From: an uncultured Mycoplasma sp.
GTDB taxonomy: Bacteria; Bacillota_I; Bacilli_A; Mycoplasmatales; Metamycoplasmataceae
DNA length: 47,343 nt
Direction: 5' to 3'
Assembly (NCBI GenBank): GCA_947039955.1
Contig: CAMRAC010000004.1
Location: 1 to 47,343 of the forward strand
In this document: positions 1 through 47,343 of the stretch, piece after piece
Position numbering within the stretch: position 1 is the first letter of the stretch
Layout of the letters: each line of letters begins with the position of its first letter
The notes under the pieces: model-generated
What the model saw: the letters and a program-made list of their open reading frames with translations, nothing else
Told to the model about the DNA's origin: nothing
Database searches by the model: none
Translations under genes and position numbers: made by a program

Positions 1-551
1 TAGGTACAATTGATGCAAGTGAATTTTCTCACTTGGATGCTACTGACAAAGAAATTGATCAACCGTCATTTGATTTAATTCAAAAACTATTTACCATTGA
101 ACCATCAATGGACTTACTAGCTTTAAAAGCAGCATTTACAATTAAAATGCTTCCAGATACAAATGTTATTACATTGAATGTTATAACTGGTCACACAATC
201 AATGGATCATTAACAACAATTAATTCATTAGAATTTACAGTTACACCAAGTGTAACTAAAGAACTTCCTTCGAAAACTTTTACAGTTAGACCTGCAATAG
301 TCAACTTCCAACTATTCACTAGATCATCTTCAGAAGTAGATATTACTAGTTATGAAATCGATAGTATTGGATTCAAAGCTGAAGATATTGATAGAACTAA
401 ATTAGAAATTGTTAAAAAGAGTTTTAATTTAGGAAACGTTACTGATGAAGATATCATGAAAGGTTTACAAGTTAGAAAAGAAACAACAAAAGAACAAGAT
501 GCTTACACATTAGTTCTAGTTGCAAAACTTGGATACACAATCAATAGATAA
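1..551 (+). CDS. C-terminal part of a repeat-type surface protein (5' end outside window)
   Basis: The reading frame is open from the first bases of the window, so the visible 172+ residues are only the C-terminal end and no start can be assigned. Two stretches look like degenerate copies of one module: a strand of alternating hydrophobic residues ending in a Gly-His/Tyr-Thr-Ile-Asn motif (GHTING and GYTINR), about 120 residues apart. This pattern resembles the ~90-residue repeat of mycoplasma variable surface lipoproteins (the Lipoprotein_17-like type), so I infer an extracellular role. No transmembrane segment is seen at the C-terminus, which fits anchoring through an unseen N-terminal lipid or signal anchor. 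A strong hairpin follows 40 bases later. Family assignment is by pattern only and uncertain. Confidence 0.6.
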   Translation, partial: GTIDASEFSHLDATDKEIDQPSFDLIQKLFTIEPSMDLLALKAAFTIKMLPDTNVITLNVITGHTINGSLTTINSLEFTVTPSVTKELPSKTFTVRPAIVNFQLFTRSSSEVDITSYEIDSIGFKAEDIDRTKLEIVKKSFNLGNVTDEDIMKGLQVRKETTKEQDAYTLVLVAKLGYTINR

Positions 552-593
552 TATTTATCTAAACATTAGTTTTGGTTAATAAAAACTATAACA

Positions 594-626
594 AAAAACT
601 CACTTACGAAATGTAGGTGAGTTTTT
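594..626. terminator. Bidirectional Rho-independent terminator
   Basis: A near-perfect 14-bp stem with a GAAAT loop is flanked by A5 on one side and T5 on the other. It lies between the convergent surface-protein gene and mutM, so it can stop both transcripts. Confidence 0.85.
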
Positions 627-636
627 ATTACTTTAT

Positions 637-1461
637 TTATTTTTGACAATGAGAACAATAATAAGTTCCGCGTTTATTAAGGTAGTCCTTAATTATTAAG
701 TTATTGCATTCATTACAATCTTTATTAGCACGACCATAAACATTCAAATACTTTTGAAAAGTTCCTGAATGGTTATTATTAAAAGAGAATGAAGAAACGG
801 TTGTTCCTTTGTTCTCAATTGCTAACTTTAATATTCTTGTAGACTCTTTAGCAATTAAGTGACACTCTTCCAAAGTTACTTCGCTTCCTATTCGATAAGG
901 GGAAACTTTAGCACTAAATAATATTTCACAAGCATAGATGTTACCAATACCAGAAACAATAGCTTGATCAAGCAAAAGTGTCTTAATAGCTTTCTTTGAC
1001 TTATTAACCTTATCAAATAAGTATTGACCATCAAAGTCAATACTTAATGGATCCATACTTATTTTAATTAATTCAGTAGATGACATAAAGTCTTCTGTTT
1101 TGTAAATAGTAAAAGTACCGAACTTTCTTGTGTCATGGTAGCATAAGTTCTTATCTGATAATTCGAAGATAAGATGAATGTGTTTATCATCAACTGATTC
1201 ACTCTTATCTTTAACGAAATACTTTCCTTCCATTCTTAAATGACTAACCATCACATAACCATTGTCTAAATGAAAGATTAAGTATTTACCAATTCTTTTT
1301 ATATCTAATATAGTAGAGTCGCTTAAAATAGCCTTAAAATCCTTTTCAGAACTATTCTTTAACATTTTCTCGGCCAACACTTTGATATTAATTATCTTTT
1401 GACCTTTAATTGTTTGATTTAAGTAATTAATAACGGTTTGGACTTCTGGTAATTCTGGCAT
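637..1461 (-). CDS. mutM: Formamidopyrimidine-DNA glycosylase (MutM/Fpg)
   Basis: Bifunctional base-excision enzyme that removes 8-oxoguanine and formamidopyrimidines and nicks the abasic site. The protein begins MPELPEVQT, the invariant start of the family, in which the N-terminal proline is the nucleophile and the following Glu is catalytic. This fixes the start at 1461 rather than at an in-frame start five codons upstream. The C-terminal four-Cys zinc finger is intact (CNEC ... CSHC), and the usual Asn-Ile-Tyr-Ala segment (IGNIYACEIL) is present. The length of 274 aa is normal. An AAAGGAG Shine-Dalgarno sequence and a TATAAT (minus strand, 1479-1484) precede it. It is transcribed divergently from the helicase-nuclease gene. 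Confidence 0.97.
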   Translation of the reverse strand: MPELPEVQTVINYLNQTIKGQKIINIKVLAEKMLKNSSEKDFKAILSDSTILDIKRIGKYLIFHLDNGYVMVSHLRMEGKYFVKDKSESVDDKHIHLIFELSDKNLCYHDTRKFGTFTIYKTEDFMSSTELIKISMDPLSIDFDGQYLFDKVNKSKKAIKTLLLDQAIVSGIGNIYACEILFSAKVSPYRIGSEVTLEECHLIAKESTRILKLAIENKGTTVSSFSFNNNHSGTFQKYLNVYGRANKDCNECNNLIIKDYLNKRGTYYCSHCQK

Positions 1462-1516
1462 AACAACTCCTTTCAATTATTATATTTCAAATATAAAGTT
1501 ATATTAGAAATTGATA

Positions 1517-1522
1517 TATAAT
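1517..1522 (+). promoter_or_regulatory. -10 box of the helicase-nuclease gene
   Basis: TATAAT lies about 60 bases upstream of the ATG at 1581. The intervening leader ends in a GGTGGAG Shine-Dalgarno sequence. Confidence 0.5.
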
Positions 1523-1580
1523 TTTATATAGATATTATACAAAATAACAAAAAAGTTAATAGTTGGGTGGAGATTCAAAA

Positions 1581-4500
1581 ATGGCTAAAAAAGACGAATA
1601 CTTAAAAAATAAAATAATTAACTTGGTTACTATAAGCACAAAAGATAGAACCATTTTCACTAAATTGAATTCTAATGATGTTTATAATCCTTTGGTTTTT
1701 TATAACCTAAAGGATCTTAACTCATTATTTAACGAAGATAAACCAGCAAAGTTATCTCAAAAAAATGATTGAACTAAATTAGAAACTGATTTAAAGAAAA
1801 TCAGTGGAGTTAGAGAGTTTTTAAAATACTTAGAAGATAAATCATTATTTATTCCTAAAAGTAAAGTTAATCAATTGAAAGATTCTTTCTCTAAAAACAA
1901 ACCAGTAATTATTGAATACTTAAAATCAAAATTTGAAGCAATCGATAAAAAATTAACCAACTTAGATAACATGGCTAGAACCAGAGAAGTAGATACTGGA
2001 GAATGATGTCTATATCTTGCAAGATACTTTTTAATAGGATCTCTATCTAATGGAGAAATGGTTAAAGCACCAATTATCTTTAAAGAAGTTAATATTGATT
2101 TAGCTAACGCTTCTTTAAAATCCAAAGAAGGAGACATGAGAATTAATGAAAAGTTAATTGTCCACTTAATCAAACAAGAAAAGATGAGCGCTCTACTTTT
2201 AAAAGAATGAAATGAGATTACAAACATCAATGATGCTATTGATTATTTAAATACAAACTTTGATTTTAATTTAGAGATAGAAGCTAAACAAAATGAATTC
2301 ATTAATGAAGATATGCCAAAAGCAAGAGCTAGACTAGAAGGAAGATTACTTGTTGAAGATAATTACATATTTGGTTTCTTCAGACCTAATGGTGGAAAGT
2401 TAAAACAAGATTTAGAACACATCATCAATATTCAAGCTGACGTGTTTGGAGATGAAACCAAAACAGCTATTTACGATCCTGAAGATTTAATCTTAGATAG
2501 AAGTAGTGTTTGAGTACAAATAAGTTCATTGAATTTATCGCAATTATTTGCTCTTAATTTATCGCTTAATTCTAATACGATTATTCACGGACCTCCTGGA
2601 ACTGGTAAGTCAGAAACAATTGCTAATATTATTGCTAACATTATGATGAATAACAAAACCGCTCTAATGGTTTCTGAGAAAAAAGCTGCCCTTGACGTTC
2701 TATTAGATCGTCTAGGACCATTAAAAGAATTTGGGATGTTCTTTCAAGATACTAAAATTACTAAAGACAAAGTTATCTTTTATAAAACAATTAAAAACCT
2801 AAGTGACATTTATGAAAGTCCTGATTTAATTAATCCCGACTTTTCTTATAGTGATGAGATCTTAAACTACGTCGTTAAAGAAAAACACTCTCTTAATAGA
2901 GCTTATAGAATTATGCAAATGATGAAACAATGAAACATTGGTAACTTTGACTATAATGATTACCTAGCTGCAAAACATGAAGTTCTAGATGAAAATCTTT
3001 TAATACTAATTAAAAAATATAATTTACATGAATTAAACAAAGTGGAATTTTTCTCTTTAGAACACCTAGCAATTTTATTGTTAGAAAAAGGAATGTTGAA
3101 CCCAGAAGATGCAGAAATATTCCATCAAAAAATGAAAAAAAGTTTTGATGATTTTGAAACTGACATAGAAAGTTTAAATGAATACTGAAATCCATTAGAG
3201 AAGTTTGACCTAAGAAACTTATCTATCTTACAGATTAAAAACATTGAAAGAGCACAACCAATGATTAGTGAATTATTTCAAGCTCATCCTGATTTGATAA
3301 AGATGTTTGAAAGAGATATCTTTATATATGAAGATATCGAAAAATATTATTTCCAATTACAAAATTTTTGTGATGATAATAAAATTGAGCGCGAGATTTT
3401 AATTAGAATGATGGCTGACAATAAGGCTAATCAAATATTAGAAGCACTTAACAAAGTTGGACCATTAGAAAAGAAATATGTTATTAGTAATTGATATATC
3501 AAGGGAGAAGTTAAAACTCATGACTTAGAAAAGATAAAAATAGCTAATTGAAAATCAATCGTCTTATTGATTCAAAAGATGGTTAAATACATTATCCACT
3601 TTGATGATTTCTTTGTTTACTTGAAGAACAAGGTTGTCTTAACTCCATTAAACGTTTTCTTCTTTGTTAAAGGATTTGTATTTGTTCCTCATTTAACTGA
3701 CTTCATTGAAAACCATTGATTGCAATTTGATTCAATACTACCGGTTATAATCTATGAAAATGGTATTAACTTTATGAAAGCAAATTTAGCTGGTAAAGTA
3801 TATGAGTTCAATGATGCTTATATCAATAAAGAAAACCAAGCTCTAATTGATAAATATACCCAAATCAATAATTCTATATATGGTGACAGAGTAATCGATT
3901 GAGATCTTGTTAATAAAGAGATATACCAAAAACTAGTTATTGCTTGAAAACAAAAAATACATGCTACTACTAATAATGCTGATATTATAGAAATTTTTAG
4001 ATTAAGTAATTTAAAAAGATTCCCTAAAATCAAAAGCTTTATGAAAAAATACTTTGATTCTTTATTAGAGATTTTTCCTATTTGAATTTCACGTCCAGAA
4101 GATGTTTCAGATATTATTGAATGTGATTCAAAAATATTTGATTATGGTATTTTTGATGAAGCTAGTCAAATGTTTTTAGAAAGAGCATATCCAATTCTTT
4201 ATAGAACGAATATTAAGGTTGTTGCCGGAGATGATAAACAACTTAAACCTTCTTCATTCTTTAATACTAGGTATCAAGAAGATGACGAAGATGAAGAGGA
4301 TGAAGACGATTCAGGAGAATACAAAATTCAATATAAAGATCTTGACTCATTGTTATTAAGAGCTATTGTGTCTAACTGAAATGAGATTTTGTTAAACAAC
4401 CACTACCGTTCAATTTCACAAGATTTAATTGAATTTTCAAATCAACACATTTATGACAATAATTTAAACGTTGCAACATCTAACCAAAGTTTTACAAGTA

Positions 4501-5360
4501 AACCTTTCCAAGTTATTGATGTAGATGGATTCTTTGTTAATAGAGTTAATAAAGAAGAGGCGGATAAAGTTTTAGAACTGATTGCTGAAAATCTACATGA
4601 ATATAAAAAGATTTTAGTTATTACATTTAATGAATCTCAAACAGGTTTAATTACTGGAAAAATATTATCAAGCAAAAACAAAGAAATGATTCTTAAAATG
4701 AGAGAATCAAAATTAATTATTACCAACTTAGAAAACGTTCAAGGTAATGAGGGTGATTTAGTTATCCTTTCAGTTGCTTACGGAAGATCATCAACTGTTA
4801 CTAAAATGAGAAACTCGTTTGGTCCTTTGAATATGGATGGTGGGAAAAATAGATTAAACGTTGCTGTAACTAGATCTAAGAATAAAATGATTGTTGTTAA
4901 ATCATTTACAGGTGAAGATATGAATGTATCTCCAACAAACTTAAATGCTCAATGTTTCAAAGAGTTTATAGTTCACTGTGATAATGCCGCTTCTGATTTA
5001 GAAAAAGAAAAGAAATGACTAACACTAGATTCAGACTTTGAAAGAGATGTTAGTGATTCGTTATCTAAATTCCTTCTTGAAAGAAATGGATTATTTATAT
5101 ATCCTAAATATAAAATAGGAACCAAGAGAATTGATATTGCAATTTTTGATAAACATACCAATAAGGTAGCTTTAGGTATTGAACTTCATCAATGACTATA
5201 TAACAATAGTGAGACATTAAAAGATTTTGACAAACAAGCGTTCATCAAAACCAGAGGTTATAATATTTATAATATCTTTGAAATTGAATGAAGAAAAAGT
5301 AAGGAATCAATTGTTGAAGAGATAGTTGCTATAGTTCTTAAAAGTCATGGAGAAAATTAA
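1581..5360 (+). CDS. SF1 helicase with C-terminal PD-(D/E)XK-like nuclease domain
   Basis: A 1259-aa single-chain protein, read through many TGA(Trp) codons. Walker A GPPGTGKSE is at about residue 337. Walker B-type FDEASQ is at about 858, followed by GDDKQLKPSS, then NVQGNEGDLVILS (about 1052) and the motif VI-type RLNVAVTRSK (about 1091). These are the AAA_11/AAA_12 (Upf1/DNA2-like) helicase motifs. After motif VI a compact region contains RIDIAI, then GIELHQW: Asp1185 and Glu1201 in a restriction-endonuclease-like fold of the MTES_1575/Vsr-like type that often follows such helicases. The position usually filled by Lys or Asp after the Glu is His1203 here. The first ~330 residues are unrecognised. 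Helicases with this layout occur in housekeeping contexts and also as single-gene phage-defence proteins; the role here is inferred. Start chosen at ATG 1581, behind GGTGGAG. Confidence 0.85.
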
Positions 5361-5361
5361 A

Positions 5362-6228
5362 TTATTTAATTAATTCAATTAATCCATTTTTAACAAATTT
5401 AGAAGCTCCACCAGGGAAGACTAATGTTGCTCTTTCGATGATTTCAGGTCTAGCATCATGACGAGTAACAGATGTTCCGGCATAATCCATCATTTCAACA
5501 TCATTTCCTGAATCTCCAAATACTACGATTTCTTTTGTATCAAGTTTATAGTGATTATCATTAATAAACTTTAAAGCTGTTGCTTTGTTGATGTCTTTAA
5601 TAATAATTTCAATAAAGTTAGGTCCTGTATTTGCAAAATCAACATTAGAAGATATTTCTCCCATACCTTTCATTAGTTTTAAAGGATCTTCAATTTCTTC
5701 AAAGAAATCAACACAGAATTTAGTAATGTCTTTCAATTCTTCAAAAGTGTTAACAACTAAGTATTTAAAAACACCATCATTATCTTCGTGAGCTAAAACA
5801 GCTTTAACCATATTGTCAAAATTCTTTGATTTGTTTTTAACGAAATAAATGATTTCATCTTTACCATAAGCAAACATCATTGTTCCATTTGGCAAAGTTT
5901 CATCTAGGTATTCAACAAGTTTAGGAATATCATTTTGAACTATTTCTTCTTCAAGAGTCATATTCAAAATTAGATTCTTATTATCTACCGAATATATTTG
6001 ACAACCATTAGCACCAACAATGTAAGAGTTTTTTGGCATAAGTATATTATGTTTCTCAACAATGCTTAAAACGTCCTTATAGTGTCTTCCGGTAGCTATT
6101 GAGAAGTGTTTTCCTTCAATACTTTTGTGTAATTGTTCAATAACATCATCATAAATGATATTTTTCTCATCTTTATGGTGGATTAGTGTTCCATCCAAAT
6201 CAGTTACTATTCATTTAAAATTATTCAT
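5362..6228 (-). CDS. Cof-type HAD-superfamily sugar-phosphate phosphatase
   Basis: A 288-aa member of the Cof/YidA group of HAD hydrolases, which remove phosphate from small metabolites such as sugar phosphates, FMN or PLP. The nucleophile motif VTDLDGTLI is at residues 8-16 (Asp10, Asp12), but the ATG at 6228 and this motif appear only when a TGA at codon 6 is read as Trp. The C-terminal acidic motif is VVFGDSGNDVEMM. The substrate cannot be told from sequence. An AGGTGG Shine-Dalgarno sequence precedes the ATG. Its stop is one base from that of the convergent helicase-nuclease gene, so no separate terminator fits between them. It is the last gene of the parE-parC-nadE-azoreductase run. Confidence 0.88.
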
Positions 6229-6281
6229 ATATTTCCACCTTGTTTATTAAGTCAAATTATATTATATTTCTTAAATGATAA

Positions 6282-6875
6282 TTAAAAGTTTTTAGATAAT
6301 TTAATTAATTCTTCTCTATTAATAATTTCATCAGCTTTTAAGCCAGATTTGGCATCTGTTTTTGTTCCATCATAAATAATTGTATTAATTTGTTTAATAC
6401 CAATAAAGTTTAATAAACCTTCTAAGTATTTATCAAATAAAGCATATGGGTATCATCCAACAACTGCTCCTTGAGAAAGGATTAATTGTGCCTTTACTTC
6501 GGGATTAAGTAGACCAAAACTTTCACCATTACCTTTATATTTGTACTTAAATGTTTTATTTGCTTGTAAAACATTATCAAAATATGATTTTAGAGAAGTT
6601 GGGATGTTGAAGTTAACCATTCCTGCAGTGATAACAATTTTATCTGCTGATTTTAATTGTTCTATTAATTGATCTGCTTTGTCATCAAAAAATTCATTTA
6701 ATGTTTCTGATGTTAATGGTTTTAGTATTTCACTCTCTTTATTCAAGTTTAAAACTTCAATTATGTGATCTGGATTTGATATTTTATAATTTTCTATAAA
6801 AATATCCACCGCTCTATCACTTATTGAGTTTTGTGTTGTAGAGATGCTACTTTTTATTACTAATATTTTCTTCAT
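6282..6875 (-). CDS. FMN-dependent NADH-azoreductase / flavodoxin-fold quinone reductase
   Basis: A 197-aa protein of the AcpD/AzoR family, normal in length. These enzymes bind FMN in a flavodoxin-like fold and reduce quinones or azo compounds with NAD(P)H. Visible marks are the N-terminal beta-strand and phosphate-binding loop (ILVIKSSIS), the central VITAGMVNFNIPTSLKSYFD (isoalloxazine contact, near-identical to the family MPMYNFxIPSxLKxYxD motif), and GGxxG-like region GAVVGWYPYA with Trp from TGA. In mycoplasmas it is usually annotated as ACP phosphodiesterase, which is a historical mis-assignment. It follows nadE by 12 bases with an AAGGAA Shine-Dalgarno sequence and is probably cotranscribed. 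Confidence 0.9.
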
Positions 6876-6887
6876 ATTTTTTCCTTA

Positions 6888-7616
6888 TTATTTTCTTAAA
6901 TCTACTGGGTGAAGTGGTTTTGGAATTGCACTTCTTTTGTGTTGAGTATTACGATGTTGTTTGATAATTTTATCTACAATGTCTTGATCTAATTTTTTGT
7001 TTTTTATAAATGCTTCAAACTGGTTATATGTAAAACCTAATTCTTTTTCATCTTCTTGATTATCTCACAAACCAGCTGAAGGTGCTTTGTTAATTATTGA
7101 ATCAGGTAACTTTAACATTTTGGCAAGTTTGAATACTTCTGATTTATGAAGTTGAACTATCGGTAATAGGTCACAACCACCGTCACCATACTTAGTAAAG
7201 TATCCTAAATAGTATTCAGCATAGTTATCTGTCCCTAAAACTAAATAGTTTTTTTCTTGACCCAAAGCATAAAGTGTCGACATTCTCAATCTTGCTTGTA
7301 AGTTGGCTTTAGTAAGATCTGTTGAAAGTTTTAATTTAGATGACATAGATTCATATTCAGTTTTAAGTTCAATAATTGAATAATCTAAATCGATTGTTTT
7401 ACATAATTCAATTCCATCTTCTTTATCTTTTATTCTATCTGATATTGGCATGATAACACCAAAAGAATTATTGGGAAAGGCATCTTTGGCAATTGTAGCA
7501 ACAAGAGCAGAATCAATACCACCACTAATACCGATGATAACTCCTTTGCTGCCAGTTTTTTCAACTTCGCCTTTTAATCAATCTACTAAATAATCGTAAT
7601 ATTTAAAATCTTCCAT
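6888..7616 (-). CDS. nadE: NH3-dependent NAD synthetase
   Basis: Converts deamido-NAD to NAD with ATP and ammonia, the last step of NAD synthesis. The protein has 242 aa, typical of the short ammonia-dependent form; no glutaminase domain is present. The N-type ATP pyrophosphatase P-loop SGGIDSALV is at residues 31-39. Further family motifs are GTDNYAEYYLGYFTKYGDGG and the PSAGLW segment. The C-terminus is KRSAIPKPLHP, as in other NadE proteins. The ATG at 7616 is behind AAAAGGAC, 12 bases after the parC stop, so it is likely translated from the parE-parC transcript. NadD, the preceding enzyme of the pathway, is encoded at 37031-35949. Confidence 0.96.
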
Positions 7617-7627
7617 AGTTGTCCTTT

Positions 7628-10222
7628 TTATATCTTGTATTTTTTCAAGATTTCATCAATGTTTATGTCATCAATTTCTTTAATTTTCTTTTCAGACTTT
7701 TTAAAAGCTTCATCAATTTTTTTCTCTGATTTAGATATTGTTGCATCATTAGCTATTACAGTTTGTACAACATTAAAGTATTCTGTAGATTTATCAATTA
7801 GTAATTTACTTTGAATCTCTAGTTTTAAAATATTTTTCGCAACTTTAGTAAAAGTGCTTTCTAGTGTTGTGCGTGTTTTATCTACTTTATAAGTTTCTAT
7901 TTGGATACCATCATTTGTCTTGATAACAAAAGTTGAATCAGCAGCTCTTGTAATCATTTTAATAAGGGTTTGTTTAGAACTTAGTAATGTAGCAATCTTT
8001 CCACCTCTACTTGCTTTAGGAGAATAAGCAATAGTAGAAAACTTCATTTGTTTCATTTGGTTCTTGTCATTTATTAATAAGATGTTTTCTTTCTTGTTTG
8101 AAAGTACAAATGCTGTAACAATATTCTTATCTAATTTAATTAAAGTATTTCCAGCCGGTCTTAAACCAAATAGTGGAATTTCAGTTTCGCTAAATTTAAC
8201 AGTATATGTTCTATCTGTTGTAATTAAAATATCTTGCATTCCGTTTGATACTTTAACATCAATCAACTCATCTTGAGGTTTCTTGAATCCAATTGCTTTA
8301 ACTGGTTTAGAAATTCTTGAAACATTAAAGTCTTGAATAGAAACTTTTTTACCAATTCCTTGCTTGGTTACAAAAACAAGGAAACCTTTTGTTTCAAAAC
8401 TTGCAACGTCAATAACTGAAACAATTTTCTCTCCAGTATCAAAACTTGCAAAGTCAGAAATATATTGTCCTGGATCTTTTCATTTACCTTCAAGTATTTT
8501 ATGAATAGGTACAACAATATAGTTACCCAAGTTAGAGAAAACTAAAAGTTTATTTGTTGTGCTTGTTTTACTTAAGTACAACAAGTGATCATCATCTTTT
8601 GTTCCGAATGTAGTTAAAATATTTGAATCAAATATTTTAGAAGAGAATCTTTTTAAATAACCATCTTTAGATAAAGAAACATAAGTGGGTTCTGATTTAA
8701 TTAATTCACTTTCATTAATAGAAATATATAGTTCATTTTCATTAATAACGGTCTTTCTAGGAATGCCAAAATCTTTTTTAATTTGTTTTAAGATACTAAT
8801 TAAGTATTCATTAAATTTAGATTCATCACCAAGTACATCTTCGCAGAATTTAATTTTAGCAAGAAGGTCGATACGATCATTTAAATAAATACTTACATCT
8901 GTTTTATTTAAACGGTAAAGTCTTAACTCGGCAATTGCTGTAGCTTGAATTTCTGAGAATTGTAGTTTAGTCATCAGGCTCAAGATAACACCTTTTTTAG
9001 AATCTGTAGATTCTCTAATAACTCTAATAACTTCATCAGGAATTTCACTAACTCTAATTAATCCATTAACAATTTCGAGTCTCTTAACATGTTTGGCATA
9101 ATCAAATTTAATGGCTTTTCTTTTGATGTCTTGGATATGTGAAATATATGCTTCAAGCATTTTCCCAATTCCTAAAACTTTAGGAGCGTTATCCTTGATA
9201 GAAATCATATTGTATGAATAATAAACTTTAATATCTGTCTTTTGTAATAAGAAGTTCATAATTAATTCAGCATTAGCATCTTTCTCTAAAAAGATAGCAA
9301 TAGAAATACCATTACGATCTGTTTCATCCCTAACTTCTTTAATTCCGGCTATTTTTCCATGGAAACGTAGTTCATCAATTTGTCTAACAAGTTTTGATTT
9401 AACAACTCCATAAGGAATTTCTGTAATATTAATTCAAGTTTCTTTTTTGTCAACTATTGTTTCGTACTTAGAACAAATAGTAATTCTACCTTGTCCTCTT
9501 TCAAAAGATTGTTCAATACCTTTAATTCCATAAACAGTTCCACCTGTTGGAAAATCAGGTCCTTTAATATGTTTTAATAATGATTTTAAACTAATCTCAG
9601 GTTTTCTAATCATAGCTATTGCACTATCGATAATTTCGTTTAAGTTATGTGGTGGTATTTCTGTTGCAAAACCTGAAGCAATACCTCTAGCTCCATTAAC
9701 AAGTAGATTTGGTAAATAAGAAGGCAAGACAACAGGTTCTTTTTCAGTATCATCAAAGTTAGGTGCATATGGCACAGTCTTTTTATCTAGTTCATCTAGC
9801 ATTAAATTAGCAATTTTTTCTAGTTTAGTTTCTGTATACCTCATGGCAGCAGCTGGATCATCATCAATCGATCCTTTGTTACCGTGCATTTCAATTAGAG
9901 GCATATTCATTTTTCAATCTTGACCCATTCTAACTAGAGCTTCATAAATTGAACTATCACCATGTGGGTGATACTTACCAATTACGTCCCCGACAATACG
10001 AGCCGATTTCTTAAATGTTTTATGACTTTGCAAACCTAATTCCGACATAGAAAAAAGTATTCTTCTTTGAACTGGTTTTAATCCATCTCTAATATCAGGA
10101 AGAGCTCTTTGTTGAATAATATATTTCGAGTAACGAGCAAAACGATCAGACATAATATAGTCTAATGATTGGTTTTCAAGTTTTTCATTGTTTATAAAAT
10201 CATTCTTAATTTCTTTTGCCAT
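7628..10222 (-). CDS. parC: DNA topoisomerase IV subunit A (ParC)
   Basis: Breakage-rejoining subunit of topoisomerase IV, which decatenates daughter chromosomes; partner of ParE encoded just upstream. The protein has 864 aa with TGA read as Trp. The quinolone-resistance region reads [20 protein letters not shown], and the active-site tyrosine is in [11 protein letters not shown]. These match mycoplasma ParC rather than GyrA (which has RYHPHGDSAVY-type sequence). The GyrA box of the C-terminal beta-pinwheel is degenerate ([10 protein letters not shown]). The C-terminus is a Lys/Glu-rich helix. The gene starts 31 bases after the parE stop, behind an AGAGG Shine-Dalgarno sequence. Confidence 0.95.
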
Positions 10223-10253
10223 AATTTAATTCCTCTCGTTTGTGTTTGTATTT

Positions 10254-12257
<2,004 letters not shown>

Positions 12258-12295
12258 TTAATTGTTTAAAAAAATTTAAATCTGATTAATTTAAC

Positions 12296-12301
12296 TATAA
12301 T
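12296..12301 (+). promoter_or_regulatory. -10 box of the unknown gene at 12342
   Basis: TATAAT, 40 bases before the ATG at 12342, leaving a leader that includes an AGGAG Shine-Dalgarno sequence. Confidence 0.55.
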
Positions 12302-12341
12302 TATACTAATTAATTTGAAAATTATGAATCAGGAGTTTAAT

Positions 12342-12923
12342 ATGAACAACCAAGATATACCAAAAAATATTTCAGAAGGTTTTGAAAATTATAAAATTGA
12401 AATTTTAAAAGCTAATATTTTAGTAAGAACTTCAAAAGATTTACTTTTTAAAATTTTAGACCCTAAAAATAAAATAAAAGATACAGGTTCTCACGCAGTT
12501 GCAATTGCTGAGTTGATAAAAAACGCGATTGAAATATTAATACAATCTAGTTTCATATCTAATAAAGAAGTCTTTTCTATTCCTGAAGATAAAACAAATT
12601 TAATTACCCAAGTGGAAAAGTTAAACCCTGAATGATTACCTAAGTTCACTGAAAAAATAGTTTTACAAAGCGATAAGGGAATTGATATTTCAGAAAAAGA
12701 AATAACTGAGAACTATACATATTTATTAAACACATTATCTCAAGAACAAGTTCAAAATTTAAATGCTAATGAGTTGGAAAACATTTTAAATAAAATAAAT
12801 TTAATAATAAACAATATTTCAAAAATAATTAATTCTCATAAAGTACTTTTATATAAAGAAACATATGTTTATATTATTGAATTTGAAAAAGATGTTGTTA
12901 TAGGTCATATTGACATAACGTAA
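12342..12923 (+). CDS. Protein of unknown function, 193 aa
   Basis: I do not recognise a family. The start at ATG 12342 is chosen because AGGAG lies six bases upstream; in-frame starts at 12315 and 12324 overlap or precede that site. The protein is mostly helical in composition, rich in Ile, Asn, Lys and Glu, with no signal peptide or clear membrane segment, so cytoplasmic. A central region with Glu-Asn-Ile-Leu/Ile-Asn-Asn runs could form a coiled coil. It is divergent from parE and lies 69 bases before the PTS permease gene, which has its own promoter. Contains one TGA(Trp). Confidence 0.75.
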
Positions 12924-12947
12924 ATCAATAAACACTAAAAATAATTG

Positions 12948-12956
12948 TGTTATAAT
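12948..12956 (+). promoter_or_regulatory. Extended -10 promoter of the PTS-manA operon
   Basis: TGTTATAAT, a TGn-extended -10 box, lies 36 bases before the ATG of the PTS gene. The leader ends in AAGGAG. No operator-like palindrome is evident. Confidence 0.65.
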
Positions 12957-12992
12957 TTTAAAAACCCGAGAAAAAAATTTAAGGAGTCATTT

Positions 12993-15191
12993 ATGTTAAA
13001 AAAAGAAAATATATTTTTTCAACAAAATCTAAAAACTAGAGATGATGTTTTTGATTTTGTTGCTAATGAAGCTGTTAATTTAGGTGTAATAACTAAAACA
13101 AACAAACAAAAATTGATTAATGCTTTCATCAAAAGAGAAGAAGAATCAACCACAGGGTTTGAAGATGGTTTTGCAATACCACATGCAAGAATTAAAGAAG
13201 TCAAAAAACCTACAATTATAGTTGTACGTTGTTCAAAAGGTGTGGAATGAGCTTCAATGGATGGAAAGCCAATCAAGGTAATGATTGCTTTATTGATTCC
13301 TGAAGATCAATCATCTACAATTCACATGGACACCTTATCTAAAGTAGCAACTTTGTTATTAGATGATGATTTTAGAAAAAAAATGCACACATTGAAAACT
13401 GAAGCTACACTTTTCAATTATTTAAATACAAAAATGTATGAAGAAAAAGAAGAAGTTATTCAAACTGGAACTAAAGGACTAATTGTCGGTGTTTCAGCTT
13501 GTGCTACTGGTGTTGCACATACTTTCATGGCTAAAGAAGCTCTTGAAACAGCTGGAATTAAAATGGGATACAAAATCAAAGTTGAAACACAAGGTCAAAA
13601 AGGTGTTGAGTCTAGATTAACTGATGAGGAAATCGCGCAAGCAGAAACAATAATTATTGCCGCTGATATTTATATTGATTTAGAAAGATTTGAAGGAAAA
13701 AAATTATTAAAAGTTAATACTAATGATGCTATTAGCAAACCTGAAATGTGTATTGAAGAATCATTTACTCAAGCAATTCATGGAAATAGTGATAATGCAG
13801 TTAAGTCATCAGCTACTAAAGCAACAAGTAGTTTCCAACAATCAAAATCAAAAGTATTTATGGGTCACTTATTATCTGGTGTTTCAAGAATGATTCCTTT
13901 CATTGTATTCTCAGGAATAGTATGGGCTATCATTAATTCACTTGGATCAATTCCCGGCCTTGCTGATGATCAAGTTTATAAAATATTTAAAGGTATCTCA
14001 GAAATTGGATTTACCGTCTTTATCGCAATGATGGGGGCTTTTATTGCTGAATCTATTTCTGGAAGGGCTGGTTTTGCACCTGGGTTCATTTCCACATTCG
14101 CAGCTGCAAGTACGAGTTTCACATTTTGATGAAACATCCCCGGAATTAAAAATCCTATTCCACAGATAGAACATTTCTTCCCCAATGCTGCGGAAACTGG
14201 AGTTTCAAATGTTGGACTTTCTTTATTTGCAGCTATTATTATGGGATTCAGTGCAGGTTATTTAGTTAAATGAATTTTGACATGAAAAACTCCAAAGTTA
14301 ATCACACCAATAATTTCAATTATCTTTATTCCTGTTGTTGCAACATCAGTAATAGTATTTCCATTTATATTACTTTTATCAGGTCCTTTTGGATTTATAA
14401 TGAACTCTATAGTTTACGGACTATCTGAAGCGGCCAAAATTAATGGAGTTAACTTCTTAATTGGTTTCTTATTAGGATGTATGATCGGTTTCGATATGGG
14501 TGGACCAATCAATAAAATAGCTGGTACTTGTGCTACAGCACTAATAGTAGTTGATCCAAGATTAATGGGTTCAGTTGCAGCGGCGATACCTATTGCGCCA
14601 ATCGGTTGTGGTTTAGCTACAATATGAGGAAGAAAAAAATTCACAGAAAAAGAAAGAGCGGAAGGAGTTTCGGCTCTAGGTCTTGGATTCTTTGGAATTT
14701 CTGAAGGAGCAATACCATTTGCTGTTAATCGTCCAAAACAAGTTTTAATTGCTAACGTTATTGCTTCAGGTTTAGCTGGAGGATTATCATTCTTATTCTT
14801 TGTTGGAGGATATGTAGGAATGTGAGGTGGACCAATTACCGCTATAGTTGGTGGAGTTAGTGCCCCAATAACTGAGCTAGGAAAACTAGATCAAATAATT
14901 CCTAATGCCTTTGGTGGTTCAGGAAACGGAATGCAATACATTTCAATACTATGATTCTTCTTAACAATTATTGCTGGTTCAATTCTGCACTCAATCATAT
15001 TTGTTTTTGGAATTACTTTATCTACAAAAGAAGGTAAAACAGAATTTAATAATAAATGAAACAATTTTAGAAATAAAATTAGTTCAGCTACTGGTAAAAA
15101 AGAACAAAAAATAAAATCTGTAAAAATTAAAAACTCATTGTACTTTAAACAACAAACAGTTTTAAGAACAAATAGATTGATAAAAGGTTAA
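12993..15191 (+). CDS. fruA: PTS fructose/mannose-family transporter, EIIABC fusion
   Basis: Imports and phosphorylates a hexose using phosphate from HPr. The 732 aa fall in the order IIA-IIB-IIC. The IIA phospho-His is His64 in GFAIPHARI; the IIB phospho-Cys is Cys170 in GVSACATGVAHT; IIC starts at about residue 290 (GHLLSGVSRMIPFIV) and has multiple membrane segments with the GFDMGGPINK and GISEGAIPFA motifs of the fructose family. The immediate downstream gene is manA, and no 1-phosphofructokinase gene is next to it. This makes mannose (product mannose-6-phosphate), or both sugars, a plausible substrate; the family alone does not decide. Shine-Dalgarno AAGGAG. manA follows after four bases. 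Confidence 0.93.
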
Positions 15192-15195
15192 CAAT

Positions 15196-16107
15196 ATGAA
15201 AAAAGAAGTTATATTTTTAAATCCATACTTTGATTACAAAATATGAGGTGGAAACAAGTTAAGAGACTTTGGTTATATCGGTGAAGAAAAAATCGGTGAA
15301 GCTTTGATGATAAGTGCGCTTGAAGGAAAAGAATCTATAGCTGCTTCTGGTTTTTTCAAAGGTCAAATACTTAGCGAGATTTTTAAAAACAATAGAAACC
15401 TTTTTGGTAGCTATGAAGGTGAGTATCCATTGTTAACAAAGATAATTGACGCTAATGATGATTTAAGTGTACAAGTACACCCTAACAATGAATATGCAAT
15501 TAAGAAATTTAATAAATTAGGTAAAACGGAATGTTGATATATTTTAGATTGTCCTGAAGATGCAAAAATTGTTTATGGTTCTAAAGAAAAAGACATCAAG
15601 AAAATAGAACAATATATTAAAGATGGATCTTGAGATAAATTCTTAAAATATGAAAGTGTTAAAAAAGGTGATGTTGTTTATGTACCATCTGGAACAATTC
15701 ACGCAATCACAAAAGGGATCCTGACTTATGAAATTCAACAATCTTCAGATTTAACTTTCAGATTATTTGATTACAATAGAATTGAAAATGATGGAAACCC
15801 TAGAGAACTACATATTGAAGATTCATTAAACTGTATTGAAGTGAATGATGATTTAAAAGTTATTCCTTCTTTTGATGGTTTAATTATTGATTCAGAAATC
15901 TTTAAACTAAGAAAAGAAACAATTAAAGGTTTAAAAACACTTCATATACCTAATGCTTACTGATTAGAATGTTTAATCATTAGTGGTAGCGGAACAATTA
16001 ATGGAGAAGCTATTAAAAAAGGTGATGCTTTTATAATCACTCATAACAATCACGCTGACATAAATGGAGACTTAGAAGTTTTAATAGGTTATATTGAAAC
16101 TAATTAG
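15196..16107 (+). CDS. manA: Mannose-6-phosphate isomerase, class I
   Basis: Zinc enzyme interconverting mannose-6-phosphate and fructose-6-phosphate. At 303 aa it is the short Bacillus-type form. It starts with the family signature NPYFDYKIWGG (Trp from TGA). Metal ligands are visible as Gln93 and His95 in VQVHPNN, Glu112, and His169 in SGTIHAI. The C-terminal cupin half is present (SGSGTINGEAIKKGDAF). It begins four bases after the PTS gene and must be cotranslated or cotranscribed with it, linking import of mannose to glycolysis. Confidence 0.95.
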
Positions 16108-16114
16108 TTTGGTA

Positions 16115-16120
16115 TATAAT
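16115..16120 (+). promoter_or_regulatory. -10 box of the coiled-coil repeat gene
   Basis: TATAAT just after the manA stop, 49 bases before the ATG at 16170. Confidence 0.55.
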
Positions 16121-16169
16121 TTTAAATAGAGATAAGTTAAAAACTTAAAGTGAAAGACGGTAATTACAC

Positions 16170-16682
16170 ATGGAAGATAAAGCAAAAGAAGAATTAGAAG
16201 TTAACAAAGAAGTTAAAAAACAAGAAAAAGAATTAGAAGTTAAAAAACCTGAAAAAGAATTAGAAGTTAAAAAACCTGAAAAAGAATTAGAAGTTAAAAA
16301 ACCTGAAAAAGAATTAGAAGTTAAAAAACAAGAAAAAGAATTAGAAGTTAAAAAAGAAGTAAAAACTGAAGAAAAAAATTTAGATAATACAAATCTTATA
16401 TCACCTAAAAAACAATACAAAAGATTGGGATCAGAAAATAAAAAGATCGCAAAGTTATTAAAGAAAATATTAAAACACATCAAGTATTTAGATAAAGAAA
16501 TTGTTTATTTCAAGAAGTTTGAGAAAAAGAATCCAAATTTAGGTGAAACACTAGATTTGCTTATGACCAATTTTACAGATACTCTTGTAAATTTAAAAAA
16601 TGAACGTGATTTGATGGAACAAAAACATTTAGATAACAAAATTTCAATAGATAAACTAAAAGACGAAGCTCAAAAACAATAA
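16170..16682 (+). CDS. Coiled-coil protein with tandem nine-residue repeats
   Basis: A 170-aa, highly charged, soluble protein with no membrane segment. Residues about 8-65 are a tandem nonapeptide repeat of the form E-L-E-V-K-K-P/Q-E-K. The rest (from SENKKIAKLLKK to the C-terminus) is a predicted long helix with spaced Leu/Ile. No known family is recognised; the layout suggests a structural or scaffolding coiled-coil protein. The start has only a weak Shine-Dalgarno sequence (GAAAGACGG). The stop abuts the convergent tyrS stop with no spacer. The repeat DNA is near-identical, so copy number may vary between strains. Confidence 0.8.
   Translation: MEDKAKEELEVNKEVKKQEKELEVKKPEKELEVKKPEKELEVKKPEKELEVKKQEKELEVKKEVKTEEKNLDNTNLISPKKQYKRLGSENKKIAKLLKKILKHIKYLDKEIVYFKKFEKKNPNLGETLDLLMTNFTDTLVNLKNERDLMEQKHLDNKISIDKLKDEAQKQ
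16191..16364 (+). repeat. 27-bp tandem repeats inside the coiled-coil gene
   Basis: Five copies start at 16230, 16257, 16284, 16311 and 16338 at an exact 27-base period. A longer 39-base variant starts at 16191. The three middle units are identical and carry CCT (Pro); the fourth has CAA (Gln). The unit length is a multiple of three, so gain or loss keeps the frame. Confidence 0.95.
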
Positions 16683-17924
<1,242 letters not shown>

Positions 17925-17950
17925 TTTGTTTCCTTTTTGTTTTTTTGTTT

Positions 17951-18532
17951 TTAAAATGTATATTCTTCTAGTTTATTTTTATTATCAATCTTAATAATTC
18001 CTTCTTTAACAATTCCTAATGACTTATAAGAACAAATCATACCTTTAGATTCACTTCCCATTACTTTAGATTCAGTTATAACCATCCCTGTTGCTAAAAA
18101 GGCTTTATTTGTAGCAAATAGGTGATAATCTCCAGGTTTTAAGTTATCAAGGTTTGTAACTATAGGTAAAGTTTCGTTATTTATTTTTACTGAAAGAATT
18201 TTAAGTTTTTCACTTTTTGGGTGGTTTTCAATATTTTCTATTAATCCTGTCTTAAAAAATGAATTATTTTTTACATTTTTCATTTCTGTTGGAAATTTTT
18301 TAGATATTTTGTTGAAATTTAGGTCTGAAAAGCTATGATAGCCCTCTGATATATCCTTAAAATCTTCTTTATAATTGAAAATATTTATCCCAACTAGTTC
18401 GTTATTTCCATAAATAAAAACATAATTTTCTTTAGTTATTGATTCGATTTCTCCCGAAAATGCACTAAAAATTATAATTAAATTTTGCTTATTTTCGAAA
18501 ATTTCATTGCTTGTAGTTATTGAAATAGACAT
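17951..18532 (-). CDS. YtpR-type protein with EMAP-II-like tRNA-binding domain
   Basis: A 193-aa protein. The C-terminal ~100 residues form an OB-fold tRNA-binding domain, shown by [21 protein letters not shown] and the family tail motif [17 protein letters not shown]. The same domain occurs at the N-terminus of PheRS beta, the C-terminus of MetRS and in free-standing YtpR. The N-terminal 90 residues are the YtpR-like extension. Location just upstream of tyrS fits a role in tRNA handling, but biochemical function is not established from sequence. TATAAT lies 7 bases before the ATG, and no Shine-Dalgarno sequence is seen. Confidence 0.88.
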
Positions 18533-18539
18533 ATGAAAT

Positions 18540-18545
18540 ATTATA
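18540..18545 (-). promoter_or_regulatory. -10 box of ytpR-tyrS (leaderless type)
   Basis: TATAAT on the minus strand, 7 bases before the ATG at 18532. Confidence 0.6.
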
Positions 18546-18579
18546 ATAGAAAACTTTTAATAAAATGAATTTTTATCTT

Positions 18580-18585
18580 TATAAT
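18580..18585 (+). promoter_or_regulatory. -10 box of the deoxynucleoside kinase operon
   Basis: TATAAT about 38 bases before the ATG at 18624; the leader contains CGGAGAA as a Shine-Dalgarno sequence. Confidence 0.55.
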
Positions 18586-18623
18586 TTAAGAATAAATAAT
18601 TAAATATAAGAATCGGAGAACCC

Positions 18624-19298
18624 ATGTTGGAAAATAAATTTCAAAAAATAAAAGTATCTAATAGCTATGCTATTGGAGGCATGATAGGTGCTGGAAAATC
18701 CACACTAACAAGAGCTTTGGCTGAAGAAATTAATGCGGATGTGGTTTTTGAACTAAATGAAAATGATAAATTACAGAATTTACTACTTGAAAAGCTATAT
18801 GAAGGAGATAAAACATCTGCAATCGCCTTCCAAGTCTACTTCTTTTGCTCAAGATTTGATAATTACAGAAATGGAATTACAAATAACAACTTAACTGTTT
18901 TTGACAGAACAATTTTTGAAGATAGGTTATTTGCTCACCAAAATATGACATCAGATCCTATTTTATTTGGTTTTTATGACAATATGTGACATGAGAAAGT
19001 AAAAGAGTTGATTTATTCTGTAGGAGTGCCTAAACTTTACATCATTTTGGATTTAAAATGAGAAGAATTTAAAGATAGAATTTTCAGAAGAGGAAGAAAA
19101 TCAGAAGTTGATAATTTTTCTAAAAATGAAGTTTACTTCAAAGCTATTCACCATATCTACTTAAATTATCTTGAAGATGTTTGTAAAGTTTATGGGATTA
19201 ATTATATTGTTATTGATGCATCTCAAACAACAGAACAACAAATCCACATCATTAAAAAGAAAATTAAGAAAGATGGACTGGAAGAAACAATTAAATAA
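18624..19298 (+). CDS. Deoxynucleoside kinase
   Basis: Salvage enzyme phosphorylating deoxynucleosides (deoxyadenosine/deoxyguanosine/deoxycytidine type) with ATP. The 224-aa protein has a P-loop GGMIGAGKSTL at residues 18-28, the DRT (DRS-type) catalytic motif in VFDRTIFEDRLFA, and an Arg-rich LID (RIFRRGRKSEVDNF). These define the dNK family common in mycoplasmas, which cannot make nucleotides de novo. Base specificity cannot be assigned. The stop overlaps the start of the next gene (TAATG), so the two are translationally coupled. Confidence 0.93.
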
Positions 19299-20098
19299 TG
19301 ATTGAAGTATTAAAAAACAAAGTTGGTACATACAAATTTAAAGGTGCTCAAAATGAATCTAAAGGAACAATTGTTTTTATTCATGGATTTGCCACTAATA
19401 GTGATTATCATGATGAAATGGCGGAAAGATTCGATAGATATGACTATTATGCTTTTGAACTTCCTGGTCACGGTTATACAAAGTTTGAAAAAAATTCAAA
19501 AATTGATTTAGTCGTTTTTACAGATTATTGTATTGCCATGATTGAAGAATTAGAACTAAAAAATATAATTTTACTAGGTCACTCAATGGGTGGTAGTATC
19601 GCTATGAGAGTAACGAATATTATTAAAGAAAAAATTCAAAAATTAATTTTAGTAACTCCAATGAATTCTTCAATTACTCCTTATTCATTAAAAATGTTCT
19701 TTATGTTTACTCCTAAAAGTTTTAATAAAACTTTAGCTTTGAATAATGTTCTATATAAAGATTTAACTAAAACTATTAATTTAAATATTGAACATTACAT
19801 AAACAAAGAGCATGAATATCAAGTCTCACATATTGATTTTTTTAGAAAATTGAAATGAAAAATTTACAGTATTAAAAATATGAAAAATTGTTTAAAAGCC
19901 GAAAAAACTCTATCAACTCCAACACTATTAATAGTAGGAGAATTTGATAGAACTATTAATTACAAATCTGCAATTAGAGCTATTAAGAAATCTAACAAAC
20001 CTTATATCCAAGTATCAATATTCAGAAACTCTTCTCACCTTCCATTTAAAGAAGAAGAAGATAAATACTATAAAGAAGTTGTTGACTATATAGAATAA
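19298..20098 (+). CDS. Alpha/beta-hydrolase (esterase/lysophospholipase-like)
   Basis: A 266-aa serine hydrolase, reading through one TGA. The oxyanion-hole region is FIHGFATNSD, the nucleophile elbow is GHSMGG, the acid is in GEFDRTI and the histidine in NSSHLPF, all in the standard order. Similar mycoplasma proteins are annotated as lipases, esterases or proline iminopeptidases; the substrate is unknown. There is no signal peptide, so it is probably cytoplasmic. The ATG overlaps the kinase stop by one base. A terminator follows three bases after the stop. Confidence 0.9.
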
Positions 20099-20100
20099 TT

Positions 20101-20130
20101 ACAAAAAGGCTTCGTCAGTGCCTTTTTGTC
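20101..20130. terminator. Bidirectional terminator
   Basis: A perfect 10-bp stem (ACAAAAAGGC with its complement) and a 9-base loop, with T-runs on either strand. It separates the hydrolase gene from the convergent double-glycine peptide gene. Confidence 0.9.
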
Positions 20131-20156
20131 ATCCACCTATATGATGATGTTTTTCG

Positions 20157-20402
20157 TTAATTTATAAAGTGTATTTTTGATATTGAATCAGATTTGTCTT
20201 GGTGTGTTTCTCATTTAGTAACTGTTCCGTCTTTGCCCTTAACTTCTCCTTTGTCACTAAACAATAATTTAAATGATGAAACTAAAGAAGTCACTGCCGG
20301 AATAATTATTGGTAAAAGAGATCCGAGAATTGCTATAGCACTTCCTCCATAGATTTGTGATGATTGATTATCTGTCATTTTTGTAAATCCTTTTGTGGTC
20401 AT
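20157..20402 (-). CDS. Double-glycine-leader peptide, bacteriocin/pheromone-like
   Basis: An 81-aa protein; one TGA must be read as Trp to reach the stop at 20157. The first 20 residues look like a class II bacteriocin or ComC-type leader: a hydrophobic residue, then FTKMTDNQSSQIYGG, matching the F-x-x-hydrophobic-(T/S)-x-x-x-L-x-x-I-x-GG pattern with Gly19-Gly20 as cleavage site. The predicted mature peptide (61 aa) has a hydrophobic helix (IAILGSLLPIIIPAVTSLV) and a polar, charged tail. An AAAGGAGGT Shine-Dalgarno sequence four bases before ATG 20402 decides the start; a TTG at 20417 lies upstream of that site. No C39-peptidase exporter or immunity gene is in this window. A membrane peptide of another kind with a chance GG is the main alternative. 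Confidence 0.7.
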
Positions 20403-20405
20403 ATT

Positions 20406-20442
20406 ACCTCCTTTCAAACTTATATTCCTAAAAGGTGGAGGT
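20406..20442 (-). promoter_or_regulatory. Possible Shine-Dalgarno-sequestering hairpin
   Basis: ACCTCC in the 5' leader (20442-20437) is complementary to GGAGGT of the Shine-Dalgarno sequence (20411-20406), with a 25-base loop. CCTTT next to it could alternatively pair with AAAGG. Pairing would hide the ribosome-binding site of the double-glycine peptide. Confidence 0.4.
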
Positions 20443-20547
20443 ATAATTACTAAAAAGATAAACTTGTGATAAATCCTTTAATATTCCAAGGTGAATTACT
20501 ATTTTAAAATAAATTAAATAAATTTCACTAATTCTCTCACAACTCTT

Positions 20548-20553
20548 TATAAT
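20548..20553 (+). promoter_or_regulatory. -10 box of holA (leaderless type)
   Basis: TATAAT ends 7 bases before the ATG, with no Shine-Dalgarno sequence between. Confidence 0.6.
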
Positions 20554-20560
20554 TAAAAAT

Positions 20561-21487
20561 ATGTATTTTATTTATGGTGAAGAATTATTTTTAATTGATA
20601 AACAAATTAAAAAAATAATAAAACAAAACGCTGATGCAAAATCAATTTTTTTTGATGCTAATTCTACTATATATGAAGCTATAAATGAAATCAATACATT
20701 CTCAATCTTTGATCATAAAAAAATCCTTATCTTTAAAGATTTTTACTTATTAACTAAGTCTAATGCCGCTCATGATAACGAAATTATTAACTCTATTAAA
20801 AACATGAATGAAAACATTATCTTGATCTTCACTTATTCAGATGCAAAACCAAAAGCACAAACACCTTTGTTTAAATATTTACTAAAAGAAATGCAAGCAA
20901 TTGAAGTTAAGAAATATACACAAATGCAATTGGCAACCATTATTAGAGAAATTGTTATTTCTAAAAGTGGATCAATTTCAAACATTAATTCAATTCTTCT
21001 TTCAACTAAATTACCTAATGATTTAAACCTAATCATTAGAGAAATTGACAAGCTGCTAATGGAAGACAAAGAAATAACAAAAGAAATGATATATGACTCT
21101 GTTTCAAAATATAACTCTAATAATATCTTTGAATTTATTAATTCATTTCAAGAGGGTGATGTTTCAGGTCTTTTCAGAAGTTATAAAGAAAGAGTGGATA
21201 ATGGTGAATCTATCATCAACCTAATGTCACAACTTTCTAATAGTCTAATACTTTGTAGCACAATACATTCTTATAAAGCTTCAAGAATGAGAATTGAAGA
21301 AATTGCAGAGGAAATGAAGATTCATATCTTTAGAATTAAAAAAGCCAATACATTATTGAAAACATTAACCTTCAAAAGAGTTGAAATATTAATTGAAATG
21401 TTGTCAGAATTAGATACAAAAATTAAAAGTGGAGAAATCAATGAAGTCATTGGTTTTGAAAAACTTCTTTTGGAAATAGTGCGTTAA
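20561..21487 (+). CDS. holA: DNA polymerase III delta subunit
   Basis: Clamp-loader subunit that opens the beta clamp. The 308-aa protein begins MYFIYGEELFLIDKQIKKI, the typical HolA start. It has ATPase-like fold segments (ILIFKDFYLL; NENIILIFTYSDAKPK), a helical lid (LIIREIDKLLM) and the C-terminal collar helices (FEFINSFQEGD; GFEKLLLEIV). No P-loop is present, as expected for delta. It lies divergently from the small peptide gene and has its own TATAAT at 20548. The GH13-like gene starts 17 bases after its stop with its own promoter. Confidence 0.92.
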   Translation: MYFIYGEELFLIDKQIKKIIKQNADAKSIFFDANSTIYEAINEINTFSIFDHKKILIFKDFYLLTKSNAAHDNEIINSIKNMNENIILIFTYSDAKPKAQTPLFKYLLKEMQAIEVKKYTQMQLATIIREIVISKSGSISNINSILLSTKLPNDLNLIIREIDKLLMEDKEITKEMIYDSVSKYNSNNIFEFINSFQEGDVSGLFRSYKERVDNGESIINLMSQLSNSLILCSTIHSYKASRMRIEEIAEEMKIHIFRIKKANTLLKTLTFKRVEILIEMLSELDTKIKSGEINEVIGFEKLLLEIVR

Positions 21488-21492
21488 TTTTG

Positions 21493-21498
21493 TATAAT
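21493..21498 (+). promoter_or_regulatory. -10 box of the GH13-like gene (leaderless type)
   Basis: TATAAT in the 17-base gap after holA, ending 6 bases before the ATG. Confidence 0.6.
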
Positions 21499-21504
21499 TT
21501 TTAA

Positions 21505-23046
21505 ATGTTAAAGAATCATAATACTAAGAGAATATTTTATGAGTTAAATCCATTATTTTTTTATGATCATAATGGTGATGGTTTTGGTGACTTTGATGGA
21601 ATTTCGGAAAAAATTAACTACTTTTCTTTTATGGGAGTTGACTGTGTAATCATTCCTGATATATTCAATAATTACAACTCATTACTTTTCAGTTCGTTTA
21701 TAAATTTAAAGAACAAATACGGAAATACAGAAGCATTAAAAAAAATGATTGATAAATTTAAAGAAAAGAAAATTGATTTTGCAGTTGAGATAAATATTAA
21801 AGATATTAAAAAATCAATGTTATTTTCAGCTGACGGAACAATTAATCATGGTGAATTACAAGAATCATCTAAAGCCTTCTTTCTAGACAAAAATCAATCA
21901 GAGAATCAATCAGAAAACTTTAACTCTCGTGCTACCTTAGAAGCCTTTACTAAGATTATTAAATTCTGAACATCTTTCGATGTTACTAATTTTGTTTTTG
22001 TAAACTTTGAAAACTTATTTAATAAAAATGAAGTTTTTAGTAATCTGACAATGGAACAACTACAACAACTTTATAAGATTGCAAAAGATATTGATTCAAC
22101 AATTACAATCATTGTAAAATCAGCGGGATTAGCACAAATAAATATCACTGAATGTTTAGATCCGAATAATCGTGCAGCGGATTTATTTATTGATACTTCA
22201 TATTCATTAATTGGAACACATCCAAAATATGCAAATGATAAGATTGATAAATTTAAACCTATTAAGTTGTTCAAAAAAATCAATCAAGTAGTGAAGTCAG
22301 AAAACGCAAAAGACAATATTGTTATGTCTCTAGGTTCTTCCCTTTCAGGAAGAATAAACTCTAGATGAGGAAACGAACAATCTTCAAATGCTTTAGCTGC
22401 TAAAGCATTGATGACAATATCACTTGCCTCTACTTCTTCGTCACTAATTTATTATGGTGATGAATTAGGAATGTTAAAAACTGATATTAAAGAAAACTTG
22501 CACTTCAATGATATTTATGCAATTGAAAGAAAGAGAAATATGCAATCTGAAGGACAAAATCAAAAAGACTTCTTCACTGCTCAACAATATTTATCACCAA
22601 TTAACACGCAATCATTATTCCAATGAGACAAAACTAAGAATGGTGGTTTTTCAAGTGGTGATGTAACAATTAGGCAAGTATCAAAAACATATAAAGAAAT
22701 AAATGTAGCCAATCAATATTACAATCATGATTCACCATTATATTACTTAAAGAAATTCATTGAATTTATTAAAAATCCAATTTATAGACATTTTTTCAAT
22801 AGCACTAAAACAAATATGACCGTTCACTTAATTTCAAAAAGTGTTATTAAGTACATTCTTCAATTTGGAGATGAAAAACTTTTTATTTTTATTAACATAA
22901 GTATAAATTGAAAAAGAATTAAAATTAGTGATAAATTAGGAGTTGTTTTAAGTAATTATTCAAAAAAAACTTATAATAATAAAATAAAGATGTTAGCCCC
23001 TTATGAAGCTGTCATTTTATTCTCAAAAAAGGAATATAATCAATAA
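21505..23046 (+). CDS. Catalytically dead alpha-amylase-family (GH13) protein
   Basis: A 513-aa homologue of oligo-1,6-glucosidase/trehalose-6-phosphate hydrolase. The N-terminal barrel strand and Ca-loop are conserved (FYDHNGDGFGDFDGISEKI), as is the late barrel motif SLIYYGDELGM. All three catalytic acids are replaced: the FR-x-D nucleophile motif reads FVFV (Val164, Val166); the Glu of the TVGE motif is Ser206 in IIVKSAG; the NHDQPRIVSR motif reads SSLSGRINSR (Leu280 for Asp, Ser279 for His). Flanking Arg/Gly positions stay aligned, so this is not a frameshift. The frame is intact with TGA as Trp. I infer a non-enzymatic role, for example sugar binding or regulation, or early decay. Confidence 0.85.
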
Positions 23047-23051
23047 TTATT

Positions 23052-23060
23052 TGTTATAAT
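23052..23060 (+). promoter_or_regulatory. Extended -10 promoter of rplJ-rplL
   Basis: TGTTATAAT sits five bases after the upstream stop; transcription would start about 23067, at the first stem of the leader. Confidence 0.65.
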
Positions 23061-23061
23061 T

Positions 23062-23160
23062 ATTTTACAATACATCAAGAAAGTAACTGTGAAAACTTAA
23101 TTCGTTACCTAGTGTATAGCTTTATTATTAAAATAAAGATCGAGTATTGTACAAAAAAAA
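23062..23160 (+). ncRNA. L10-type ribosomal protein leader
   Basis: The 5' leader can fold with an outer stem TACAATAC (23066-23073) pairing GTATTGTA (23144-23151). Two inner stems are GTAAC/GTTAC (23083-23087 with 23104-23108) and CTTTATT/AATAAAG (23120-23126 with 23132-23138). This three-way arrangement is that of the L10(L12)4-binding autoregulatory leader found before rplJ-rplL in Firmicutes. Confidence 0.8.
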
Positions 23161-23175
23161 TTAGAGAGGGGTATT

Positions 23176-23673
23176 ATGGGTGTATTAAAAGATAACAAAA
23201 AACTTGTTTCTGCTGAAATATCTAAAAAATTTGAGAAAGCTGAATCTGTTATAGTTGCAAACTATGAAGGAATTACAGTTAAACAATTTCAAGAATTAAG
23301 AAAATTAGCAAAACTAGAAGATGTTGAACTTAAAGTTTATAAAAACAGACTTGTGATAAAAGCTATCGAAAACTGTGAACATAAAGATTTATCACAATAT
23401 CTTGTTGGAGCTAACTTATTTGCATTTGCAAATACAGATTCATTATCAGCAGCTAAAGTTCTTGCAAACTTTGCTAAGAAAAACAAGCAACTAGAATTAG
23501 TAGCTGGTATATTCGAAAATGAAGTAATCAATCGTGAAAAAGTTTTGGAAATCGCATCACTTCCTTCATACGAAGAAGCGTTGACAATCTTGGCAGGTTC
23601 ATTACAAGGTGCCATCAGACAAGTTGCTGTTGGACTGAAAATGTTAGTTGATGAAAATCATATTAAAGAATAA
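23176..23673 (+). CDS. rplJ: 50S ribosomal protein L10
   Basis: Base of the ribosomal stalk, binding 23S rRNA and L7/L12 dimers. The 165 aa fit the family. Marks are the N-terminal EISKKFEKAESVIVANYEGITVKQFQELRK, the KVYKNRLVIKAIE segment, and the C-terminal helix (AIRQVAVGLKMLVDE) that binds L7/L12. A strong GAGAGGGG Shine-Dalgarno sequence precedes the ATG. Preceded by an L10 leader, so feedback control by L10(L12)4 is likely. It is followed by rplL after a 41-base gap. Confidence 0.97.
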   Translation: MGVLKDNKKLVSAEISKKFEKAESVIVANYEGITVKQFQELRKLAKLEDVELKVYKNRLVIKAIENCEHKDLSQYLVGANLFAFANTDSLSAAKVLANFAKKNKQLELVAGIFENEVINREKVLEIASLPSYEEALTILAGSLQGAIRQVAVGLKMLVDENHIKE

Positions 23674-23714
23674 AAACAAACAAAAATTAAAAAAGAAAAA
23701 CTAGGAGAAATAAA

Positions 23715-24080
23715 ATGGCAAAATTAACCAAAGAAAGCTTTATCGAAAGCTTAAACACAATGACAATTAAAGAAGTAATGGAATTAGTTGAAGCAATGAA
23801 AGAAACATACGGAATTGACCCTTCAGCAGTAGCTGTAGCGGCAGGACCAGCAGAAGTTGCAGAAGTAAAAACAGAATTCAAAATTATGTTACACTCAGAT
23901 GGTGGAAACAAAGTTCAATGTATTAAAATTGTTAAAGATCTTACAGGTCTAGGACTAATGGAAGCAAAAAAACTTGTTGAATCAGCACCTGTTGCAATTA
24001 AAGAAAATGTTAAAACAGATGAAGCTAATGAAATTAAAGCTAAATTAGAAGCTGTTGGCGCAAAAGTTAGTTTAGATTAA
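23715..24080 (+). CDS. rplL: 50S ribosomal protein L7/L12
   Basis: Mobile stalk protein that recruits translation GTPases. The 121-aa protein has the N-terminal dimerisation helix ([17 protein letters not shown]), an Ala/Gly-rich hinge and the C-terminal domain with the conserved KIxxVKxxxxxGLxEAK pattern ([17 protein letters not shown]) and the VESAP-PVxIKE helix. An AGGAG Shine-Dalgarno sequence precedes the ATG. A strong terminator follows, so rplJ-rplL form a closed unit. Confidence 0.98.
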
Positions 24081-24099
24081 TAATTTAATTTAAATAACA

Positions 24100-24131
24100 A
24101 AAACAAAAAACCTATATAGGTTTTTTGTTTT
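24100..24131. terminator. Terminator of rplJ-rplL
   Basis: A near-continuous inverted repeat around CCTATATAGG flanked by A-rich and T-rich arms; the T-rich side follows rplL. Confidence 0.9.
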
Positions 24132-24248
24132 GCTTTTTTTATTTACTTTGTTAGAGTTATCATAAAATAACTTTTCAATTATTTTTTCAATATATGAAAT
24201 CAAGTAACCTAACATGATATTTAAAATCAGTTATTCTTTATAGGATAA

Positions 24249-24274
24249 AAAAAGAACTTTTATTAGTTCTTTTT
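24249..24274. terminator. Terminator of the small membrane protein gene
   Basis: A 9-bp stem (AAAAAGAAC with GTTCTTTTT), an 8-base loop, directly after the minus-strand stop at 24279. The 120 bases between this and the rplL terminator hold no ORF or structure I can name. Confidence 0.75.
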
Positions 24275-24278
24275 ATTA

Positions 24279-24617
24279 TTAGTTTTTATAAGGTTTTAAC
24301 TTTCTTCTAATTAGGAAGTTGAAGATAAATGGAATGAACAACGATAATATAGCGAACAACACTAAATGAGTTACTTTTTTGTATTCTCTAGAAATACTAA
24401 ATGATTTAATAACAAACAAGATTGAAGATATTAAGGCAATAAATGAGAAAACCCCAATTGCAACCGTCATAATCGTTGTAGTTAACTGGGAAGGTGACTT
24501 TAAAACCAACAAAAGAGTTGTCAGTGTTGCAGTTAGTATTCAGTTTAGTAAGTTGTATGAACCAGAGATTCTATTGTAAATAGAGTATTTCTGTAAAGTT
24601 GTTTTATTTTTAAGCAT
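24279..24617 (-). CDS. Small multi-pass membrane protein, unknown function
   Basis: A 112-aa protein; the ATG at 24617 is reached by reading one TGA as Trp. Three hydrophobic segments are clear: LLNWILTATLTTLLLV (about 23-42), MTVAIGVFSFIALISSILFVI (about 52-75) and HLVLFAILSLFIPFIFNFLI (about 86-105). The C-terminus is basic (RRKLKPYKN), suggesting a cytoplasmic end. No family is recognised. TATAAT is 7 bases before the ATG, with no Shine-Dalgarno sequence. Confidence 0.75.
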
Positions 24618-24624
24618 ATAACTA

Positions 24625-24630
24625 ATTATA
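24625..24630 (-). promoter_or_regulatory. -10 box of the small membrane protein gene (leaderless type)
   Basis: TATAAT on the minus strand, 7 bases before the ATG at 24617. Confidence 0.6.
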
Positions 24631-24668
24631 TAATATATTGTCTAAATTGAATAGTTGAATTTAAATAT

Positions 24669-24677
24669 TGTTATAAT
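24669..24677 (+). promoter_or_regulatory. Extended -10 promoter of tRNA-Ser
   Basis: TGTTATAAT, 36 bases upstream of the mature tRNA 5' end. Confidence 0.65.
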
Positions 24678-24682
24678 TTAAA

Positions 24683-24704
24683 TTCATCTCAAAATAAAGA
24701 TGAA
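24683..24704 (+). other. Hairpin in the tRNA-Ser 5' leader
   Basis: TTCATCT and AGATGAA form a 7-bp stem with an 8-base loop, nine bases before the tRNA. It starts where transcription should begin. It may affect precursor processing; function unknown. Confidence 0.5.
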
Positions 24705-24713
24705 TAACCCAAT

Positions 24714-24805
24714 GGAGAATTGTGTGAGTTCGGTTGAAACAATTAGTCTCGAAAACTAACGATGTGTTAAAACATCCAAGGGTTCAAATCCCTTATTCTC
24801 CTCCA
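24714..24805 (+). tRNA. tRNA-Ser (anticodon CGA)
   Basis: A 7-bp acceptor stem (GGAGAAT/ATTCTCC), 3-bp D stem, anticodon stem TTAGT/ACTAA with loop CTCGAAA giving anticodon CGA (24750-24752), a long variable arm (GATGT/ACATC) typical of serine tRNAs, and a T arm AAGGG-TTCAAAT-CCCTT. CCA is encoded (24803-24805). The discriminator base is T (24802), whereas bacterial tRNA-Ser normally has G. Reads codon UCG. Confidence 0.95.
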
Positions 24806-24860
24806 AATGTAAATCACCAATATATGAAACAAATAAACTTAAAAACAACATTTTCTATTA

Positions 24861-24869
24861 TGTTATAAT
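24861..24869 (+). promoter_or_regulatory. Extended -10 promoter of the ABC transporter gene (leaderless type)
   Basis: TGTTATAAT ends 8 bases before the ATG at 24878. Confidence 0.6.
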
Positions 24870-24877
24870 TTTATAAT

Positions 24878-26605
24878 ATGTTCACAGTATTCAAGTTAGT
24901 AAACAAATATTTCTGAAAAGGTTTAATAGGTCCTTTGTTCGCTTTTGTATTGCCTTTAATAATGTTATTATTCTTAGGATCAACTCTAGGTAGTGAATTC
25001 TTCTTTCCTGGTGGAGCAGCTATTAGTATTTTGACAATTGGGCTAGTTTTTATGCCTCAAAGTATTTTTGAGTTTAAAAACTCTTCTTTGTTAAAAAGAA
25101 TTGGGACAACTCCAATTAATCCATCAAAATTCTTAATAGTTATTATCTTATTCAATTTAATGATAATGTTAATTTCAATTGCTTTAGTATTTCTTTTTTC
25201 ATTTTTAATTTTTAAAGATAACTTATATGAATCAAAAATTGGAGCAAACTTTCCACCTGAATCAATTTTTGTCGGTGTAGGTTGATTAGACATGTTAAAA
25301 GGTGTAGACTGACCATCATTTTTATATTCATTATTTTTAATAATTTTCCTTACAATGATTATCGGAGTTTTAGTAGCTTCAGTTGCTACTTCAACATTAT
25401 TTATTCAAGGTGTAGGAATAACATTGATGATGATAACATTCTTTGTTGCTCCGGCGGTTCTGCCAGTTGGGATGGTAGCTAATGTAGATGCGATTAAATA
25501 TGCTGGTTACTTTTTACCATTCAAATACCCTATTTCATTAATGATTGAAAGTTTTAGTGGTTTTGACCCTGTAGATCCAGATCAATTTTATATTATGAAT
25601 ATCAACAACTCTAGCATTTGAGATATCAATACTGATTATAAAATATTCAATACATTAGGAGGACTTAGTGGTGACAAATCTTCTGTATTAATTGTTTTTG
25701 CTAAATATGACAAAATCTTAAATCACGTAATGCCCTTCTTCTTTATGGGATTATTCGGATATTTTGCAATTGGTAAATTTTCATGAAGTACACGTTCATC
25801 TAAAAAAATGAATTGAAGAATTATTACATCTTTTATTCGATTCCAAAAGAGTCAAAAAATGGCACACAATTCAATGGGAGAATCTAATATTGATTCAGAA
25901 TATTTAATTGAAGCTCATAACATTTCTAAATTCTTTAAAGTTAAGCATGAAAAAGTGGCTGCTAACGATGATATTACCATTAAATTTAAAAGAGGTGAAT
26001 CTGTTGCCATACTAGGTGCCAATGGAGCTGGTAAAACAACTTTGGTTGAAATGATTATGGGGTTAAACAAACCTGATTCTGGTCATTTTAAATATAATTA
26101 TGAAACAAAAATAAATTATCAAGAATCATTAGGAATTCAATTCCAAGATTCTTCATACCCAGTAGGATTAAAGTGTAAGGATGTTGTTTTATTTTTAGTA
26201 GATGCTTACAAAATTAAAATTGATAAAGATGAATTACAAAAATTAATAGATGAATTCGGAATTGATAAGTTCTATAACAAGAGTGCTCGTTCACTTTCAG
26301 GTGGTCAACAACAAAGATTGAACCTATTGCTTTCAATCATCCATAAACCTAAGTTAGTTTTCTTAGATGAATTATCAACTGGGTTAGATATTAAAATCAG
26401 AACAACTATTAAAAAATTCATTAAAAAATTTGCTGAAGACAACGGAATGACTATTGTTATTATTTCTCACGATATGGAAGAAGTTGATTATTTAGCTGAA
26501 AGAATTATTGTTTTAAAAGAAGGAAAAATTGTTTCTGATAAACCAAAAACAGAAATCAAATCAAAATTTCCTTCAATTGAAAAATATCTTGAACAATATT
26601 TATAA
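24878..26605 (+). CDS. Fused ABC-2 permease and ATPase (half-transporter)
   Basis: A single 575-aa frame holds both halves of an ABC-2-type exporter, once TGA is read as Trp; no stop lies between the halves. Residues 1-~315 are the membrane domain: segments GLIGPLFAFVLPLIMLLFLG, LIVIILFNLMIMLISIALVF, SLFLIIFLTMIIGVLVASV, GITLMMITFFVAPAVLPVG and VMPFFFMGLFGYFAIG. Residues ~328-575 are the ATPase: Walker A GANGAGKTT, Q-loop GIQFQDSS, signature LSGGQQQR, Walker B LVFLDELSTG, and H-loop IISHDMEE. The order is membrane-then-ATPase, the reverse of ABCG. The substrate is unknown; relatives export drugs, lipids or peptides. A start at 25859 for a separate ATPase is possible but it has no ribosome-binding site. 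Confidence 0.88.
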
Positions 26606-26657
26606 ATAAAATTATATTTTTAGTAATAAAATAGGTTAAAATAATGTAACAATGTTA

Positions 26658-26704
26658 TTAAAGGTTTTCACTACCTATCAAATGATAAGTTAGTGATCTT
26701 TTAA
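26658..26704 (+). ncRNA. Structured 5' leader before the pseudouridine synthase gene
   Basis: A long imperfect stem-loop: TTAAAG pairs CTTTTAA, TCACTA (26668-26673) pairs TAGTGA (26691-26696), and TATC pairs GATA around an AAAT loop. It lacks a T tract, so it is not a plain terminator. A possible -10 (TAAAAT, 26637-26642) lies just upstream. The following 46 bases to the ATG are AU-rich. Confidence 0.5.
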
Positions 26705-26750
26705 CGAGGTTTACCTTTTAATATATTGTCAAGAGTAGGTGTTGTTTCGC

Positions 26751-27461
26751 ATGGAAGAAGTAAGAGTTCAAAAGTTAATCTCACAAGCGGGTGTTGCTTC
26801 TAGGCGTGAAGCTGAAGAATTAATTAAGAAAAATAAAGTTACTATTAATGGAGTTATCGCAGTTTTAGGACAAAAAGCAATGATCACAGACAAGATTATA
26901 GTTAATGGACAAGAATTACCTCAACAACAAGAACACAAATACTACATAATTAATAAACCAAAAAGAACTATTTGTACTTTGAAAGATAATTTCGACAGAA
27001 CAATTATTACAGACCTAATAGATGAACCAAGTTATATTTATCCAATCGGAAGACTTGATTACAACACTACAGGTGTTCTAATTCTGACAAATAATGGAGA
27101 ATTAGCAAATAGATTGGCTCATCCAAGCTTTGAAGTGGTTAGAAGATATCGTGCAAGACTTGATTTTAAATTAGAGAAGAATGAATTAGCTTACTTAAAT
27201 GGTGACAATGTTATTGTTAATGGAAAAGTTTCCAAACAAATCATTGAATTAATCGAAAGTAAAACTTATCTAGTAACTTTGAGAGAGGGTTCATACCACC
27301 ATATCAAGAAGATATTTGAATTAGTGGAAAGAGAAGTCCTTGATTTAAAAAGAATTGAGTTCGCAGGATTAACGGTTGAAAAACTAATGGTCGGTGAATA
27401 TCGTAAATTAAAATCAACGGAAGTTAAAAGTCTTAAAAAATTAGTAGGAATGGGAGAATAA
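26751..27461 (+). CDS. rluB: RsuA/RluB-family rRNA pseudouridine synthase
   Basis: Isomerises a uridine in rRNA (RluB-type: 23S rRNA helix 93 region; RsuA-type: 16S). The 236-aa protein has an N-terminal S4 domain (VRVQKLISQAGVASRREAEELI), the catalytic motif PIGRLDYNTTGVLILTNNG with the catalytic Asp, and the family C-terminal REGSYHHIKKIF motif. The S4 start matches RluB more than RsuA, so the symbol is tentative. ATG 26751 is preferred over GTG 26739 because AGGTG lies ten bases upstream and the family N-terminus starts here. The next gene starts one base after the stop. Confidence 0.88.
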   Translation: MEEVRVQKLISQAGVASRREAEELIKKNKVTINGVIAVLGQKAMITDKIIVNGQELPQQQEHKYYIINKPKRTICTLKDNFDRTIITDLIDEPSYIYPIGRLDYNTTGVLILTNNGELANRLAHPSFEVVRRYRARLDFKLEKNELAYLNGDNVIVNGKVSKQIIELIESKTYLVTLREGSYHHIKKIFELVEREVLDLKRIEFAGLTVEKLMVGEYRKLKSTEVKSLKKLVGMGE

Positions 27462-27462
27462 G

Positions 27463-27789
27463 ATGAAATTTAAATATATACCAGCAGTAAATCCAACACC
27501 AATGTTGATGTACCAAATGGAAAGTAACATGATGGCTTTCAACGGAGAAGAGAATATTTACAAAAAAGGTGACTTTGTTAATGGTCAAAACCACATATGA
27601 AATATGGGTGCATATTTGATTTATAATAACTCATCAGAGATAATTACTTACAGAATTTCGAATCCTTATAATTTTTTATGACTTTTAAGAATCCTAAATA
27701 AAGAAGTAACTATTGAATTAGACCAAGATTTTATTGAACAAAACAAGAAATTTTTAGAAGAAGTTACAAAAGAATTAACATCTGTGTAA
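27463..27789 (+). CDS. Small protein of unknown function, 108 aa
   Basis: The frame appears only when TGA is read as Trp (two occurrences). The ATG is one base after the stop of the pseudouridine synthase gene, and GGGAGAATAAG gives a Shine-Dalgarno sequence inside that gene's end, so it is cotranslated with it. The N-terminal half is Met/Asn-rich (NPTPMLMYQMESNMMAF) and the C-terminus is an acidic helix (EQNKKFLEEVTKEL). No membrane segment or family is recognised. obg follows after 32 bases with its own promoter. Confidence 0.7.
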
Positions 27790-27808
27790 ATTTATAACAA
27801 TTAAAAGT

Positions 27809-27814
27809 TATAAT
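27809..27814 (+). promoter_or_regulatory. -10 box of obg (leaderless type)
   Basis: TATAAT ends 7 bases before the ATG at 27822. Confidence 0.6.
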
Positions 27815-27821
27815 TTACTAT

Positions 27822-29081
27822 ATGAAATTTATAGATCAATCAACATTAGAAATAATAGCAGGAAAAGGTGGCAATGGAATTGTCTCTTTTCGTAGAGAAG
27901 CCAGAGTAGCGTTTGGAGGACCAGACGGCGGAGACGGCGGAGATGGTGGTTCTATTTACTTCCAAGGTTCTACAGGGATGAATACCTTACTAACGTTACA
28001 CATTATGAAACACATTCGTGGAGAAGAAGGTGAATCTGGTGGTCCAAAAAATATGTATGGTGCCAGAGGTAAGGAAGTTATCGTTAAAGTTCCTTTTGGT
28101 ACTTTAGTATTCGAAGGTGAAAAATTAATCCATGATATTGTCGATGATCAAAAATACCTAATTGCTAAAGGTGGACGTGGTGGACATGGAAATACTCGTT
28201 TTAAATCATCAAAAAACAATGCTCCAAAGATTTCTGAGAACGGAACCTTTGGTGAAACAAAGAATGTAAGGCTAGAATTAAAGGTTATGGCCGATATAGG
28301 GCTAGTTGGCAAGCCTTCTGTAGGTAAATCAACATTACTGGGTATTTTATCAAATGCTAAGCCTAAAATCGCTGATTATCACTTTACTACATTGGTTCCT
28401 CAACTAGGTTTAGTTAAACACTTTGATAATTCTTTTGTAATCGCTGACTTACCAGGACTAATCCAAGGTGCTTCATTGGGTAAAGGTCTAGGAATTAGAT
28501 TCTTAAAACATATCGAAAGATGTAAAGTTATTGCTTTTATTTTAGATTTTGGTGATTTAGATAGAGATCCAGTTGAAGAATTTGAAATTTTAACTCAAGA
28601 ACTTAATTCATATAATATGAAATTATTAGAAAAATCATTCTTGATTATTGCCAATAAAATGGATTTACCAAACTTTGAAGAAAATTATGCTAAATTTACA
28701 AAGAAATATCCTGAATTACCAATAGTTAAAATCTCTGCTCTGAAGAAAGAAAACTTAGACAAGTTAAAAGAAGAGATGTACCAAACTTACCTAAATGCTA
28801 AAAACATTGTTTTAGAAGAACAAAAAGATGAACTTTTCGTAACCATGGAAGAAGATTTTGTAATCACAAAACTTTATGAAGGAATGTTTGAAATTGAAGG
28901 AACAACTATTGAAAACCTTTACAACAAAATTCCACTTAATACTCATGACAACATAATTAGATTTAATAAAAAAGTTAAAGATATCGGTTTATGAAAAGCT
29001 TTGATAAAAGAAGGTATTGAAAAAGGTGATACTGTTAGAATATTGGGTTATCAATTTACTTGAGAAGACGATGGATTGTAA
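27822..29081 (+). CDS. obg: GTPase Obg/CgtA
   Basis: Essential GTPase of 50S ribosome assembly and stress response. The 419-aa protein has the Gly-rich Obg domain (residues 1-~158, with FGGPDGGDGGDGG), then the G domain: G1 GLVGKPSVGKST, G3 DLPGLIQGA, G4 NKMDLP and G5-type SALKKENL. A C-terminal OCT domain follows (KLYEGMFEIEGTTIE ... GYQFTWEDDG), read through TGA as Trp. The length is normal. Start at 27822 has a TATAAT 7 bases before it and no Shine-Dalgarno sequence. Confidence 0.97.
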
Positions 29082-29155
29082 AAATAAACAATAATTTTAA
29101 TGAATTATGGCCAAAATATCAAATAGTTGAGAATATATTTATTTAATAGAAATGA

Positions 29156-29183
29156 TTGCAAAAATTTAAATTTTATATATACT
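29156..29183 (+). promoter_or_regulatory. Promoter of the giant surface protein gene
   Basis: TTGCAA, a 16-base spacer, then TATACT. Unlike most promoters in the window this one has a recognisable -35 box. The leader contains AAGGGG before the ATG at 29220. Confidence 0.5.
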
Positions 29184-29219
29184 TTATTATACATATATTA
29201 ATTACTCAAGGGGTTCTTC

Positions 29220-32200
29220 ATGAAAAAATCAAACATATTAAAATCGGTTCTTGCCACGTCAGCAATGGTTGGTTTACCTTTAGTTATTGTGAATATTAAT
29301 TCACAAAATCAGACTAATATCAAAAATGCAAACTTCAAAAATAATAAACCAGAATTTAAAACTTTGAAAAATGCTGAGCAAATAATTGTTTCAAATCCTA
29401 ATATTATGAAGGACTCTAACTTTGCCCAAGTTAGAGATTTAATGGAATCAATTGTTATGACTCAAGAGATCTTAAATAAACTTGATATTGTAATGCCTAA
29501 CCAAAGTGACCCCGCTAAAGTTTCATTTACAAATATTAAAAATGAGTTATTTAAAATCTCATTTACCATCAACTATAATGGTTTCCCAAAAACAACATCT
29601 GATTTCTTAAATATAACACCAGAAAGCCAAGAAGTTGCTAACCACATTTATGTTGAGGATATTGATGCTTTAATTCACAATGAACCTATTGTTATTAAAA
29701 AGTTATTAGAAACTCCTATAATGACTCAAGCAATTTTAAATCAAGCAAAAATTATAATTCCTCGTGATGCAGAAGCTAGCAAAGTTTCTTTTTCAAAAAT
29801 TAATATTGACAACCCTTTAAGAGTTTCATTCCATATTAATTACAATGGTGTTGAAAAAATTGCTCCTGACTTCTTAAATGCAACAGCAACAGATTTGGAA
29901 GTTGCAACAGCAATCAAACTTCACAACCCTGATATTCTAAAATCATTAGATGTTATAAGCATTAGAAATATCTTAGAGCAAAGTCCGATGTCAATAGAAA
30001 TTTTGGAACAACTTTCAATTACTATTCCTGAAGGAACAAATGCAGCTTTAGTTTCATTTACAGAAGTTAATATTACCAATCCATTTATAATTACTTTTAA
30101 CATAAATTACAATGGAACACCAAAAACTTCATCTGATTTTCTAAATGCAACATTAACAGATAAACAAACAGCTGAAAAAACCATTATTCAAAATCCTAAT
30201 ATTTTAGGAAATCAAAACATAAATAACATTAAAGGTTTATTGGAAGCAAGTCCAATGACAAGAGAAATTTTGGAACAACTTTCTTTCAAAATCCCGCAAG
30301 GTGCAGAACCAAGTAAATATTTATTTACAGAGATAGATACTACTAACCCATTTAAAATTACATTCTTGCTTAAATACAACGGAGTTGCGAAATCATCTCC
30401 TGATTCATTAAACGCTAAACCAACAGACAAAGAAACTGTTGAGTCAATTGCTGTTCAAAATCCCGATATTTTGAAAAGTAAAAATGTGAGTTACATTAAA
30501 TCTTTACTAGACACACCTGTGATGACTAAAGAAGTTTTGGCTGAATTATCTATCTTTATACCTGAAGGTGGAGATATAAGTAAACTTTCATTTACAAACA
30601 TTGATATGTCAGGTTTGTATGGAGTTAGTTTTAGAATTAACTATAATAGAGTTTCTAAGGACGTTCTAGACTTTTTAAGTGCAACACCATCTGATAAAGA
30701 TGTTGCTGAAGCTACAACGCTTTCTAATCCAAATATCATTAAACAAGAAACTGTTAACTTTATCAAGAATATCCTTGAATCACCTACTATGACTCAAGAT
30801 ATCTTAACTCAATTATCAATTCAAATTCCTTTAGGTTCTACACCAGAGTTATTCTCTTTTACAAAAATTGATATTACAAACCCTTTCAAAATTAGTTTTG
30901 TTATTAATTACAACGGAGTTGCGAAAGATTCAATAGAGTTTTTAAATGCTACACCAACAGATGCAGAAATATCTAGAACAATTTTTATTAAAGATAATGG
31001 AATTATGAAAACTCAAAAAGTTCTTACAATTAGAGATATCTTAGAAACAAAAGTAATAACTACAGAAATCCTTAAGAGTCTTTCAATTACTCTTCCAGAC
31101 GGTGTCAATCCATCACTTGTAACATTTACAGATGTAAACGTTGATAATCCCCTAAGAGTTACTTTTATAATTAATTACAACAGAGTTCCTAAGGGTACTC
31201 CTGATTTCTTGCTTGCTCAAGCTAGTGAAGCGGAAATTGTTGATTCAATAACAATCGCTAATGTTGATTCGTTAAAAGAATTAAGTGGTATTAAAATTAG
31301 AAATTTACTAGAAGCTAGTCCAATGACTCAAGAGAACCTAGATAAATTAGGAATTACCTTCCCGGTGGGTGCAGATATTAGAAAACTTGCTTTCAACAAA
31401 ATTAATATTACAAATCTATTTAAAGTAACATTTACAATTAGTTATAACTCAGTTGTTAAAAAAACTTCAGACTTCTTAACATCAACACCAACTAATTTAG
31501 AAGTTGCTAATAAGATTCACATTAAAAATACAAATATCTTAAAATCACAAGACGCTCTTTTTATTAAAGGATTATTAGAAGGCCCTGTTACTTTGGACAG
31601 TTTAAATAAACTTTCAGTTCTTTTCCCAGAAGGAACAGATATTAGTCTAATTACATTTACCGAAATTAATATAACCAACCCTTTAAGAGTTACCTTTACA
31701 ATTAATTACAATGGTATAGCTAAATCATCACAAAACTTCCTAAACTCAACACCATCTGATTTAGACGTTGTTAATTCAATAATATTAACTGATTCAAATT
31801 CTGTATCAAATTTAGGTGTAGAAAGAATTAGATCTTTATTAGAAACAAAACCAATGAGTCAAGCTATTTTATCTAAACTTACAATTAAAGTTCCTGCAGG
31901 AACAGAAATTTTTAGAATTTCGTTTAATAATATTGTTATTACTAACTTGTTCAAAGTGACATTTACAATTACATATAACGGTATAGAAAAGTCAACCACT
32001 GATTTTTTAAACTCAACACCTCTTAACCAAGATATTGCCAACACTTCTCTCGTGAGTGATAGAAACATTTTAGTAAACAAAGATGTTTCATTCATTAAAC
32101 GTCTTTTAGATACAAAACCAATGAGTCTAGCTGTATTAAATCAACTTTCAATTACAATTCCAAGTGGTTCATCACCGGAATTAATTACATTTACAGATGT

Positions 32201-33659
32201 TAATATTACTAACCCTTTAAGAATTACGTTTGTAATTAACTATAACGGTATACCAAAAGAAACTCCTGATTACTTAAAAGCTTTAGCTACAGATTTAGAA
32301 GTTGTTAATGTTATTTTTGTAAAAGATAAAGATGCTGCAAGATTGGAAAATTCTAAGTTTGTTAAAGAATTATTAGATAAGAACCCAACAACTAAGGAAA
32401 TTCTAGCACAACTTTCAATCAATGTTCCTGAAGGTGCTGACATTTCTAAAATTTCATTTACTGATATAAATATTGAAAATCCTTTAAGAGTTATTTTCAC
32501 AATTTCTTATAACAATGTACCAAAGCCAACTCCTGATTTATTAAATGTAACTCCTGCTCAAGATATTGCAAATGCAATTATGGTTGAAAATGTTGATATT
32601 TTACAAACAGAAAATGCCCTTTACATCAAAGGTTTATTAGAAACAAATCCAATGAGTCAAAAAGTTTTAGATGAACTTTCAATTAAATTACCAAAAGGTG
32701 TAGATCCAGCAAGAATTACAATGACCAACATTGATACTAGCAACTTATTCAGAATTACATTCAAAATAAACTACAATGGTGTAGCAAGCGAAAGAGAAAC
32801 ATTCTTTAATACATCTCCAAAAGATAAAGATATTGCCAATGCAATTATTATTCAAGATTTTGACATCTTTAAAGATCAAGAACTTTTATTTGTTCAAACA
32901 TTACTAGAAACAAGTCCGATGACAACAGAGGTTTTAGAACAACTTTCAATTATTGTTCCAACTGGTATTGATGTTACTAAAATAACATTTACAGATATCG
33001 ATGTTTCAAATCTTGCATTAATTAGTTTCAAAGTTAATTATAATGGTGTTACAGGAGATAAAGCATTTTCATTTAACATTAGAGCTCCTTACTCAAGTAC
33101 TATATTAGTGGTTTCAACAGTTGTTCCAATTAGTATTATTCTTATAGTAGGTGCTTTGGCTACTGCGTTCATAATTAGAAAAAGAAATGGTGGAACATTT
33201 GAAAATGTATTCAGAAAAACTCCAAAAAATGATGAATCACAAGATCAACTTGATAACTCAGCTAAATCTATAAAACCAATTGAAAATAAAAACAAATATC
33301 AAGAATATACAAAAGAAAGTAACTTTGGATTCAATAATGACAATCAAGGTCAAGTATTATATCCAAATCAATCTCAAGATAATGGTCAATACACAAATGA
33401 TCAATATGATGAAAATGGACAATACCAAAATCAAGATGGATACTATGACAATCAAGATGGATACTATGATCAATATGATGAAAATGGTAACCAATGAAAT
33501 GACAATAAATGATATGGCGATAAATCAGAAACTGGTCAATGAGACAACGGTCAATGATTTGATAATGAAGGATATGACCAAAATGGTCAATATGTAGGAA
33601 ATGAACAAAAACCTAAAGAAGATGATTGAGATGACATGATCGAAATGATTAAAAAATAA
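29220..33659 (+). CDS. Giant repeat-type surface protein, single-pass membrane anchored
   Basis: A 1479-aa protein. Residues 1-~28 are a signal or anchor segment (SVLATSAMVGLPLVIVNI) without a lipobox Cys. From about residue 50 to 1285 there are 14 diverged copies of an ~89-residue module ending in F-x-I-N-Y-N-G-V. A membrane segment follows (TILVVSTVVPISIILIVGAL, about 1294-1318), then a basic stop-transfer and a ~160-residue tail rich in Gln, Asn, Asp, Tyr and Trp. Repeats lie outside and the tail in the cytoplasm by the positive-inside rule. The module arrangement resembles the large Mvsp-type surface proteins of mycoplasmas; exact function (adhesion, shielding, antigenic variation) is not shown. 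All five Trp (TGA) lie in the tail. Confidence 0.85.
29360..33080 (+). repeat. Fourteen ~267-bp coding repeats
   Basis: Each unit encodes a helix (FIKGLLE-x-x-PMTQEILxQLSI), an acidic Pro-Glu-Gly turn (IPEGxD), and a strand pair (SFTDINITNPLRVTFxINYNG). The 14 strand ends are variants of INYNG: six or more are INYNG exactly; others are ISYNS, ISYNN, INYNR, LKYNG, ITYNG. DNA identity between copies is only moderate, so recent expansion is not obvious. Confidence 0.85.
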
Positions 33660-33688
33660 TTTAACAAAATAATTTAAGGCAAATATAC

Positions 33689-33694
33689 TATAAT
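33689..33694 (+). promoter_or_regulatory. -10 box of galU (leaderless type)
   Basis: TATAAT ends 8 bases before the ATG at 33703. Confidence 0.6.
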
Positions 33695-33702
33695 AAAAAC
33701 TT

Positions 33703-34605
33703 ATGAACAACACTAAGAAAAAAATTAAAAAATTAATAATTCCCGCTGCGGGTTGAGGAACTAGGTTTTTACCTATGACAAAAATAATTCCGAAAGAATT
33801 ATTGCCAATTTTAAATAGACCATCAATTGACCTTTTGGTTGATGAAGCTATTGATGCTGGTATTGAAGAAATTATTTTAGTTATTTCAACAAGAAAACAA
33901 GAAATAATGCAATATTTTGAACAAAATATCCCTTTAGAAAATGAATTAAAGTCTAAGAACAAGCATGAGCTTTTGAAAAGTGTTAGAAAAACAAATAGAG
34001 GTGCTGTTATAAGAGTTGTTTATCAATATGAACAATTAGGTTTAGGTCATGCAATTTTGGTTGGTGCTAAGTTCTTTAATGATGAACCATTTGCCGTTAT
34101 TCTTGGTGATGACTTAATTCAATCAGATGTTCCAGCGATCAAACAACTAATGGACAAGTATGATGAATGTCAATCTTCAATCCTAGGAGTTCAAACAGTT
34201 GATACAAATGATCTAAATAAATACGGAATTGTTATTCCTAAAAATGGTTCTGAAAAAGATAATAAATTTTTTGAAATTGAAGGTGCTGTTGAAAAACCTG
34301 AAATTAAAGATGCTCCATCAAACAAAGCTGTTCTAGGAAGATATGTTTTTAACTATTCACTTGTTAAGCATTTAGAACAAGAACTTAAAACAAGAAGTGC
34401 TGATAAGGAATTTGATTTAATTGATGCTTTTGATAATTACATGAAAGAAGAAAAAATCTATGCTTATGAATTTGATGGCTTAAGATTTGATCTAGGTGGA
34501 ATTAAAGGTTTTGCATTGGCGACCATTCACTATGCACTTAAGAATGATGAAATTAAAGATGATATTGCTGAGAACATCAAAGAACTTGCTGGGAAGTTAA
34601 AATAA
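33703..34605 (+). CDS. galU: UTP-glucose-1-phosphate uridylyltransferase
   Basis: Makes UDP-glucose from UTP and glucose-1-phosphate for glycolipids or capsule. The 300-aa protein has the nucleotidyltransferase start [26 protein letters not shown] (Trp from TGA), the LGDD metal motif (VILGDDLI), and the VEKP sugar-binding motif. Length is normal for bacterial GalU. plsY follows after four bases, so glycolipid and phospholipid steps are probably coexpressed. Confidence 0.96.
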
Positions 34606-34609
34606 CATT

Positions 34610-35311
34610 ATGATCTTGGATAATGCAGACATACTCCCAAATATTATTTGATTAGTTATAGGATACTTAGTTGGTTCTGTTAATTTTTCAATTATATTAA
34701 CTTTAAATAGTAAGAAAAGAGAAAGTATTGTGAATGTTGGTTCTGGAAATCCAGGAGCAACTAATGCTTTGAGAAACTATGGTTGAAAATTTGGACTACT
34801 AATTTTTTTCTTAGATGTCTCTAAATCATTTTGATTTACTTTTGTGGGTGTAGTACTACTTAAACATACTGTGTTTTTTGACGGGTTGCTTGTTCAAGCA
34901 ATTTCCTTATCAGTAATCATTGGTCATATATTTCCCATCTTCTTTAAATTCAAAGGCGGAAAGGGAGCTGCAACAAACTTAGGAATAATTTGTTCAATCT
35001 CTATAATACTAGCAATTATTGGTATGATTATTTTCTTAACTATATTTTTCACAACTAAATATGTTTCGCTAGCTTCAATGACTTCTCCATTTTTAATTGC
35101 ACCATTTACATTCTTGCCATACTTTAATGGTTGATATGATTCATTCTTGTTTAATAGTGGAGTTGATGGTTCAGGAAATTTATATTGATTATCATTTGTA
35201 ACATTAACAATCGCAGCTATAATAACTGTTTTAACTCACATCCCTAATATTAAAAAATTAATCAAAGGTACCGAAACGAAAACCAACTTAAAAAAATCAG
35301 TTGATAAATAA
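34610..35311 (+). CDS. plsY: Acyl-phosphate:glycerol-3-phosphate acyltransferase
   Basis: Integral membrane enzyme transferring an acyl group from acyl-phosphate to glycerol-3-phosphate, the first step of phospholipid synthesis. The 233-aa protein has the family motifs GSGNPGATNALR, a GHIFPIFFKFKGGKG motif, and a C-terminal THIPNIKKLIKG. Several membrane segments are visible (LVIGYLVGSVNFSIILTL; IICSISIILAIIGMIIFL). It follows galU by four bases and meets the convergent mtn gene five bases after its stop, with no terminator between. Confidence 0.94.
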
Positions 35312-35316
35312 AATTA

Positions 35317-35970
35317 TTAAGAATGAGATTTAATTTGTTCAAATAAAGAAATTAATTTCATAAATGATTTCTGAGAAGATATAGAAATGTTTTTATTTAT
35401 ATCTTGTTGTTCTGTATCGGTAACATTTATAATATCACTAATTCCCTTAACTACAAAGAAGGGAATTTTATTTTTTGAACACACTTGTGCAATTGCACTT
35501 GATTCCATATCGAACAAGTCAACATTTAAATCATCTTGAATATCTTTTAAATGATCTAGTTCATGAACAAAACTACTACCACTAGCTATATTGATTTGAT
35601 CACGTTCTTTAAAAGAGTTTGTATAGAATTCTTTCTCACCTGGAGTTTGGCCTCTTGGATATCAAGGAGTCTCAACATCATGAAAGTAAAATTTGTTTGG
35701 TAATACAACATCAAATAACTTAACAACATCAGTTCCGCCAACAGCTCCATAGTTTAAAATCTTTTCCACTTTATAAGTATCAATTATTTTTTGAGTAGCC
35801 ATGGATGCATTCACAATACCAATTCCTGATTCAACAGCAATTATTTCAACATCGTTTCATTCATAGTGAAAAAAAGTGGTTGGACCAACTTTTGTTTCTT
35901 TTAAAAATGTTAATGGTGAATCATGAATCTCATTAGGATCAGCAATGATTAATCCTCAAGTTTGCTTCAT
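35317..35970 (-). CDS. mtn: 5'-methylthioadenosine/S-adenosylhomocysteine nucleosidase
   Basis: Cleaves the glycosidic bond of MTA and SAH, clearing by-products of methylation. The 217 aa include three TGA(Trp) codons. The ribose/purine-site motifs are GIGIVNASM, NYGAVGG, the ribose-binding DMESSAIAQVC (Glu) and the catalytic-Asp KGISD. Start at 35970 follows a GGAGAT Shine-Dalgarno sequence inside the end of the nadD-yqeK gene, with 22 bases of overlap in a different frame, so translation is coupled. Confidence 0.93.
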
Positions 35971-37031
35971 TTGGTGTAAATCTCCTCTTGAGCAGAAGAC
36001 ATAGGTCCCTTAGCTTCAATGAATCCTCTTATTTTTTCAACTGTTAAAGCGAAAGCTTTGTCAAAATCTTCGAAACACATTTTTCTAATTACTTGTATTC
36101 CATCTCATTTTCTACCTGAACATAATTTGTCAGCCATGAAAACAACTTTATCCATTTGAGTTAATTCTAAAGCTAGAGTTGTGTGTTTGGCAATTGCATC
36201 TGTCATTTCATTATCTCTAATAACAAAAAACTTCCTCACTCAAATAGATCCTGTTGCTTGATGTAGCTCGTGATTTTCCATTTTAGATTCATCAACTAAG
36301 AAATGGGTCAAGAAGGCACGTTGTTTGTCTACATCTCACTCTTTTGTTATATCATGCAATAAACAAGCGTAGTAAGCCTTTTTTGAGTCTAATTTAAGGT
36401 GTTTGGCTAGTTCAACACCGAACTTAGCTGCATATAAAGAGTGTTTGTATCTCTCAACACTTAAAGTATTTTTAACAATATCGTCAAAATAAAGTTTTTT
36501 ACCGCCAATATAATGTTTAACTTTTGATTCAACATCTTTATAACTTCCTGCTAAAAATCCAGAACTTGACTCTTCTGTTATTTCATTATCTATTAACATG
36601 CAGTCATATTTTTTCAAATTCAACTTTGAAAAAGAAGTGCTTCTTTTGAAAACAACAACTTTTGCCATTTCTGTTATTTCTTCTATTTTTGATCATTTAT
36701 TTAATTTAGCTAAATTATCTGAACCAATGATTAAGAAAAGTTCATCTTCTTTATATTTGTTTTTAAAGTATTTAATTGTGTCAATTGTATAACTAACACC
36801 TTTTCTATTAATTTCAAAAGGAGAGACTTCCATCTTGTCTTCCAAAACTAATTCAATCATATTAATTCTATCTTCACCCGAAACTAATTCAATGTTCTTT
36901 TTAAAGGGACCTTTAAAAGAAGGAACGAAAATTAATTTATCTAAAGCTAAAAATTCAATGACGTGTTTTGCTATTTTAATGTGCCCTTTGTGAATTGGGT
37001 TGAAAGCTCCCCCGTATATACCTATTTTCAT
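35949..37031 (-). CDS. nadD: NadD-YqeK fusion: nicotinate-nucleotide adenylyltransferase plus HD-domain phosphohydrolase
   Basis: A 360-aa two-domain protein. Residues 1-~185 are NadD: IYGGAFNPIHKGHIKIAKH (GxFxPxHxGH) and the substrate-recognition SYTIDT motif, making deamido-NAD from nicotinate mononucleotide. The C-terminal ~170 residues are a YqeK-like HD domain with His in RYKHSLYAA and His-Asp in ACLLHDITK; free YqeK hydrolyses Ap4A. The two domains are read through TGA as Trp. In several mycoplasmas the same fusion is known (nadD and yqeK are adjacent in B. subtilis). The start at 37031 is chosen by homology. It lies between dinB and mtn on one transcript. Confidence 0.9.
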
Positions 37032-37074
37032 ATTAAATATAATCATAATTTAAAAAGCTCATTTGTGTTTGATT

Positions 37075-38298
37075 TTATCTAAATTTATTTTGCTTGGAGT
37101 TACTGTATTCCCTTCACTCTTTTCCTGACATCACTACTTTATTATTCATTTTGGAGTTAATATTTTCAATTATCTTCTCAATATTATTTAATTCACCGTG
37201 TCCTTTTGAAGAAAATAAAGATTGATTCATGAAATTTTGAAATGAAGGTTCTACTTTGGAAACCTTAATTCCGAGACAAACAATTGGTTCATTATTTCAA
37301 AACTTATTCATTAATTGAGAAGCATATAAATAAATATCATCAGATGAATTTATTAACTTATCAAGTTGCATTGATCTTGACTTGTGACCTTCCCTTGTTT
37401 TTATGGATATGGAAACATTACTTCCACAAATGTTTCTTTCTATTAATCTTTCAGAAACTCTTTCAGCAATTTGTTTTAAACTAAGATAAACTTCTCTGCT
37501 TTCTTCAGCTGGTCCATTTATAAAAGTTTTCTCTTTACTAATGGAACTTAAAATATTATTATCCAACTTCACTATGTCATCGCCAAAACCATTTGCATTA
37601 TCTATAAACTTTTGTGTTTGGTTTAAGAAAATTTTTTTAATTTGTGGATCAATAGATTCGCATGCAGCAAAATCACCAATTGTATTAATTCCTAATTTAA
37701 TTAATTGAGAAGACCTAACTTTACCCAAACCATAATAATTTGTTATCGGCATTTCTCAAATCATTTTTTTATAATTGTTATAAGTAATAATTGTTGTGCC
37801 TAAAGGTTTGTTGATAGCCGTAGCCATCTTTGCTAAAAACTTATTATAAGAAACACCTATAGAAACTGGCATTAATAATTTGACAGACATTCTTTTTTGA
37901 ATGTCTGAAATAAGATTTTTAATCGAACCATATTTTTTTCAAATAGATGTGGCATCAATATATCATTCATCTATAGAAACTATTTGGACTATTGGAGAAT
38001 AATGTTCAACTAATAAGTTATATATTTTTTTAGAAAAGTTTTGGTAAAGACTTAGGTTGGGTTCAATAACTATTAAGTTAGGGCAACTTTGTTTAACTTT
38101 CGAAACACTGAAAGGCACTTTACCACCTTTAGCTTTTGCTTCATAACTTAAAGAAACAACAACAGAATTTGCATGGTGCATAGCAATAGCTATTTCCTTA
38201 CCTTTTAATTCAGGTCTTAAAGCAACTTCACAACTAACAAAGAAAGAATCAACATCAATGTGTAAAATAACTTTTTTAGTTTTTACATTATTAGTCAT
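37075..38298 (-). CDS. dinB: DNA polymerase IV / Y-family translesion polymerase
   Basis: Error-prone polymerase for lesion bypass, 407 aa. Catalytic residues are in HIDVDSFFVSCE (Asp, Phe steric gate region) and VSIDEWYIDAT (Trp from TGA in place of the usual Ala). The thumb HhH motif is IPYYGLGKV-like (ITNYYGLGKVRSSQL), and a little-finger domain follows. The start at 38298 follows AAAGGAGTG. nadD-yqeK begins 43 bases after the stop. No LexA-type box is recognised upstream. Confidence 0.94.
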
Positions 38299-38402
38299 GT
38301 CACTCCTTTATACATTATTATTTTATCAATTATTTAATTTAAAACATGTTTTAACATCTTAAATATATTTAAAAATATAAAATACGGAGTAAAAGATAAG
38401 AG

Positions 38403-38408
38403 TATAAT
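38403..38408 (+). promoter_or_regulatory. -10 box of the triple RidA gene
   Basis: TATAAT about 48 bases before the ATG; the leader includes an AAGGA Shine-Dalgarno sequence. Confidence 0.5.
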
Positions 38409-38456
38409 TATTATGTTTGTTAAATATATAAATTAACAAATTTAAGGAATCAAAAT

Positions 38457-39731
38457 ATGAATAAACTAAACGCAGTATTGGCAAGAAATATTGACGGTGT
38501 GTCAAACGGAGTTTGTGATTTTTCGCATACCGTTTCTTTTTCACACTACAATCACTTGTCTGCACAATTACCATTAAATCCATCAACTGGAAAACTAGTT
38601 GAGGGTGGAATTAAAGAACAAGCAATTCAATCTTTTAAAAATATTGAATCAATTATAAAAGGCATAAATCACGTTATGTCAGATATTGTAAGAATAACAA
38701 TTTTTACTAAAAAATTAGAGGATGTTGAAATAGTAAAAGATGTTTACAAAACATTCTTCACATCTTATCTACCAACAATGACCATATTAATTGTTGAAAA
38801 CTTACCAATGGGAGCTTTAGTGCAAATAGAAGCTGTCACAACTTATGGAGAAGGAACTATTCCTAACGCTCCACAAGCTGGAGACTTAATTAAAGTTGTT
38901 AAAAATACAGATCAAGCACCACTATGTAAATTAAAGTCACAATCCGTTGCTTTCTCTCATTACAACAATCTTTCAACCCAATTACCAATAGATCCAAAAA
39001 CTGGAAAATTAGTTACTGGTGGAATTAAAGAACAATTAAAACAATCTTTAATAAACATCAAAAGCATATTAACAAGTATTGATGTTCCGTTTGACGACAT
39101 TGTAAAAGTTAATATTTATGTTAAAGATTTAAATGATAAAGAAAAAATAAGAGACACTTATAAAACATTCTTTCCAGATTCAGCAATAGCTAGAACGGTT
39201 GGATATTTTCCAGCTTTATCAATTATTGAAGTAAAAGAAATAATGTTAAATGCTCTTGTTCAAGTTGAAGTGGTAGTATCCCATGGAGATGGAACACCTC
39301 CGCAAGAAATTGAAGATCGTCATGGAATAGTTATTAAAGCTAACAATACAGATAGAGCTCCTAGATGTTGTATCTCTACACAAACAGTAGCATTTTCACA
39401 TTACAACAACATATCAATGCAATTACCGATTGATCCAAAAACAAAAGAATTAGTTTCTGGAAATATAGAAAAACAAACACAACAATGTTTAGAGAATATT
39501 AAAAACATTTTGATGAGTGTAGATCATAAAATGGAAGATGTTGTTAAGTTAAATATCTTTACTAAAAATCTAAATGATATTGATTTAATTTCTAAGGTTA
39601 TTAAATCATTCTTCCCTAACATTGTGCCAGCAGGAAGAATTATTGAAGTTTCAAACATTGATAAAAATGCATTGGTTCAAATTGATGCAATTGTAGGAAA
39701 CGCAGAAGGAACACCTCCACAAAACAAATAA
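38457..39731 (+). CDS. Three-domain RidA (YjgF/UK114)-family protein
   Basis: One 424-aa chain of three consecutive RidA-like domains (about 1-142, 143-288, 289-424), each with the marks FSHYN(H/N)xS-x-QLP(L/I)-(N/D)P and LVQ(I/V)(E/D)A(I/V). RidA proteins are normally ~125-aa chains that assemble as homotrimers, so this chain could fold as one pseudo-trimer. The archetypal Arg of the P-A-R motif, needed for imine/enamine hydrolysis, is Met108, Leu254 and Gly393 in the three domains. Enamine deaminase activity is therefore unlikely and ligand binding is the more probable role. The start at 38457 follows AAGGA. No membrane segment. The next gene lies 41 bases downstream. Confidence 0.85.
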   Translation: MNKLNAVLARNIDGVSNGVCDFSHTVSFSHYNHLSAQLPLNPSTGKLVEGGIKEQAIQSFKNIESIIKGINHVMSDIVRITIFTKKLEDVEIVKDVYKTFFTSYLPTMTILIVENLPMGALVQIEAVTTYGEGTIPNAPQAGDLIKVVKNTDQAPLCKLKSQSVAFSHYNNLSTQLPIDPKTGKLVTGGIKEQLKQSLINIKSILTSIDVPFDDIVKVNIYVKDLNDKEKIRDTYKTFFPDSAIARTVGYFPALSIIEVKEIMLNALVQVEVVVSHGDGTPPQEIEDRHGIVIKANNTDRAPRCCISTQTVAFSHYNNISMQLPIDPKTKELVSGNIEKQTQQCLENIKNILMSVDHKMEDVVKLNIFTKNLNDIDLISKVIKSFFPNIVPAGRIIEVSNIDKNALVQIDAIVGNAEGTPPQNK

Positions 39732-39772
39732 ATATATATAATATAATTATATAAATAATGAAAGAGGTAAAA

Positions 39773-40006
39773 ATGTTAGTAACAACAACTGAACAAATAC
39801 CAGGAAAAACATATCAAATAATTGGGACAGTGTATTCGAATAGAACAATGAGTTTATTTGCAAAAACTGAAATCGCAAAAGCGGAAGCTAAAATGATTGA
39901 AGAGGCAAAAACACTAGGAGCTGATGCCATTGTTTGTATAAGAATCTTTACAACTGCCAACGGCGGAACTGGAATTTTCGGAACAGCAGTTAAATTCACT
40001 AGTTAA
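39773..40006 (+). CDS. Short YbjQ-family (PF01906-type) protein
   Basis: A 77-aa protein beginning MLVTTTEQIPGKTY and containing MIEEAKTLGADAIV, both hallmarks of the YbjQ (UPF0145) 'heavy-metal binding' family. Full-length YbjQ has about 105 residues with a central NIGRDI-containing segment; here the segment between the two hallmarks is shortened. ATG 39773 is preferred over 39758 because AGAGGT lies five bases upstream and the family start matches. Function of the family is unclear. Gly-rich end (TTANGGTGIFGTAVKF). Confidence 0.75.
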   Translation: MLVTTTEQIPGKTYQIIGTVYSNRTMSLFAKTEIAKAEAKMIEEAKTLGADAIVCIRIFTTANGGTGIFGTAVKFTS

Positions 40007-40040
40007 TATTTATAAATTTACTTAAAATTTTAGTCATTAA

Positions 40041-40065
40041 AAAAACAACTTATATAGTTGTTTTT
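40041..40065. terminator. Bidirectional terminator
   Basis: A 10-bp stem AAAAACAACT/AGTTGTTTTT with a TATAT loop separates the YbjQ gene from the convergent sufU. Confidence 0.88.
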
Positions 40066-40068
40066 GAC

Positions 40069-40503
40069 TTATTTATTTTTAGGAACTTTATCAAAAACTT
40101 TAGTTACCATCAAAGCACATTCAACACGATTTAAATGTTTTTTAACATTTGAATATATAGATAACTTTCCAACTAGCTCCAGCTCTTCATCTGTCATTTC
40201 TGTTTGATTAATCAATTTTTGAAAAGCTAAAGACAGTGCTTCGACATTTTTGAATTCTTGCTTAGCAGCTTCTTCTAAAAATATTTCTGAAGATGACAAG
40301 AAAATTGCACAACCAACAGCTTTGAAAGAATAATCATTTTTATCAATTGTTTTTATCAAAGTAATTTCATCAACGCAATTAGAACTATGGTAATAATATG
40401 TTTCCATCGCATCAAGATTTAAATCTTCTTTTTCTTTTCTTCTAGGATTTAAATAATAATCCATAATGATGGCTCTTTTTTCATCAGAACTATAAGAATC
40501 CAA
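40069..40503 (-). CDS. sufU: SufU/NifU-like Fe-S cluster assembly protein
   Basis: Accepts sulfur from SufS for Fe-S cluster or tRNA thiolation. The zinc ligands of the SufU family are all there: Cys and Asp in SSNCVDEI, Cys in AVGCAIF, and Cys in RVECALM. The typical GEGCSIS motif is changed to AVGCAIF. The start is uncertain: no ATG fits the family N-terminus, and a TTG at 40503 (or GTG at 40512/40515) after AAGGGGTGG gives the expected length (144 aa). An ATG at 40545 would overlap sufS more. It overlaps sufS by 14 bases, showing translational coupling. Confidence 0.82.
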   Translation of the reverse strand: MDSYSSDEKRAIIMDYYLNPRRKEKEDLNLDAMETYYYHSSNCVDEITLIKTIDKNDYSFKAVGCAIFLSSSEIFLEEAAKQEFKNVEALSLAFQKLINQTEMTDEELELVGKLSIYSNVKKHLNRVECALMVTKVFDKVPKNK

Positions 40504-41641
40504 GAAAATCACCACCCCTTTTAATAGCATCACAAATTTTGTCAATATCTTCTTTAGTATTGTAAAAAGATAATGAAATTCTTATGTAAGACTTGTCCTT
40601 AATTCGATTTAGATATTGATTACAGAATATCCCTGATCTGACATAAATATTGTTATGCCCTAAATATGAAGCTACATCTTGAGGTTCGGTTCCCTTAATT
40701 CCAAAAAGAGTTATAGAATCTCCAATTCTAGAAGATATTCTAACATTATCAATTTTGCCTAATTCATCAAATAAATATATTGATAAATCTTTAATGTGTT
40801 TATTTATTTCATCTAGATCAAGTGAATCAAAATAATCAAGAGCTGCATGAAAACCAAAAATTCCTGAAAAGTTCATAGTTCCGGGTTCGTGCATTGTAAT
40901 ATTATCTTTACTTTTTCATTCATTATTAGCTGTTATATAAGCGGTTGCTCCACCACCATATCTTTTTGCGACACACTTGTCCAAAATTGATTTTTTAACA
41001 GCTAGGATACCAACACCTGTTGGGCCATAAAATTTGTTTGTACTAAAAACTATAATATCTGAATTTTTAAAACTAACTTTTTGGTAAGCAATTGCTTGTG
41101 CAGCATCATTGACTAAAATAGCTCCAACCTCTTGAGTTCTTCTATAAATATCATCAATCTTTTCCGTTACTTGAAATGAATTATTTACTTGAGCAAAACA
41201 AACTAACTTTGTTTTTTCAGTAATATCTTTTTCTAATTTTATAGATAAAATAATTTTAGCTCCTGTTCTATTCGCTAACTCTATTCAAGGAACTATGTTT
41301 GAAGCGTGATTAAATTTTGATAAGATAATTTCATCACCTTTTTTAATTATTTTATCTAACAATGAAGAAGCATAGTTCAATGAATCAGTTGCTCCTGATG
41401 TAAAAATTATTTCATCATCTTGAGCATCTAAAAGTTTTGCAACCTTGCTTCTGGTTTCATTTATTTTTGTATTAACTTCTATTCCTAAAGTTGAATCTAG
41501 AGTTCTATTAGAAATAGAGATATTAGTATAAAAGTGAGTGATTGCATCTATTACTGATTGAGGCTTTAATAATAAAGCCGCATTATCTAAGTAAACGATA
41601 TTATTTTTTAACATTGGGAAGTCTTTAATTCATTTGTTCAT
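40490..41641 (-). CDS. sufS: Cysteine desulfurase (SufS type)
   Basis: PLP enzyme taking sulfur from cysteine. The 383 aa include the N-terminal VYLDNAAL, the PLP Lys in STNKFYGPTG and the catalytic-Cys loop VRSGIFCNQY, which corresponds to the RxGxxC motif of the group II (SufS) class. Two usual residues differ: the residue before the PLP Lys is Asn (normally His), and the EHHAN segment reads NHASN. The ATG at 41641 lies inside the end of tlyA (17 bases overlap), with AAAGGAAC upstream. SufU follows on the same mRNA. SufB/C/D are not in the window. Confidence 0.92.
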
Positions 41642-42356
41642 TTTTGTTCCTTTTGAATAGTGATAGATATTCTATATTTTTTGATTTATTTCCAAGAATG
41701 GGGGATTTTTTTAATTTAATAAATTCAAAGTTGTTTTGACTATACTTTATTATTTTATCAATTATTTGTTCATGTAATTCAACTTTTGCAAAACCACCCT
41801 CTGAAACATCGTTACTATTTGCTTCATATTGTGGCTTTATCAAAGCTATGAATGAAGAAGATTCCTTTAATAGTGGTCATATTACATCAAATACATGCCT
41901 TAAACTTATGAATGAAACATCACAAACTATTAAATCTATTTGTTGATCAAACATCTCTTTTGTAATAACTTTCAAGTTTGTTTTTTCTATCGTCTTAACT
42001 CTAGCGTCTGATCTTATCTTATATTCTAATTGATTCGTTCCAACGTCAAGAGCATAAACATATTTAGCCCCTTTTTCTAAAAGGACTTGTGTGAAGCCTC
42101 CAGTCGAAGAACCTACATCTAAGCAAACTAAACCACTAGGATCCACAGAAAACTCTTCTAGAGCTGCTAAAAGCTTATAAGCACCACGACTTACATACTT
42201 CTTACTTTCCTTAACTTTAATAACTGAGTTAGGTTTTATTTTTGTTTGTGGCATAGTAATCGCCATTTCATCAACAAATACACTTCCAATTCTAATTAGT
42301 GAATCAGCTAGCTTTTCGTCGTAATTCATTTCAATCAATTTTTGTATTAATGTCAT
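41625..42356 (-). CDS. tlyA: TlyA-family rRNA 2'-O-methyltransferase
   Basis: A 243-aa protein with an N-terminal S4 domain and a C-terminal FtsJ-like SAM methyltransferase domain. Visible motifs are SRGAYKLLAALEEF, the SAM motif CLDVGSSTGGFTQVL and LIVCDVSFISL; TlyA methylates ribose in 16S and 23S rRNA and is often mis-called hemolysin A. Read through TGA as Trp. The start is one base after the stop of the preceding gene, and its end overlaps sufS. The tlyA position after nusB recalls the Firmicute nusB-xseA/B-ispA-tlyA region. Confidence 0.92.
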
Positions 42357-42357
42357 A

Positions 42358-42840
42358 TTAAGTTACAATCTCCAAAACTTTTACAACATAACTATTAAAA
42401 TCAATATTCTTAGTATCATAAAAAGATTTTAATCATTCTGAAAAACTTTCTCTCTTATAATTATTCAAGACAACAAAGTTATCATAGGTATATTCACACT
42501 CAATAGTTCTTTTCTTATTATAAAAAAGAGAAGTTTGAAAAGCATATCATAAACAAATACCTAACTTGTCTCATTTTAAATTTATAAACTTGGCATCAAA
42601 AGTTTTTGATAATTCAATAAGAGATGTAATAAAGTTTTCTTGGGTAGGATTGTCTAATAAAGATTTTTCTACACTTGTTAAATCTTGTGATGAAATTGTT
42701 GATTCAAATATAATTGACATTTTTGAAAATAAAAATCTAACTTGTTTATTTTTAAAAAGATGTTTGTATTTTCTAAAATCACCATCTTTTTTTAGAGAAT
42801 GTTTAACACTATTTAGCGATTTTTGCTTTTTGCTTCTCAT
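42358..42840 (-). CDS. Protein of unknown function between nusB and tlyA
   Basis: A 160-aa protein, read through TGA as Trp. It overlaps the 3' end of nusB by 32 bases and ends one base before the tlyA ATG. The N-terminus is very basic (RSKKQKSLNSVKHSLKKDG), which would fit nucleic-acid or ribosome contact. The rest is mixed helical with aromatic residues (WDKLGICLWYAFQTSLFY). No family is recognised. The xseA/xseB genes usually found between nusB and tlyA are absent, and this protein does not resemble XseB. Confidence 0.75.
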
Positions 42841-43234
42841 ACAAGATTCCTATTTTATCTAATATATTATTAATAAATTTGTATGTTTCATCAGGAATAA
42901 AATCTTTAGTAATGGAAATGTATTCATTTAAAACTATTTTTTTATCCAAAGTTCAAAGTTCAACAGATGCACATAAAATAATTGCTCTTGTCAAAGGTGC
43001 AATTCTTGCTCATGTTCAATCTGCATCCAAGAATAATTTTGCTGTCTTAATAAATTTACTATGATTTTTTTCTATTGATGTCAATATTTTTAATTGATCT
43101 TTAGTGATATTTTCTTCTGAAAAAATATTTGATAAATTCAATAGTTCATCCAACAATTCATATTTGTAAACTATCTCTACATTTTGCATTCTTTGAATTC
43201 TACGTTTTGTATAATTTTGGTTTTTGTTATTCAT
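42809..43234 (-). CDS. nusB: Transcription antitermination protein NusB
   Basis: rRNA antitermination factor binding boxA RNA with NusE. The 141-aa all-helical protein starts with an Arg-rich RRIQRMQNVEIVYKYEL (family RxxxRexAlQxLYxxe) and carries LTRAIILCASVEL and the highly conserved NEYISITKDF ... YKFINNILDKI motifs. Trp residues come from TGA. The start at 43234 has a weak Shine-Dalgarno sequence. It lies 30 bases after the ECF S-component gene and overlaps the next gene. Confidence 0.88.
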
Positions 43235-43264
43235 TGTTTTAAATTATATATTAAAAAAAATTAA

Positions 43265-44098
43265 TTATATTCTATTAGAATAATAATTTGCTTTACCAAT
43301 AGAAACTGCAGATAATGTCGGAATTAAAATAGTAACAAATATTGGAAGAACAAATGTTGTTTTCATTGCAATTCCGGATAAGGTTATCGGGTATTGTGTT
43401 GCCATTATTTTCTCTGGATTATTTTCGCTAGATAAAAATCTATTGAAGAAATTTACATAAGCAAATGGTCCTCAAAGTCATCTAAATATTATTAATATTA
43501 TTGCAACAACTGCAACTAGGTAAAGTATCCTGATAAAGATTTCTTGCTTCTTTATTTTATACAATACAAGCGTTGTAATAATGGTGGCAACTAATAAGAT
43601 ACACAAAGTAATCATTAATCAAAATACTAAAATAGGATCTACAAGACTGTTTTCAAATTTGAAAGAATTAGTAATAAATTGATAGACAAAAAATGAAATG
43701 ATTCCGACGATAGTCATGACTAAAATAACTATTGGAAAAATAAACCTAAATCTCGTGTCTTTTTCATAAAAGTACATCAGTCCTCAAGAAGCAAGAGAAA
43801 TCATCGGAGGTATAATTGCATACTCTATCATTCAAAAACCAATTGCTCCAAAAAATAATTGATATGCAGTGTCGCACATTATTGAAAAAAGGGAACCTTT
43901 AACAGGTCCAAATAAAATACCGAAAATGATATAAAAAAGAACCTCGACACTTATATTGAATTTTCCTGGTAAAAATTGTTTTAAAAGAAAAACTATAACA
44001 AAATACAATGTCATCATAATTCCCATTAAAGCAATATCAAATGTTGTGAATTTAAAATTGTTTTTTAAATTTTTTTTAAATTTTTGAATTGTAGTCAT
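43265..44098 (-). CDS. folT: ECF transporter S component, probably folate (FolT)
   Basis: A 277-aa multi-pass membrane protein; the substrate-binding subunit of an energy-coupling factor transporter. The N-terminus has the family pattern (FTTFDIALMGIMMTLYFVIVFL, then SVEVLFYIIFGILFGPVKGSLFSIMCDTAYQLFF) with small residues that contact EcfT. Later segments include IFPIVILVMTIVGIISFF, MITLCILLVATIITTLVL and ILYLVAVVAIILIIFRW. Its start overlaps the end of folC by 23 bases, so folate is the likely substrate; riboflavin or another vitamin is not excluded. EcfA/A'/T are not in this window. Confidence 0.75.
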
Positions 44099-45200
44099 AT
44101 TTCACCAATCTCAAAATTTCTTCAACAAAATAAAATGATCCAATAAACAATGTTTTTTTATCTAATGTTTTAAGAAAACTTGGTAGTGAATAAACTTTTC
44201 CAAATTCTTGTGGATAGTCAAAGTTACTTAAAGCTCTACCACTTTTATTTTGATAAATAAGAGTATTTTCTTTGTCGAAGTATTTCATTATATTTTTAAC
44301 ATCTTTATCAGAGGATAATGAAATAACATAGTAATCAAATTCAACATTATTTTCTTTAAAATAATTAAGCGTTTCTTTGATAGCTTCTTCATTATGTCCT
44401 GCGTCAACAGCACAATCATTTCCATTTATATTTATTTCTTGAGCTCTACCTATTGGCAAATGAAATCAACGTGCATCAATGTTGAATTCTGTCTTAAGAA
44501 TGTATTTAGATAACTCTTGGTTTTGAGTATGAATATTCTTAGAATCTATCTTAACAGAATGTAATGATTCATTCCCAACTAATTTAGCTCTTTCTTGTAG
44601 AATTTTTTCACTTACTTTATTTAGTGTACTTGGATAAAATACTTTATTATTTTCTTTAATTGCAAATGATTTATCTTCACTTATTTTTTCCAAAGTTTTA
44701 CCCAATAATTTTTCATGATCAATTCCAATTGATGTAAATATAGTGGTGTCGAAATTTAAATAATTAACAACATCTTTTTTAGCCCCAATTCCAGATTCAA
44801 AAATTGCAACATTAATTCTTTTTGTTTCTAGATAAGCAAGACAAGCTAAAAACATTAATTGAAAAAAACCAAGTGTATATTTAGGAAACTTTACACGAAT
44901 ATCAATCATGTAATCTTGTAAATCCAAAAAGGGAATATTTTCATTATTGACTTTAATTCTTTCTTCGAAATTAAATATATGAGGAGACGTAAATAAACCA
45001 ACTCTATTTTTATCTTTAGTTAGATTGTCACTTAAGTATTTTGAAACACTACCCTTACCATTAGTACCAACAACATGAATTTTGTGGTAATTCATTTTTC
45101 AACCCATTTTCTTGACAATGTTACGAAATTGAGGTGCTGTTAATTTTCCCGTTAGTTTAAATAGGGTATTTACCATTAATTGGTTTATTTTATCTTCCAT
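44076..45200 (-). CDS. folC: Folylpolyglutamate synthase
   Basis: Adds glutamates to reduced folates, keeping them in the cell. The 374 aa start at ATG 45200 behind AAAAGGAG; one TGA before codon 36 is read as Trp. The P-loop VVGTNGKGSVSK is at about residues 42-53, followed by LFTSPHIFNFEERI and the ESGIGAKKDVVN loop of Mur-ligase-type enzymes. The C-terminal domain has AVDAGHNEEAI. The usual length is about 420 aa, so this copy is a little short. It heads the folC-folT-nusB-tlyA-sufS-sufU chain. Confidence 0.9.
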
Positions 45201-45374
45201 AAAAACTCCTTTTAATATAATTAACTATTCAAAAACATAAAATATAATTATGTAAAGAGGGCGTTACTTTGCAAATTAAAAGACATTTGTTTTAAAAAAT
45301 TATAACATTTATTATTGGTCATAAGCAATTATTAAGATTGAGATTTGTTACTTTTTATATAACATCTTTTGCTT
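45201..45374. other. Intergenic region between folC and the DivIVA-like gene
   Basis: About 170 AT-rich bases with no ORF, RNA gene or strong hairpin. On the minus strand it must carry the folC promoter; a TATAAT-like sequence on the minus strand near 45222-45227 is a candidate. Confidence 0.4.
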
Positions 45375-45617
45375 TTAAAGATTGTCATCTTTATTTTTAG
45401 ATTTTAATTCTTTATTTTTAGATTTTAATTCTTTTTTAAGATTGCTTATTTCTTTTTTGAAAGCGTCTATTTCGGAATTAAGTGTTGTAATTATTTCTCC
45501 ATGTTCAATATAATCTGAACAAACAAGATCTAAATAAATATCTACTTGTGTAGGAGAATAACCATTTATGACTGTTTCAAATTTTTTATTGACTATTTTT
45601 TTATAAGTTAATTTCAT
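45375..45617 (-). CDS. DivIVA/GpsB-like coiled-coil protein
   Basis: An 80-aa protein. Residues 1-~38 match the DivIVA/GpsB N-terminal domain: KIVNKKFETVINGYSPTQVDIYLD, with the NGY-P-VD-x-LD pattern of the membrane-binding region. A Lys/Glu coiled coil follows (ISNLKKELKSKNKELKSKNK). DivIVA marks cell poles and GpsB coordinates wall synthesis; a wall-less cell with such a protein is notable. The start at ATG 45617 is chosen over an upstream in-frame start because the family start fits and a TATAAT (45624-45629, minus) lies 6 bases before it. Confidence 0.7.
   Translation of the reverse strand: MKLTYKKIVNKKFETVINGYSPTQVDIYLDLVCSDYIEHGEIITTLNSEIDAFKKEISNLKKELKSKNKELKSKNKDDNL
45390..45431. repeat. 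Perfect 21-bp direct repeat (two copies)
   Basis: 45390-45410 is repeated exactly at 45411-45431. It encodes one extra LKSKNKE heptad in the coiled coil of the DivIVA-like protein. Confidence 0.95.
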
Positions 45618-45623
45618 AACAAA

Positions 45624-45629
45624 ATTATA
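45624..45629 (-). promoter_or_regulatory. -10 box of the DivIVA-like gene (leaderless type)
   Basis: TATAAT on the minus strand, 6 bases before the ATG at 45617. Confidence 0.6.
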
Positions 45630-45719
45630 CATTTAAAAGATTGTGATTTTAATTTTTTAATATTATATTCAAATAAATTATTTTTAATAATTTTTAAAAT
45701 TTAAATTAAATACATTATT

Positions 45720-45728
45720 TGTTATAAT
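45720..45728 (+). promoter_or_regulatory. Extended -10 promoter of the 128-aa membrane protein gene
   Basis: TGTTATAAT, 38 bases before the ATG at 45767. Confidence 0.6.
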
Positions 45729-45766
45729 TTTAAATATTAAAACTGAATGAATGGATGTATTAGGAT

Positions 45767-46153
45767 ATGTCAATAAAAAATAAACTTAAAATTATGGCTT
45801 TAACTTTTGGAGCAGTTCCAATTGCTGTCGTTGGTAGTTTTGCAGCAATTAATCAAAATACAAATATTGTTGAGACAGTTAAAGATAACCACATAACATC
45901 AATATCAACTGGATCAACTGGACTTTCAACTTTATCAACTTTTACTGAAGAATCAAAAATTTATGATATTGAAAAATTAACACAAATTAAAGCAACAACA
46001 AAACTTGAATCTTCTCAAATGTATTTCATCATTACAGTATCAGTTTTAGGCGGAGCTTTCTTAGCTATAGGAATTTTAATTATTACTATAATATTAAGAT
46101 TTAAGAAAATTAAAAAGAATTTGAAAAGAAAACAAGAAGAAGACGCTTTCTAA
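45767..46153 (+). CDS. Small membrane-anchored surface protein, unknown function
   Basis: A 128-aa protein with an N-terminal hydrophobic segment (IMALTFGAVPIAVVGSFAAI, about 9-28), a ~55-residue Ser/Thr-rich external part, a second membrane segment (YFIITVSVLGGAFLAIGILIITII, about 86-109) and a short, very basic tail (RFKKIKKNLKRKQ). The layout is a miniature of the 1479-aa surface protein: signal segment, outside region, stop-transfer, cytoplasmic tail. No family is recognised. A weak Shine-Dalgarno sequence (TAGGAT) precedes the ATG. Confidence 0.75.
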   Translation: MSIKNKLKIMALTFGAVPIAVVGSFAAINQNTNIVETVKDNHITSISTGSTGLSTLSTFTEESKIYDIEKLTQIKATTKLESSQMYFIITVSVLGGAFLAIGILIITIILRFKKIKKNLKRKQEEDAF

Positions 46154-46201
46154 AAAATAAACAATTATTTCACAATATTTATAATTATGCATTAAATGAA
46201 T

Positions 46202-46207
46202 TATAAT
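46202..46207 (+). promoter_or_regulatory. -10 box of the 291-aa gene (leaderless type)
   Basis: TATAAT ends 8 bases before the ATG at 46216. Confidence 0.6.
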
Positions 46208-46215
46208 ATAGCAAT

Positions 46216-47091
46216 ATGAAAACATACGATATATTTATTGACTTTGAATGTATTTGTGGAGGTTTTGCAAGAAGGTTAAATAAAGCCTTTAATCAGATTC
46301 CTTTATCTTATACAATTGGTTATAGAAATAAACAAAAAGAAACAAAAACCTTGTTTGAACTTTTTGATTTCAAAAAAAAGGTACCTAATAATAATAATTT
46401 TACAAATAATATTTTAGAGGATTTTTCAAAGAGTTTAATTACAAACATTAATAAATTAATCAACAGAAAAGAACCTGTAAGAATGGAAGAAATAAATTTC
46501 ATTGGTTGAAATCCACAACTAGAAGAACAATTGTTATCTTCTATGTATAAAAAAAGAGTTCCTATCAATTCATTAATTAATACTTGCTTTGAAGAATCAA
46601 ACCTAATAACAAAAAGAGAAGTGTCCCTTTCTAAGGTTACTAAAAATGGGTATAAGGATACTAAATATTTCACTGAATTCAGAAAAGAGTTTGCCAAAAC
46701 TTTAAGCCCTGAAGATATTTCTAAATTTAACCTTACACACGATGGAGCTATTGCTTCATATGCTGGTTTTGTACTTTATAGTATTATCATGAAAACAAAG
46801 AAAACTAAATTCCATATTTATATGAGTGCAGAAATTTTAATTAATGAACTAAAAGAATATTCATTAGATGATATTAATAGAATGTATTATTTCTTAGATA
46901 ATATTCCTGAAGTTAAATCAACTATTAGGAAATTCAAGATTATCGATAATTTGAAGAAAGACATTAACACCAACGTTAGACTATTAGAACTATTAGAAAA
47001 CTATAATCCAAATATTAAAATAAAAGATTTAATTAAAAAACTTGAAACAAGTAATGATGAAAATAAAAAGAAAATTGTTTTATTTGAATAA
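46216..47091 (+). CDS. Unknown protein, possibly exonuclease-fold (DUF2779-like)
   Basis: A 291-aa protein with one TGA(Trp). The N-terminus YDIFIDFECICGG has an Asp-x-Glu on a hydrophobic strand, as in motif I of DEDD (DnaQ/RNase H-like) exonucleases, and NFIGWNPQLEEQ and NLTHDGAIASYAGFVLYSII could hold later acidic or helical motifs. Mycoplasma proteins of the DUF2779 type share such a start. I cannot show the full DEDD set, so this stays a tentative fold guess. There is no signal peptide. The stop is two bases from the convergent ffh stop. Confidence 0.65.
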
Positions 47092-47093
47092 AA

Positions 47094-47343
47094 CTACATT
47101 CCGAACATTGAAGGATCAAAAGAGTTACCTTTCAGACCTTTAGTCATGCCCTTCATTCTTTTCTTCATAGAATCAAACTCAGTAACAAGATTATTATATT
47201 CTTGTGCATTTCTACCAGAACCAGCCATGATTCTTTTCTTCCTAGATGCATTCTTTAATAAACGAGGATCTTTTCTTTCACCTAACGTCATTGAAGAAAT
47301 TAAAATTTCAAATAATTCTATCTTCCCTTCTGCTTTAGATATT
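47094..47343 (-). CDS. ffh: Signal recognition particle protein Ffh, C-terminal end (5' part outside window)
   Basis: About 83 C-terminal residues of the M domain, which binds 4.5S RNA and signal peptides. The motifs SMTLGERKDPRLL, SRKKRIMAGSG and the MKKRMKGM methionine/lysine-rich helix are the standard Ffh C-terminus. The N-terminal GTPase lies beyond the window. The gene is convergent with the 291-aa gene, with two bases between stops. Confidence 0.95.
   Translation of the reverse strand, partial: ISKAEGKIELFEILISSMTLGERKDPRLLKNASRKKRIMAGSGRNAQEYNNLVTEFDSMKKRMKGMTKGLKGNSFDPSMFGM

Follow-up and report, generated by a model that had tools for sequence, protein, structure and literature searches.

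The locus analysed here raises the question of what a small peptide with a double-glycine leader does in a mycoplasma. Its gene is located in a stretch of 47,343 nucleotides of an uncultured Mycoplasma sp., which as a whole is called the window in the following. Comparison of genomes across the order suggests that the encoded peptide belongs to a family which is likely the dedicated cargo of the C39 exporter widespread among mycoplasmas. We observed a double-glycine leader, a transporter with an intact active site, a single gene copy per genome, conserved synteny, co-occurrence of peptide and transporter and co-variation between the cleavage site and the peptidase.

The precursor of 81 residues is encoded on the reverse strand at 20157..20402, with the ATG at 20402 and the stop codon, included in these coordinates, at 20157-20159, a reading frame supported by orthologues and by dN/dS. 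It consists of a 20-residue leader, MTTKGFTKMTDNQSSQIYGG (20343..20402, reverse strand), directly followed by the predicted mature peptide of 61 residues, SAIAILGSLLPIIIPAVTSLVSSFKLLFSDKGEVKGKDGTVTKWETHQDKSDSISKIHFIN (20160..20342, reverse strand). Aligned with its relatives, the leader shows Met at position -12, Ile at -4 and Gly-Gly at -2/-1; it ends in IYGG, and its length lies within the range of about 15-25 residues of leaders processed by C39 peptidases, which terminate in GG, GA or GS. The mature part comprises a hydrophobic helix, a beta-hairpin, a polar linker and an aromatic C-terminus, the best-conserved segment being SDKGEVKGKDGTVTKWE (residues 49-65; 20208..20258, reverse strand), in which S49, G52, K55, K57, K63 and W64 are invariant or nearly so. 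A single in-frame TGA (20211-20213) encodes the conserved Trp64, so that translation of the gene requires the mycoplasma code (table 4). The strong Shine-Dalgarno sequence AAAGGAGGT, read from the sequence at 20406..20414 (reverse strand), is present as well. The sequence-only reading had described a double-glycine-leader peptide with a perfect Shine-Dalgarno sequence and had seen no exporter or immunity gene nearby, both of which we confirm: neither an exporter nor an immunity gene is present among its neighbours in the window, and no two-component sensor gene was recognised among the ORFs between 15 and 26 kb, all of these ORFs being read by eye.

The flanking ORFs, labelled by eye from their translations, are an alpha/beta hydrolase-like gene at 19298-20098 and a holA-like gene at 20561-21487, both on the forward strand. 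The hydrolase-like gene and the peptide gene converge, and in the gap between them a hairpin, CAAAAAGGC...GCCTTTTTG, can be read directly at 20102..20129, which is possibly a bidirectional terminator; a simple scan for terminators did not report it. Elsewhere in the window, at 16170-16682, an ORF of 170 residues contains a tandemly repeated unit resembling EKELEVKKP. For the peptide gene, dN/dS amounts to about 0.24 relative to the two nearest of the species compared and to 0.08 when two sisters are set against each other, showing that it encodes a selected protein. Searches of Pfam and NCBIfam with the window protein, bacteriocin models included, gave no match, neither did phage records, and the fold search with the peptide revealed nothing significant; a sequence search of the PDB returned a single weak match, FliL (E = 0.008). 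AlphaFold2 predicted a helix spanning residues 11-48 followed by strands at 51-55 and 61-65, with a mean pLDDT of only 69.7 and a pTM of 0.31 for the precursor.

Export by a C39 transporter presupposes that the genome encodes one, and the sequence-only reading had named a genome devoid of it as one outcome refuting its proposal. The window's genome (738,935 bases in 8 contigs) encodes one Peptidase_C39 domain (PF03412; E = 9.2e-25), which forms the N-terminus of a 676-residue ABC transporter located on another contig (L002, 7473-9503, reverse strand) and has the catalytic residues Q, C, H and D all intact. The same four residues are preserved in nearly every genome examined, and C39 is present in 282/320 genomes of the order. 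A small ORF with one transmembrane segment overlaps the 3' end of the transporter gene, an arrangement shared by M. genitalium, by genomes of the Spiroplasma type and by others, albeit not by all. A C39 gene placed beside the peptide gene in some genome was considered and rejected, as none was found in the loci examined around the peptide. A few kb from the transporter, on the opposite strand, three similar repeat proteins of 600-780 residues are encoded in tandem (L002, 11636-17971).

A search with the window protein retrieved relatives in 21 of 58 genomes, orthologues from sister species sharing 54-66% identity. The profile built from these relatives detected the gene in 130/135 genomes of the window's family with one good copy each; second matches occurred in two genomes of the family only and were weak. 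A wider profile extends to the rest of the order, complemented by the dedicated profiles A3 for the Spiroplasma/Mesoplasma-type family (f6) and A4 for the family including M. genitalium (f3). The gene is present, for instance, in Mycoplasmopsis iners and lipofaciens and in Metamycoplasma orale, spumans, hyosynoviae and auris. Members of the family share the leader and a single long hydrophobic helix; the motif S..GE(I/V)K.K......KW(D) is also common to them, as are a polar linker, which varies, and an aromatic C-terminus. In f6 the motif takes forms such as GSYKTK...TWDN. The tail differs in f3, so that membership of f3 rests on the leader, the helix and the partner transporter, not on the hairpin. 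Some Mycoplasmoidaceae-type genomes carry two different GG-leader-like peptides in tandem (L285, L286, L287, L290), resembling two-peptide systems.

In 32 loci fetched from the families f1, f6 and f10, rplU-rpmA (L21-L27) is close to the peptide gene, which in 31 of these lies on the same strand as and upstream of rplU-rpmA, mostly within 300 bases. This synteny across the order points to one ancestral, vertically inherited and old core gene; in the window's genus the peptide gene has moved away from rplU-rpmA. As a calibration, the same profile was run on 395 genomes sampled from the class, and 39 genomes not belonging to the order showed weak matches. These are driven by the leader, and weak hits were therefore not counted as homologues on their own, i.e. 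when neither synteny nor motif accompanied them. Some belong to GG-leader-like peptides that end in LPGGFxFxW and are encoded by other Bacilli with small genomes; short GG- or PG-leader peptides with this or a similar end (L427-L430, L432 and L433) are possibly a distant branch of the window-peptide family.

Presence of the peptide follows presence of C39. Among the f6 genomes with C39, 49 encode the peptide and one does not, and among those without C39 two encode it and eight do not (Fisher p = 1.5e-7, uncorrected for ancestry). In genus g38, all seven genomes with C39 have the peptide, compared to one with and six without it where C39 is missing, and in family f11, in which 10/10 genomes are without C39, the peptide was undetected in all ten. 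The two f6 genomes that encode the peptide but no whole C39 are G177 and G168. Genome G177, which has no C39, encodes a leader ending in SGVK, GG being replaced by GV, whereas its close relative G180, which kept C39, reads SGGK; the peptides of these Spiroplasma-type genomes (L220 and L431 in G177, L209 in G180) are otherwise nearly identical. Individual genomes deviate. The leader is intact in G168, in which C39 is split into two ORFs. G117 keeps the conserved peptide, yet the catalytic Cys of its C39 is replaced by Phe (DFS; L338), the transporter ORF being otherwise open in this draft genome, in which a sequencing error is possible. G173, which we take to be Mesoplasma florum and which is the one f6 genome with C39 but without a detected peptide, showed none in the syntenic neighbourhood, and was counted as negative given only a weak profile match elsewhere.

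The cleavage site co-varies with the peptidase. The sequence-only reading had held that homologues in which the GG motif is not conserved would speak against it, and this holds in part: Gly -2 is replaced mainly in one large subclade of genus g3, whose leaders terminate in PG, VG, AG, PS or similar pairs. In the same subclade the surroundings of the C39 active site differ as well, reading mostly DCS instead of DCG and HM, HL or HI instead of HY or HF. Across 67 genomes, with leader classes assigned by eye, the residue following the catalytic His is aromatic in 35/35 genomes with Gly -2 and M, L or I in 26/32 of those with another residue at -2, the usual aromatic neighbour being retained in six genomes with Ala -2. 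As nearly all non-Gly leaders and altered C39 domains belong to one subclade, we regard the co-variation as supporting, not decisive. Shared ancestry inflates both the co-occurrence and the co-variation signals.

These data make it likely that the cell's single C39-peptidase ABC transporter exports the precursor and cuts it after Gly-Gly. On the cell surface or beyond it, this would free a peptide of about 61 residues that carries a conserved beta-hairpin and a helix inserting into the membrane. The mature peptide may then act as a population signal rather than as a toxin, a step with less support than export and cleavage. The minimal cell JCVI-syn3A keeps the C39 exporter (gene 0401), for which no double-glycine peptide was identified in its metabolic model; the C39 protein was tentatively assigned to lipoyl-peptide uptake instead, and an earlier screen cited there had also found none in mycoplasmas (PMC6609329). 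Compared to this proposal, the family of the window peptide is the better candidate for a C39 substrate. A single-copy family tracking the exporter would supply the missing cargo in most of the species examined, and the question has become testable.

A first alternative refines the cargo explanation rather than excluding it. It takes the exported peptide as a pheromone-like signal turning on recombination and DNA exchange, in analogy to ComC in streptococcal competence, with the Mycoplasmoides member being RrlA and feeding forward on sigma-20. In M. genitalium, a GG-leader peptide is encoded between a 148-residue ORF following the hmw2 region and mraZ; it matches the NCBIfam model NF045747 'MPN313' with 138.9 bits (cut-off 100) and, from gene order, is MG220. 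That this genome is M. genitalium is backed by the MPN313 match as well as by a published genome in which MG_390 lies near 493 kb (PMC5745988). A review identifies RrlA as mg220 and reports that activation of sigma-20, a feed-forward loop, requires both rrlA and rrlB (PMC9262362), the inducing signals of sigma-20 having been called unknown (PMC7549776). The MPN313 model yields weak matches in 4/39 members of the window family (best E 8.7e-4); outside of leader and helix, however, its mature part is unlike the window family, and the case for homology between the window peptide and RrlA, as drawn from these sequences, is weak. We considered whether MG428 (sigma-20) accompanies the peptide everywhere and found this unsupported: strong, convincing homologues are confined to Mycoplasmoides, genus g6 shows weak full-length hits, several other hits are short proteins, and the window's genome yielded none. 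RrlB was rejected as a second GG peptide, being MPN534, which is listed among the Lon substrates; a second GG peptide was looked for in M. genitalium and none was found.

Further points weigh against a pheromone. No sensor kinase gene was recognised adjoining the peptide gene, a mature peptide of 61 residues is long and hydrophobic for this purpose, and RrlA has been described as an accessory of the sigma factor that spans the membrane, so that it could exert its action from within the cell. As no sigma-20 was found in the window's genome, we treat the pheromone as a tentative idea, on the unlikely side, a signalling role of the window peptide as such being possible. We are more doubtful about its most far-reaching form, a conserved C39-dependent peptide signalling of mycoplasmas in which exported RrlA/MPN313 would trigger sigma-20-driven recombination and antigenic variation, the window gene would be its counterpart, and the system would have been overlooked because the peptide gene is far from the exporter. 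If the link to RrlA were true, it would offer a chemical candidate for what sets off antigenic variation by recombination.

A class II bacteriocin or competition toxin, as the sequence-only reading had envisaged besides a signalling peptide, is improbable. As a rule, bacteriocins vary between strains and sit in clusters with immunity genes. The double-glycine leader and the hydrophobic mature part would fit a bacteriocin, as would the tandem two-peptide loci of some Mycoplasmoidaceae-type genomes and automatic matches of bacteriocin models in some relatives, those from f6 reaching the curated leader models TIGR01847 (17.0 bits, cut-off 15.7) and TIGR03949 (21.5 bits, at the cut-off), matches that also speak for the cargo explanation. 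Against the bacteriocin stand a single copy in almost every species, kept synteny, vertical inheritance and purifying selection, together with the missing immunity gene nearby and a window protein that matches no bacteriocin model.

Similarly improbable is a small membrane protein which is not exported by C39 and in which GG is coincidental or a feature of the helix: the predicted helix running unbroken across GG, the lack of linkage between peptide gene and transporter and the change of GG to PG, VG or PS in one subclade would agree with it, but C39 co-occurrence, decay of GG upon loss of C39, co-variation with the surroundings of the C39 active site and the matches of relatives to curated bacteriocin-leader models argue against it, and PG leaders are also known in GG-type peptides of other Bacilli.

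As a summary, we favour the window peptide as cargo of the C39 exporter, and comparison with known systems places it as follows. Compared to pheromones of the ComC/BlpC type, the window gene has no adjacent two-component sensor that could be recognised, and its mature part is 61 residues long instead of short. Class II bacteriocins are accessory and strain-variable, whereas the window family is core in distribution (130/135), with the export genes not in the same operon. The lactobin A/cerein 7B class IIb (TIGR03949) shares the leader and the Gly-rich hydrophobic start with f6 relatives, one of which scores exactly at the cut-off; the window protein differs in having no match to this model, no partner peptide or immunity gene, and in its occurrence in nearly every genome. 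MPN313 (NF045747)/RrlA (MG220) resembles the window peptide by its GG leader, hydrophobic segment and polar tail and by an MG390-type C39 in the genome, but lacks the GEIK...KW hairpin motif and has its own locus beside mraZ; the window protein does not match NF045747 at E <= 5, nor does it reach the curated cut-off of 100 bits. The peptides L427-L430 and L433 of other Bacilli share the leader, a single helix and a short hairpin-like Trp end aligning with GEVK..DG...KW, and differ by a length of about 60 residues with neither C-terminal linker nor aromatic end, their homology being only putative. With the C39 substrates of the LcnC, ComA or SunT type, the window family has in common a short GG leader carrying hydrophobic positions, a C39 transporter encoded in the genome whose catalytic residues are intact, and a small coupled accessory gene with one transmembrane segment. 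It differs from these by being a single core gene in each genome that lacks linkage to the exporter gene, by having no recognised immunity or receptor gene beside it, by a long mature part of helix plus hairpin and by a PG/VG/AG cleavage motif in one clade. The window peptide represents a core form of double-glycine peptide and probably the missing C39 cargo of mycoplasmas.

Follow-up and report, generated by a model that had tools for sequence, protein, structure and literature searches.

The gene considered here occupies positions 21505 to 23046 on the plus strand of the window, the whole stretch of 47,343 nucleotides that was analysed, which comes from a mollicute genome of 739 kb in 8 contigs read with translation table 4. 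ORF translation, Pfam and profile alignment characterize its product as a pseudo-GH13 protein of 513 aa and, as the preliminary description had claimed, the frame runs without interruption through its 513 codons, four of which are TGA, read as Trp in table 4. In the neighbour survey it is preceded by holA (20561..21487, +), encoding the DNA polymerase III delta subunit and being the family's commonest upstream neighbour, and followed by rplJ (L10; 23176..23673, +), the downstream neighbour in the window's genus and the M. marinum group, and by rplL (L7/L12; 23715..24080, +). The 17-base spacer behind holA (21488..21504, +), TTTTGTATAATTTTTAA, is shared with the six nearest relatives whose copy is complete, apart from one extra base in one of them. 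It carries TATAAT at 21493-21498, 12 nt before the ATG, and the hexamer lies at -12/-13 upstream of the start in six close species. A TATAAT so close to the start, without a Shine-Dalgarno motif, makes it likely that pseudo-GH13 is transcribed from a leaderless promoter. The same hexamer stands at -12 to -14 ahead of 10 of the 42 window genes, where a Shine-Dalgarno motif is absent, and leaderless transcripts are probably common in this genome; examples are 10254-12167 (-), 17951-18532 (-) and the starts at 20561, 21505, 27822 and 33703.

Several other features of the window deserve mention. An 86-aa peptide at 20157-20417 (-), which has a Gly-Gly leader-like start (MTDNQSSQIYGGSAI...) and no Pfam match, is conserved at the same spot in the genus with 53-67% identity and looks bacteriocin-like. 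The 1479-aa product of 29220-33659 opens with a signal-like stretch, is rich in repeats and has a single membrane helix late in its sequence and an Asn/Gln/Tyr-rich tail; it is probably a repeat-built surface protein, and a relative of it is found downstream of rplL in L037. By eye, three internal copies resembling a RidA/YjgF-type domain can be discerned in the 424 aa encoded at 38457-39731, as well as a near-identical KPEKELEVK repeat run near the N-terminus of the protein encoded at 16170-16682.

The preliminary description assigned the 513-aa protein a GH13 fold, and the comparisons made here agree. It matches the Pfam Alpha-amylase family (E 9.3e-28), and a full-length profile-profile alignment (hhalign) of pseudo-GH13 against 12 triad-keeping mycoplasma GH13 sequences gives E 1.5e-68. 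The best solved relatives of the window protein are B. subtilis MalL and other oligo-1,6-glucosidases. Its AlphaFold model (pLDDT 84, pTM 0.86) contains a complete TIM barrel, the (beta/alpha)8 barrel of the family, together with the C-terminal beta domain (domain C), and aligns in VIA-align with Z 40 to 5do8/4m56 (Listeria Lmo0184, B. subtilis MalL). The fold is thus a complete GH13 of the oligo-1,6-glucosidase/TreA type, minus the catalytic triad. The motifs earlier described as intact are indeed present, namely the Ca-loop NGDGFGDF (residues 23-30; 21571..21594, +) and IYYGDELGM (residues 315-323), whose YYGDELG core (residues 316-322; 22450..22470, +) includes a Glu320 retained in 53 of 53 relatives. 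Domain B is mostly deleted, and its remnant at approximately residues 98-140 (21796..21924, +), delimited from the alignments and the model, carries the model's longest low-confidence stretch. The N-terminus, MLKNHNTKRIFYELNP, leads directly into barrel strand 1 (residues 10-13). Neither a signal or anchor segment, judged from the sequence by eye and from the model, nor a hydrophobic segment or transmembrane helix ahead of the GH13 domain, judged from the N-terminus by eye, was seen. The suggestion that this might be a surface protein hence finds no support, and a cytosolic location is the best reading.

The catalytic residues present a different picture. MAFFT and profile-profile alignments independently place Val166 (22000..22002, +) at the position of the nucleophile Asp, Lys205 (22117..22119, +) at that of the acid/base Glu and Leu280 (22342..22344, +) at that of the stabilising Asp, so that the Asp/Glu/Asp triad of strands 4, 5 and 7 is replaced by V166/K205/L280. 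Val166 and Leu280 had been recognized before, whereas the acid/base position had been read one residue off, as Ser206. The reported losses of the FRxD Arg (V164) and the NHD His (S279) hold in the alignments, and with D100 at the beta-3 His the -1 subsite His/Arg/His becomes D100/V164/S279. The register is secure, since the nucleophile and acid/base positions mark the ends of two predicted strands, 162-166 and 201-206, and the quality of the model and its close match to Lmo0184 and MalL indicate that the loss of the triad is not an alignment artefact. Judged from its sequence, the window protein should be incapable of classical GH13 catalysis.

One could nevertheless imagine catalysis by residues that are new or have moved elsewhere, as the clade has acidic and basic residues of its own (E169, E/D in 43 of 53; K205, K/R in 36 of 53; D226, in 52 of 53) and GH13_45 BmaN1 has been reported to be active despite an aberrant triad (PMC11239784). 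This possibility is quite unlikely. No gap interrupts the profile alignment with triad-keeping mycoplasma GH13 proteins at any of the three sites, and no acid turns up at a shifted position; conservation is lower at the candidate pocket residues than in the scaffold; and D226, just ahead of predicted strand 6, would lie at the opposite end of the barrel from the old site.

A search of 135 species of the family was carried out, with matches sorted by the state of their triad and 53 alignable full-length relatives used for counts. Typed in this way, pseudo-GH13 occurs in 55 of the 135 species and in 11 of 14 genera. Its carriers comprise 11 of the 12 members of the window's genus, all 24 members of genus g13 (where one copy is broken), and species in the groups of M. 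marinum/todarodis and of Ca. M. mahonii, among others. Named relatives with the gene are M. gypis, M. zalophi, M. anseris, M. spumans, M. auris, M. orale and M. enhydrae, and the carrier genome G083 is apparently M. hominis. Among the 53 relatives, 38 have none of the triad acids, nine keep the nucleophile Asp only and six the Glu only, so that no relative retains two or more; all nine Asp keepers belong to genus g13 and always lack the other two acids, and the stabilising Asp is kept in none. Some relatives in other genera (L040, L041, L043, L048, L168) bear long Lys/Glu-rich C-terminal extensions; L043, L048 and L168 end in related motifs (TEDDIAxTTQI / SEEEIAATIEM) that may serve as a docking peptide.

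Two trees, of 75 and 39 proteins, unite the pseudo-GH13 sequences in one clade (bootstrap/SH-aLRT 100/100), sister to triad-bearing mycoplasma TreA/MalL-like proteins. The clade sits on a long stem (1.2-1.4 changes per column), which makes some long-branch effect possible; the position behind holA and the common motifs, NF[ED] and the K/R at the acid/base site, also point to one origin. In an order-wide sample of 248 genomes, matches from beyond the family either have TGA counts that indicate many Trp or are fragmentary; judged in bulk on this basis, they look like the active type. A single loss of catalysis, long ago and within the mycoplasmas, is the best reading of these patterns.

Could the gene simply be decaying while still unbroken? 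No recognisable pseudo-GH13 was found in genera g3, g5 and g6 in the family search of 135 species, where ten holA loci were inspected for remnants. Some lineages can thus do without the gene, and such losses are what decay would produce. A 437-aa ORF right behind holA in G013 (L197:2946-4256), without a Pfam match, shows a weak match to the pseudo-GH13 profile (hhalign E 6e-5, probability 65%) and may be a far-diverged member; barely recognisable as it is, it can be read in the same direction. However, 53 long frames are intact, the promoter-like stretch is conserved, and dN/dS, calculated by the Nei-Gojobori method with table 4 for nine pairs (dS being unsaturated in several), is 0.03-0.22, far below 1, indicating purifying selection and comparable to that of holA in the same genus (0.086-0.104). 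The single broken copy, in G093, was set aside as evidence of decay, since holA is split in the same genome and a neighbouring gene is truncated, a pattern that points to sequence errors. Decay is already contradicted by these data, and we give it hardly any credence.

Selection has acted very unevenly along the protein. When residues invariant in 14 triad-bearing sequences are scored in the 53 pseudo-GH13 relatives, the scaffold residues Y12, F19, G28, G32, Y39, E320, W374, S410 and N464 are kept in 50-53 of 53. Residues of the pocket (in the numbering of the active proteins) have almost vanished: H103, D322 and Y63 are kept in none, R196 and H321 in one each, E245 in six and D198 in nine, and D60, R409, D410 and R413 are lost or variable. 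Within the pseudo clade the scaffold columns rank in the 91st-99th percentile of conservation, the stabiliser in the 13th, the nucleophile in the 19th, and the columns of H103 and H321 in the 38th and 32nd, respectively. The mean number of Trp per protein falls from 16.5 in triad-bearing sequences to 5.2. Exceptions among the pocket columns are R283, V164 and the K205/S206 pair, which are moderately or well conserved. The shell, as far as conservation reveals, is under selection and the old pocket mostly is not, although the semi-conserved K/R at the acid/base position and the clade-specific Asn-Phe-Glu after the lost nucleophile (residues 167-169; 22003..22011, +) leave some room for a pocket-based function.

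One function of this kind, the sugar sensor already suggested in the preliminary description, would be a non-catalytic sensor or lectin in which a sugar or sugar phosphate is still bound in the old pocket. The fold is intact, Arg is present at the pocket-edge R283 (active R325) in 47 of 53 relatives, and a phosphate might be bound by the K/R that replaces the acid/base Glu. Against this stand the loss or variability of nine residues of the pocket (D60, Y63, H103, R196, H321, D322, R409, D410 and R413), the depletion of Trp, the near absence of domain B, the pocket roof, and the retention of the gene in what is apparently M. hominis, a non-glycolytic species with a genome of 665,445 bp in strain PG21 (PMC2751442). 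The sensor is thus weakened, and we regard it as unlikely.

The genomic setting bears on another option. Pseudoenzymes often regulate active relatives, and some carriers do hold GH13 genes with an intact triad, so that pseudo-GH13 might be a regulatory subunit of an active paralogue. In the window genome, with all 8 contigs included, the second, active GH13 copy that had been proposed as something to look for was not found, leaving pseudo-GH13 as its sole GH13, and none was found in any of the 24 genomes of genus g13; altogether about two thirds of the carriers, apparently M. hominis among them, have no other clear GH13. The absence of an active GH13 rules the role out for most carriers. The distribution thus largely refutes this explanation, which is very improbable, and, together with the apparent retention in non-glycolytic M. 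hominis, speaks against sugar sensing as well.

The usual place of the gene in the family is directly after holA and/or beside rplJ-rplL or pgsA. The order holA - pseudoGH13 - rplJ - rplL prevails in most of the window's genus, and holA is directly upstream in five genera (the window's genus, g13, g2, g4 and g12). In four others (g7, g8, g10 and g14) a small membrane protein and pgsA lie upstream, with rplJ-rplL downstream retained in g14, while in g13 the membrane protein and pgsA are often found downstream. Within the window's genus, a further subclade (L042, L044-L046) no longer has these neighbours. In one g6 genome rplJ-rplL come immediately after holA, the arrangement that a deletion of pseudo-GH13 from the window's gene order would leave. 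A functional link with the small membrane protein by pgsA was considered and rejected, for the latter is present in 131 of 135 family genomes, including genera without pseudo-GH13. Since the neighbours vary and have housekeeping functions, and since the membrane protein is found throughout the family, the context names no partner, and the arrangement reflects an old gene order.

With catalysis, regulation of a paralogue and sugar sensing excluded or weakened, a non-catalytic binding or scaffold role is favoured. We consider it probable that pseudo-GH13 is a cytosolic pseudo-glycosidase which, after one ancient loss of catalysis, now serves as a binding or scaffold protein. In an ancestor of the family, a GH13 gene of the oligo-1,6-glucosidase/TreA type was stripped a single time of its triad, its -1 subsite and the greater part of domain B. 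Purifying selection has preserved the gene since then, for the most part at its original site (holA - pseudoGH13 - rplJ/rplL or pgsA). Because the pocket drifts while the shell is frozen, barrel and domain C would now act through the surface of the protein and not through sugar chemistry. Clade-specific residues, N167-F168-E169, Y190, K194, D226, G282-R283, S312 and E341-K343-R344, may mark this new surface. More tentatively, and with considerable reserve, the glycosidase shell might have become a family-specific component of the mycoplasma cell, e.g., a partner of the replication clamp loader, or of ribosome or membrane assembly, with its new surface away from the old active site. The earlier proposal that the protein is maintained as a non-enzyme is strongly supported by the single clade of 53 relatives under purifying selection, by the lack of recovered acids and by the lack of a paralogue.

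Bacteria with reduced genomes should discard genes that they do not need, and yet a 1.5-kb dead enzyme is kept in 11 genera, apparently including M. hominis with its 665 kb and incomplete glycolysis. The Pfam match makes annotation as an alpha-amylase or similar likely, which would mislead metabolic models. Pseudo-GH13 is a clean and deep case of the conversion of an enzyme into a non-enzyme in bacteria, and its carriers include cultivable species. No description of the mycoplasma clade was found in the open-licence PMC literature, and the main text of the M. hominis literature, in the portion consulted, does not mention an amylase.

Among known systems, the closest are the MalL/TreA-type proteins (oligo-1,6-glucosidase/alpha,alpha-phosphotrehalase; GH13_29/31 type), the sister clade on the tree, which have in common with pseudo-GH13 the full-length fold, Ca-loop, YYGxExG, SRWGNE and domain C; unlike them, pseudo-GH13 lacks the triad, the -1 subsite residues and most of domain B, and has few Trp. 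GH13 also includes non-enzymatic members, the heavy chains of amino acid transporters (PMC11239784), to which the protein had been compared from the outset. The comparison is apt, as an analogy only, for 4F2hc (SLC3A2), whose ectodomain combines the GH13 barrel and domain C with catalytic residues that are not conserved and an absent domain B (PMC8537225). 4F2hc is, however, extracellular, binds a transporter and has a single transmembrane helix before the domain, whereas pseudo-GH13 shows no anchor by eye and its loss of catalysis occurred within the mycoplasmas. The likeness to rBAT (SLC3A1) is confined to its being a GH13-derived heavy chain, because rBAT has kept both triad and domain B (PMC8537225). 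In bacteria, GH13 proteins missing catalytic residues are mentioned in passing, such as GH13_48 proteins without one or more of them and the GH13_45 member BmaN1 (PMC11239784). These have altered triads like pseudo-GH13 but are not described as a deep, vertically kept clade (PMC11239784), and BmaN1, unlike the role proposed for pseudo-GH13, is still active. GH13 pseudoenzymes are therefore already known, and what is unusual here is the depth of the clade and its retention in minimal genomes.

What the first reader, a model, noticed from the sequence alone, without database searches (positions are those of the whole stretch)
38457..39731. Three RidA domains fused in one chain, all with the catalytic Arg replaced
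Seen: three full RidA-like domains in tandem, each with FSHYN and ALVQ(I/V) marks. The P-A-R Arg of archetypal RidA aligns with Met108, Leu254 and Gly393. Known: RidA is normally a homotrimer of ~125-aa chains, with ligand sites at subunit interfaces, and this Arg holds the substrate carboxylate. Inference: a covalent pseudo-trimer with three non-identical sites that no longer deaminates imines and probably binds another ligand.
Basis: partly seen in the sequence, partly recalled or inferred. Interest (0 to 1): 0.72.

Follow-up and report, generated by a model that had tools for sequence, protein, structure and literature searches.

The report
Triple RidA fusion without catalytic arginines
A mollicute bacterium carries a known kind of one-chain protein made of three RidA enzyme domains, but its branch of the family has lost the arginine that RidA needs in all three sites while other parts of the protein stay almost unchanged, so the protein probably does a job other than the one its name suggests.

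Summary
Window 38457-39731 (+) encodes 424 aa with three RidA domains (PF01042), and M108, L254 and G393 align with Arg105 of E. coli TdcF. The fusion is not new: Niehaus 2015 named it 3x-RidA and already suggested a covalent trimer. At least 567 contig stretches in GTDB genomes encode relatives; the best 80 all hold full triples. New here is the Arg survey. Of 82 distinct triples, 49 keep all three Arg and 6 keep none: four mollicutes, the window included, and two Spirochaetia MAGs. Nearly all 82 share other changes: Glu120 to Gln, Gly31 to Ala, and FSHYN hairpins; 38 of 38 single-domain RidA rows keep Arg, Glu and Gly. In the four mollicutes the Arg slots always deviate, yet the SHYN, GxGTxP, DSAIAR and EDRHG elements deviate at 0-1% against 38% overall, and dN/dS is 0.15-0.19. 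The model (pTM 0.90) matches chorismatases across all three domains (Z 26), so a closed pseudo-trimer is likely. My reading: a 3x-RidA that abandoned imine chemistry but kept a family-specific hairpin/loop surface.

The parts
38457..39731 (+). 3x-RidA gene, 424 aa, three RidA domains in tandem
38517..38840 (+). RidA domain 1 (PF01042 match); R105 slot is Met108
38958..39278 (+). RidA domain 2 (PF01042 match); R105 slot is Leu254
39411..39695 (+). RidA domain 3 (PF01042 match); R105 slot is Gly393
38778..38780 (+). codon of Met108 (Arg105 slot, domain 1)
   Evidence: alignment, sequence
39216..39218 (+). codon of Leu254 (Arg105 slot, domain 2)
   Evidence: alignment
39633..39635 (+). codon of Gly393 (Arg105 slot, domain 3); Arg394 follows
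   Evidence: alignment, sequence
38538..38552 (+). FSHYN hairpin, domain 1
38952..38966 (+). FSHYN hairpin, domain 2
39393..39407 (+). FSHYN hairpin, domain 3
38847..38864 (+). GEGTIP loop after domain 1 (low pLDDT, highly conserved)
39285..39302 (+). GDGTPP loop after domain 2 (low pLDDT, 82 of 82)
39702..39719 (+). AEGTPP tail after domain 3 (low pLDDT from residue 418)
39177..39194 (+). DSAIAR insert of domain 2; Arg246 present in all rows compared
39312..39326 (+). EDRHG in the domain 2-3 linker (81 of 82)

Best explanation
The gene encodes a member of the known 3x-RidA family: one chain whose three RidA domains close into a single pseudo-trimer. Shown by computation: the three domains fit one triplication; the family is patchy across phyla, probably spread by horizontal transfer; nearly all members share a remodelled cleft (Gln for Glu120, Ala for Gly31) and three SHYN hairpins with three GxGTxP loops; and the mollicute branch has also lost the carboxylate-binding Arg in all three clefts while keeping assembly residues and the hairpin/loop set. 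Inferred: the mollicute protein no longer hydrolyses imines. Its genome shows no PALP-family enzyme, the family of threonine dehydratase, which is a classic imine source. The protein is kept for another function of 3x-RidA carried by the hairpin/loop surface, most likely binding of a ligand, metal or partner that orders the loops.
For: Domains. Arg, Glu and Gly slots against TdcF. Family survey: of 82 distinct triples 49 are RRR, 17 LRR, 6 without any Arg. Single-domain controls: 38 of 38 rows (36 different sequences) have R105, E120 and G31, and SHYN is not among the 8 hairpin forms printed for them; the triples form one clade (100) with D1, D2 and D3 as three groups. Model: pLDDT 88.4, pTM 0.90; chorismatase Z 26.4, 290 residues, 3.1 A, model 29..414. 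A triple with all three Arg gives the same: pTM 0.91, Z 27.1. Trimer residues named for plant RidA (S80, S92, K136, E182) are S/T, S, R/K and E/D in all three window domains. Selection: dN/dS 0.15-0.19. Mollicute deviation from the majority of 76 other triples: Arg slots 100%, Gly31 slots 50%, all positions 37.6%, SHYN 0, GxGTxP 1%, DSAIAR+EDRHG 0. No PALP match in the genome, while a PLP enzyme with two TGA codons was found by the same kind of search. In 18 of 20 genomes with a triple there is also at least one PF01042 match outside it; the two exceptions are mollicutes.
Against: Coordinates of the models could not be inspected, so pocket geometry, ring contacts and the placing of SHYN and GxGTxP on one face are unverified. 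R246 (all rows) and R394 (80 of 82) could in principle enter pockets. The loci were collected partly with a pattern holding FSHYN, which favours that motif; three triples found by tblastn also carry it. No biochemical role of any 3x-RidA was found in the searches made. Absence of PALP rests on a six-frame search of a 95% complete genome; the same kind of search missed the weak PF00155 match of SufS. dS is near 1, so the dN/dS values are rough. The tree is a quick one, and the grouping of mollicutes with Spirochaetia may be long-branch attraction.
Confidence: 0.6

Rival explanations
1. It is still an imine deaminase: another arginine, such as R246 of the domain-2 insert or R394 beside the domain-3 slot, holds the substrate carboxylate in at least one cleft.
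For: R246 is present in every triple aligned and R394 in 80 of 82; R394 directly follows the slot.
Against: Both arginines are equally present in triples that keep all three R105 equivalents, so they did not arise to compensate. R394 is Thr in the two Vibrionaceae triples, which are RRR. R394 sits in the slot of Ser166 of plant RidA, an interface residue. There is no such neighbouring Arg in domain 1.
Confidence: 0.17
2. It is a decaying relic: the imine source is gone, so the clefts drift and the gene will be lost.
For: The triple is absent from 8 of 12 genomes of the genus; no PALP enzyme was found; Arg slots and Gly31 slots have drifted.
Against: Intact frames in four mollicute genomes (window, L015, G008, L016; G002 is cut by its contig end); dN/dS 0.15-0.19; SHYN, GxGTxP, DSAIAR and EDRHG almost unchanged; different neighbours in every mollicute genome, so it is not kept by linkage.
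Confidence: 0.1
3. The pseudo-trimer acts as a protein chaperone or a protein-binding platform, as proposed for chlorinated RidA and as for the RidA-like FIST domain of FBXO22.
For: The model matches FBXO22 FIST (Z 14.7, 255 residues), which binds a protein and has no obvious pocket. A chaperone role of HOCl-treated E. coli RidA is stated in the abstract of PMC4284807 (listing).
Against: Only fold-level resemblance; no partner gene is conserved nearby.
Confidence: 0.13

Closest known systems
3x-RidA (Niehaus et al. 2015, PMC4433059; example EF_0115 of Enterococcus faecalis)
   Same: [quoted passage not shown] proposed there as covalent trimer units.
   Different: That paper's section 5 files them with the RidA subfamily and does not discuss their active sites. 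The window protein lacks Arg in all three domains, as do 5 other triples of 82.
Archetypal RidA / TdcF imine deaminase
   Same: Fold of each domain (VIA Z about 12-13.5); trimer-forming residues kept.
   Different: Arg105, Glu120, Gly31 and Tyr17 all replaced; one chain instead of three.
Rid4 to Rid7 subfamilies
   Same: Lack the catalytic Arg.
   Different: They keep Glu120 according to PMC4433059; here it is Gln in all three domains.
Chorismatase (PDB 5a3k, 5ag3, 4bps)
   Same: Single-chain, RidA-like pseudo-trimer; Z 26.4 over 290 residues.
   Different: 11-12% identity; Pfam finds only PF01042 in the window protein.
Cyanuric acid hydrolase AtzD (Toblerone fold)
   Same: Concatenated YjgF-like repeats; its active site lies in the central barrel, not in the outer clefts. 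A precedent for a moved active site.
   Different: Not among the 50 listed structural matches; Ser-Lys dyads not looked for here.

Membership tests
[quoted passage not shown]
   three PF01042 and three TIGR00004 stretches; one tree with 81 other triples found by search
3x-RidA | domains close into one trimer unit | tested here: inconclusive
   pTM 0.90 and full-length match to chorismatase support it; coordinates could not be inspected
RidA (archetypal imine deaminase) | conserved Arg105 that binds the carboxylate | tested here: not met
   M108, L254, G393
RidA (archetypal imine deaminase) | single domain of about 125 aa that forms a homotrimer | tested here: not met
   one 424-aa chain
RidA (archetypal imine deaminase) | RidA fold | tested here: met
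   Foldseek and VIA matches to RidA chains
RidA (archetypal imine deaminase) | imine hydrolysis | not testable with these tools
   needs an enzyme assay
Rid4-Rid7 | Arg absent but Glu120 kept | tested here: not met
   Glu120 is Q123, Q269, Q408; rule taken from PMC4433059 section 5
Chorismatase | sequence membership of the chorismatase family | tested here: inconclusive
   only PF01042 reported by Pfam; fold similar at 11-12% identity
AtzD / Toblerone fold | three Ser-Lys dyads in the central barrel | not tested
   not listed among structural matches, which does not exclude it

The most novel reading that the evidence does not exclude
3x-RidA as a whole is a family with its working site moved away from the RidA cleft: three nearly invariant SHYN hairpins and three conserved, unmodelled GxGTxP loops, with DSAIAR and EDRHG, form a quasi-threefold site that folds around an unknown ligand, metal or partner. 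The R105 clefts are optional, lost piecemeal in many lineages and wholly in mollicutes, whose protein is the natural experiment that separates the two functions.
Probability: 0.35. Interest if true: 0.65.

Novelty: new variant of a known kind. Interest (0 to 1): 0.42.

Why it matters
RidA names in databases imply imine detoxification. Here is a widespread and strongly conserved RidA-derived family, with at least 567 relatives in one scan, for which I found no published function. Natural variants that lack every catalytic Arg, in cells with no other RidA, offer a direct way to find out what the family does besides imine chemistry, and they warn against annotating them as deaminases.

Tried and rejected
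A mollicute oddity: rejected, since the best 80 relatives are full triples across Bacillota, Pseudomonadota, Bacteroidota, Fusobacteria, Spirochaetia and others.

An operon or partner gene: 99 neighbours within 700 bases of the 80 triples were scanned against Pfam, chosen from 108 candidates listed by the script. I left out 9, mostly short ORFs under 120 aa in high-GC loci. No family is matched by more than 3 of 99. The YbjQ gene next door was not found near the other 80 loci or in the three mollicute stretches (tblastn). Neighbours also differ among mollicutes.

R394 as a shifted catalytic Arg: considered, see rivals. A pairing of R394 with D410 was looked for and not shown (R-D 76, R-E 4, T-D 1, S-E 1 of 82), and R394 is Thr in two Vibrionaceae.

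Imine sources in the genome: PF00291 none, PF00155 none, PF01053 only the SufS gene, below cut-off. One search is not trustworthy, since SufS itself matches PF00155 when translated with code 4. PF00266 finds SufS. E. coli ilv, cys and tdc stretches were fetched to search for PALP relatives by script; only TdcF was used (it is also one of the single rows).

Literature: EF0115 in PMC3084688 (passage only) belongs to a pathogenicity-island gene table of another strain; from memory that table has its own numbering, so I did not equate it with EF_0115 of V583. PMC6834293 (passage) only lists an intergenic mutation beside EF_0115. No paper on RidA in mollicutes was recognised among the 8 listed of 82.

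Prevalence: 1 of 151 genomes, the centre genome itself, in an even sample of the class of Sporosarcina. Only the window genome among 394 of its own class gave a full-length match in the part of the list shown (lower-ranked matches were not listed).

Identical rows: L005 equals L015 and was dropped from counts of 82 (it is still in the 83). The domain tree holds 38 single rows, two of them duplicates.

Full report
CHECK. The ORF 38457-39731 (+) is real: 424 aa, no in-frame TGA, three PF01042 stretches (213 bits in all) and three TIGR00004 stretches. The genome is a 739-kb mollicute that needs code 4 for its other genes. These three matches are the only RidA domains in it. With E. coli TdcF taken from its genome record, Arg105 aligns with M108, L254 and G393, Glu120 with Q123, Q269 and Q408, Gly31 with A36, T174 and M321, and Tyr17 with F22, K160 and S307.

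ALREADY KNOWN. Niehaus et al. 2015 (PMC4433059; [quoted passage not shown] The fusion and the pseudo-trimer idea are therefore not new. Section 5 does not discuss the active sites of 3x-RidA. It reports that Rid4-Rid7 lack the Arg but keep the Glu, and that about 10% of RidA have Ser in its place.

HOW COMMON. All 80 hold a full triple ORF of 422-487 aa, 72 of 80 with three exact FSHYN. In the window's genus 4 of 12 genomes have it, one cut by a contig end; in its family 8 of 135 have any PF01042, four of them being these. In its class only the window genome of 394 gave a full-length match in the list shown. In the class of Sporosarcina, 1 of 151, the centre itself. The distribution is patchy, and the tree mixes phyla, with Flavobacterium among Bacillaceae and Nitrosomonas among Clostridia, which suggests horizontal transfer. 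Names of relatives come from the record titles.

THE ARGININES. Among 82 distinct triples (window, G008, 80 loci; L005 dropped as identical to L015) the three slots read RRR 49, LRR 17, QRR 3, MLG 2, RVR 2, KLV 2, and one each MCG, LLG, RLR, KRR, QLR, RMR, RRC. Six of 82 have no Arg: window, L015, G008, L016 (all mollicutes) and two Spirochaetia MAGs. On a quick tree without these three columns the six lie on one side of a branch with 97% support. The fewest changes are 8 for D1, 6 for D2, 2 for D3 and 1 for 'all lost'. Whether that is one loss or long-branch attraction is open. The sample is the 80 nearest to the window, not a random one.

WHAT NEARLY ALL TRIPLES SHARE. Q for Glu120 (81, 79 and 82 of 82 in D1-D3), A for Gly31 (82, 79, 77 of 82), FSHYN (76, 80, 82 of 82), GDGTPP 82 of 82, GEGTIP 67 of 82 and AEGTPP 58 of 82 exactly, EDRHG 81 of 82. 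R246 is present in 83 of 83 rows. Controls: 38 single-domain RidA rows (36 different) all have Arg, Glu and Gly at these places, and SHYN is not among the 8 commonest hairpin forms printed for them. The domain tree puts all triples in one clade (100) and D1, D2 and D3 in one group each (93, 96, 98), as one triplication would give. Since one scan pattern held FSHYN, I checked three triples found by tblastn instead (L148-L150): all have three FSHYN, three GxGTxP, Q, A and R246; their Arg slots are KRR, RRR and RRR; R394 is Thr in two of them, and one (L149) has EDRHN for EDRHG.

STRUCTURE. AlphaFold2 gave pLDDT 88.4 and pTM 0.90. VIA-align matched chorismatases at Z 26.4, 3.1 A over 290 residues spanning model 29..414, FBXO22 FIST at Z 14.7 over 255 residues, and single RidA chains over one domain at Z about 13. 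PMC11185555 (passages) says FIST has three repeats with pseudo-threefold symmetry, like chorismatases and cyanuric acid hydrolases, which may derive from the trimeric YjgF family. An RRR triple (L017) gave pTM 0.91 and Z 27.1. Ring closure is thus well supported, though I could not open the coordinates. In plant RidA (PMC4960622, passages) S80, S92, K136, S166 and E182 are reported as trimer contacts, and R165A keeps 2.2% activity. In the window these are S23/S161/T308, S35/S173/S320, R79/K217/K364, T109/S255/R394 and E125/E271/D410, while R165 is lost (the mapping of plant residues onto TdcF positions is mine, from the motifs).

WHERE CONSERVATION LIES. In both models the stretches under pLDDT 50 include about 132-139, 278-290 and the C-tail. 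Over the 82 triples the low-confidence residues have a mean top-residue frequency of 0.958 against 0.831 elsewhere. Relative to the majority of the 76 other triples, the four mollicute proteins deviate at 37.6% of all positions, 100% of Arg slots, 50% of Gly31 slots, 19% of assembly positions, but 0% in SHYN, 1% in GxGTxP and 0% in DSAIAR plus EDRHG. Between genus members dN/dS is 0.15-0.19 with dS near 1. The protein is under strong selection, but not for the Arg clefts.

CONTEXT. The genome shows no PALP-family enzyme and one class-V aminotransferase, SufS-like, at 40490-41641. In 18 of 20 other genomes with a triple there is also at least one PF01042 match outside it; the two exceptions are the mollicutes L015 and L016. 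Neighbouring genes are not conserved.

READING. Shown by computation: a 3x-RidA with no catalytic Arg, a single origin of the triple, intact assembly residues, purifying selection, nearly invariant hairpins and loops. Inferred: it does not deaminate imines, its substrate sources having gone, and it is kept for a second function of 3x-RidA that resides in the hairpin/loop set. AtzD, in which the site lies in the central barrel after concatenation (PMC3758960, passages), is a precedent. Interest is moderate: the architecture is published, the natural dissection of its function is not, as far as the searches show.

Noticed in passing
window 29220-33659 (+): A 1479-aa protein (code 4) built of repeats about 89 aa apart, with a Q/N/D/G/Y-rich tail at its C-end; Pfam gives only a sub-cut-off match. 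Signal peptide and membrane helix are my reading of the sequence; it looks like a mollicute surface protein.
   Followed up: partly
window 39758-40006 (+): 82-aa YbjQ_1 protein (PF01906), 26 bases after the end of the 3x-RidA gene; not found near other triples by tblastn.
   Followed up: partly
window 40069-41641 (-): NifU_N protein and class-V aminotransferase (SufS-like) overlap by 56 bases and face the 3x-RidA gene.
   Followed up: partly
L089 1623-2954, L093 1985-3253: Two Spirochaetia MAGs also carry a triple without any Arg (K, L, V), with Ser for Gln at position 269; these genomes keep further RidA domains outside the triple.
   Followed up: no
phage record OR846589.1 (hit H41): A record named Enterococcus phage Efs 1-1-1 (139 kb) contains a full-length triple at 60% identity; possibly host DNA in the record, not examined.
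   Followed up: no
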